Assembly: GCA_021229015.1 (NCBI GenBank)
Contig: CM037787.1
Coordinates: forward strand, 39,999,037-40,063,036
Source of the DNA: Solen grandis
Taxonomy: Eukaryota > Mollusca > Bivalvia > Adapedonta > Solenidae
Direction of reading: 5' to 3'
DNA: 64,000 bases
A program made the position numbers and the translations under genes. Shown in pieces: positions 1 through 64,000 of the stretch (positions are counted from its first letter, which is position 1; each line of letters opens with the position of its first letter). The notes beneath the pieces are model-generated. The model worked only from the letters and a program-made list of their open reading frames with translations, was not told where the DNA came from and searched no databases.

Positions 1-10069
<10,069 letters not shown>

Positions 10070-12023
10070 AATATTAAAGACGCTTTTTTTTCTGAGAAGA
10101 AGTCAATAAATTGTAAGAAAAAAAAAGATATATCGAAGAACGCTAGAGAATTATTTTATTATTTATTCATAAGATGCCGTTAAAATTGTTGCTTGTAAAC
10201 GTGCTTATAATACACTTAAAACTGCCTTTTTTTTTTCTTGTAAAATTTAAACACTTAAAAAAAAAAAAAAATTTTGCCAGTACAATTTTAATAGTACATC
10301 ATAGATAGATATTAAAGATATCATGCTTATAATATTGATGTGCTGTGTTAAAACCTTTTTCTCATTTGTGCATTATTCTATGATAATTTATAGAAATGTT
10401 ACAGTTTCCAGAATCTGATCATGTGTTGTTAATAACAAACCATTGAAAACATTTTTTTATGCATTGCTTATTGTCGTAACCGAGTCATGTTCACTGACTC
10501 TTGTGGCAGAAATACAGCCAAATTATATGTGCTTGAGTAGCGCTCATTTAAATCAGTTTTGATCTTTGATTTTTCTGTCAGTTTGTAATGAAAGAACTGA
10601 TATACAATAAATAAATCAAGCCACAGAAGTTAGCTTGTAAGGATATGAAATACCTATGATTCTGTGAAATATTTGATGTCATATTTCAGTGAAAAAACAA
10701 GTATGGTTGTGAAAAAATTCAGGCTCACTATCATAGGGCATTGATTTTGTCAGTTTTATGTTTGGTAGTTTAAGGGTTTTTCCAGGCATGGCTCATCCAT
10801 TGTTGGGACTGAATTAAGTAATTCATATCTCAGATATGTGAACAGAAATGTTATTCAGTCATAATTTAGATAGATTACTTGATAGGCAAAAATACTTATT
10901 CATTCAAGTAATGATATTTGATAAAGTTTTGTAGCTGCATTTGGATGAAAAAGAAATGTTTCTAAAAAGGGGAAATTTTCAGCTGCAAAATGGACTATAA
11001 TAAGCATGAAACTTAAAAAAAAAAATTAAAAAATGCCCTTATGTTTGGTAACAGTGTTATGTTGCTATTCAATATTTGTGAACTGAAAGATGAGGCTTAA
11101 ACTAAATAATATTTTTTTTAGTTCAAAATCACATAATCCAAGAAATATATTTAAGAGTATTATAATTTTCTGTGAAGTTAATGTATATTCTAATATCAAG
11201 TGCAGGAGTGCTCACCTATCCATCTGTCTGGTTAAATAGTTAACTTTGTGTATATATATATATGTTGGAAAACATTATGAATTCTCGGTCAAAAGGTGTT
11301 TTTGTAGAATACATGAGTAACTCAGGTGAAATAAGATAAATATTGTTTGTACAGTTTTTATTGTTCAGTCGAAACTCATGTCATATTTTTGCTGATTTTC
11401 TTTTCTAACATTTGTCACCAAGTTTTTACAGCTAGTTTTTTACCTACTTTTTGCTACAGCAGTGCTTGTTAACAGTGTGTTGCTAGAAACCAATTATTTT
11501 TGACTGTCTTATTTGAATATAAAGTTGTTGTACTTGCTATGTGATAGAGTTATTTACACCAAATTCCAGTAGAATGTTCATGAGGACAAAGTAGATATCT
11601 TTCTTTAAACTTTTCTTTTTACATCATATGCGAAACGATTTCTTACAGCTTATGCTAATCACAACAGTTCCTGGGCTGGACCAGTTTTTTACACCAGGGA
11701 AAGTGTAATTAGATTTTGTCCCCAGCAAGGGGTGTCTAAAGCCTACCATTTCCACTGACTGTTCCTTTTTTTTTTTTTTTTTTTTTGTTAAGCAATATAG
11801 TTGGTGCCAGGACATAGAATAAACAGCAGATTAGTCCTTGTGCTCAGGTAATCTTTTCTAGAATTATTGCAATTTGACTGGGATTTTAATTGTGTAATTT
11901 TAAAGACAAGTTGAAGCTGCTTGTCATAGTTTGATTTTGTCTTTAAATGTTTAACACAAAATATATTCATAAAGGCATTATAGCCCTGTATTTTGGTCCT
12001 TACCTAGATGCCACATTATATTG
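10070..12023. other. AT-rich 3' flank of the FAM102 homologue
   Basis: Probably 3' UTR and intergenic DNA, with several A- or T-runs (10256-10269, 11767-11786) and AATAAA-like signals. No coding similarity was seen. The stretch ends at an assembly gap. Confidence 0.5.
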
Positions 12024-12123
12024 NNNNNNNNNNNNNNNNNNNNNNNNNNNNNNNNNNNNNNNNNNNNNNNNNNNNNNNNNNNNNNNNNNNNNNNNNNNNN
12101 NNNNNNNNNNNNNNNNNNNNNNN
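12024..12123. other. Assembly gap (100 N)
   Basis: Exactly 100 N, the usual placeholder for a gap of unknown size. It lies about 50 bp outside the left arm of the long-TIR element. Confidence 0.99.
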
Positions 12124-12173
12124 ATAATTCGTAGGTTAGGGCATTTATGTCTGATAGACACATTTCTAGTATG

Positions 12174-12828
12174 TCACTGGCAGGGAACACATGACCTAGC
12201 GCGCACCTGTTAGAACGCGACGAAAAGGTAAACAAACCGTGTTTTTCGTTATTTTCACTTTAAATCAGTACGAATATTTTAAAAAGAAGTAGCCTATAAA
12301 ATAACCACGTGTCTGTAGATTCTTTAAATGTATAGAATGCACACATTTACTTATTATTTAGTCCATAATTGCTGATCAAAAAATCGAATCGGGGATGCAG
12401 AACGCATGAAAGTTCTAACACTGCATAAGAAAAAGATGCTGTGCGCATACATATTTAGATTATTGAAGATATTTCAGTAATATTCAATGCTTTCTCACCC
12501 ATATCACTTGTAAAATGATCATTTATATGCCACGAAAACATATAGATTTCTTTTTGTAGAATATGCACAATAATCGTTATAATTTGCAAATATTGGAAAG
12601 ATGCAGGACGCATGAATTTTACCAAGATGATGCAGGACGCATAAAAATTGACAAACATTTTTGGTGATCAAGTATTGTGTTGAAATATTTTTCCACATTA
12701 TATTTCACAGGCATCTGTCATCAAAATGGCCGAGTCCGCTGAATCAAGCAGCATGAATACTGGTAATTTATCATTTTAATTATGAATAAAAACAATTTAT
12801 TATTTTATAGAATTCTGATTCGTTTGAA
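12174..12828 (+). repeat. Left long inverted repeat, with promoter region and exon 1
   Basis: It contains the outer GC-rich part, an AT-rich middle, an acceptor-like site (atttcacag at about 12703-12711), an ATG exon (12726-12762) with a GT donor, and a copy of the following acceptor plus 18 coding bases (AATTCTGATTCGTTTGAA). The match to the right arm stops at 12828. Confidence 0.85.
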
Positions 12829-13482
12829 TAAATACCCAGCTTACCTGTCTGCTAAGTGTTCGTGGTGAGCGTTTTTGATTGTCCGAAATGATCTAATCTT
12901 TTTAAATTCATGTCTCACAAGCCAACCCACCGGAATAACATTTGTTTAAAATAACTAGCATGTACTTATAACATGATTAAAAGTAAATAATTAACAATAT
13001 TTGTGTATTTATTTCCAAAAAGCTTGCACTGTTTCATATTCGTTTTGTCTTTTAGAACGCCACATCTGTTCCGCCTGTGGAAAGGACTATGCCTGTGTCC
13101 AAAACTTGCAGGAGCATGTAAAGTGCATTCATAATAAATTGAAGGGTAAAATCATTGCTGTGGATTGTGGTTTCGTCGCTCCTGTCAATTGCAGCGACAC
13201 ATATATGCGAAGCATAATCTCATTAAGGAGTTCACCTGTGACGTATGCAACAAAAAGTTCGGGTTGCAAGTTGATCTAAGGAGGCACATTCGAAACCACA
13301 CTAAGGCTTACCGCATCCGTTGTGAAGAAAGCGGCCAGGGATTTGAAAGCAGGCAACGTCTAGATGACCACAAGGGAATACGTACGGCTGCCCCACCTGC
13401 CCACCAATGCCCGATTTGCCTGAAGAACTTCCGATTCAAATCTAATCTCCCGCGGCATATGAAAACACATGGTGAAAAATGA
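12726..13482 (+). pseudogene. C2H2 zinc-finger protein of the long-TIR element
   Basis: Exon 1 (12726-12762, MAESAESSSMNT) joins in frame through donor ggtaattta and acceptor cgttttgtcttttag to an exon at 13056-13482. The second exon encodes about five fingers. Finger 1 (CSACGKDYACVQNLQEHVKC) is complete; finger 2 is split by a frameshift near 13150-13170; finger 3 (CDVCNKKFGLQVDLRRHIRN) is complete; finger 4 has lost its second Cys (CEES) and last His; finger 5 (CPICLKNFRFKSNLPRHMK) is complete and the protein ends GEK. It probably bound DNA, perhaps the element ends. One frameshift makes the present copy non-functional unless it is a sequence error. Confidence 0.65.
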
Positions 13483-13585
13483 ATCATAAGTAAATATTTA
13501 AATGTGTTTATATTTTAATTTACAGCTATTCTAAGAGCAATGGACAAACTGTGGATTTAGTTATGCCGATTTTTTTCCTCATATT

Positions 13586-14102
13586 AGCTCATCTGAGCAC
13601 AAAGTGCTCTATGTTAGCTTTTGTAATCTGCTGTTGTCCGTCGTCCGTCCGTCATCAACTATTTCTTTTAAACAATATCTCCACCTAAACCGCTGAACAC
13701 AGATCTTAGATATTTGGTGTCTTATGGGTGTCTACCAAGTTTGTACAAATCATGATCATAGGGCTCACTGGCTAAAATAGGGAAAATTTGAAAAAAATAC
13801 TATTTCTCAGAGACCATAAGGCCTAAAGCTAGGATATTTAGCATATAACATTGTCATTCAGATGTCTACCTAGTTTGTACAAATTATGACCTTTGAGTCA
13901 AATTTGGTCACAGCACAAGGCTCACTTAATTTTACATAGGCTTACATATAGAATATCTTGTATAGTACCAACTGAATTGCAATATATATCTGTATGTTTT
14001 TTATGATTATGTTTTCTGTATAACTATGCTATGAAAGGCAATAATGGTCAGGCAGCAATATTTCTCAGGTGAGCGATTCAGGGACATCGTGACTCCCTTG
14101 CT
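13586..14102. repeat. Bivalve interspersed repeat
   Basis: It starts with AGCTCATCTGAGCACAAAGTG, has the GTCCGTCGTCCGTCCGTCATC stretch and ends with TTTCTCAGGTGAGCGATTCAG. Repeats with these ends are common in bivalve genomes and related pieces occur at 28.2-30.2, 32.9-33.6 and 38.4-38.6 kb. Class is not determined. Confidence 0.6.
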
Positions 14103-14310
14103 TAACATAAAGTATATGTTAAGGTTCTATTCAACCATATTGTTTATTTGAAGTGATAAGGTTATAGTCACTCAGGGAGCCCGGTCGTGTTCCAGTATAT
14201 TTGTTGTTTTTATGTTATTGTTTTTTGTATACAAGGGTTCATAACACGTCTGACATACTGGTCACTCTTAGTGACTTAGTGAGCATGTAATAGAAAGTAA
14301 AAAAAAACAG

Positions 14311-14630
14311 TGTTTTTCGTTATTTTCTATTTTAATCAGTATGATTTTGTAAAAAGATGTAGCTTTTAAAATGACCATATGTCTGCGGTGTGTTTAAATG
14401 TAAAGAATGCAAACATATACTTAATTTGTATTTCGTCCATAATCGCTGATATAAACATCTGTAACCTCGGTAACTTTCATGCTGCATCCCCGATTGGATT
14501 TTTTCATCAACGACTATGAACGAAATGAAAAGTAAATACATGCATTCTATATATTTGTTGAAACAGCAGATATATTTTTACAGGCTACTTCATTTTATAA
14601 AACCATACTGATTAAAAGAGAAAATGAAAA
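14311..14630. mobile_element. Compact palindromic derivative of the long-TIR arms
   Basis: Both halves match the arms of the surrounding element: GTGTTTTTCGTTATTTTC to CATAATCGCTGAT on the left, then the inverted part from AACTTTCATGCTGCATCCCC to the end. It looks like a MITE made by internal deletion of the same family and nested inside the larger copy. Confidence 0.65.
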
Positions 14631-14698
14631 AAAAAAAAAAACTCCAAGAAGGTGTTCCCTCTGTCATATTGTCTAAGCTGGTGTTGAACTCATACTAT

Positions 14699-15060
14699 TG
14701 CTGTGATTTTATATGATTAATGATGTGATTTTTTTGTTGTTTTTATCGTTTTTCATGATATAAAGTTAATCATTCGTGATATTTACTGTCAATATGGTGT
14801 GAACACCTTCATAACTTTTCATAGAGACAGTGGTCGATCTCTTATTGTGTCTGTGATTTTATATGATTAATGATGTGATTTTTTTTTATCGTTTTTCATG
14901 ATATAAAGTTAATAATTCGTGATATTTTCTGTCAATATGGTGTGAACACCTTCATAACTTTTCATACAGACAGTGGTTGATCTCTTATTTGTCTGTGATT
15001 TTATATGATTTTATTGTGTCTGTGATTTTATATGATTTATAGTGTGATTATTTTGTGATT
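14699..15060. repeat. Tandem duplication, about 150-bp unit
   Basis: Two near-identical copies containing TTTTATATGATTAATGATG, TCAATATGGTGTGAACACC and TTCATAACTTTTCAT, followed by two partial copies of the TCTGTGATTTTATATGATT start. Confidence 0.85.
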
Positions 15061-16045
15061 TTTGACATTGTTGAATTAATTCATGAATTTATCTCAAATA
15101 AATGTGCAATTAACGTTCAATGATGTGTTTACTCATGTACATAACCAAGTACATTATATCATCTTCATCCTTATTGTGCCATAATACATTTTGTGTGTGT
15201 TTCTTCTTTTTGATAATAAATTTCAAAGCAAATATATTTTAGACTTTTTTATTCACATTTTTTCATAGTTTTCTGCGTTACATTATAACGTGCAAACTAA
15301 AGAAAATTCTTTTAATATCTTCAGTTTGACTAAACTAAGCCAGTTGTCCGCTTTTGGTTGTTTTTGGGTTTAATACCACATTGACTGCCTATATCAGTTT
15401 AACTCACGTAACAGTATGTCTAAAAGCGTTCCTGGATGCATAAGTAGTTACTTTACTCAACAAGCATCTTCTGATGTACATGTACATCAGCTCAATAGAA
15501 CACTACATTTTAAGTAATATCCATGCGTAAATTATGATGTAAAATATATAATCAAACATTCAGCACACTTTATTTCGTTTCGATTTGTAGGAGCAAAGTT
15601 TAACGTGCAGTCAACTTTTTCATATTGTTAGAATAGTAACTTTATTCGACATCTATTCCCATTCTTAGTGTCGGTAATAATTTGCCCTCGTTTCTTCTTT
15701 CCTTTTCATATCTTACACCCAGAGTCCCTCTTTGCTCAGCATTTTCCGTTGTTCGTTCACGGTTTCTTCTTTGCATCTCGATTTCAGTCGCCTCCTCTCA
15801 GGTTTATCGAATGGATGATTACTGCAATGTCAATAGTTAACATTTGACATGCTTTCATTGACGAAAGGATATTTTAATAGAATATACTATAATGTATTTA
15901 AAGGAAACTTAAGTTTTACACGCGAGTTAAAACAATTATAAGATACCTAATATTAAAATTATTATTAAGTAATTTGAAACAATATTTTTTTTCTAATAGA
16001 TGGAACTTTGAAATTCATTGTCTCTTTAATTTTGATCTTTACTAC
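15061..16045. other. Unassigned interior of the long-TIR element
   Basis: AT-rich DNA between the tandem duplication and the last exon of the minus-strand gene. No coding or repeat signal recognised. Confidence 0.4.
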
Positions 16046-16160
16046 TTACAAAAACTGTTCTGCGGCATAAGCATCACTTGAAGACTCTGACTGCGGTTGA
16101 AGATTAGATACAAGGTTGTACACGGGCCTCCTTGATGATGTTCTGTATGTGAATGACCTG

Positions 16161-16225
<65 letters not shown>

Positions 16226-18576
16226 TGTGTGGGTGTGTGTGGGGTGGGTGATAAAGATACATCATCATTATTATCAACATCGTCATCATTAGATTAAACA
16301 TCACTTTAATAGTTAATTCAATCTTTTTTATTTTTTTTATTATATTTTATATTTTTAATAAAAAAAGTCATTATTATTAAACTTAAGTAAAACAGATATT
16401 CTGATATACTGTTTTGTTACCTATCTGGATCAAGGCGAATATGCAGTTTCTCTATTGAAAGCTCTATAAACTGCCCCACCTCTGCAACAGTAACTGTTCC
16501 TTGACCACGTCTGTCAAGAAGAGTTAGCTCAGAAAACAAGGTTTCTCCCATCATTGAAGAAAAGGCTCTTACATTATATGTTCTCTTTTTGCAAATGTCA
16601 TATAGAAGAATCTTGGCATCGATGTTACTGACTAACGCTTCCCACAACTGTGCTGGCCATCCCTTTATATACATTCCTGGTGGTGGAAAATGCCCAGGGT
16701 TGTACCATTTCAAAAGACGGTTTCTTAGAAACATTCTTCTTTTCACCCTGTCAAGAGCAGATATGGCCGGGTCATCTTCTGCCTGCCACCATAGTCGAAT
16801 ATCCCTGCACAAACTGGCCTCCTCTTTGTCACCATTTTGGATCAACATGTCCTCTACCTTTTCACTTAAGTATGATACAGCTACTGGGACAGACATTGGT
16901 TCCAGAATTGTTTCTATCATGGCTAGAGACAAATTCGTCTGTTTTGACTTAGCAACATTTTTCCAAGCTCCATTGCTCATATTTTCTAATCCCCCTTTAC
17001 AAACCTTTCTTCGTGTTCTTGTTAACAAATGAGAAGAGTCAACGCATGCAACTTCAAATTGTTTTCTTTTTTCACTTAACTGTCCGATGTAGAAAAATGC
17101 GTTTTTAAGATTAGAATTTAACACGATATTTTCTTCAGCTGTGCAACCAATTGTATCTTCATCCGTTGTTTTATCTTCATTGTTCCGACTTTCTGTTGAG
17201 TGATTTGTTTCCTGTTTGCCACAGTCATTAAGTTCTTCAGACAATGGCGTATTAAAATGGATCCCATTTTTCCATTTTTCGTAATGCCTTTCCCAGACAT
17301 ATTCAGCGTGTATTATATTTAAACGCCCTTTTTTAAGTTTTTCTTCGCAACAGAAAAGGCCAAATTTGCAAGAGTATCAAGTTTTGCAATTGATGCGCTT
17401 CTTGGGGTTCGCGTTTTTGTAACCATCATTCGGCAAATAATAGTGCATACACAGTAGTTCTAATTTCTTTGCTTTTGTGGCACTTTCATTTATTGTCACG
17501 ATCTTCGTCTTCTTCAGGAATCGTACAATAACTCCACATCTCTCAACGATATGCGTTTTCACTGAATGAAATTTTTCTTTAATTTCTTGTGGTGTTTTGT
17601 CGTTCCATTGGCCCTTTGCATTCGTATTCTTGTCAGATTTCATCATTTTTAGAATACGTTCAGCCTGATCAAGTGTTATCGGGACCATCATTTTAGGGGT
17701 TGTTGTGATTGATTCGATAATTTCAGTTGCTTCTCGACTGTATTATCGTAGGGGATGCCTTGATCAATTGTTTCAACTTTTGTGTTATCGTCATCTTGAT
17801 TAATCTGGAATGCGCTTCTCTTTTATCCAACTCTTGTTCTTCACTATCCCTATTCTCTGTTTGCGCATCTTCTGTAGCGTCTGAAGCAGACACAGCTGTC
17901 GCTTCGGAAGGCTCATACAGGCCATTTTTCCTATTTTGGTCTTGTTTAGCTACTTTCAGACGATACTGCTTCACTCTTAATGAGAGAATTGGAAGTTTAA
18001 TCCCGTTGTTTGTACAAATTATTGTTCCACTTTGAAGTCTAAACCATGATACCTTCTTGTTCAAGTCTTTGAACATTTTCAGTATTTCTGATTTGTTCAG
18101 GTTCTCTGTTTGCTTCCAAACATCCTTTTGCAATTGCAAAAGCAGTTAATGGTTCCCCATTTACACTTCTAACAGCAAGAACGTGCCACTGACCATCGAA
18201 AGATATTGCTGGTACATGCAAACCGGCTTCGAAGCAAGAGTCTAACACATTTTCCAAAATTGCAGACATTATTTCCGTTGTCAGTGAATTACCTTTTGTA
18301 AACCAACATATTGGTGCACAGCGTATCGCACTCAGAGAGTTCCAGTCCCTGTCAAAATCATAACCAAGAAACACAACGACTACCGTAGCCTTTTCCCTTT
18401 TGAGTTCATAAAAACTATCCAGCACTTCTGAAATCATGTCAAGTAAATGCTTAAGTCTAACAACCAAAAACCGTTCAAACGAATCAGAATTCTATAAAAT
18501 AATAAATTGTTATTATTCATAATTAAAATGATAAATTACCAGTATTCATGCTGCTTGATTCAGCGGACTCGGCCAT
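16046..18576 (-). pseudogene. Transposase-like gene of the long-TIR element (decayed)
   Basis: Exon 1 (18576-18540, MAESAESSSMNT) lies in the right arm. The main coding block runs from about 18479 to 16421 and a last exon from 16157 to 16046, joined across a clean GT-AG intron (donor ataggtaaca, acceptor tattacag) in matching phase. The N-terminal part shows LGYDFDRDW, WFTKGNS and SFDGQW, reminiscent of an RNase H-fold DDE transposase. A middle acidic linker follows, and the C-terminal part has ALDRVKRRMFLRNRLLKW and a block ending GQGTVTVAEVGQFIELS, LDPDR. Frame changes occur near 18135, 17815 and between about 17395 and 17305, and the phase of exon 1 does not match the main block, so this copy is inactive. 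The family resembles uncharacterised multicopy mollusc proteins; the transposase role is an inference. Confidence 0.6.
16160..16224. repeat. (TA)n(GA)n microsatellite
   Basis: A TA tract joined to a GA tract, inside the last intron of the transposase-like gene (16158-16420). Confidence 0.95.
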
Positions 18577-19130
18577 TTTGATGACAGATGCCTGTGAAAT
18601 ATAATGTGGAAAAATATTTCAACACAATACTTGATCACCAAAAATGTTTGTCAATTTTTAAGCGTCCTGCATCATCTTGGTAAAATTCATGCGTCCTGCA
18701 TCTTTCCAATATTTGCAAATTATAACGATTATTGTGCATATTCTACAAAAAGAAATCTATATGTTTTCGTGGCATATAAATGATCATTTTACAAGTGATA
18801 TGGGTGAGAAAGCATTGAATATTTCTGAAATATCTTCAATAATCTAAATATGTATGCGCACAGCATCTTTTTCTTATGCAGTTTTAGAACTTTCATGCGT
18901 GCTGCATCCCCGATTCGATTTTTTGATCAGCAATTATGGACTACATAATAAGTAAATGTGTGCATTCTATACATTTAAAGAAACTACAGACACGTGGTTA
19001 TTTTATAGGCTACTTCTTTATAAAATATTCGTACTGATTTAAAGTGAAAATAACGAAAAACACGGTTTGTTTACCTTTTTGTTGCGTTCTAACAGGTGCG
19101 CGCTAGGTCACGTGTTCCCAGCCAGTGATG
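18474..19130 (-). repeat. Right long inverted repeat, with promoter region and exon 1
   Basis: Inverted copy of the left arm. The inner end falls inside the coding sequence of the transposase-like gene, 18 bases into its second exon. Confidence 0.85.
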
Positions 19131-19815
19131 TTCTGGCATATACATATACATGTATATTTTAGTGCAAATATATTTTGTCCATATTTTCAATCATATTCAA
19201 TATTTCTAAAATCGGCCATTATAGCAGCCTTATATATCCAGAAAAACAAGCTCTGTTAATGCTATGATCATGAGATGTAAAACATTTATAAAAAGTTTTA
19301 CAACTTTTATAAAAAGTTGTATTATTGCAACGAATGATATTTATATAAAACGAAAAAAGTAAAAGCATCAATAATGTGTTTTGCCCCTTAAACGCATTAA
19401 CAAAACTAACCGTGATTTAACTAATGCATTGATGTTGTTTTTTACTGTTCGAAATTGAAGTTTATTATTAGATTTTTTTTATTATTCCTTGTTTTGACTG
19501 TTTGAGTAGTTCTCTGATGGAACCCTAACATTTTACAAATTTCAAGTTTAATTGTCAAGAGTATAACTTTCTTGTATTGATATTGTCATGACCTAACTTC
19601 TTTTGCATCTACCTATAAAGTGTGTAGAGCATACCGGTATATATTATCTGCCGGGCTAAAAACTACGAATACGACAAACACTAATATTCCCGCTCAAACA
19701 AAAGTAATAAATTTCCGTGTGATGTAATTACCACGATTTGACGTCATATAGCACTTCCATTGGGTCCGTGCGTCAAAGGGACATAACCCAAATGGCTTAG
19801 GAGTCGCAAAATACA
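19131..19815. other. AT-rich spacer between transposon and viral element
   Basis: No gene seen. Its last 150 bases become more GC-rich with a CRE-like TTGACGTCAT near 19739, and may belong to the viral element. Confidence 0.4.
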
Positions 19816-19819
19816 CTAC

Positions 19820-19866
19820 GCGGACCCGGAAAATAAACGACGTCAAAGTTTTTTTTGCGGGTCCGC
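19820..19866. promoter_or_regulatory. 9-bp stem-loop upstream of the viral genes
   Basis: GCGGACCCG (19820-19828) and CGGGTCCGC (19858-19866) form a perfect 9-bp stem with a 29-base loop. No CRESS nonanucleotide (TATTAC core) lies in the loop. A second small hairpin (CGCAT/ATGCG) follows at once. It may be a leftover terminal or origin structure. Confidence 0.35.
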
Positions 19867-19891
19867 GCATGTTTATTATGCGGAAGTACAC

Positions 19892-19925
19892 TATAAATGA
19901 TGACGTCATCAAAGTGCGTTCTTAG
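19892..19925 (+). promoter_or_regulatory. TATA box, CRE site and start region for the + strand viral ORFs
   Basis: TATAAAT at 19892-19898 is followed directly by a perfect CRE palindrome TGACGTCA at 19901-19908 and an initiator-like TTAGTC at 19922. The first ATG is at 19935. The spacing fits a polymerase II promoter. Confidence 0.5.
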
Positions 19926-19934
19926 TCGGCCATC

Positions 19935-20300
19935 TTGTTTTTGTGTAAACAAGAGCGGGTTATGCTGCGGATGTCTGAAAATTCTTTCAGAATTATACAA
20001 TATTTCATACAAGTTACATTTATATTAATAATAGCCATTACATCGTGCATCTTTCTCTACCTTACAAAAGAAAAGGAATTTTATAGTGGAATTATAGGAT
20101 CTTGCTTTGGATTTATATGTCAGGGAGTAAAACTAAAAAAAATATCAAGATCAGGAATTATCAGGACAGCAAGGATCGGATTCAACAGACGGAAACAACA
20201 GATTTACAAGTGTGAGAAGGCGGGTTACATCCAATATATAGTTGTGACACATCCTCTGAAAGAGAAACCAATCACCTATTGCTTTAAAGTCGTCAAATAG
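19935..20300 (+). CDS. Unrecognised 121-aa ORF of the viral element
   Basis: It directly follows the TATA/CRE promoter and ends two bases before the next ATG (20303). Residues 25-45 form a hydrophobic segment (VTFILIIAITSCIFLYL) and the rest is Lys-rich. No family recognised. It could be a small non-structural protein or an altered capsid leader. Confidence 0.45.
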   Translation: MFLCKQERVMLRMSENSFRIIQYFIQVTFILIIAITSCIFLYLTKEKEFYSGIIGSCFGFICQGVKLKKISRSGIIRTARIGFNRRKQQIYKCEKAGYIQYIVVTHPLKEKPITYCFKVVK

Positions 20301-20302
20301 GT

Positions 20303-20532
20303 ATGTCTGGTTTCTTACTTCCTACATACAATTATTGTGGTCCTGGAAATCCTCTTCCAAATGGACCACCAAAAATCTTCTGGATAAAATCTGTATGGAA
20401 CATGATTATTGCTATGATGATGATTTCAAATCAGAAATGGAATGTGATGAATATATGTTGAAAAGATTAGATGAAATGGAATGGCAAAAAAGGACCCTCC
20501 CATATTGGCTTGTGAGAGGTGCAATTACTTAA
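20303..20532 (+). pseudogene. Parvovirus-type phospholipase A2 region (VP1-unique-like), frame-broken
   Basis: The calcium-loop motif GPGNP (20339-20353) is read from the ATG at 20303. The catalytic His-Asp motif HDYCYD (20401-20418) is read in a different frame, so there is a one-base break between them, near the A5 run at 20371-20375. In parvoviruses this enzyme domain in VP1 opens the endosomal membrane during entry. The order and spacing of both motifs match that family rather than secreted animal PLA2. A stop follows at 20530-20532, next to another A-run. Confidence 0.7.
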
Positions 20533-20664
20533 AAAAGGAAGTTAGGATATAATTTATACAACAAAAATATATCCAAAAAAGATAAAATAATAATAGAAAA
20601 ACTTGTAAAAGTTGCTGATAAAATAGAAAATAACAATAATTCTGTTTCTATACAGACAGAAGAC

Positions 20665-20838
20665 ATGCCGAAAACGAAGAAATTTCCTTCCCAGAGAAGA
20701 GGACAGTTAGTGAAACGAAGACGTGTGGCATATAATACAGAATCTAATGACAGAATTGCGGGAGACATGGGAATAGATAGCATCCTGAAACCCATCTCCA
20801 AATTGGATGTACCACCTGATGCTGAAACTTTGGAATAA
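20665..20838 (+). pseudogene. Basic linker segment of the capsid region
   Basis: A 57-codon open stretch rich in Lys/Arg near its start (MPKTKK, KRRR), which looks like a nuclear localisation signal, followed by a Pro/Asp stretch. It lies between the PLA2 region and the capsid ORF, where parvovirus-like VP1 proteins carry such signals. Confidence 0.45.
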
Positions 20839-20873
20839 TTATTTGTTGGAGATTCCAAAACGTTGAAATTTGA

Positions 20874-21869
20874 TTGCCCTGCAATATCTTCCTTGAAAAG
20901 CTACGGAATTACATGTATGTACACGTTCCCAGAGTACCCGGAAACAGTATTATCACCGAGCCAAATACACCGATAACAACAAACAAGATATATGATATCG
21001 ACTGCGAGAGTGTCGTCAAGACATCTCCAACTGCCCCAAATAATATCATCTGGGAGAAAGGACAACTCGACAATACAGCAAACTGGCTAGTTGCAAAAAC
21101 AGATTCAACCACCAGAAGTGCCAGTGTGTCTATGAAGTTTATGGACCTTGATTATCAGCCGTTATCAATCAAAGATTACATGTTGTATATCGTACCCAGG
21201 TCCAAACAACGGAAATTGGGTGATTGGATTGAACAGCATTCCAATAACGGAGAACTTCAAACAGCAAACCATGGTGTATTCTCTTGGATGTTTGATGACT
21301 TCTGCTATGAAGTCAAACCTATCTTTGCAAGGTATTGCTTTTGGGTAGATGATGCTTCTGGAGATAAAGCTGCAATCCAGCAGTCCGATGGAACAACCGT
21401 ACTGATTCCAAATCCACTAGCAGCTAACATCAGCAGGCTTGGACATTGGCAATTTAGAGATTTTCATCTCTATCAGTCTAACGTCAATCTCACACCATGC
21501 GATTCCTATGCCAGTGAGCTACTGATAGGTACGATTGGACAGTTTTCTTTCTCGGCTTTCCGCTTCCTTAGGTTCCATATCTACTACAAAAAAACACAAA
21601 TAGATGCGCAAAGTCTGTACTGGCAGCAACAACAGCAGTTCACAGTACCATTGCAAACCAGCGGATCCAGAAAATGTTATGGAATACCTGAATGGACAAC
21701 AAAGAAGTATGCTGATTGTGAGATCCTACCATCTACAGACCATGTCAACTTCTCTGGTATTATGACAAGCAATGTCGGAACCTTGGATCTATTTGCCGGA
21801 GGAAGACTGACCAAAACAACTGATCCGACAAATGTATTTCAGGAAGAGGACGAGGGTACTTGGTACTAA
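20874..21869 (+). pseudogene. Capsid-like ORF of the viral element (C-terminal VP part)
   Basis: A 331-residue open frame with a composition typical of a jelly-roll capsid (many Asn, Ser, Thr, aromatic residues, few Lys clusters). It follows the PLA2 region on the same strand and in another frame, with a break near 20839-20880. No specific capsid family can be named by eye. A role as a virion protein is inferred from position and from the upstream PLA2 motif. Confidence 0.55.
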
Positions 21870-22016
21870 GACATCAGTACTAACCCACAGTTGTTGGATT
21901 CGAACAAACATAACAGCGAACTGTTATACCTTTACTGTGTTTGGGTCTTCCTTTATTCATAGCACCCTTTTTTTCATTAACTGTTACATAACCTTTTCTT
22001 GTTTACATAAATACAA

Positions 22017-22670
22017 CTAATTACCACATCTGTAGTGTTCCTTGTTATTGCAACCTTCAACAGAATTAAAACAGTGATATTTTTCCAGATCGTCCCCTCT
22101 GATGGACCACACATTCCACCTATCTACAGACAATTTGCTTTTAATAGGAAAATTATTCGCAAAGCAAGCTACGGCCGGTACATCGAATTTCTTTATGTTT
22201 GACTCATATTTGGTGGAGAAAAGTACACCATTTTTTAAATGCTCAACTATATTCATGTTGAGAGTTGAAATATCAGTTCCCCTACTTATGTCAAAAATGA
22301 CAATAGGCTGACCTCCATAGGCATACGAAACATGATTCTCCATCATATTGGAGAATATTACAGCATTTTCTACAGCACTTACGTACTTTGACATAAATGT
22401 TTTGCCACTATTGCCTAGACAATCTTCAATCCATGTAACCTGTCTATCATTTCCTATGCCAGGTTTGATTTCTTCAATCACCTTCATTTGCCATTCCTTT
22501 AAGTTAACATTTTTATATGATAACCTGTCACTGTCTCCCTTCCTCAATCGCACCTCTTCCATAAACACACTCTCAAAAACCTTTCGATCACACGGTGCAA
22601 TTGTTGAAGGGATGTAATCCCCCCAGTTCAGGCCGCTGATACAGGTTTTACTGTAGATGTATCCAGACAC
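22017..22670 (-). pseudogene. CRESS-DNA-type Rep, helicase half only
   Basis: 217 codons with the superfamily 3 helicase motifs in order: Walker A GNSGKT (residues 86-91), Walker B IVIFDISR (123-130), motif C VACFANNFP (167-175) and DRW (183-185). The segment LKNGVLFSTKYES is typical of circovirus-like Rep proteins and unlike parvovirus NS1. The N-terminal HUH endonuclease domain is absent: a stop lies just upstream, near 22681. The ORF has no internal break and converges on the capsid ORF. Non-functional for replication as it stands. Confidence 0.75.
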
Positions 22671-22680
22671 CGTAGTAGTT

Positions 22681-23040
22681 AAAGTTTAGACCTTTTGTAA
22701 ATGCAACCCGAGTTCGATATCTGGTCGGTTGAAATGCATTTTAATCATACCCTTTGCATAAGATCTTCCTTAATATTTTTCTTATATAACATTGATCACA
22801 TGCATCACCATTTGTCTGGTTTGAGAGATATTTGTTTTAGTTTTGTGAACTTGATTAGTAATGTTAAAACAGTTGAAATGTCAATATCTTTAATAACATG
22901 CAGATATATTAAAATATGTTAGAGATGAACATTAAATCAATAATGTTCCCTTTAATGTTGGACATAAAATAACCTAGGAAAAAAAACAACAAAACAACAA
23001 CAAAAAAAGAAAAACGCTTCACTGTTCGTATTGTCGCGTG
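22681..23040. other. Spacer between viral element and GH10 remnant
   Basis: AT-rich; A-run region 22980-23010. Nothing coding recognised, and no endonuclease domain for the Rep. Confidence 0.45.
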
Positions 23041-24445
23041 ATAGATAAAAGAGACCCTAAAGACACCGTACTTTTAAGGATATTCAAATTCCAGACATAC
23101 TTAGATACGGTGGCCAATGCGGGCCTGCCCATCTGGATCACAGAGTTGACGGTCACGGAGCACGACGTAACACGAACATAAAAACCGCCCGACTGACGGA
23201 CCTGATGACGCTCTACTTCAGCCATCCTGCTGTGGAAGGAATCTTACTTTGGGGGTTCTGGGACGGACGCATCTCCAATCGAAACAACGCCCTGTTTGTA
23301 GGACAAACCGTACAGGTAAAATGTGTGTGTGTGTGTTAAAATGTTTATGAGATATGTATACAAAGGGAGTATGAATTTGCAAGGAAAAATAGCCTTTACC
23401 TGCATTTATGCTTAACAATTGAAAATAGTATCTTTGTGATTTATTTAGTCTAGATTATTTCAGCGATTAACTACTAACGCTTTAATTCTTGATTTCCTTA
23501 AAAGATTTTTGATTGCCTTAAATAAGCCCAACGCAGCGGGAAGAGCCTACCAACAACTCGTTAAGACTAAGTGGCGGACTGACGTCACACACCACGTGAC
23601 TGGACCAGGAGATTTCACTGTATGGTTTCAAAGGGCCCTACAATGTCACCGTCAGACAAGGAACATCTGTTTTGAAAAGCGAAACCTTTGACCTCTCGTC
23701 AACTGGCAACAAAATAAATATCAATGTCGGTAGGTTTGGTTGGATTACTCGCGAAACAATTTCTTTCCTAAGTCATATATAAATCTTGATGGTGACAATG
23801 GCGTCGTCTGTTATATATTTATTGTAAGATGCAAACGAAATGTAAGAGAAAAACCCATCGTGCCTCATTTGGCGAACACTGCCATGTTACGAAGCCGGGC
23901 CGTATTTGTGAGAAGCGAAGTGCGTTACCACGTTTGTCTACAGACGCAAGTTCTACTGTCAATACATATTAAATTATACCATTGAAATATGTATAGAGTA
24001 ACAGTCTCATACATTTTGTAAACGTTAAATTTAGAGAAACTGAAGAAAGAGGTTTTTGAAATCGGCATTATAAGTCTAGTTTATGCTGGAAAAAATGATT
24101 ATCAAAAATGTCTTTGAGAAATTTAAATTCGTTTTTTATTCAGTCATCTTATTTTGTTTCTATCCTCTCAAGAAAAATGTCAGTACTTCTTCACTTTGAA
24201 ATGTTGTGATCTAGCTGGAGTTATTATTTATAATAATTTAAAGCGTCGATATTACATCAATTTGAAATTTTGTTATCTAGCTTGCATTATTTTTTACAAT
24301 AATATAAGGATAAATACATATACAGTGAGGTAACACTAAAGGTATCTGAAATAATCGGACCTACATATAATTATTCTTACATACAAGTTGATCATTGCTT
24401 TTGTTTTCAGATGCTGTTGGTTCGAGTATCATTGTGGGAAAATGA
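23041..24445 (+). pseudogene. Glycoside hydrolase family 10 (xylanase-like), 3' end
   Basis: Three exon-like blocks survive. The first (about 23041-23315) has LDTVANAGLPIWITELTV, with the nucleophile Glu of GH10 in ITEL, then in another frame LMTLYFSHPAVEGILLWGFW. The second (about 23505-23729) has NAAGRAYQQLVKTKWRTD, then in another frame the Gly/Val-rich C-terminal tail. The third (24411-24445) ends in TGA. Donors gtaaaa and gtaggt and acceptor ttgttttcag remain, so it came from a genomic copy, not a retrocopy. Two frameshifts (near 23168-23175 and 23620) and no upstream exons with the acid/base Glu show it is broken. GH10 enzymes cut beta-1,4-xylan and occur in bivalves and snails. Confidence 0.75.
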
Positions 24446-24589
24446 AACTGACATTACTGATATAAATTTGAATATGTACATTGTAACAAAAGAACTAGCT
24501 ACTTCGTTCATTGTCCTTTTGCATTTAATTGTATCAATTTCATGTATGTGACGGATCTGATGACAATGGAAGGAAAACAACTCTACCTA

Positions 24590-24835
24590 TCCCATGGCCT
24601 AGTGGTTAAGGCATCCGCTTCGGGAGCGGGGGGTCGAAGGTTCGATCCCCGGTAGAGGAACGTTCTTAGATGGCCGGCTGGTTAGCCGCCAGTTAGTTAA
24701 ATAATGGTTACCGGTTGTCTTCTTGGCTGGTGCTTGGAACTGGGGAGGTAATTGTGAAAGCAAAGAGGTGTCTCATAAGTCAAATTTGGCTGGCTCTTTC
24801 AATAGGGGTGACACTTTAATAAACAAACACTTATC
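24590..24835 (+). mobile_element. tRNA-Pro-derived SINE
   Basis: The head has box A (TGGCCTAGTGG), an anticodon arm with loop TTCGGGA (CGG, Pro) and box B (GGTTCGATCCC). About 170 bp of unrelated body follow, ending at an A-rich TAATAAACAAACA tail. The acceptor stem is not paired, so it is not a working tRNA gene. Confidence 0.75.
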
Positions 24836-25064
24836 TACATAATATGCCTCTTGTTTAAAGGCGACCCCAGCCCCTTCACACACACAAAAAAAAAACAACA
24901 TAAAAAAGACTAGAGGTATCACTGAAGGTGATTAATACCCCTGTAAAATGCTTTGATACAGGAGAAGCCAGACTCCAGGCGGAGCATAGATAAGATCCTG
25001 TATACATAGTATATTGTTTACGATAGTAATTAATAAGTAAGTAAAGTTTTTATTTAAAGTGGAT

Positions 25065-25410
25065 AGAGAGACAGTTATGGCTGTTTGGCACAGTAGTTTA
25101 AAAGTGTAGAGTTAACCTCTTGGACACTGCACTTCTAGTCGCCATCTGTTTTAATTTTAAGTTTCAAGTAAATACCATGTATAATATTGGAGTTATGTTG
25201 AGGACAAGAAAAAAAGCAATTTAACAAAAGGAGATAGTTGAAAAATGGGACCAGGTAGAGTTACAGTTCTTGGACTCTGCTCTTTTCCTAGTCGCCATCT
25301 ATTTACATTTAAGTTTCAAGTCAATACTTTGTATGATTTTCGAGTTCTGTTCCGGACATGGAAAAAAAAAAAGAACAGAATTAAACAAAAGGAGATTATT
25401 CAAAAATGGG
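25065..25410. repeat. Tandem pair of about 170-bp repeat modules
   Basis: Two related segments with AGTCGCCATCT, TTTAAGTTTCAAGT and CAAAAGGAGAT in the same order, a pattern seen in bivalve interspersed repeats. Confidence 0.55.
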
Positions 25411-25603
25411 AACAGGGCAATAACTCTGCCAACCTTGAGACAACTTTAAAAACTTTTGGAATTTATGACACGCACCTTTCCTCCTTGTTATCAATGCACA
25501 CAAAAAATTTGAAATAAGTAACCGACAGCACAACACCAAATGTTACGGTACACTAAAAGTTTACTATATTAATAATAAAAATTCACCAAAAATGTCACTC
25601 TGC

Positions 25604-25657
25604 CACACACACACACACACACAAACATATATGTATATATATATTTATATATATATA

Positions 25658-25708
<51 letters not shown>
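25604..25708. repeat. CA/TA/GT microsatellite cluster
   Basis: Runs of CA, then TA with TTTATA interruptions, then GT. Confidence 0.9.
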
Positions 25709-25709
<1 letters not shown>

Positions 25710-26640
25710 GTTCGAAAAATGAAATTGATTATATTATGTATTTGTAAGGGATGGCGGCCATTTTCCAATAAATAATTACTGAAAAACAACAACAACAAAA
25801 AACCAACAACAGACAAGCAATTAATAAAATAAATACGCAGTTTGTAAAATAAAAGCCAGATGGTAATTAAAACATGAACATTAAAAAGGAATCGTTTTTA
25901 TGTTTTTCATTTGTATATATAATTAGTTTTGAAGCGAAAACACAACATGTGCTTCTTGTGCTGAAGCAACTGCTTTAAAAGAATACTGATACATTCTGTA
26001 CATAGAAATTATAAATATAGAATATAGATATAAATTGTAAGGTATGGAGGAGGGTTGCTAAGACCTCCACATACTAATAGACGTAGTTAATAAAAAGTAA
26101 AATGTGAAAAAAAGTTATATTTAAGTTCTTAGGTTTGGAAATGAAAACATTGCATCATTCCTGCTTTACACGTCTATTTCCCAACCTAATTTTTGCGCAC
26201 ATAACTTCAATTGATCTATTTTTAATTAAAATCTTATATATGATCTTAACTATATATTTGTTTTGAAAATGCTTACTCTCAGTATCAACATGTAATATTA
26301 TGTCGCTGAAACACCAAGTTTCGGTAAATAGCGGTATATTGCACATACATGTATGAGGGACAAGTGTTTCAGAAAATAGCTGTATATTGCACATGTGAGG
26401 GACACGTGTTTCTATCATATAGTTCCCTCAAGTGAAAATTGAATTAAAAAAAAGATATGTAAGCGTGCTATAGATTTCTTTTACAGTGTTTATTATACAC
26501 AAAATAGCAATTGGACTGTTTCATGTTTTGATAACAGAAAAGGCCAACAAGGAATGCACAAGAGTTTCTTTGTGTTGGAAGTGTTAAAGTACTATAGGCT
26601 ATATGCCTTATAGGTTAATTGCCATATTAAAAGTCACTGT
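25710..26640. other. AT-rich non-coding stretch
   Basis: No gene recognised. Around 26310-26415 a 65-bp segment (AATAGC.GTATATTGCACAT ... GAGGGACA) is present twice. Confidence 0.4.
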
Positions 26641-27047
26641 CATATTGTGCGCACATGCACCATAGTGTTCGCTTCGTATTTCGTCGACGTATATGAGCGT
26701 TGATCTGAAACAAAACAGGTATCTTGTTCCTTCTGGGATTCATAAAATGATTGATTATCGTCACTTGAAGGGTTGTCATTAAACTGGGAAGGCAGATCCG
26801 CAATATTATCTTGGTCCGTCAACGGTCAAGTTTTTATCGAAGTTGACGCTTCGGCAATATTGGCGACGCTTCTTCCTCTTCTGTCTGTCCGATTGGGTAA
26901 GATGCAGTACTCGCCGACGCTAGCGCTTGTTGCCGAAAGAGGACGTCAATTTTCTTATTAAGTCTCTCAAACGAAGTTTAAAGACTTACTGGTTTTACTC
27001 CGTTTCTTTTCATTATTATTTTTCTTTCTCTCGCCGGCCATATTTCA
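26640..27047 (-). pseudogene. Possible retroelement ORF1 (gag-like) 5' fragment
   Basis: On the - strand an ATG near 27041 opens a very basic start (MAGERKKNNNEKKRSKT). A shifted frame then gives SFERLNKKIDVLFRQQALAS and an acidic stretch EEEEASP. Further open sequence reaches 26640. Such basic, Ser/Glu-rich starts occur in DIRS-type and other mollusc retroelement proteins. This is a weak assignment without a reverse transcriptase nearby. Confidence 0.25.
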
Positions 27048-27424
27048 GAGGCCGCTTGACCAATCTTTACAAAACTTCACATACTTATAGTCCTCAATGA
27101 GCAGTAGTGCCTCCCTGATTTTTGTAAATGCGGGTCCTTGGGTGTTAGGCCCCACACCCTCACAGATGGATTTTTGCATAAAAATGTATTTTGTATTATA
27201 CTTACCTTCATCCTGCAATTGGTCATTATTCGGCCATTGATCTTTCAATGTTCTATCCGACTTTGTATTTGGACTACGACTGGAGAGTGCATGATTTGTG
27301 TGGAAGTTACCACTTTCCAATTATATTAACTAACATTAACTCTAGTAATGATGATACTCCTCTACGTTGGAATTAAAAAGAAAAGCTGATTGGAGTAAAT
27401 TTCAGACACTTTGTAATAAAGAGT

Positions 27425-28145
27425 TATTTTATTTTATTTAACTCTTTTTTAGAATTTGATGACCCTATAATCAAGTTCTCCTCTAAACTTTATTCTATTC
27501 CTACAAGTAAAAGCAGACCGAATGCAAAAAAGCAATTCGAAAACGCAGAGCAGCTGTAAAAAATTTAAAATAATCCAAAAAGATTATGGAAAATTAGAAA
27601 AAAAAAAAAAAAAAATTAAAAAAACTCGATTGAAAATGGTAAAAAATATTACAGCCAGAAACAAATAAAATCAAATAGATTCTTGCGTTACCCATTAAAA
27701 TGATCAAAATAATGGAAAAGTTACTGATAAGAAAGGTATTTCTAATTTATCGGCTGAATGTTTCTAAAATAAATCGTCCTCTAAGAATAATTCTAAGGAA
27801 TTTCAGACACATCAAAAGGAATCAGAAAAGCAAAAACTTTATTGTAAAATTTACTTAATGATGAAGCTTACAATAAACTCTTTGTATGACCTTCAGGACG
27901 CCATACAAAAACCTCATGACACCGCTGCAGGCCCTGGTAACATTCCATATCAATTACTTCGAAACTCACCGAACTCTTCATTGGAGTCTCTGTCTGGTGT
28001 TCGGTATAGTTCACCCTTCATGTAAGGAGACATTCATAACTCAGTTCCCAAACCTGGAAAGGATAATACTAACCCTATCGATATATTGCTTTAAAATGCT
28101 GCATCTGCAAAACTCTAGAGAAAATGATTAATGCCCACCTATCAG
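27425..28145 (+). mobile_element. LINE fragment (Jockey/I type), linker and start of RT
   Basis: Frame-broken but recognisable: the basic linker (AIRKRRAAVKN), then HDTAAGPGNIPYQLLRNSPN, the PKPGKD region and TLEKMINAHL at 28110-28140, which is the start of a LINE reverse transcriptase. The match stops where a repeat array begins. The RT core with YADD is missing. Confidence 0.7.
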
Positions 28146-28194
28146 ATTTGAAAATTTTATTGGTGACGCCTTTGTCAAAAACGAACATTAACTT

Positions 28195-29200
28195 TGTATA
28201 TTTTTTTACCCATATTTTTTTTCTTTCCGTTGCCATGGCAACCAGAGTTATACATGGATCAAGTTTATGTAGCAACCTTTGTTATAAGGTTCACCCAAGG
28301 ATCATCCCTGCCAAGTTAAATCAGATTATGTCCTGCGGTTTCAGAGGAGATGTCGTTTAAAGTTTTCACTATATACATATAAGGCAAATTAGCCACGCCC
28401 CTGGCGGCCATGTATTTTTACGGATCGCAATAATTTCAGTAATCATGGTAGATGGATACCCAAGGAACATCTGTACCAAAACATTTTGAAATCTGGCCAA
28501 TAGTTTTGAAGAATATGATTTTTAAAGCTTTCATATTTTTTTTCTTTCCTTTGCCATGGCAACCAGAGTTCTACATGGATCAAATTTATGTTAGCAACTT
28601 TGGTGGAGGTTTACTTAAGGACCATCCCTGCCAATTTAAATCAAATTCTGTTAAGCGGTTTCAGAGGAGATGTCATTTAAATGTTTCACATATAGGGCAA
28701 ATTAGCCCCGCCCCTGGCGGTCATGTTTTTTACGGATCGGGGTTATTTGAGCAATCTTGGTAGATGGTTACCCAAGGAACATCTGTACCAAAACATTTTG
28801 AAAACTGGCCAGTAGTTTTGAAGAACATATTTTTTTAAAAGTTTTCATTATTAGTTTTTTTCCGGTGTCATGGCATCCAGAGTTCTACATGCATCAAGTT
28901 TATGTTAGCAACTTTTGTTAAGGTTCACCCAAGGATCATCCCTGCCAAGTTTAATCCAATCCTGCCCAGCGGTTTCAGAGATGTCGTTTAAAGTTTTCAC
29001 TAGGCCAATAAGCCCCGCCCCTGGCAGCCATGTTTTTTTACGGATCGGAAAAATTTAGCAATCTTGATAGATTGTTTCCCAAGGAACATCTGTACCAAAA
29101 TATTTTGGAATCTGGCCAGTAGTTACGAAGGAGATCAAATTGTTGACGATGCACGACGGCGGGTGATCCTTATAGCTCACCATGAGCACAATATGAAAAC
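28195..29200 (+). repeat. Bivalve repeat array, three modules of about 320 bp
   Basis: Three direct copies, each with TTGCCATGGCAACCAGAGTT, AAGGATCATCCCTGCCAA, GCGGTTTCAGAGGAGATGTC, a GCCCCTGGCGGCCATG block and CCCAAGGAACATCTGTACC. It ends with GATCCTTATAGCTCACCATG. It sits between the two halves of a LINE. Confidence 0.8.
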
Positions 29201-29560
29201 TTTAAAGGCCCATTATATTTCATTATGATTCAATTTTCATTAAAAAGAAAAGATAAAATAACATTGTAGACTAACACAAATGGTACATAATGTGCAAACA
29301 TCTGCTACAAAATAACAGTTTAACGCATTGAAAATGTTGATCAAATGACGCAATTTAGTACAAATAACGCAATTTAGTATTTTAGATGGATGTCAAAATA
29401 CTCTCATAGTTGCGGGTTTTCCGAAAGACAGCATGAATTTGAATTTGAAAAACCATCATCGAATCATTTGTTTATTGCATCTCGTTACACATCTGTAGCA
29501 CACACTTTGCTTTTATCCGAAAAATATACACTGCTTTTGGACGCATATTGGGCCTTTAAA
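29201..29560. mobile_element. TIR element TTTAAAGGCCCA, copy 1
   Basis: Starts TTTAAAGGCCCAT and ends TGGGCCTTTAAA, a perfect 12-bp inverted repeat. The interior matches 46546-47122. No coding capacity. It lies inside the bivalve repeat array. Confidence 0.7.
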
Positions 29561-30185
29561 AATCTAAAAAAACTACTGGCAATATTTCAAAATGTTTTAG
29601 TATGTATGTTCCTTGGGAAACCCACGACCAAGATTGCTAACATTATTACGATACTTAAAAATTCATGGTCGCCAGGAATTTGATTAAACTTGGCAGGGAT
29701 GATCCTTGGGTGAACCTTCACAAAAGTTGCTAAAATAATCTTGATCGATGTAGAACTCTGGTTGTCATGGAACGGAAAGAAACGGAAAATCTTATCTATG
29801 TAGAACTCTTGTTGCCATGGCACTGGAAGGAAATGAATTATGAAAAACTTGGTCCTTTATAACTACTGGCCAGATTTAAAAATGTTTTAGTACAGATGTT
29901 CCTTGGGTAATCTTATACTCACCAGAGCGATCCAGGGCCTCTATGGCCCTCTTGTTTTCTGTATCCATGGCAAATAGATTTATACATGCATCAAATTTAT
30001 TTAAGCAATTTTTGTGACGGTTCACCAAAGGATCATCCCTGCTAATTTTAACCAAATTCTGTCCAGCAGTTTCAGAGCAAATGTCGTTTAAAGTAAATCG
30101 TTGACGACGGACGACTGTCGCAGGGTGATCCTTATAGCTCACCATGAGCACGTTGTGATCAGGTGAGCTTAAAAATATCAAAATG
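29561..30185. repeat. Bivalve repeat modules, inverted then direct
   Basis: 29580-29930 is an inverted copy (GATGATCCTTGGGTGAACC, AACTCTTGTTGCCATGGCA) and 29930-30180 a direct copy ending GTGATCAGGTGAGCT, of the modules at 28195-29200. Confidence 0.7.
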
Positions 30186-30384
30186 GTGAGATATATGAAG
30201 TGGGTTTTGTGGATATGGAATATTAAGTGATACAATTTTGAGTAGTTTGATCTGGGTCTCATCTGTATGGTCATATAGAAATTTAGCTCGGATTCTAGTC
30301 AGCACTGGTATAAAGATTCAATGTTTCATAACTTAGCCAGTCGCAATTCAGGATGCAAAGTCCTACACTACTCTGATATTTAAG

Positions 30385-30665
30385 TGGTAAAGTCATTCAT
30401 TTGCACATGAATATACAAGACGTAATAGTCATACATTTGTACATGAATAATCAAGACGTAATAGTTATACATTTGTACATGAATATTCAATACGAAGTAG
30501 TTATACTATACATTTGTACATGAATATTCAAGTCGTTATAGTTATACATTTCACAAATATCCAATACGTAATAGTCATACATTTGTACACGAATGTTCAA
30601 TACGAATACTCAACATTTGTACATGAATATTAAAGACATAATAGTTACACATTTGTAGATATGAA
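30385..30665. repeat. Tandem repeat, about 36-bp unit, 7-8 copies
   Basis: Degenerate copies of ACATTTGTACATGAATATTC plus AAGACGTAATAGTTAT. Confidence 0.85.
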
Positions 30666-32095
30666 TATTATTGAAAGACAGTTTCAACAATGTTTTAATG
30701 AAATACAAAAATGGGCATCCGAAAACGGCTTTAAATTTATTTACAATTTTTATCAATGAGAAATCGTCACAATGTCCCAAACTTAACGCTGGATGGTACT
30801 CCTGTCACTGTCGTTGACAAATTTAATTTGATTTTGGACAAAAAAAACAAACATTTTTTTTTTCTCATTTAAAATACTTAAAGAATAAATGTTTAAAGGC
30901 ACTTAACATAATGAGAGTAGTCGCCCATACCGATTGGGGTGAAGACTCAAAAGTTCTTTTAAATTTATACTAATTTATACCGATCTCTTATCGTTCAGAA
31001 TTAGACTATGGCTGTATCGTTTATGGTTCAGCCAGAAAATCATGTTTACAAATACTGGACACAATTCATCATCAAGCACTTCGTTTGGCTCTTTGCGCAT
31101 TTAAAACATCTCCAGTTGAAAGTCTCTATGTAGCTGCAAATGAACCATCCTTATATTTAGGTAGAGAAAAAATAACCTTACAGTATATCACAAAGCTCAA
31201 ATCTAATCCGAGTAAACCTGAAGTTATCTAACCTTTGGGTTTGCGTGCTCAGAATCTAATCTCAGGTTTAGAAGTTGATATAAAAGTCATTAAAACAAAA
31301 ACAGTCCCTCAAATTCCACCTTGGACACTTAAAAGACCTCAGGTAAATCTTGTCTTCATAATTCTAAAAAATCGACCACTGATCCAGTTATTTATTTCAA
31401 TCACAGTTCAATGAAATTAAGTCTAATCATGGAGACCATTATTACATATATACTGATGGCTCTAAAGAGAGGAATACGACCACATGTGCCGTCATAAGCT
31501 ATTTTTATACAAAATTATATCGTTTACCGGATGACGCCTCGATATTTTTCTGCAGAAGCAAAATATGTTGAGTTAGCTTTACATGCAATATCGTCTATTC
31601 GGTCCGTTACATTTATCATATTTTTCGATTCCTTGTCTGTTCTACAATCAATTAAAATATGAACTTTTCGAATCCACTTATGCAAGATATTTTGATAGAA
31701 CATCATTACCTATCTTTTTCGAAACAGATTATATTCCGTTGGGTTCCCGGTCATATTGGAATTCGTGGTAATGAGAAAGCTGATCATGCAGTCTCCGATT
31801 TAGAAGCTGATATAAAAATCCATTTAGATTTAAGAACTTCAATAAATAAATTGATTTTTTCAAAATGGCACTCTATTTGGGACAACGCTAACTTCAATAA
31901 GTTGCATTCCATTCAACCATCCTTAGGTTTTTGGTATCCATCTTCCCACGCTCTGCATAGGGAGGAATGTGTTCTCAATCAATATGGACATAGTCTTTTA
32001 AATCGTGAAGCGCAACCTTTTTGAGTTCTTTGTCAGGAACCATATACTGTAAAACATATTTTAGTTGACTGTATTGATTTAAAAGTTAATAAAAA
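30660..32095 (+). mobile_element. LINE fragment (Jockey/I type), RT end and RNase H
   Basis: The start (FNEIQKWASENGFKF) is the RT thumb region, followed by DYGCIVYGSARKS-like sequence, an RNase H part (FSAEAK; WVPGHIGIRGNEKADHAVSD at about 31742-31800) and the Cys/His end (CQEPYTVKHILVDC). Several frameshifts and stops. This carries on the LINE of 27425-28145, with the catalytic core lost. RNase H points to the I group rather than Jockey proper. Confidence 0.75.
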
Positions 32096-32218
32096 CACAC
32101 ACACAAAAAAGCAACACTGTTGGTTTCACTATTATTAACAAGTATCCAGAGAATTTTATATAATATATTAATTTAATCAGACTCTTTGAAACATATCACA
32201 TAATAACAGGTTCTTGTG

Positions 32219-32219
<1 letters not shown>

Positions 32220-32263
<44 letters not shown>
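32220..32263. repeat. (AT)n microsatellite
   Basis: About 21 AT units. Confidence 0.97.
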
Positions 32264-32265
<2 letters not shown>

Positions 32266-32925
32266 TTGCTAATATCTTGTTTCATTCGACATTTCTCGAA
32301 CCTAGAGGGGGTGAAATAGAATAAAAATGATCTAATCAAACGTAGGGTAGTTTCTTAAAGCATAATATAATGAGAGTCTTTCTAGGTTCAACCCCTATAA
32401 ATATCGACATTTTAGGCATTTAAAAATGATATATACATGTTCTTTCCTCTAATGAAGATGATGCGACACAGACATGACAAGTATCAAGTTCAACCCTGTT
32501 TCACCTCTATTAACAGCTTTGAGGTGTCTCGGTTCAATATATGCTTTCAAACTGCTCAGTGTGCTACACAGACACTGATGAAGATATTCCTGATTGTATC
32601 ACTCAAAGACATGACTCTTCCCCTGAGAGGTCTCCATTTTGCATCATTCTTTACTGCAAAAACTGCTTGAAATGCTCGGTTGTGAGGCAGTGAACGATTA
32701 GAAATTGCCCTGTTTACCATCACTAAATGATAAAGCAGTACTGTGTATTCATTTTGGACACAAATTTGTGGGTAAATTGAAAACTACAGTGCTAGTGTGT
32801 TGTCAAAGCGACAACCAGATTCAAGTTTCAGAGGCAAGGAATTAAGTTAGTCAATCTCTGGAGGCTTCAATTTTCAAAGGTTCAAAACCTTGAAGTTATC
32901 ATTAGTTCAAAACACCACTGATTAA
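32264..32925. other. Unassigned stretch
   Basis: No gene seen; AT-rich with an open + frame at 32437-32670 that resembles nothing known. Confidence 0.35.
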
Positions 32926-32929
32926 TTTC

Positions 32930-33640
32930 TCAGGTGAGCTAAAAGAATACATAGGGAGAAAATTAACAAGAGTGCCATGATGGCCCTAAATCGCTAACCT
33001 GAATTCAACTGCTAGAGAGAAAATGCTTAAGTAAGGGAAACAAAAAACAAACAAAAAAACAAGAGGGCCACGATGGCCCTAAATCGCTAACCTGAATTCA
33101 ACTGCAACTGCTAGAGAGAAAATGCTTAACTTAGTAAAAATATTACACATAATAAATTATATAGTATTTAAATACTATTAATTTTTAATTCTTGTGGCCA
33201 TCTTGGTAGGCAGACCTAAACAATTTTAGCTATTTTTGCTCAGTACCATCTAAGGATCATTCCTGTAAAGTTTAATCAAAATCTGCTCAGCCGTAAAGAA
33301 TAAGTTATTTTTAACTCTGGCGGCCATTTTGGTTTGCGGATTGAATTGGAATGATTTAAGCTTATTTTGATCAGTACCACCTAAGGATCATTCCTGTAAA
33401 ATTTCATCAAAATCTGCTCAGCGGTTTAGGAGGAAATGTTTTATATTCTATTTTTAGCTTTGGTGGCCATCTTGTTTGGCGGACAGGAAAGATTTTAGTT
33501 ATTTTTGTGCAGTATCACCTAAGAATCATTCCTGTAAAATTTAATCAAAATCTGCTCAGCGGTTTAGGAGATGTTTAAAGCAAAAGTTGACGACGGACGC
33601 CGAACAAAGACTGATCACAATACCTCACCTGATCACGAAA
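32930..33640. repeat. Bivalve repeat with three modules of about 135 bp
   Basis: It opens CTCAGGTGAGCTAAAA, has AGAGGGCCACGATGGCCCTAA, then three copies of AAGGATCATTCCTGTAAA, AATCAAAATCTGCTCAGC, and closes GACGACGGACGCCGAAC, CACCTGATCAC. Same family as 28.2-30.2 kb. Confidence 0.75.
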
Positions 33641-33850
33641 ATCAAGAAGAGTTAAGCTTTTTGGTCACTGGACTTCTCCTAGTCACAAAAAATTTATATT
33701 TAACATTTCAAATCAATACACTGTGTCTCAAGTTACGGGCAAGGTTAAAGTGGTCACGTGATTTCGAATCCACATCACCCGATGTGGCGCTGTTTAATTC
33801 GCTTTATTGTATAATGAGGCAATTTAATACATATATACAATGAAACATGT

Positions 33851-33875
33851 TATAAAGTTTTGTCATTTGCCAGTT
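33851..33875 (+). promoter_or_regulatory. TATA box before the secreted-protein exon
   Basis: TATAAAG at 33851-33857 lies 30 bases before the start codon at 33887, leaving a very short leader. Confidence 0.4.
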
Positions 33876-33886
33876 GTAAATAAGCG

Positions 33887-34033
33887 ATGAAAACGATGAT
33901 GCTTTGCTTTCTTGTCTGCGCGGTTAGTGCCATGTTTGCATTCGGGGAGAAAACCTGTGAAAGGGATCCTAAGGGATGCATTTCTTTGCCGCCAGTAGAC
34001 CTTACAATGGACGTAAGCACCTTTAAAACCGAG
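33887..34033 (+). CDS. First exon of an unrecognised secreted protein
   Basis: 49 codons from ATG to a clean donor (GAG then gtaaga), phase 0. The protein starts with a textbook signal peptide (MKTMMLCFLVCAVSAMFAF), followed by a Cys-containing mature start (EKTCERDPKGCISLPPVD). A TATA box lies just upstream. No later exon was found in the window; the following intron-like DNA is full of LINE tails. It may be a real gene reaching far downstream or a stranded exon. Family not recognised. Confidence 0.5.
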
Positions 34034-34139
34034 GTAAGATTTATTCCAGTGTTTTATAAGTAATTGAACAGAACTTGTACTAATGGGAATCAAGTAACCC
34101 ATTGTTTTTCAGAGGGTGGCAACCCTTATCGTTGTCGCA

Positions 34140-34520
34140 TAGGACATACTCGTTTGACGCAATCTTAATTATCAAATCTGGAAGAGCAACCTTTTTGCGT
34201 TCCCTGTCAGGAACCTTATGATATCAAACATATTTTAGTCGACAGTACTTATTTAAATCTTATCAGAGCTAATTATTTTAATGTGACATCTATGTTAGCC
34301 CTTTTTAATACTGTTTATGTTGATACCTTGATCGCTTTTATTAAAGACGTTGGTATATATAGCAAGCTTTGATTTCACAAACGTGACAGATAAAACGTGT
34401 TAAACTTGTGTATAGGTTTGTGACTGAGCGTAATGTTAAACGTATATAGACACCGTATGACATCTTTCGACTGTTGAGGTGTCTCTAATTCAATATTCTA
34501 TTCTATAACGTAACGATGAG
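34140..34520 (+). mobile_element. LINE 3' tail (same family as 30660-32095)
   Basis: It has the CAACCTTTTTGCGTTCCCTGT Cys/His end, the AATTATTTTAATGT and GATACCTTGATCGCTTTTAT motifs and the 3' UTR TAGACACCGTATGACATC. Confidence 0.75.
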
Positions 34521-35435
34521 ATAGGTACTGTTTCGTATATAAAATACAAACATTTTCTATAGCTTATTACAATAAAAATATGAATAGGAAAAACGAAAAC
34601 AGTACCTACTATGTAAGCAGACATAGGTGACACATTAATCTACTGTTTAAAATAGTTTAGAATTTAAACCTTCAGGAACATGAGGTCTATGTTTATGTAT
34701 CCATAAGGCGATCAATGATCAATAGGCATAAATGAGGACATTTAAATTATGGTTCTTTAAATTAAAATGTAAGAGTACAGCAACGGTAGAAGAAAATGCA
34801 GGGTAAATAAAATTATGAATATTAAACTTATGACTGTCCATGCGTTTTAGATATTTTGACATTTTGCTTGGTCTGGCCAACATATTGCATTTTGTTCATG
34901 TTATAAGATAAATGACATTCTTAGTTTACAGTCTGTATTACAACGCAAATCAAACTTTTCTCCTTTAACATCAGCCAGTATTTATGCGGGAACAATGTGA
35001 ACACTTAGGCCTGTTTGAGCTTTTAAGAGAAAAATGTATTAGATTCATTACTTGTAAAGTCTGAAATCACTTAAAAGTCACGTAAACTTTTGGGACGCTG
35101 GGTTAAAATGGTTGTGAACAAATTTAAGATTGTTGCTTTTCGATAACTTTAGAAGGTCCCAGTATTTAAGCAGAATACCACCTATTTTGGTAAGGTTGGA
35201 TTGTACATAGCAATGCATGGAATTTCTTTTTTCATTTCACCAGTCAGACAGGCTAATGCATCCACTTGAGACATTACTAAAAGCTTTGTCTGTTACTGAT
35301 TTGGGATAGTTTTTGTCAAGGAAAAAAATCCATAGATGCTGGAGGGAAGAGTTTAATGTTGAATCGTCAGTAGTAAGTTAGGTGGTGTTGGGCAGAGGCA
35401 CTAAACGAAAGCACGCTATGACGTCATTGATTAGG
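34521..35435. other. AT-rich non-coding stretch
   Basis: No gene or known repeat recognised. Confidence 0.4.
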
Positions 35436-35439
35436 ACAA

Positions 35440-35880
35440 TGGCCTATTGTTTAGGGTATGACATAATCTCCGACCTTACACCTTTCACGAGGTCACGTGA
35501 CATTCTTGAAAAACCGCAATATTTATTTTTAATTGTCTCCCTAAACAATTAATAATAATGACCTATTGTTTCGGGTATGATATAATCCCCGACCCCACCC
35601 CTTTAACGAGGTCACGTGTCTATCATTTTCGAGATAAGTAAACCGCAATATTTATTCTTTTATAATATCGTATTGTTATTTTGGACAATTAATCAACTAC
35701 GTCATTAACCGCAAAAACGCGACTGAAACAATGAAATCGGACTGCAGCCCCTACTGCTCCCTTAAACGAGGTCACGTGACTCCTACCCCACCCCTTTAAC
35801 GAGGTCGGGCGGCTATTGTTTTCGGGAATGAAAAAACCGCAATATTTAATTCGTATAAAATATCTAATTGTCATTCGGGA
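35440..35880. repeat. Three diverged modules with E-box and Runx-like motifs
   Basis: Each module of about 120-190 bp has CCTATTGTTT.GGGTATGA, a GTCACGTGAC-type E-box (35492-35501, 35611-35620, 35771-35780) and AACCGCAATATTTA (35512, 35641, 35835). The E-box is a perfect palindrome in the first and third copies. Confidence 0.6.
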
Positions 35881-37190
35881 CAATAACCATATTCGTGGCG
35901 GAGAAGTTTTCAATAATAACGTTTTTACTTTCTGAACAATTAAACGACGCTATCCGGAATACCCGCGCCGTATAACGGACACATTCCCACGCGTCGAGAG
36001 AAGATTCCTTCATCATTAATTAACGGTAACTGACCACTTAAACATTTCTATAAACATAATCTATACCGGTAACACCCGTATCGATCGGCTATCACCTATT
36101 ATTGACCTAAGGCCTTACGAATCGCGGACTACAGGAATGTTAACCACTCTCTCACCCGTCCGAGGACGTATTATTTACTGTTTTGGGATGAAGTCGAACA
36201 TTCGAAATCGCCTCACTATACGTATTAATGCTCTTTTTCTACCATTTCTGTCTTTCTCGTCAAATTTCTCCGTAATACGCGTGTCAATGCGTATGTTTTG
36301 ACAATCGGTGTGAAACGATTTTCACCTTTTTATATCCAAATTCTATAATCAATAGACACACGATCCGTCGCGAGATAATCCGGCTTAGATAAGCGACAAT
36401 AAACGGAAATGAGCCGCTTTTTATATAGCGAGATAGTCGCTTTTAACAATATCCTACGCTACGTTTTTCACCTTCGTGTAAGCAATGGAGATTTTTATTT
36501 ATTTATTATTTATTTATTTATTATACAACATATACATAACGCATATATCCCGCGCACAAACTCGATAATTGTTCAACATATTTTCTTACCAAATACTTTT
36601 TACATCTCTCAACGCGTTTTCGTCTATCAGTATCCACGCATTTTCATCCACGCATCATCGCTGATTATAGTTCTTTGTCTTTCGCTCTCTCTTTCATAGG
36701 GTTTTTCTTTCATTTTTCTCCATCTTTCACGTAATATTTCCTTTTTAGTGTATACGCATTGTCGCTAATTATATTTCTCTTTCTATGTCTTTCTCTTTTT
36801 TCTTTCTACAATAATATTCGTAGGATTTTACCGGTCTTTAATCTCTCATTAAGACTTCAATTCCAGTAAATAAGGTGGAACTTCGGGTGTAAAAATAAAT
36901 AAATACAGCATTCGTGTGACGAACAAGTCCTAGCAATAAATATGAAAACAAACTTATCTTGTATTTTGATTTTATATGTAACCATGATGAGACTTTCATA
37001 AAGATTTATTAATAACAATTGTTGCGGCACTGAACCACCGCGAGTTAATATCAACATAAAAAACATCATCATCATCAACAACAGCAACTACTACTACTTC
37101 GACCACGTATGTTTGACAAAAATAAATGAAAAACGAATACTGCGCCTTATGAAAAAGCGCTCTCTCCCGTTTTTCGTCGCTAGACTAAGC
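35881..37190. other. Unassigned stretch, partly richer in CpG
   Basis: 35880-36450 has many CG dinucleotides in an otherwise AT-rich area. A TTTA-repeat lies at 36498-36522. No coding exon recognised. Confidence 0.4.
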
Positions 37191-37204
37191 GGGATTAACT
37201 CGCG

Positions 37205-37600
37205 GTGGTTCAGTGCGAGGAGCTATCTTTTTGTGTTCTTTGTCGAGAACCATATACAATAAAACATATTTTTGTTAAATCTATGTTAGACATTTTCAAT
37301 AATTATGAGGAACCGTAAACTATTGAAACATATTTTAATTGTGTAGATTTGAGTCTTATCAGAACAAATTATTTTAATGTACCAAAAATGATAGAGCTTT
37401 TCAATACCGTTTCTGTTGATACTTTAATCGCTTTCATTAAAGAAATTGGTGTGTATAACATTTTTTAACTTGTTTACACTCTCCTGCTGTTTGGGAATCA
37501 CTATTGTATTTGAAATACTTTATTGTAAGGATGCTTTTATATGATCATTTAGACACCATCGTCTTTCGACTGTTGAAGTGTCTTTTGGATTTAAAGTCCC
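37205..37600 (+). mobile_element. LINE 3' tail
   Basis: CTATCTTTTTGTGTTCTTTG, AATTATTTTAATGTACC, ATACTTTAATCGCTTTCATTA and TAGACACCATCGTC match the tail at 34140-34520. It is interrupted at about 37600 by a SINE. Confidence 0.7.
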
Positions 37601-37885
37601 ACCGACAGTATTTCAGTCATTTGGAGACGATGTGTCTACTTGAGACGGATATAGCGCTGCCAAACTGCAGTATCACGCCGCATGATACCACATCCAGTCA
37701 CATTATCCTGACACCGGGTCAACCAGTCCTGGAACTACATATATATGCTGAGCGCCAAGTAAGGTAGTATACTAGTACCACTTTTTACGACATTGGTATG
37801 TCGCGGCCGGGGATCGAACCCACGACTTCCCGATTCCGGGGCGGGCGCTGTCACCACTCGTATACCGGGACCGGTACTTTATTGC
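37600..37885 (-). mobile_element. tRNA-derived SINE nested in LINE tail
   Basis: On the - strand the head (box B GGTTCGATCCCCGGCC) leads into GCGACATACCAA and a body with GCGCTCAGCATATATA. Same family as 4012-4310 and 49565-49868. Confidence 0.75.
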
Positions 37886-37989
37886 ATTGTAATAGATGCT
37901 AATTATTATTTTTATCATATCATCGTTAAGACACTATATGACCTCTCCTTAGACTGTTTAGGTTTTAATTATTATTTATTTTATTCCAT

Positions 37990-38185
37990 TCTTATCTTTA
38001 AACCGTGAGGATCAACCTTTTTGTGTTACTTCTCAAGAACCTATAGAAGTAAGATTTTAATTGAAATATTTTATTGTGTTGTAATACAAGCTAAAAATTA
38101 ATTCTTTTATATGATCGTTTAGACACCATATGACGTCTTTCGAATGTTGATGTATCTTTAAATCAATATTCTTTTCTACTCATCA
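37990..38185 (+). mobile_element. LINE 3' tail fragment
   Basis: GGATCAACCTTTTTGTGTTAC and TAGACACCATATGACGTC repeat the end of the neighbouring tails. Confidence 0.6.
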
Positions 38186-38694
38186 TTCCTTATACAAAAT
38201 ACAAGTCATTTGCATTAACATACACAACAAACACAGTATATTATTACCTTAACGACTAAAAGTATTTAGGTGTTTTCCTTTAGAAATAAACCATGTCAAA
38301 ATAATCCCAAACGTCCTATTAAATTGAAAAATAAGGCATTTTTTTAAATTTCGTCTAGGATTAGAATACCGTGTAGTATTATATATTATTAGTTTTCTTT
38401 TGAGATTTTCTTATTTGGCAAAAATGTGCACAATAAATTTTGAAAGGAGTATTTTGAGTAAAAGGTCAAAGTGCTCAGGCTAAAGTGTTCAGGAGCTATA
38501 GTTGACGCGTGGCAGACGATCCTTAAACCTCATCCTGAGCATGAGTTCTCAGGTGAGCTAAAATGTTAAAAACTTTAAAAACGCGGATTTCCTTTTCCGG
38601 AAACATTACTGAAATCTGAGACTTATAAACAGAGATTGGCAGCTTATTCTTTGCATATATCGACTTTATGAAGTCGCGCGCGGCCAACGAGACT
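38186..38694. other. Non-coding; bivalve repeat end
   Basis: 38440-38570 ends with TCCTGAGCATGAGTTCTCAGGTGAGCT, a bivalve repeat terminus. The rest is unassigned. Confidence 0.45.
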
Positions 38695-38794
38695 NNNNNN
38701 NNNNNNNNNNNNNNNNNNNNNNNNNNNNNNNNNNNNNNNNNNNNNNNNNNNNNNNNNNNNNNNNNNNNNNNNNNNNNNNNNNNNNNNNNNNNNN
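38695..38794. other. Assembly gap (100 N)
   Basis: Exactly 100 N. Confidence 0.99.
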
Positions 38795-40320
38795 TTTAAG
38801 ACCATCTGAATTTTTTTAAGTTCAGACGAGTAAGCACCTATATGTATGAAAGCCAAAATGCGCATTTAAATATTAAAATTTCTCATTATATATCTTATAT
38901 TTTAGTTCGATTTTCTTTACAGGAAGTAAAGCGTGTGCTATCAATGTCGATTTTAAAAAGGTTTGATAAACAGAAAGTTACATTCTTATAAGGTTTATAA
39001 CTCGGATACTAACTAAATTTGAAAACATCGTTTCCCTTAATAAGTCTTAATCACGTTGGATTCACTCGTAGAGAGAGAGAGAGAGAGAGAGAGAGATACA
39101 TTAATACATCGACAAATATACTTTAATGCATACAGAGAACATGTACATGTATTGTACATAAAGTTGCTAATTCAACAATTACATCAATTATACAACAAAA
39201 ATCCGTTTGAAATAAGTGTGTATGCATATCATTTCCATATAACCCTGCGGCAAAGGTACATTTACACGAAAGGCAAATTACTTACATATCTCTACATGAA
39301 TATATCCAGTGGAATGTAGCTCCACAGAATTACTGGTATGACTGACAGATCCGAATGCTGCGAACTACACTTAACTCCACCAATTCATTCTAATTCACAT
39401 GCTAACCACAACGGGGTGTTTCGATATATGATTCTCTCACACACGTTAACTGACATACACTGATTATAATGATACTTCTCGGCGGGCACGTCATTATTTT
39501 AACTGCCCCGGGGAAACTTCCGCGAAGTTCTGTACTTCCTGGACCTGCAAAGGGACGCAACTCTGGATATAATTTTATGAAGACCAATACGTATTACATC
39601 CCTTACAAAAGATAATTCTTTTACATTACTTGATATAAGTTGATGTCATGCATGAATAAATGAATAATATATAAAAAAAAAACAATTTCCTTCACTTTGA
39701 ATCATGGGTTTGAGAAGGGTAAAAATTGTTACCTTCACCTTGAATCATGGTTCAGGCCAGGGTAAAAAATTTACCTTCGCTTTGAATATTTATTGTTTTA
39801 TCCTTATAGTTATCTACAGAATGTTGTGAATATATTTGTATCACTGATTCAATATGAGTTGTTTGTCTTCGTTTTTGTATCCCCGAAGAATGTAAATGTC
39901 GGCTTTTATACTTAAAAATAGCCGTAAAATGGCAACTTTCCTGCCCAAAATGAGGGATTTTGGGGATAATTCCCTATTTAAAATGGATCGAGTTATATAT
40001 ATAAACAACACCACTTCAGCACGAGACTTAGAAAGAAATAAGATATATATAAATGTATGTAGATTTGAAAAAACAACAGCAACAAAAAAAAAACTATTCA
40101 TATTTCTGTTTTTGATTTGATACACATGTATTTCTATGATTTTTCTGCCAGTATGGCTAATCACTGACTGTATCACCTTTCAATCTTTCATCTATTTTAT
40201 TATTCGATATTACAGTTAAAAGTTATAATTACAATGATAAGACATATTAACAGCAGACACGAGTTCCACCAATCCCAACAGGATACCATCTTGTAATTTG
40301 TCCATATATATTGATGCGGT
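38795..40320. other. Unassigned stretch
   Basis: A GA microsatellite lies at 39071-39097. A 60-bp segment (TTCACTTTGAATCATGG / TTCACCTTGAATCATGG) is repeated at 39690-39790. No gene recognised. Confidence 0.45.
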
Positions 40321-40327
40321 TACTTAC

Positions 40328-42690
40328 AATATATTATAGTCTTTTATACATGTACAGTATTATAGTCTTATATACATGTACAATATATTATAGTCTTGTA
40401 TACATGTACAATATATTATAGTCTTATATACATGTACAATATATTATAGTCTTGTATACATGTACAGTATATTATAGTCTTATATACATGTACAATATAT
40501 TATAGTCTTGTATACATGTACAGAATATTATAGTCTTGTATACATGTACAGAATATTATAGTCTTGTATACATGTACAGTATATTATAGTCTTATATACA
40601 TGTACAATATATTATAGTCTTATATACATGTACAATATATTATAGTCTTGTATACATGTACAGTATATTATAGTCTTGTATACATGTACAGAATATTATA
40701 GTCTTATATACATGTACAGTATATTATAGTCTTGTATACATGTACAGTATATTATAGTCTTGTATACATGTACAGTATATTATAGTCTTATATACATGTA
40801 CAGTATATTATAGTCTTGTATACATGTACAGAATATTATAGTCTTGTATACATGTACAGTATATTATAGTCTTGTATACATGTACAGTATATTATAGTCT
40901 TATATACATGTACAATATATTATAGTCTTGTATACATGTACAGAATATTATAGTCTTATATACATGTACAGTATATTATAGTCTTGTATACATGTACAGT
41001 ATATTATAGTCTTGTATACATGTACAGTATATTATAGTCTTGTATACATGTACAATATATTATAGTCTTGTATACATGTACAGTATATTATAGTCTTGTA
41101 TACATGTACTATATTTTTAGTCTTGTATACATGTACAGTATATTATAGTCTTATATACATGTACAGTATATTATAGTCTTGTATACATGTACAGTATATT
41201 ATAGTCTTGTATACATGTACAGTATATTATAGTCTTGTATACATGTACAGAATATTATAGTCTTGTATACATGTACAATATATTATAGTCTTGTATACAT
41301 GTACAGCATATTATAGTCTTGTATACATGTACAGAATATTATAGTCTTATATACATGTACAGTATATTATAGTCTTGTATACATGTACAATATATTATAG
41401 TCTTATATACATGTACAATATATTATAGTCTTATATACATGTACAATATATTATAGTCTTATATACATGTACAATATATTATAGTCTTGTATACATGTAC
41501 AGATATATTATAGTCTTATATACATGTACAATATATTATAGTCTTATATACATGTACAATATATTATAGTCTTATATACATGTACAATATATCATAGTCT
41601 TGTATACATGTACAGAATATTATAGTCTTATATACATGTACAGTATATTATAGTCTTGTATACATGTACAGTATATTATAGTCTTGTATACATGTACAGT
41701 ATATAATAGTCTTATATACATGTACAATATATTATAGTCTTATATACATGTACAGTATATTATAGTCTTGTATACATGTACAATATATTATAGTCTTGTA
41801 TACATGTACAGTATATTATAGTCTTATATACATATACAGTATTATATAGTCTTGTATACATGTACAATATATTATAGTCTTATATACATATACAGTATAT
41901 TATAGTCTTGTATACATGTACAGTATATTATAGTCTTGTATACATGTACAGTATATTATAGTCTTATATACATGTACAGAATATTATAGTCTTGTATACA
42001 TGTACAGAATATTATAGTCTTATATACATGTACAATATATTATAGTCTTGTATACATGTACAGAATATTATAGTCTTGTATACATGTACAGAATATTATA
42101 GTCTTATATACATGTACAGAATATTATAGTCTTGTATACATGTACAGTATATTATAGTCTTGTATACATGTACAGTATATTATAGTCTTGTATACATGTA
42201 CAGAATATTATAGTCTTATATACATGTACAGAATATTATAGTCTTGTATACATGTACAGTATATTATAGTCTTGTATACATGTACAGAATATTATAGTCT
42301 TGTATACATGTACAGATATATTATAATCTTTATACATGTACATATATTATAGTCTTGTATACATGTACAGTATATTATAGTCTTGTATACATGTACAGCA
42401 TATTATAGTCTTATATACATATACAGTATATTATAGTCTCCTATACAGCATATTATAGTCTTATATACATATACAGTATATTATAGTCTTACTTACATAT
42501 AAAGTACATTATAGTCGTATATACAGTATATTATAATCTTATATACAGTATAATATATTCTTATATACAGTATACTATAGTTTTATATACAATAAACTAT
42601 AGTTTTATATACAGTATAATATAATTACAGTATATTATTGTCTTATATACAGTATATTAAAGTCTTATATACATGTGCAATATATGTTTC
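40328..42690. repeat. Minisatellite, 28-bp unit, about 84 copies
   Basis: Direct tandem copies of TATATTATAGTCTTGTATAC plus ATGTACAG. GTATAC/ATATAC and CAGTAT/CAATAT/CAGAAT variants are intermixed. The last 250 bases are degenerate with shortened units. The unit contains the palindrome TGTACA, so single strands could fold. Confidence 0.97.
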
Positions 42691-42929
42691 TTTCTTTATG
42701 CTTTCCTTGTCTTCCCAATAGATAATAATTCGTACATCAATTAACCGTACTACTTAACTACTACTTTAATTCACATCTTTTGAAAAAAAGTAAGTTTTGT
42801 TAAGTAGATCTATAATTTCGCTTACACTAGCTTTATTAATGAAATATTACATATACCGGTATTTAAAATGACAAAATTCACCGAGGAATAAGTGTTTATC
42901 TATTCCAAAATTAAAACATGAATAATTAA

Positions 42930-43433
42930 GAGGTCGCCGTCAACCCAAAGTGGGTGGGGGTTGTAAAAACATAAGTTATTTTTTTACAGTAAATCATGTT
43001 TTGTTTTTTTCTCAGTAATACTCAGTATACAAATTAATTTCATATAAGAGAAAACAGTTTGCTTTCAGATTTGGCACATTCAACGAAAATATTACTTGTC
43101 ACATCTTCATTTTGCATGCACTCAATCAACACCGTCTGCTGTCTTGGCTGAAAAACAAACACTGCTACACAGTCCATTTAACAATGAGTGAAGAAGTATT
43201 TAAAATTCATTCACCTATTCAAGAGAAAAAAAGTTGATTGAGTGCATGCAAGATGTGACAAGTTTATTTTTACTTTGAATGTAAGACCTCATTCAAAGAA
43301 AGTATGAATCCCTTTGCAAACTGTATTCTTTCATATGTAATAAATTACTGAGAAAAAACAAACATGATTTACAGTAAAAAAAAATAACTTATGTTTTCAC
43401 AACCCCCACCCACTTTTGGTTGACAGCAACCCC
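42930..43433. mobile_element. Near-palindromic TTAA-flanked element (504 bp)
   Basis: TTAA at 42926-42929 and 43434-43437. The two arms of about 200 bp match as inverted repeats (CCCAAAGTGGGTGGGGGTTGT, ACATAAGTTATTTTTTTACA, ATGTTTTGTTTTTTTCTCAG, and in the middle TGCATGCACTCAATCAAC). No coding capacity. Confidence 0.85.
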
Positions 43434-43437
43434 TTAA

Positions 43438-44690
43438 AAAACACCCTTATCTATTCTATTCAGAACAATGTATGACGGTTTCCAAAAAAAGAAGGCAACA
43501 CAAACAAAAACACACACTCATACACACACACTCTCTAAAATGAATATAAAATAAATATCTGTAGTCTTATAAATAAAGGAATAAATCATAAATCAATATA
43601 TAAATGAATAAAAAAGAATTGATGACAAATCAGTCGATTTCATAGGAATGAAATGCATCATTTATGGTGTGATGAAGCACACGTATGATATCATGATTCG
43701 AAGAGATCTCCTTTCCCTCAACTACAGGCTGTAGTTCAGAGTTACATGTCGACTGCCTCCTGTCCCAACGGTTCCCATAATGCCGCGTCCACCAGTAACG
43801 TCATTAAAATCAAAGGACTGTTTGTATGAGCGATGTTGTTGTCACCGCTACAGATTGCCGCCAACATAGAAGACGAGTATGAGCATTAATAACCGATGCG
43901 GGGAGAACAGTAGCGGTAACAGAGATTTTAATGGCGTCGATTACGACAATTATAAAAATATTGCTTTACGGTAAGCTGACGTTTATCTCCCTCGTGTGGC
44001 CACGGGAACGGCTTCATTAGTTTGGCCTGTGGAGTTTTGACAAGAAGATTGACGCGCTTACCGCACAAATTCATGCAATGACAATAATTCTCAGGTAAAC
44101 ATGTTTTATATTGACAAATCCCTTTGTGAAAACTGGAATAATTTGTCATTGAAAAGTTTGAAGAGCTATAATTTCAGTATCTCAAATACCAAATTGGCCT
44201 AGAAAGTATGACAGAAAACAAATCCGCACTATTCTCGTAGTTTAATTGTGTGTCTTTTTCATAAGAAGACACTCTTTGAGGATAGCCAAAAACTACACTA
44301 GATGAATAAGTAGTCAATGGTTGACATGAGTTACACCAAAGGAGATACAAAGATTTGTTAATGATACTGTTTATCTAGCCATGATTTTGAAAAGCGAGGC
44401 CAAATTATCAACAGCTAAAATATTTTTTTGGAAGAAGTAGTTTTTATATCCCTCTGAGGGTAAACTGGGCATCCTGATCAAGACAGTGTTCAGCAAAGTT
44501 TAAGGAATAAAGACACGTGGGGAGATGGAAATGAAGCCACTGGGCGACTAAGCGTGACATTCCTCCACCTCTTATTAACTGAGCAAAACAAGTGTTTCAG
44601 AGTCAATCAGTATACATATATAAATATGAAGTTAAATCTTAACAAAATGTTCAAAGTTCAATCATTGTGTCACAATAATCTTTACTTGTT
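43438..44690. other. Unassigned stretch
   Basis: No gene recognised. 43740-44040 is less AT-rich than its surroundings but has no long convincing frame. Confidence 0.4.
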
Positions 44691-44694
44691 AGAG

Positions 44695-44900
44695 ACCGGT
44701 TTCAGTGACCGTGTGTGTAGAGGAATCGGGAGACCGTGTGTTCGATTCCGTCCGCGACATACCAAAGTCCAAACATTAGTATATCTCCCACTTAATAGTA
44801 GTTCCAGGAGTTGGGTTGCGCAACACAATTCAGCACTTTTGGAATGATGACCTAACCTTTCCCATTTATGACTAGGTGATCTGCTCACGAACAAGGTCAC
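44695..44900 (+). mobile_element. tRNA-derived SINE fragment
   Basis: Box B-like TGTTCGATTCCGTCC is followed by GCGACATACCAAAGTCC and TAGTAGTTCCAGGAG. Confidence 0.55.
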
Positions 44901-46545
44901 ACAAAATCACAATGTATTCTTTTGTGTTACCATGTCAACCATTGACTAACTTATGACAGTGTAGCAACTAGATAGCATACCGTATATATATTTAAACACT
45001 GGAAAAGTCCATTCCATTCAGAGATACAGTTCAAGGACGTCTCTAAGACGTTTGTACTTATAATCGATGAATGATTAATCTAGTTTTGATCCGCATACGT
45101 CTTTTTTATTATCATAATGATATATGACGTTGCAACAAAATATTTCCGAGGTACTTGATTAGTTTCCTTTATCAAAAGCCAAAGCGTTCAGACTTATAAT
45201 CCAAGTTTGATGAATCTATACCCGACAAAAAGGATTTCAAATGGAATGGTCCCATGCATAGTAGACGTAGAAAAAAAGCAAGACACGAAGGTGGGTTTAT
45301 GGTGTAAAACCACACCAGCCTTTCTTGCCGAAATCCTCTGTAATAACGGATTCTTTGGAACTGAGAAAAAAAATCTGCAATTATGATCAATCATACTCAT
45401 ATTTTGAAAATTCACTGAGTGGTTCTCCCCAATCCTGGAACAGGAAATCTCGGCTTATTCCTTATTTTACGAGTTGATTTCCCAAGGGATCAATATATTT
45501 TCAAAAGACAAAGGCTTTAGAAAACGCAATAAAATCAAATTGTCTTGAATCAGTTCATTATAACCACAAGTTTTGGTTATGATTATCTTATCTAAATGTC
45601 CAGTGTTTTTTTTTTTCTATCCCTGTTCTTGGAATCTTCACGGTCGATGCTCAAGACCGGAAACCCCAAGAGTGTTGTATGAGTGTATGTCCCTGCAGAA
45701 AAAAAAACATTGACTCCACTACCACAGTCTAATTTTGCAATCATTAGACAATGAAATGTTGCCTTTTACCAGTCCTATGTAAACTGTCTTTTGATGCGAA
45801 TTTGATTCAGATTCCAAATCACAAGAACTACATCGTCTTGCGGTGGATTCAGAAAGAGTTGGGAATTGTGTGTTGGCTCCTCTACGTCGGTCTTTCAAGG
45901 AATACACAAAAGTATACCATTTAAAAAAATCAAAGCAACCCACCCTGAACACAGTTGGGATTTAGTTCAGAACCTCATTTGAAAGCTGGCCATATTGTTA
46001 GCGGCAAAACTCTACTATGCATTCAAAAACAAAAGGAAAATAAATAAGGATTTAATTTCTTTTGTCAGACCGTAATGACACAACAAATCGAGTTAAGTTT
46101 TTGAATGAAACAAAGCGATGCCCGATAACGCTAATTTCCTTAGGTAACTTACGAACAACAGCTTTAATTGCTGGAGTGTCGTAAACCGGATTGAGGCACA
46201 TCCAGTATTTGAAGAAACGGCATTTTATATTTAACTTTATATCTTTGATAAACCGCCGTGCATCGTATAATCACTGCCACTAGGGGGTGCTAAAATGAAA
46301 TTACAACAATCGTCTGTTGAGCGCGTCTAAATAACCCCATTGTTACCATGACAGGAGGAGCTGCATGCAAGTCGCATCGTAAATAATGACGTTGAATTGG
46401 CGCTACAGCACCCAGGCGAAACAGATAGCATCAATGATAACGCAATTCGTTTTTATTCATGAGATATTTTAATGTTTAATTTCTTGATAGGATGATGTCG
46501 TAAAGTAAAACAAGGAATAAACTTAATCTATTTCAGGTAGGGAGA
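44901..46545. other. Unassigned stretch
   Basis: No exon could be supported. It contains one CTCF-like motif (46277-46291). Confidence 0.4.
46277..46291 (+). promoter_or_regulatory. CTCF-like motif
   Basis: CCACTAGGGGGTGCT differs at one position from the bilaterian CTCF core CCACTAGGGGGCGCT. Confidence 0.3.
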
Positions 46546-47122
46546 TTTAAAGGTCCATTATATCTCATAATGATACACTTTTCATGAAAAAAGACAACAT
46601 AAAATGACACTAACATATAGTAGACTAACTCAAATTGTACATAATGTTCAAATATCTGCTGTGAAAGAATAGTTATACGCATTGAAAATGATGATAACAT
46701 CTCGCTATTTAGTATTTCGTATGGATGTCAAAATACTCTCATTGTTTGCACTTTGATTTGACGAGTATTCTCGAAGTCCGTCTGTAATCGGAATTAATTT
46801 GAATTTGAAAAACCGTCGCCGAATCATACTTTGTTTATCTGCAACGTCATCAATCTATTTATTTATTCGCGGTTAGTTAACGGAGACATACGGAAGGTGT
46901 ATGGAAAACGTTAGAAAATTGACTAAGATATGCAAAATATGCAAATCAGATATTTTTTGTAAACAACTGAATGATGTTTGGTTAAGGATTATTTCTTATT
47001 TATGCATTGTAGTTACGTTTTCGTCTGCTCGTAGATGTACATGTTGCATTTCGTAACAAATCTATATACATTTTGATATTCTGTCCGAGGAATATACACT
47101 GCTTTTAATTATGGGCTTTAAA
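46546..47122. mobile_element. TIR element TTTAAAGG, copy 2
   Basis: Starts TTTAAAGGTCCATTATAT and ends ATGGGCTTTAAA. The interior matches 29201-29560 (GGATGTCAAAATACTCTCAT, TTTGAATTTGAAAAACC) with about 200 extra bases. Non-coding. Confidence 0.7.
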
Positions 47123-47236
47123 GTTAAAAGGTATTTATTCCGACCATATCCTACTATGCAATCGTATTTACTCGGAATCTCCTGCAAAATTTGAAGACAT
47201 TCAATGAATATGTTCTGAGGACACGTAGTTATTAGT

Positions 47237-47341
47237 ATAGGTTAATGATTAGTTTGTTATTGATGGTTTAACGAATTTAACCGCTCAGGCTCGACGCAGC
47301 GGTTAAATTTGTTAAACCCTCGATAACAAACATTAACCTAC
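47237..47341. repeat. 105-bp palindrome (hairpin)
   Basis: GTAGGTTAATG...TTTGTTAT...GGTTTAAC...AATTTAACCGCT pairs with AGCGGTTAAATT...GTTAAACC...ATAACAAA...CATTAACCTAC around a 12-base loop. Confidence 0.8.
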
Positions 47342-47342
47342 T

Positions 47343-48285
47343 TAATGTATAGAATTATATTTTGACGGTACTGTCCACCTCTACAAGTATGTGCACGAGG
47401 TTGATCACAGGTGCAGAACGAATACTAGGATACCCATTAAATTTAGAGGTTAAACAAGTTAAACCAATCGAAAAAAAAGGGAAAATACTGCAATCCCATT
47501 AGTCAAAATATAATTCCATGCATAAATATAGAGTTGAATACTAATTTTATAATAAACCAATATCAGTACCATAAGCAAAATATAAAAGCCTACCTGCAAA
47601 GAACAGTTCGGTTGGTGGGACATTAAAATATGCCACCATTTAAGTTTGTGCAAATACTAAAACGCCATAGACAGTTAAAACAGTTTTATTTTTATATGGA
47701 AAAGACTAGATCTACGCCTGCCAAACAATACATCATAAAAGTATTGGGGGAAAAAAACTTATATTCTTTGTTTATTTTTATTCATAACGCACGATTGCTA
47801 TTATACATACCACGTGATTGATAGTCTCGCGAGATCTGTACTTGGCTGGTTATCGGTATAAAATGCCAAAAGAAATGAGCAGTTTTTTGGAAAAAAGGAG
47901 AACCACTCACAGACACACAAATATGCACCGGGCCTTTCCTTGTCAGTGAGAAAAAACATGCAAACAATTAGATTTTTTCCCAGCAATATTTGGTCATGGA
48001 ATGAATGTAAATCGGATGGCTGGACTCAGATTATGGTGGTCTGGAAGGAAGACATTGTTTTTTGTCCTAGGTTTGTTTGATGAGGTCTGGTCCAATCTGT
48101 CAGTCCAGACGAAGTGAACAGACTTATGACCATCTTGATAGTCATAAAACACTTGCAAGAACATACAATGCTCGCACACACAAGCAAGTACGCATGAACA
48201 TTTGAACTGAGTAAAATACTGAGATTCAGATTGTTGTGTGATACAAAGATGTATCAAATATGAAAATGTCATATCAATACCATAG
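47343..48285. other. Unassigned stretch
   Basis: No gene recognised. Confidence 0.4.
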
Positions 48286-48286
48286 A

Positions 48287-48402
48287 TCATGTAAAATCAC
48301 TTTATACCATGTAAAATCACTTTATATCATGTAAAATCACTTTATATCATGTAAACTCACTTTATACCATGTAAAATCAATAGATATTATGTAAAATCAC
48401 TA
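48287..48402. repeat. Tandem repeat, 20-bp unit, about 6 copies
   Basis: Unit CATGTAAAATCACTTTATAC with few changes. Confidence 0.92.
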
Positions 48403-48584
48403 TTTTCTAAGCCATTGGTAAGCCTGGTGTTAAATAAGTCTATGAAATTAGGATTGAATCTTAATCGAGAACTTGCAGTGGGTGTCTTTTTGAGTTTGTC
48501 TTTTTTATTTTTTTTATTTTTTTTTATTTCTATCTCATTTATAACTGAAATTGATTAATCTTGTAATCAATGTGTGAAGAAGGG

Positions 48585-48790
48585 CTTCGCGACCAAGAGG
48601 TCAAGGTCATTGACTTTCAATTATACGCCACCGCTGTGGGTTTCAATCTCGATACCAGTACCTTCCAGTTGGCTTGCGGTAGATAGGTGGTTCTACCCGG
48701 CTGCTCTCTGTGTCTGAAGAAATGCACATAGTTCTACCAGGGTCTTCTATCATCTGTAATAAACTAGACGTCATATGGTAAGTAGCACAG
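48585..48790 (+). mobile_element. tRNA-derived SINE (V-SINE type)
   Basis: A head with GGGTTTCAATCTCG, then CCTTCCAGTTGGCTTGCGG, GGTGGTTCTACCC, GGGTCTTCTATCATC and AGACGTCATATGG. Same family as 2760-2995. Confidence 0.65.
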
Positions 48791-48829
48791 AACCCGGATA
48801 AGCGTTAATTAAGTTAAGCTTTAATTTCG

Positions 48830-49560
48830 TTTATTTATCATTAATTCATTTGAACATTTATACATGTATTTTGTATAATTATATGCATCTAAATGTATAG
48901 GAGGAACCCTTTTTCCGTTTGTCTAATTAATTTTGACTCTATCTTTGTTATTCCCAAGTACGACATACGCGTCATAACTCGAGCCCGATACGCCTTGACA
49001 CTTCTTATCTTCCATAGGTCTCCCCCTCTCTACGACCGACATCCTCCCTAAATCTCAGCCTATCGTTTCTAATCGCTGGCAAGAGAACGAGAAACAGACT
49101 TCAATTATACCCCAAATTCTTATTTCTTATTATCAATGTCTGATATAAAAGTTTTATGGTCTTAATCTAGTCGTAGAAAATTGTCTGATATATCACCATG
49201 GGCAACTGTTTACGTTGCTATTATTTTATGTTGTGATGGGACGTTAAATTGGAATTAATTTATAGAGAGACATGATAAGTATTCAAATGTATATACATGA
49301 TGGAGGGGGCACGTGGGATACGTGTCACGGAGTTATTGTGTGGAGACATGCGATTCTAGAACACCATATACACTAAACGAGTCTGTTAAATCAAGAATGA
49401 TCTTCCATAAATCAATCTTAAATACATTTGAAATGAATGGAATTAGGTATATCTGATATACATACATATCATAACCTTCAGAAGAGACAGCCTGTTTTAA
49501 ACGGATATTATTAGTCTTTCATTCGAGAGAAAAGCGTTCATGAAAAGGAAATTGTTTGTT
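48830..49560. other. Unassigned stretch
   Basis: No gene or repeat recognised. Confidence 0.4.
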
Positions 49561-49564
49561 TGTT

Positions 49565-49868
49565 TGTTGGGTTTACCCGTCCCACCGACAGATTTTCACT
49601 CATTTGGAGACGATGTCTACTTGAGACAGATATATTGCTGCCACACTGCAGTATCACGCCGTAGACATCTGGCATGATACCACACCCAGTCCCATTATCC
49701 TGGCACCTGGCCAACCTGTCCTGCAACTACCCTTATATGCTGAGCGCCAAGCAAGAGAGCTGTAACAGTACCATTTTTTACGACTTTGGTATGTCGCGGC
49801 CGGGGATCCAATCTACGACCTCCTGCACCGAGGCGGACGCTTTAACTACTCGGCCATCGCGGAAGGTC
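49565..49868 (-). mobile_element. tRNA-derived SINE, best copy of its family
   Basis: On the - strand: GGCCGAGTAGTTAAAGCGTC (box A), box B-like GATTGGATCCCCGGCC, GCGACATACCAAAGTCG, then the body with GCTTGGCGCTCAGCATATA and, at the 3' end, GACGGGTAAACCCAAC. Confidence 0.8.
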
Positions 49869-50129
49869 CTGAAAAGGAACACCCAATCTTTCACTCGCTA
49901 CCCCCCCCCCCTCTCACTCACCACCTCATTTACCCACTCTCTCACCCACTTATGCATTTTACAGAAACTCACAATTGATTAAATAACTTTAAAAATATTA
50001 TTGGACGCAGAGGCGGGTGGTCCCGTCCCGTACCCAGAAAGTCGTGAGTTCGATCTTCGTCATATCAAAGATCTTAAAATAGTTCTGCCTGGTCCTCAGA
50101 ATAAAAGCAGAATGAGTGTGTCCGATGTC

Positions 50130-50295
50130 AGTGGTGTGTGATAGACTGTGGTATCATGCCACTTGGTCGGATTGGGGTTTGTGAAAGGCTATGGTATCAT
50201 ACCACTTGGTTGGGGTGTGTGAAAGACTATGGTATCATGCCACTTGGTCGGGTTGGGGTGTGTGAAAGGCTATGGTATCATGCCACTCGTCCTCG
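50130..50295. repeat. Tandem repeat, about 45-bp unit, 3-4 copies
   Basis: Repeats of TATGGTATCATGCCACTTGG and TCGGGTTGGGGTGTGTGAAAG. Confidence 0.85.
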
Positions 50296-50712
50296 GCATG
50301 TATGCACCTTTCCAGTTTTTAGCAGTGAAAATTTCAACCTCACATTTTCTTTTCATACCTTTTATAGCTGGACAAAATGCTCCAAAACAGTATAACACAT
50401 AATTTAATTTGTGTAAGTTAGGTCAACATCTATTATTCCATAGAAGCTAATACAATTTGAATTTATCTGTAAACACTGGAACATTAAAACATTAAAACAA
50501 AATAAAAAGAACATTAAAATAAAGCTGTACTTTATCTGTCAGGTTCCATAATGATTCTAATTCTGTCGGTGGCACGTTACACACAAGCAAACACTGCATT
50601 CATTTTCTGGTTAATATAGCTGTTACCAGGGTCAGCAAAATGTTCATTAAACTACTAGAATGTCATTACTGATCTAAAACATCTGTTTTTGTACCTGTGA
50701 TTTTAAATAAAT

Positions 50713-50718
<6 letters not shown>

Positions 50719-50795
<77 letters not shown>
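50719..50795. repeat. (TA)n microsatellite
   Basis: About 38 uninterrupted TA units. Confidence 0.98.
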
Positions 50796-50798
<3 letters not shown>

Positions 50799-50799
50799 C

Positions 50800-51837
50800 A
50801 AATGTCCTATGATAATCTGACAAAACGGACACCGATAAATGAGAAATGAAGATCCTTACAATATCGAGTGTAAATCTTACATTAAGGTGGTTCGCTGAAC
50901 AAGGTAGTGGTCGTTATACCTTAATGCGGAGACGTGTCTACATTTGTTTCAGATAGCCGACATGTTGAATAGATCTTGGACAATCTAAATTCGATCAAAT
51001 TATTTATTTCTCGTCTGCTACAGTGATTATATGTCTGAAATAAAGCATTTTACTTGACGTGGATTGATCATTCTCACGATATTTCTTCTCTCTTGAACAA
51101 CGGTTTATGACATACATGCATTTACAAATGAAAAATGAAATCACAACATTGATTACTTTCTTTTCTTTTGTTAGTTTGTTGGAGAAGTGGGTGGGTGTTA
51201 GTAAGTTTTACACACGTTTACTTTAAATCATGCTTCGGTGAAAGAATTTGCCTCGCATTAAAATATGTATTCTATCACTAACGTGAAATACATGTTCTAT
51301 AACTACCCGTGAAATAAATTATGATGATACACTTAAATCGACACTGTGGTAAAAGATATTGCATGTCTGTTCTCCCTGATCAATGTTATGGCTTATTATA
51401 TTCATGGTTAATGTTATAACTGACCAAGGTTCAGCGTATGACACCGTAAAGTTGAAAACTCTGTGTTAGATTTAATTAAGCTAATTTTAAAGTCAACCAT
51501 AATTAGGCAAAACATGTACATACTTACCATAGGCAAAATAGAGTCTTACTCGATGGACATACAACGGTCAAGGTCACAATTAATTGTAAGTTGGAAACCA
51601 AAATACGACAACAAATCAACAAATATTTTAGGAGATATACTTCTTAACACTTTATAAGGACCTCTTGCCTCTTGTCGTCATGTATTTTTCTTTAATCCGG
51701 TTTTGTCAACCAACGCACGCATCATTACTTTAAAACAGTCATTAAAGAATCATTCATCGTCATAAAAATGATTTACTTATATTTTACGATGTATGATAAA
51801 GATAATATATCATCTATGAACAAGAATGTAATATATC

Positions 51838-51877
<40 letters not shown>

Positions 51878-52020
51878 GCACAGAGTAATACATGATTGTT
51901 ATATATATTATAAAATGATTATCTAATTAAATAGTGCAATCGTAACACCTCGCCAGAGAGGATGCGGAAGAACTTTCGGTACTCTGATGCAATCGGATCC
52001 CGTGTAGTTATGTTACTACT
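50800..52020. other. Unassigned stretch
   Basis: It contains a (GA)n microsatellite at 51841-51877. No gene recognised. Confidence 0.4.
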
Positions 52021-52030
52021 TTTGTTTCAG

Positions 52031-52108
52031 ATGCAACAGCGCCGTCTATGGACAACATATGTTCGGCGACCATGACTGGCGACAACAAAACACATAAAAC
52101 CATCTAGC
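52031..52108 (+). CDS. Possible terminal exon of an unknown gene
   Basis: A strong acceptor (ttactacttttgtttcag) is followed by an open frame ATAPSMDNICSATMTGDNK and a few more residues to TAG. An AATAAA lies at about 52353. No upstream exon was identified and the family is unknown. Confidence 0.2.
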
Positions 52109-53029
52109 CTGACTCACTTGTGACAGCATTTATCGACCCCAAATTCTTTCTTTTATATACGACATATTTATCAATCAAATATTAACAAGCTTAGAAATAA
52201 TTGTGTGAACATGCTTATCTCCTGACCTAACGGAAAACAAAACGCAGCGCACCCTAGCGTGCAAAAATCAAGCAAAGTGTCTAGAGACAAATGTTGATGT
52301 ATTTATACACGAAAAGTGTTATTTTTTTATGATTTTCTTTGATCGTGACAGCCAATAAATTTGACCAATTTCCATAGTTAATGGGGCATATTGAGTATAG
52401 ATTATACTCAAAACTAACGATATTGCTGAAGTCTTGTTTAAAATGTATCATAAACCACCCCTCGTATGAAAGTAGAACATCCGGTACTCGTATTTTTTCT
52501 AACATTTAGGATATTTAAACGGAATATAAATAAACCAAGGAACAAAACAAAACCAACATCCGTCATATCCAAGTAGACATAAATATAAAAGATGAATAAA
52601 AAAAATCCGAATGGTTTTAAGGAATAAAAGGAAATGAATGAATAATAGATATAGAGCGGACGGGTAGAAGATTTGCTATAAATAAAAAATGAATAAAAAT
52701 GCACGATTTAGGAGAAGAAAAAGAAAAAATATGGGAAAGATATACATCAATATTAATAGATCGTAAAAAGTTGAACAAAGATAACGGTTTCTATAATTTT
52801 TGAAAGAGAAAAATCAAGGCTGTTCTCTTGGTAAATTTGTGTATACATGTAATTAAAATGATTACATAAATGAAGTTCAGTAAATTTGAGTTTATATTTT
52901 AGAACTCAATATACAGTGTCAGTGTCTAAACCAGAGAGCACGTATGCTGTAATAGCAGTAACAACGACTGAATTGTCTTCATTGCCTTTTTCACGTATTT
53001 GTGATTCACTTCGTTTGTTACTTCATATG

Positions 53030-53240
53030 CTTTGTATGTGTGGCAGAGCAGGTAATGTCACTGACTTAGCATCATTCTACATCTAATAGTTGTGAGTTCG
53101 AATCCCGACAAGGTCACTCGTTTTTTATTTCCATGTAAGGAAGCCTCCCAGCTGGTTGGCGGTAGATCGGCTGTATTATCTGGGTGCTTCCTCTCCACTC
53201 GCCATTAGCTGGGGACCGCTTTATGGCCAACACAACAGCT
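53030..53240 (+). mobile_element. tRNA-derived SINE (V-SINE type) fragment
   Basis: Box B GAGTTCGAATCCCG, then GTAAGGAAGCCTCCCAGCTGG, GGCGGTAGATCGG, and GCCATTAGCTGGGGACCGC. Same family as 2760-2995. Confidence 0.65.
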
Positions 53241-53578
53241 AGGATAGTACCATTAACGGACACTTTAAATGTAAAGGTATTTACATGTGTCGGAGTAACG
53301 TAGGCGGGGATGGTATCATCCCACTTGTTCTTTGTTTAATACCTCACCGAGTCAGCACCATAGCATCATATCCATTCAATGTAGACACTTCTTTAAGTGA
53401 CTCAAAAACTGTTAGATGGATGTGAAATAAAGAGAAGAAATCGGATATATACGAATATGCACTAGACATCAACTTGAAAGGAAAACTCAGTTTAGGCTCT
53501 ACAGTACTATATAATATAAGGCAAGCCATCTGATTAGGCATATTGGCCTATATAAACGAATTGTGCCAATCTTGAATG

Positions 53579-53579
<1 letters not shown>

Positions 53580-53659
<80 letters not shown>

Positions 53660-53660
53660 C
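53580..53660. repeat. (TA)n microsatellite and A-run
   Basis: About 23 TA units followed by a run of about 30 A. Confidence 0.97.
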
Positions 53661-54945
53661 AGCAACAAACAAACAGATAGAGAAAAAAATCATTCTGCTT
53701 TATCTTCGAATCCATTTGATAGTTTTAAGAATGAGCTTCATGGTTGCGCCACGCCACCGATCGTGTCGACATATTTATATCTCGACATAAAAATGATGAC
53801 TTCGTTGATGGGGTGGGGGGATCCCGAGAATGAAAGGGTCGTATGGAAGTTGATTCACCATGGACGTCATACAGCTTCGCTAGATTCCGACAAGAAATTT
53901 CTTTATAATTCTGGCAATTAGATGACTGAGTTTAGTACGCTTATAAATCTGGTCGAACAATGACAATAATTTCAATTTATGAACTGATTCACTGTCGAGA
54001 TTTTTAATAATTGATAACAGAACCTTACAGAAAAGCGAGAAGAATCTGAATAATTCATGTATCTCATTCAGTCGGTAATAGAATTATAAAATGGCTAAAA
54101 GGTGCTAATTGAAAATGATTCGCATTGGGTGCATTACCAATTAAGATTTTTGAATTGCATTTTGATTTAGAAATCTAGGTTTGATTAATTTTTTAACGAA
54201 AATATTTTATTTCTTTCATTGGTTACTTAGTGGACTTCAATCCCTAGTGATTTATTTTCTGTTTAAATCTCTGGCTGACCTGACATGAATAAACGAACTA
54301 TTTTTTATCAACGTCGTCACGCTAGTAGTGTATTCATATTCATGCAACTTTAAGCACGAGGGTCGTCCCTAAAATTCACGGAGATAGAAATGCTCTGCAA
54401 ATAATGCTAATTCTTATTTCATTCTACGTTTGTTTTATACACTTCCTAATAAGTATATAACTAAATGCATGATTATATAATATTTCTATTTAGACTATAG
54501 TGTATTTGTAAATCGTATTCCTTTGTTACCAATACCAATTATCAAAACATAATGTACGAAGATGCATATTTGTATCAGTAATTTAATGTAGTTTACGTGT
54601 GATGGAAACTGACTTTATTAACAGTTTTTTTTTTGTTCGTCTATATCCAGTTGTTTTGTTTTGCTATGATGCATTTTTTAGCTTCACCCTGAGAATCAGA
54701 ATGCAGTCTCGGTCTCCGGAACCTGATAACTCATATTTCAGTATACATGCTCCCTATGAAATAGGCCAAATTGTTTCTATCTAATATCGTTATTCGTATC
54801 TATCTCGTTAAAACCTACTTAAGGTTCATAACACATACTAATAGTATGAGAAGTTAATATTTCATTCTGGTGCATAATCGCAGTCTAAGGCTATATGTAC
54901 GTTACAAGCGTCACAAGCATAAAAATCCATATTTTTAAAAAAACA
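53661..54945. other. Unassigned stretch
   Basis: AT-rich, no gene recognised. Confidence 0.4.
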
Positions 54946-54949
54946 AAGC

Positions 54950-55150
54950 CCATAACTCGTCAACTTCAACAAAGGTTTGATAAATATACCAGGTGTGTAT
55001 ATTCATGTTCAAAATAATTTATCCATAATATTTCAAGTCTGTAGTAAAAATACTTTCGGAGTTATGCGTGTCACAATGTTTTGGGACGGACGGACAGACG
55101 GACAAAGCGGCAACTATATGCTCTCCCTTCGGGGAGCATAATAAAAATAA
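54950..55150 (+). repeat. Mollusc interspersed repeat end
   Basis: GGGACGGACGGACAGACGGAC followed by the small hairpin CTCCCTTCGGGGAG and CATAATAAAAA, a common end of mollusc dispersed repeats. Confidence 0.6.
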
Positions 55151-56510
55151 AAAATAAGACCCAGATATTATGCCTCCATCGTTAAAAAACATAGACACAG
55201 AATGATAGGTAAATATAAATTACATGAAATATGATATGATCATATGTAAGAACTAATACATACGTAATCTCACTATAAATATATATGTATACATATACAT
55301 ACACCTATACCCAGTGATACATATACACACACACACACATACAAGTCTTTTCCCAGGATGAATTTAGCAACTGAAGCATACGCATGCACAAAATACACAT
55401 AACGATAACATGTATAATAGAACATCAGAAGCATTTAATGAAATAATAGTACTTGTCATATGAATATTACCTACAAATAGAAATATGAATAGTTTACCTG
55501 GTATGAATCATCTTTAATTTGTTAAATACGATTTTTTTGTCAATCATTAGCTAGATGATGGGTAAAATTTGGGGTTATCTAAAATCTTGACTGATAGGAA
55601 ATATTCAATGAGTTGAAACATATTATATTTAAATGAACAGATAAATATCCCCCAGATTGAAAATTATTATAGTTTATGAATATAATTAAATGCTAATGGT
55701 AAAATTGCGCGTGTTTTTTTCTTTTTTATATCATAAAGTCTCGCTATCTCAATAAATTCAGATTATCATTAAAGATATTTATGACAACTGAATAACGTAA
55801 AACCCCCCACAAGATGTGATATGCATGAAATCTAGCTCTTTATTTTATAGCAGCATCTCATTAACTATTGATCGATGAAGAACAAAAAGGTAACCATCCT
55901 CAGTGTATTGATAAACTTGTTGACTTGTGAATTATAAATCTGTTGCCATTTGGTTGGGTGTACAAGAACGAATCATTAGAATGAGATTATAATAGGTTTA
56001 TGTCATTTGGAAAGTGCATTTGTTTGTGCAATCTGTTCCGCTTGGTCACGTTTGTCTCAGAAAAGGTGATTAGCATAAGATATTCATGTGGAATGTGACA
56101 TTACTGCACAGCCGGTTTTGCCTAAAAAAAAAAAGATTTACCGATTAAAATAAAAAGAAAGGACAGAAAAAGATCATCGCTTGTTGAGCTGATAAACTGT
56201 AACTAGGTAGGCGATGTCATAAAAAAACTGTTTAATAATAAAATCATAAAGGACCTTTATCATGAAATAAACATGCACGGGCGTCGCGTACTCGCAACAT
56301 TTTTTTGCACTTTTGCGAACGCCAGTCAATAAAACAAATCGTGTATTTGCATAAGACATTTAATATTCATAACAACAGGCATGTTACTAAGAAACAACCA
56401 TCGTTTGGACCACGATGTCATTGCAAAGGCAAACTACATCATATTTAAAAGCATAATGAATAAAAATAAACTAAAAAAAATAATGCTAGTATAGAACATA
56501 AAAACAATGA
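55151..56510. other. Unassigned stretch
   Basis: It has short TA/CA tracts at 55280-55345. No gene recognised. Confidence 0.4.
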
Positions 56511-56514
56511 ATTA

Positions 56515-58190
56515 TTACATAAAGAAATATAAACATGACACAGCGAACAAACAAAGAAGATTGAAAATACAAACCCCCAGAAATACTGGAAAAGTTTAAC
56601 GAATAATAAAAAAAAACCCGTTTAATATTGAAATAGCAACACCAACTGTTGAGGAATTTTACCAACATATCAAAGAAATCAATAAAAATAATGAAGCAAA
56701 TAATACCTTCCAGAGTTTTGACAGAGTATAATCAAACATAGACTCGAATTTAAACCTTCCGATCAAGGCAGATGAAACTATTATTACCTGTGTATATTTT
56801 CTTGTTTAACTCAATCCTTGAAACAGGAAACATGCCAGGTTCTTTGTTAAGAGGTACAGTCCATCCAATCTATAAAGGGAAAGGTCAAACATCAGAAACA
56901 AATAATTACAGACCAATAACAATATTGTCTTGCCAGGGTGAACTCTTCACTGCAGTATTAAATAACAGACTTAATAAATCTGTTGATGAAAATAAGCTCA
57001 GAATTGATTCAGGAAAAAAATGCCTTATTAATAACCTAAAGGAGAGAAAGAATAAACTATTTTGCTGTTTTTGTTTGTCCTTTGACAAAGTCTGGAGAAT
57101 AGGCCTATGGTCAAAGCTATTCACTACATGTATCAATGGTAAAGTATTCAACGTTATCAATCAAATGTATCAAACTATTAAATCATGTGTATCTTTAAAT
57201 GGCAAACAATCCCACTTTTAGCATGTTAAACTGGAGTTAGACAAGGTGAAAACTTATCCCCCTTACTCTTCTCAATATTTCCGAATGATCTTGAATCTCA
57301 TTCGATTATACGGGGAGGTCACAGTATTACTTTGTCAGCAGACTTTGATGAACAGTTCTGGTTAATAGTGTTAGTCCTCCTCTATGCAGATGATACAATT
57401 CTACTAACAGAATCTACAAGTGACCTGCAAAAAGGTTTGGTTAATTTTCATGTCGAATACTGTGTACAACGGAACTTAAAAGTGAACCTTAGTAAAACAA
57501 AAGTTGTGGTTTTGGGGTCACGTACTTCACATATAAACTTCACATATAATAACATCCGAACTGGAATCACGGACAGTTATAAATATTTAGGGCATATTTT
57601 CAGCAATAACGGATCGTTTTTCTCTGCTCGTAAATACTTAGTAGAACAAGCCCGGAAAGCCATTCATACAATATTGGTCCTAGTCTACCAACAGATCGTC
57701 AACTTAGGCTTTTCGACCATACAGTTGTCCCAATATTCTTATATGACTTGGAAATATGGAGCTATGATTCACATGACATCGTAAAAAAACTTAGATTTTC
57801 TGAGAAAAATAACAAAGGCAAAAAAATCTACACCAAGATATATGCTGTATGGGGAGCTGGGGAGACACCCCTAAACAATCAACATAAATAAAAGAATGAT
57901 TATCTTTTGGAATAGATTGATACGTGAAAGCAAATTTAAGAATTCATCTTAAATGACGCTAGACACACTTACAAATGGCTCATATACATAAAGAATATTC
58001 TACATAATACAGGAAATGGAATAATCTGGATGACACAAAATCACAACAAAGTTCAATATATAGATACGTTACCAGTTGAAATAGGCCGTTGGAATGGAAC
58101 ACCTATGTCTGAAAGGAATGTACAAAATGCACCCTTAATGTGATAGGTGATAGAATGCATTATTTATTTTCATGTCCATTTTTTCTACAC
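56515..58190 (+). mobile_element. LINE remnant with reverse transcriptase (CR1/L2/RTE-like)
   Basis: Frame-broken RT: motif GTVHPIYKGKGQTSETNNYRP (56848-56910), the catalytic box LLYADDTILL (57380), SYKYLGHIFSNNGSF (57573) and VEQARKAIHT, then YGELGRHPL-like and the end block GDRMHYLFSCPFF (58150). A segment between the fingers and palm is distorted. A clade cannot be fixed by eye, but it is different from the RNase H-bearing LINE at 27-32 kb. Confidence 0.75.
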
Positions 58191-59579
58191 AACGACATCT
58201 CTTCGTCCCCAAAACCCGTTCACTAAATAACACATGAATGTATAACAAATTAATAAATGAAACGTCAGTAAACATGTCTACCAATTGAGGCAAATTTATG
58301 TCTTCAATCTTGAAAGAAGTAATATAATCATAATTTTAAAACAATAACACTTACCTGATTTTACTATGTTAAGAACGAAAGGCATCCCATTCATATTGAT
58401 CTGGTAATAAGACAACACACACACTCATTGGCTTAATGTTGTTAAGACAGCAAGTACATCGACACCGACAACCAAATGTCCCCACGTAGTATTATTGTAC
58501 TAAACTAGTTCATGTATTTGTTTACTAAAGCCTCTCTCTCTCTCTCTCTCTCTCTGACTGTTAACACGGAAATGTTAAGCATAATATATATTGTATAAGA
58601 AACACAATCGACTCTGCCCCCTCCACCCCACCTCTCTCTCTCTCTCTCTCTCTCTAGATCTTCCCCCGCCCCGCTGTTACATATCTCCGTTCACGTGACA
58701 TAAATAATCGACTTACTTTTGCTCTACATTTCGACCTCATTTATTTTCATGTTGTACAGTTATGTGTACCATTGGTAAATAGCGATATTTATCAGATATT
58801 TATTTTTCTCAACGTGTACATTGTATATTGTTTTTAAAGGATTATCAGAAATTGTGCATTATACAAAAAGCATGACAAATAAAGTTATTTGTTCAAAATA
58901 TGACTAAACTTAATTTGTTTATTATAAACAAAAATATGACTAACATTCATTTGTTCAGTAAATACAAAAGTATGATTTTTTACTTGTTATATGAAAAGAA
59001 AGCTAGCGGTTTCTGACTTCAACTTGTCGAATTATGATAGAGGCTATGTAAATCGTCAAGGACGAGCCGTGGCTGGGGCGACATTAGGGAGGCCCTGGAC
59101 ATATGTTATTCATTAGTTAACGTCACGTATCATTACTTAACACGCATACCTGACAGGAAAATAAACAACGTAACACGCCGTTTGTTAAATCATAAATATG
59201 TGAGGCTGAACAAATAGTTTTATCACCGCATGTATCTTATATCCATTTATATCATTTCTGCCAAGCAAGTGACACATATTTAAAATTTCAACGGTTTCGC
59301 CTAGAGAAATGGTTAATGGCCAAAAGTAATGATGGAAACTAAAATGGTTAACTATTTATTGCTTGTGTTGTGTACTGTAATAAAATATGGAAACAACTCA
59401 ACATTACGGACCAAGTTGACCTTGAAAAATGTTTATGACAGCAATTTGTTTTTTCACTCTGCCTAGGGTGAAATTATGACATGATCAATTTGATATTTAC
59501 TTTTTTTCATGTAGTATTTTAAATTTTTTTAGTGTAACCTCAACTGGAAATGCATTTATTAACAGCGTCACCCTCCAAG

Positions 59580-59616
<37 letters not shown>

Positions 59617-60630
59617 CTTGGTCTACCTTTCTTACCGAGGTTTTGAATGTGTGCCTCATACCTTACTATGACGGTTTGTACATCGGTTTGTATATGCAAA
59701 ATGTTTTCATACCGAGGTAAATGTTCCGAGGAATACGTTTCTGTGCCTCGGTATGAAATTCAACTTTAAAACTAACCATTATTCTAACGCCAAAACTAAG
59801 CAAAACACATAAACTAACCCTAACCCAAACCGTTACCATTAACCTAACCCAAATACTGAAAAAAAAAGACAAACCGAGGTACGAATTTTCTACCTCTCAA
59901 CAAATTATTTACCCCCCCCCCCCCCACACACTCACACACAAATAACAACAACAACAATATCAACAACCTTTCTTATATCACTTGATCTCGTTTCTCTTAT
60001 TGCTTCCTTATTTCCTTATACTTGAAATTTCATTCTATGACTTGAAAAATAAATCACCAACCAACCTGATACAATGTATACACAAATACTTTCTATATAA
60101 TTCATAAACCTTTTGCACCGTCCCTGTAGATCAACTTAAACAATAATTAATAACCTCCATCAATAACAAGGAGCCGGTAATTGTGATTGTTCCATTTGTC
60201 CCGCTGGGTTTTGATTGGCATCTCTAATGATGCTTTGAAAAAAAATCATAAAAACATGATGTCTCCCTCACCCCACTTCACTGACTCCGTCTATGTTCCA
60301 GTCGTTGGTTACCATTAGTTATTTGCTCGTTTCGGTCCATTGACAACAATTTTAAGGGCCCCTCTCTGCTTGTTAAATGCCAGACTCACATAGCTCAAAA
60401 AATTAATGACCACTTTGAAGTTACATTATGAATAAATTATGGTTTTGTGTTTTCACTCTTATCAGTGTTTGTTTAAAATAAGTGCAGATTTTTTTCTAGT
60501 ATTAAAAATACAATTAAAAATGAGAAGTAGATAGTTCTTTTGTATTGATCCTTAATCTCAACAGTCGTCAGAACGCGTCTTATTGTTGACTAATTTATAA
60601 TTACCTGAAAATTAGACAGGCATTTAGGAA
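58191..60630. other. Unassigned stretch with microsatellites
   Basis: (CT)n at 58531-58555 and 58633-58654, (CA)n at 59581-59613, a C-run at 59912-59925. No gene recognised. Confidence 0.45.
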
Positions 60631-60635
60631 CTCAT

Positions 60636-60790
60636 GGGCGGGAGGTGACGGGTTCGATCCCCTATCGTGATAAATCCTACAGATACTGGTAGCTTCCATC
60701 TTGAAACCCAGGTTAAACATGAGGTAGTTCCAGGCTGACCCGGTGTCAGGAAAATGAAACTGCAGTGTGACAGCACTATAATTATCTCAA
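60636..60790 (+). mobile_element. tRNA-derived SINE fragment
   Basis: Box B GGGTTCGATCCCC is followed by ATCCTACAGATACTGGTAGC and GAGGTAGTTCCAGGCTG. The first half of the tRNA head is degraded. Confidence 0.5.
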
Positions 60791-61220
60791 GAAAAAATAC
60801 CGTTTTGACTTAAGTGTTTTTATAGAAGCACTAATAATCATAAAAAATAACATAAAAGCGGGTTTATAACATAGGGTTTAAAGGCGTCACTTGAAAATCT
60901 GATCTTCATTATTAAATATACTTTAATAAAATAAATGCGACACCATTACATTAAAAAAAACAAAAAAACAAAAAACTTTTCTCTCAGCCCTTTGATTTTT
61001 TTCTAGCGATTTGTTGAATTATTAACGCGAGAGTTGTCGTATACTCGTATACCATCTTTTACAGGCCTTTTAGAAAGTGTACCGATTATACATTTATTAT
61101 CTTATATCCAAATATTTTTTAACGCATTGCATATTAGGGTATAATACAATAATACAATAATGATTTATAAGATGTGTGGATTGGTGGAAGTTCAAGGGTT
61201 CACTTAAGTGCACTTAAGTT

Positions 61221-61480
61221 CGCAAAGGGCACGGTAGTGCAGTTTGCATTGGCGACGGACTGTGAACAGGAAAGTCATTCCTTACTTTTAGATCAACCGC
61301 GACTTTTTTTTTTGTGTCCCAAAATTGCTCCCGTTTGAATTAAATGCTCAAGTTGTCAAGCTGCGTTGATTATGGAGGAAAAATCACATGGTGATGAGAT
61401 GGTATGGGAAAGCTCCCATGGTGAAAATGGGCAATTATGTTTTAAATCTCCAATAAGTCAATGAGCCGCTGAACGCTGAA
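61221..61480 (+). mobile_element. Possible degraded SINE
   Basis: GGGCACGGTAGTGCAGTTTGC and GGCGACGGACTGTGAA look like the first half of a tRNA head; box B is not evident. Confidence 0.3.
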
Positions 61481-61584
61481 TGCTCGAACGAGGGAATGTA
61501 ACGGGATACTAATGACATATGGCTGTGCTTAACGTAACAGATTATTAGTTATTCGTCAGTTGGTACTTTACATAGCACACTTAT

Positions 61585-62310
61585 ATTTCACATCGGTACA
61601 TAGGACTTAAATATCTAATAAGATATCATACAGGTACATAGAGTTTTAATTTCTCTTAGAACCTATATCGGTACATAGGACTTAAATATCTAATAAGATA
61701 TCATAAAGGTACATATAGAGCTTTAATCTCTCTTAGAATCTCATATCAGTACATAGGACTTAAATATCTAATAAGATATCATAAAGGTACATATAGAGCT
61801 TTAATCTCTCTTAGAATCTCATATCAGTACATAGGACTTAAATATCTAATAAGATATCATAAAGGTACATATAGAGCTTTAATCTCTCTTAGAATCTCAT
61901 ATCAGTACATAGGACTTAAAAATCTAATAAGATATCATAAAGGTACATATAGAGCTTTAATCTCTCTTAGAATCTCATATCAGTACATAGGACTTAAAAA
62001 TCTAATAAGATATCATACAGGTACATAGAGTTTTAATCTCTCTCTTATATCGGTACATATGAATTGGATATCTCATAGGATATCATAAAGGTACAAATTA
62101 CTTAAATCTCTCATAGAATCTCATATCGGTATATATAACTTAAATATCTTATAGGATATCATACAGATATATAGAGCTTTAATCTCTCTTAGGATATCAT
62201 AAAGGTGCAAAGGACTTAAATCTCTCATAGAATCTCATATCGGTACATAGGACTTAGATATCTTATAGGATATCATATAATAACATAGGACTAAAATCTT
62301 GAATCTATTA
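61585..62310. repeat. Tandem repeat, 78-bp unit, about 9 copies
   Basis: The unit is made of two related halves of about 39 bp: TACATAGGACTTAAATATC..AAGATATCAT and GTACATATAGAGCTTTAATC..AGAATCTCAT. The middle copies are almost identical and the ends degenerate. Confidence 0.92.
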
Positions 62311-63343
62311 CAGATAGATATTTAATCAACAGAATGTTATAAGTAAGAACTTCTTATGGGGGACAGGTTCCTTCCCAGGTGCAGGCAAGTAATGATCCAA
62401 TCTGTGACTCGGTAAAAAGTGTTAGAAATTCATTTCAACGGTTGAGCTTAAATAAAACAAAGCAGTATCTGTCACGCCTTTAAATGATATATGGGGATAA
62501 CACAGAATATTGCTAAAACCAGGTAGTACTGTTGATTTTTTTTATACCTAGATATATGATTTCAAAATATGTATCAGTGAAAAAGAAAATCAAGGTATAT
62601 TGTTGGTAGTTCGTAGTTTGGTGTTGTTTAAAGTAAAGTACCCATTTTATTGGAATATGTGCGTTTCACAAATTCAGACAAGCCAAGAGGAAATCCGAAT
62701 CACTCTATCATTATAATCCACGCCAGTAAATGTTAGAATTGATGATACATATATTATTTTCTACATTATCTATATTTTTCGGACCTTTCAAGATCTAGAA
62801 ATTCCGCCCAGTTATCTTAAAAGAAAAATGATTCAAAGAAAAAAACTATTTTGGTGGAAAAATTGCTGCAGGCCTCCTCTCAAGGTTATGATTTCCAAGT
62901 AAAAAGCATAAATAAAAAAGAACGTGCTTCCTTACTGCTATAAAACCAAAATCGCGACTGGAAAATATCAGAGGTCTGAGATTTAGCCAAAAGTCGGTTT
63001 GAACTCATGTACTGATGCCTCTTGCCGATAAAGACATCTTAATAAAATCAAAAATCACAATGATTTAACGATTGGACTCTTACAAGTCCCGCTAGGGGGC
63101 GCTGGTCGATACGGCACGCGATATTCCACCGGAACGGAAAAAATCTTGGCAAGCGTTATCAGATATATACTGGCATTACGTTGTATAAGGGCAGAGGCTT
63201 GAAATATATGTACCGAATACACGAACCCTGACCACGGATACATAGAAAGTCTTGTAAAACAGAAATGTTTGAGAGAAAATATCTGTTTGACATACTTGTT
63301 AAACTTAAGTTTGTTGAATAAATGCAAATTCTATCTTTTATTT

Positions 63344-63374
<31 letters not shown>

Positions 63375-64000
63375 AAGAAGAAGAAGAAGATGATGATGAT
63401 GATGAAGTCTCAACTTCGTTGCATTTGTATCAAAATAAACCAGAAAGCCATGGACACTATTGGCAAATGTAAGTTCTATGAAATACGTGTTTATTGTGTC
63501 AATGAGTACCGACATTTATTAAAGAAATAATAAAATGGACATACCATTTCCTTAAGGTATGTGTTAATAAAATTTATATTCTGCTCACTGGCTCTGCAGT
63601 TTTCAGACAGTTTTTTTATTCTAACATATTTAAAATACAGCGTGTTTGATAGTGCATTATATTGTTTAATCTTAGATCAGACAAGTAGACTTTCATGCAG
63701 GAAAGAACCCAAAATGATTTCCATGAATAAACAGAAGCTTTTGGACTAATTTTTGTTCATAATTAGATCAGAATACGCCCTAATGCGGTTTTTGATATGT
63801 TTTAATATATCGATTTATGTCGTTTACTTTTAATTTCATTCCATGCTTTTCTAGTCGTTGTTGATAAGACATCTTTTGCTTGCAACATGGTATTCATTCC
63901 ATGAAATAGGGACCGGACCGTATTTTCAATGAGAGTTTTAGAAAATAATAAATAAATAGAAAATGAAATGAATGATAAAACTGTGCCAAATTTTAAAATC
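62311..64000. other. Unassigned stretch
   Basis: It contains a (GAA)n microsatellite at 63346-63389 and a CTCF-like motif at 63089-63103. No gene recognised. Confidence 0.4.
63089..63103 (+). promoter_or_regulatory. CTCF-like motif
   Basis: CCGCTAGGGGGCGCT fits the bilaterian CTCF core (CCRCYAGGGGGCGCT) at all positions. Confidence 0.35.

What the first reader, a model, noticed from the sequence alone, without database searches (positions are those of the whole stretch)
19820..22680. Hybrid-type endogenous virus: parvovirus-like PLA2 capsid facing a CRESS-DNA-type Rep
Seen: PLA2 motifs GPGNP and HDYCYD on + and a Rep helicase on - with GNSGKT, IFDISR, LKNG, SxKYES, FANNFP and DRW. Known: parvovirus VP1 carries this PLA2, while the Rep motif set is that of circovirus-like CRESS viruses, whose capsids normally lack PLA2. 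Viruses at the interface of the two groups have been reported (the NIH-CQV/PHV type). Inference: an ancient virus of that hybrid kind, or an unknown relative, integrated in a mollusc genome. The two halves converge in one compact block, which argues against two unrelated insertions.
Basis: partly seen in the sequence, partly recalled or inferred. Interest (0 to 1): 0.88.

Follow-up and report, generated by a model that had tools for sequence, protein, structure and literature searches.

The report
Hybrid parvovirus–circovirus-like fossil in mollusc
A mollusc chromosome carries the broken remains of a small, probably circular DNA virus that joined a parvovirus-style entry enzyme and coat gene to a circovirus-style replication gene, and related copies in the same genome indicate that this combination is real and that such viruses swapped coats.

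Summary
A decayed viral insertion lies at about 19,707–22,631 (left junction 19,646–19,707, right junction 22,631). It has a hairpin-bearing control region, a conserved small gene, a VP1 gene starting with a parvovirus-type PLA2 (broken over several frames here), and a convergent CRESS-type Rep cut off before its HUH domain.

The same genome (1.32 Gb) holds four loci with this capsid; Rep lies beside it, convergent, at three. Two sister copies encode PLA2 and capsid in one open frame (PF08398, E=2.1e-8 and 8.3e-10). Copies on C5 and C16 keep H-x-H and Y-x-x-K motifs, with C2H2 zinc fingers; none matches parvovirus NS1. The C5 copy sits inside a LINE with exact junctions (4,907 bp, 13-bp target deletion), and both viral ends fall inside the capsid gene. 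The integrated molecule was therefore circular or head-to-tail, not a classic linear parvovirus.

A second element type on C16 shares part of the control region, the small gene and a Rep half 94.5% identical in DNA to one type-A copy, but carries unrelated putative capsid genes: structural modules were exchanged.

The hybrid reading is supported. Kinship to NIH-CQV/PHV was not tested, and the capsid fold stays unproven (model pLDDT 29).

The parts
19646..19707 (.). left host/virus junction lies in this interval
   Evidence: host repeats match up to 19,633 and 19,645; homology to sister elements starts at 19,707 (C11:59.25 Mb), 19,711 (C13), 19,737 (C5)
19707..19961 (+). viral non-coding control region (homologous at the 3 other type-A loci; its 3' part, from 19,871, also in type-B copies on C16 and C11:30.77 Mb)
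19819..19867 (.). hairpin in the control region, 20-nt arms, 9-nt loop; candidate replication origin (inferred)
   Evidence: inverted repeat 90%; ssDNA fold of 19,800-19,900: -25.2 kcal/mol, z -6.08, 0 of 200 shuffles as good; 19,805-19,860 also matches the L021 and L023 copies in inverted orientation
19962..20300 (+). small protein gene, hydrophobic stretches by eye, conserved between type A and type B
   Evidence: pS 0.66-0.90 against pN 0.06-0.17 in 9 of 10 pairs; the tenth, L021-L024, 0.12 and 0.03
20303..20461 (+). VP1 N-terminus: PLA2 calcium-loop part (GPGNP)
   Evidence: PF08398 positions 2-22, E 0.0014, below cut-off
20335..20532 (+). VP1 PLA2 catalytic part (HDYCYD), in a different frame
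   Evidence: PF08398 positions 23-70 E 0.074, PF00068 E 0.0033, both below cut-off; 64% and 60% aa identity to L021 and L023 copies
20665..20838 (+). N-terminus of the shorter capsid protein (MPK...)
   Evidence: 65% and 67% aa identity to L021 and L024 copies, 57% to L023; matches P0008 N-terminus
20874..21869 (+). capsid protein main part, open over 331 codons; homology from about 20,928
   Evidence: 50% identity to P0008 over 329 aligned columns; 56% to the L021 copy
22017..22631 (-). Rep, SF3 helicase half, open; HUH part absent (cut by the junction)
   Evidence: 69-71% aa identity to L021 and L022 Reps; CRESS relatives
22631..22631 (.). right virus/host junction
   Evidence: 22,631 onward is duplicated at C11:36,997,086-37,004,000 at 85-95%, and the paralogue differs to the left of it

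Best explanation
The block is a truncated, decayed germline insertion of a small ssDNA virus with a circular genome. That genome pairs a parvovirus-type VP1 (PLA2 unique region fused to a capsid protein) with a CRESS-type Rep. Shown: the gene order, the convergent orientation, the VP1 fusion in two sister copies, HUH-type and SF3 motifs plus zinc fingers in the Reps of other copies, protein-level selection, and a permuted insertion that needs a circular or head-to-tail DNA. Inferred: Rep nicks an origin near the control-region hairpin and drives rolling-circle replication; the PLA2 breaches the endosome during entry as in parvoviruses; circles or their linear products were captured in germline chromosomes at DNA breaks. 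In the window neither gene is likely to work: VP1 is split by frame changes and stops, and Rep lacks its nuclease half.
For: Same architecture at other loci: capsid at 4 loci, Rep convergent at 3 of 4. PLA2 and capsid in one open frame in L021 (PF08398 E 2.1e-8, 34.8 bits, cut-off 23.9) and L023 (8.3e-10, 39.2 bits); nearest solved matches of L021 are parvovirus VP1 (3.9e-5). CRESS affinity of Rep: 4 of 7 relatives with PF02407 (P0002 re-scanned 7.2e-16), PF00910 weakly and below cut-off in L021, L022 and L023, no PF01057. HLH/HSH and YxxK motifs in L022/L023 Reps. C5 insert: 26 of 43 other LINE matches end exactly at L023:2084 and none passes it (40 of 172 candidates scored); one unoccupied LINE copy joins 2084 to 6992 with 13 bases between; both viral ends lie in the capsid gene; RVT_1 is split at 92/100. 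Purifying selection: dN/dS for capsid L021-L023 0.17, Rep L021-L023 0.19; synonymous saturation in window pairs.
Against: The capsid main part matches no solved capsid by sequence or profile, and the predicted structure failed (pLDDT 29.1), so its parvovirus jelly-roll is unproven; only PLA2 is parvovirus-like by test. PF02407 itself is not matched by the window genome's own Reps. A Rep profile from own-genome copies alone (A5) gives mainly zinc-finger chains in the PDB and no CRESS Rep (best E 0.012); the A3 hits to circovirus and nanovirus Reps come from a profile that includes CRESS Reps. A CRESS nonanucleotide is inconclusive (4 matches in L023, 2.2 expected). No exogenous virus with both genes was found: 8 of 8 viral-contig scans gave no relative. 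Only one of the four capsid loci (C5) has both junctions mapped against an unoccupied copy.
Confidence: 0.86

Rival explanations
1. A parvovirus of the kind that carries an auxiliary CressRep beside its own NS1 (Parvo3071 type), of which only the CressRep-capsid part was integrated.
For: Such viruses are reported (PMC11071296, section 13). The window insertion is truncated.
Against: The C5 insertion, bounded on both sides by LINE DNA, is 4,907 bp. All 15 of its ORFs of at least 70 codons were scanned against Pfam at E<=1 and none matches NS1. A second, separate segment with NS1 is not excluded.
Confidence: 0.06
2. A host transposable element derived from such a virus, now spreading as DNA, rather than repeated virus integrations.
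For: Several copies in one genome; a tandem duplication of about 7.8 kb on C16. Window and L021 are cut within about 20 bp of each other in Rep, and homology starts near the same point in three copies, which is unexplained.
Against: The C5 insertion has other ends than the window and L021 insertions and deletes 13 bp of its target; no transposase among the 15 ORFs of the insert. Capsid and Rep diverged under protein-level constraint, which replicating viruses explain best.
Confidence: 0.05
3. An ambidensovirus-like parvovirus whose NS1 merely resembles CRESS Rep.
For: PLA2 VP1 and a convergent gene order as in ambisense densoviruses (recalled).
Against: No PF01057 at E<=1 in four Reps; 4 of 7 relatives carry PF02407; permuted integration.
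Confidence: 0.02
4. Two unrelated insertions that happen to abut.
For: None found.
Against: Same adjacency and orientation at two further loci.
Confidence: 0.01

Closest known systems
Parvoviridae VP1 (PLA2 unique region plus capsid)
   Same: PF08398 PLA2 with calcium-loop and HD motifs at the N-terminus of the long capsid protein; a second, shorter product would start at MPK (inferred)
   Different: capsid main part has no detectable sequence relation to solved parvovirus capsids; no NS1 found; integration from a circular or head-to-tail molecule
Cressdnaviricota Rep (circovirus/nanovirus type, PF02407 + SF3)
   Same: HUH-type nuclease motifs followed by SF3 helicase motifs; 4 of 7 relatives carry PF02407
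   Different: H-x-H in L022 and L023 instead of the H-x-Q seen in P0002, P0003 and P0006; C2H2 zinc fingers ahead of the H-x-H motif; capsid with PLA2
NIH-CQV / parvo-like hybrid viruses (PHV)
   Same: reported as hybrids between parvovirus and circovirus groups (recalled; name and contaminant history from PMC13141889)
   Different: PHV are argued to be reagent artefacts without a proven host (PMC13141889, letter text seen); here chromosomal copies fix a host. No sequence comparison was made
Parvo3071-type parvoviruses with auxiliary CressRep (PMC11071296)
   Same: CRESS Rep together with a parvovirus-like capsid
   Different: those also encode NS1; none found in the bounded C5 insertion
Cruciviruses
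   Same: CRESS Rep with a capsid of foreign origin (recalled; PMC7468197 seen only in a search listing)
   Different: crucivirus capsids come from RNA viruses (recalled), not PLA2-type

Membership tests
Parvoviridae | NS1 replicase (PF01057) | tested here: not met
   no match at E<=1 for window, L021, L022 and L023 Reps nor for the other ORFs of the C5 insert
Parvoviridae | PLA2 in the VP1 unique region (PF08398) | tested here: met
   L021 E 2.1e-8, 34.8 bits; L023 E 8.3e-10, 39.2 bits; cut-off 23.9. Window pieces below cut-off, in order
Parvoviridae | linear genome with hairpin ends | tested here: not met
   C5 insertion is permuted, both ends inside the capsid gene; indirect, one locus
Parvoviridae | single jelly-roll capsid | tested here: inconclusive
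   no PDB match; model pLDDT 29
Cressdnaviricota | Rep with HUH nuclease and SF3 helicase | tested here: met
   by motif: L022 HLH 151, YITK 197; L023 HSH 170, YVTK 213; SF3 motifs aligned with PF02407 proteins. PF02407 itself not matched by L022/L023. The window copy lacks the nuclease
Cressdnaviricota | circular genome | tested here: met
   indirect: permuted insertion at C5; a head-to-tail concatemer would fit as well
Cressdnaviricota | stem-loop with NANTATTAC at its apex | tested here: inconclusive
   hairpin present; nonamer core at both C5 control-region copies but no excess over chance, and not at the loop
NIH-CQV/PHV group | sequence kinship of Rep and capsid to NIH-CQV | not tested
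   no NIH-CQV sequence was at hand by name; one of the original papers was looked up and is not held
Parvo3071-type (NS1 + CressRep) | NS1 alongside CressRep | tested here: not met
   no NS1 in 15 of 15 ORFs of at least 70 codons in the bounded C5 insertion

The most novel reading that the evidence does not exclude
A previously undescribed lineage of circular ssDNA viruses of bivalves, with an implied circle of about 4.8 kb, uses a zinc-finger CRESS Rep as a common replication core and exchanges its whole structural module: one form wears a PLA2-bearing parvovirus-type capsid, the other an unrelated set of putative capsid genes. It would show, with fixed hosts, that parvovirus entry machinery moves between circular and linear ssDNA viruses.
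Probability: 0.55. Interest if true: 0.87.

Novelty: new variant of a known kind. Interest (0 to 1): 0.76.

Why it matters
Hybrid parvovirus/circovirus-like genomes of the PHV kind have been argued to be kit contaminants without a proven host. Chromosomal copies, one with both junctions mapped to the base, are host evidence that contamination does not easily mimic. The PLA2 capsid on a circular-type replicon, and the near-identical Rep half shared by elements with unrelated structural genes, let one test directly how often parvoviruses and CRESS viruses exchanged capsids, and on which side PLA2 arose.

Tried and rejected
Rejected: NS1/ambidensovirus reading; chance neighbours; an HUH remnant upstream of the window Rep. 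I first read frames at 22,686-22,770 as a decayed HUH. Searches show host DNA from 22,631 on, and a permissive tblastn found only the known edge (15 residues) and two chance-level hits.

Led nowhere: 8 of 8 viral-contig scans; phage collection; Pfam, PHROGs and NCBIfam for the capsid main part; structure prediction (pLDDT 29, so no fold search was made); CRESS nonanucleotide; bacterial-type promoter scan; the paralogue at C11:37.0 Mb as an empty site (only the right flank matches).

Print searches: (9, open-licence papers only; two searches listed none); no listed title or abstract start described this. Parts of papers seen: PMC11071296 passages and section 13; PMC6668415, PMC3198968, PMC11945456, PMC4776208 passages; PMC13141889 part 1 of 2 of its text; others as search listings.

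Full report
OBSERVATION. The Rep helicase half is one open frame on the minus strand, 22017-22670. On the plus strand the PLA2 lies in two frames: GPGNP in 20303-20461 and HDYCYD in 20335-20532. The two pieces match PF08398 at profile positions 2-22 and 23-70, each below the curated cut-off. The VP1 gene of this copy is broken: a frame change inside PLA2, stops near 20,530 and 20,836, and another frame change between about 20,840 and 20,950 (sequence read by eye). The capsid part 20874-21869 is open over 331 codons.

RELATIVES. The Rep ORF finds seven proteins with E<=0.01 among 49 candidates. Four of the seven (P0002, P0003, P0006, P0007) carry PF02407, the CRESS Rep nuclease, in the precomputed column. 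Of the four Reps re-scanned, P0002 gives 7.2e-16, P0004 only 0.016, P0001 and P0005 none. P0001 lies on a 1.14 Mb contig. The capsid part finds one protein of 477 candidates, P0008 (417 aa, 50% identity; three contigs, the longest 4,822 bp). No record names were given for these.

COPIES IN THE SAME GENOME. The window lies at C11:39,999,037-40,063,036 of a 1.32 Gb assembly. P0008 matches six places at four loci: the window, C11:59.25, C5:71.66 and C13:59.43 Mb. Rep stands beside the capsid, convergent, at three of them. At C13 no Rep was found in the three stretches fetched (C13:59,426,000-59,442,000). In L021 (C11:59.25 Mb) a single open frame of 521 codons encodes PLA2 and capsid: PF08398 E 2.1e-8, 34.8 bits, cut-off 23.9. 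In L023 (C5) an open frame of 467 codons does so up to the point where the insertion ends: E 8.3e-10, 39.2 bits. The best solved matches of L021 are parvovirus VP1 chains (9me0 3.9e-5; several capsid proteins about 4e-4), ahead of secreted phospholipases (best 0.0024). So PLA2 is part of VP1 in this lineage.

REP. The window Rep is cut by the junction. Longer open Reps elsewhere are L022 (434 codons, C16) and L023 (445 codons, C5). Both carry C2H2 zinc fingers near the N-terminus (L022 zf-met 5.1e-7, above cut-off; L023 zf-C2H2_6 1.3e-4, below it), and a further finger lies ahead of the H-x-H motif. Then come HLH or HSH, YITK or YVTK, and the SF3 motifs. PF01057 (NS1) is absent at E<=1. PF00910 appears weakly, below cut-off (L023 0.0085, L021 0.018, L022 0.076). 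PF02407 is not matched by these Reps. A profile of eight Reps hits circovirus and nanovirus Reps in the PDB (best 4e-12), but that profile includes CRESS Reps; a profile of the four own-genome Reps gives mainly zinc-finger chains and no CRESS Rep. CRESS affinity therefore rests on the relatives and the motifs. No Rep tree was built.

JUNCTIONS. Right: DNA from 22,631 on recurs at C11:36,997,086 onward (95%, then 93% and 85%, with extra DNA in between), and the paralogue differs to the left of that point. Left: host repeats match up to 19,645, viral homology starts at 19,707. The insertion is about 2.92-2.99 kb.

CIRCLE. In L023 (C5) the capsid N-terminal part, control region (present twice, 336 bp apart) and Rep follow each other, and the capsid C-terminus lies beyond Rep. 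The flanks are the two halves of a LINE reverse transcriptase (RVT_1 1-92 and 100-203). In one search, 26 of 43 other LINE matches end exactly at L023:2084 and none passes it (40 of 172 candidates were scored). One unoccupied LINE copy (C12) aligns to L023 1954-2084 (98.5%) and 6992-7548 (100%), with 13 bases between them that C5 lacks. The insert is thus 4,907 bp (2085-6991), opened within the capsid gene, of which about 217 bp is missing (window 21,593-21,809 equivalent). Only a circle or a head-to-tail concatemer gives this order. Simple arithmetic gives a circle near 4.8 kb, close to the 4,822 bp of P0008's longest contig; that agreement is suggestive only. All 15 ORFs of at least 70 codons in the insert were scanned: apart from PLA2, zinc fingers and the weak helicase match there is no family near its cut-off, and no NS1.

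SELECTION. Pairs with the window are synonymously saturated (pS 0.77-0.85) with pN 0.22-0.42, so no ratio can be given for them. Those window pieces include about 18 codons of Rep ORF beyond the viral junction and about 18 of capsid ORF before the homologous part, which raises both values a little. Ratios where measurable are 0.17 (capsid L021-L023), 0.19 and 0.20 (Rep L021-L023, L022-L023) and 0.31 (Rep L021-L022). The small gene at 19,962-20,300 has pS 0.66-0.90 and pN 0.06-0.17 in 9 of 10 pairs; the tenth, L021-L024, has 0.12 and 0.03. These genes diverged while functional, as expected of replicating viruses, before decay in the chromosome.

CAPSID EXCHANGE. The C16 elements (type B) share the 3' part of the control region and the small gene, and end in a convergent Rep. 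Their structural genes are three other ORFs (301, 528 and 324 codons in L022) without a Pfam match above chance; the 528-codon ORF is 36% identical, over 60%, to a Mactra antiquata protein. Their Rep 3' half, plus about 57 bp beyond its stop, is 94.5% identical in DNA to that of the type-A copy L021, while the capsid regions show no match at E<=1e-5 and the control regions about 70%. Rep of L021 is nearer to the type-B Rep (90% aa) than to the type-A window Rep (66%). Recombination between the structural modules and Rep is the plain reading. That the type-B ORFs are capsid genes is inferred from their place.

MECHANISM. Shown: architecture, linkage, permuted insertion, selection, module exchange. 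Inferred from the families: rolling-circle replication by the HUH Rep from an origin near the hairpin (fold z -6.08); endosomal escape by PLA2 (the parvovirus role is described in PMC11945456, passages); capture in the germline by end joining (13-bp target deletion).

KNOWN OR NEW. Kazlauskas et al. (PMC6668415, passages) place parvoviruses as derived from CRESS viruses. PMC11071296 (section 13) reports parvoviruses with an auxiliary CressRep beside NS1, and parvoviruses that may be circular. PHV are argued to be reagent artefacts without a proven host (PMC13141889). The present element has no detected NS1, has host junctions, and pairs PLA2 with a CRESS Rep. I rate it a new variant of a known kind, hybrid ssDNA viruses. 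The host as a bivalve is inferred alone; its name was not given.

Noticed in passing
L022, L025, L030, L033, L034 (C16:15.607-15.678 Mb); L027 (C11:30.77 Mb): Type-B elements: same small gene and 3' control region, and, in the fuller copies, Rep, with unrelated structural ORFs; partly in a tandem duplication of about 7.8 kb.
   Followed up: partly
L028-L029 (C16:15,599,775-15,602,065): An older, strongly decayed type-B copy with its own diverged Rep (27-50% aa) next to a diverged type-B ORF (31-40%).
   Followed up: no
window 22631; L021 2684-2703: Window and L021 insertions are both cut in Rep within about 20 bp of each other, and viral homology starts near the same control-region point in window, L021 and L024 (19,707-19,711). 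Unexplained; possibly preferred breakage or defective molecules.
   Followed up: partly
L021 157-2692 and 5634 onward (C11:59.24-59.25 Mb): The viral insertion lies between two 99% identical direct copies of about 2.5 kb of retroelement-like DNA.
   Followed up: partly
L026 (C15:39.932 Mb), L017 (C6), L018 (C4), L019 (C2): Further CRESS-type Rep relics, 38-45% identical in part; no type-A or type-B structural gene found in the 8.5 kb around the C15 one.
   Followed up: no
window 22631-27165 and C11:36997086-37004000: Segmental duplication within C11, about 3 Mb apart, 85-95% identical, starting exactly at the viral junction.
   Followed up: partly
window 6665-8263 and 40325-42559: Two large satellites with 28-bp units (57 and 80 copies) of different sequence.
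   Followed up: no
window 18474-19128: High-copy host repeat, about 98% identical among the best copies, also inverted at 12,174-12,802 in the window.
   Followed up: no
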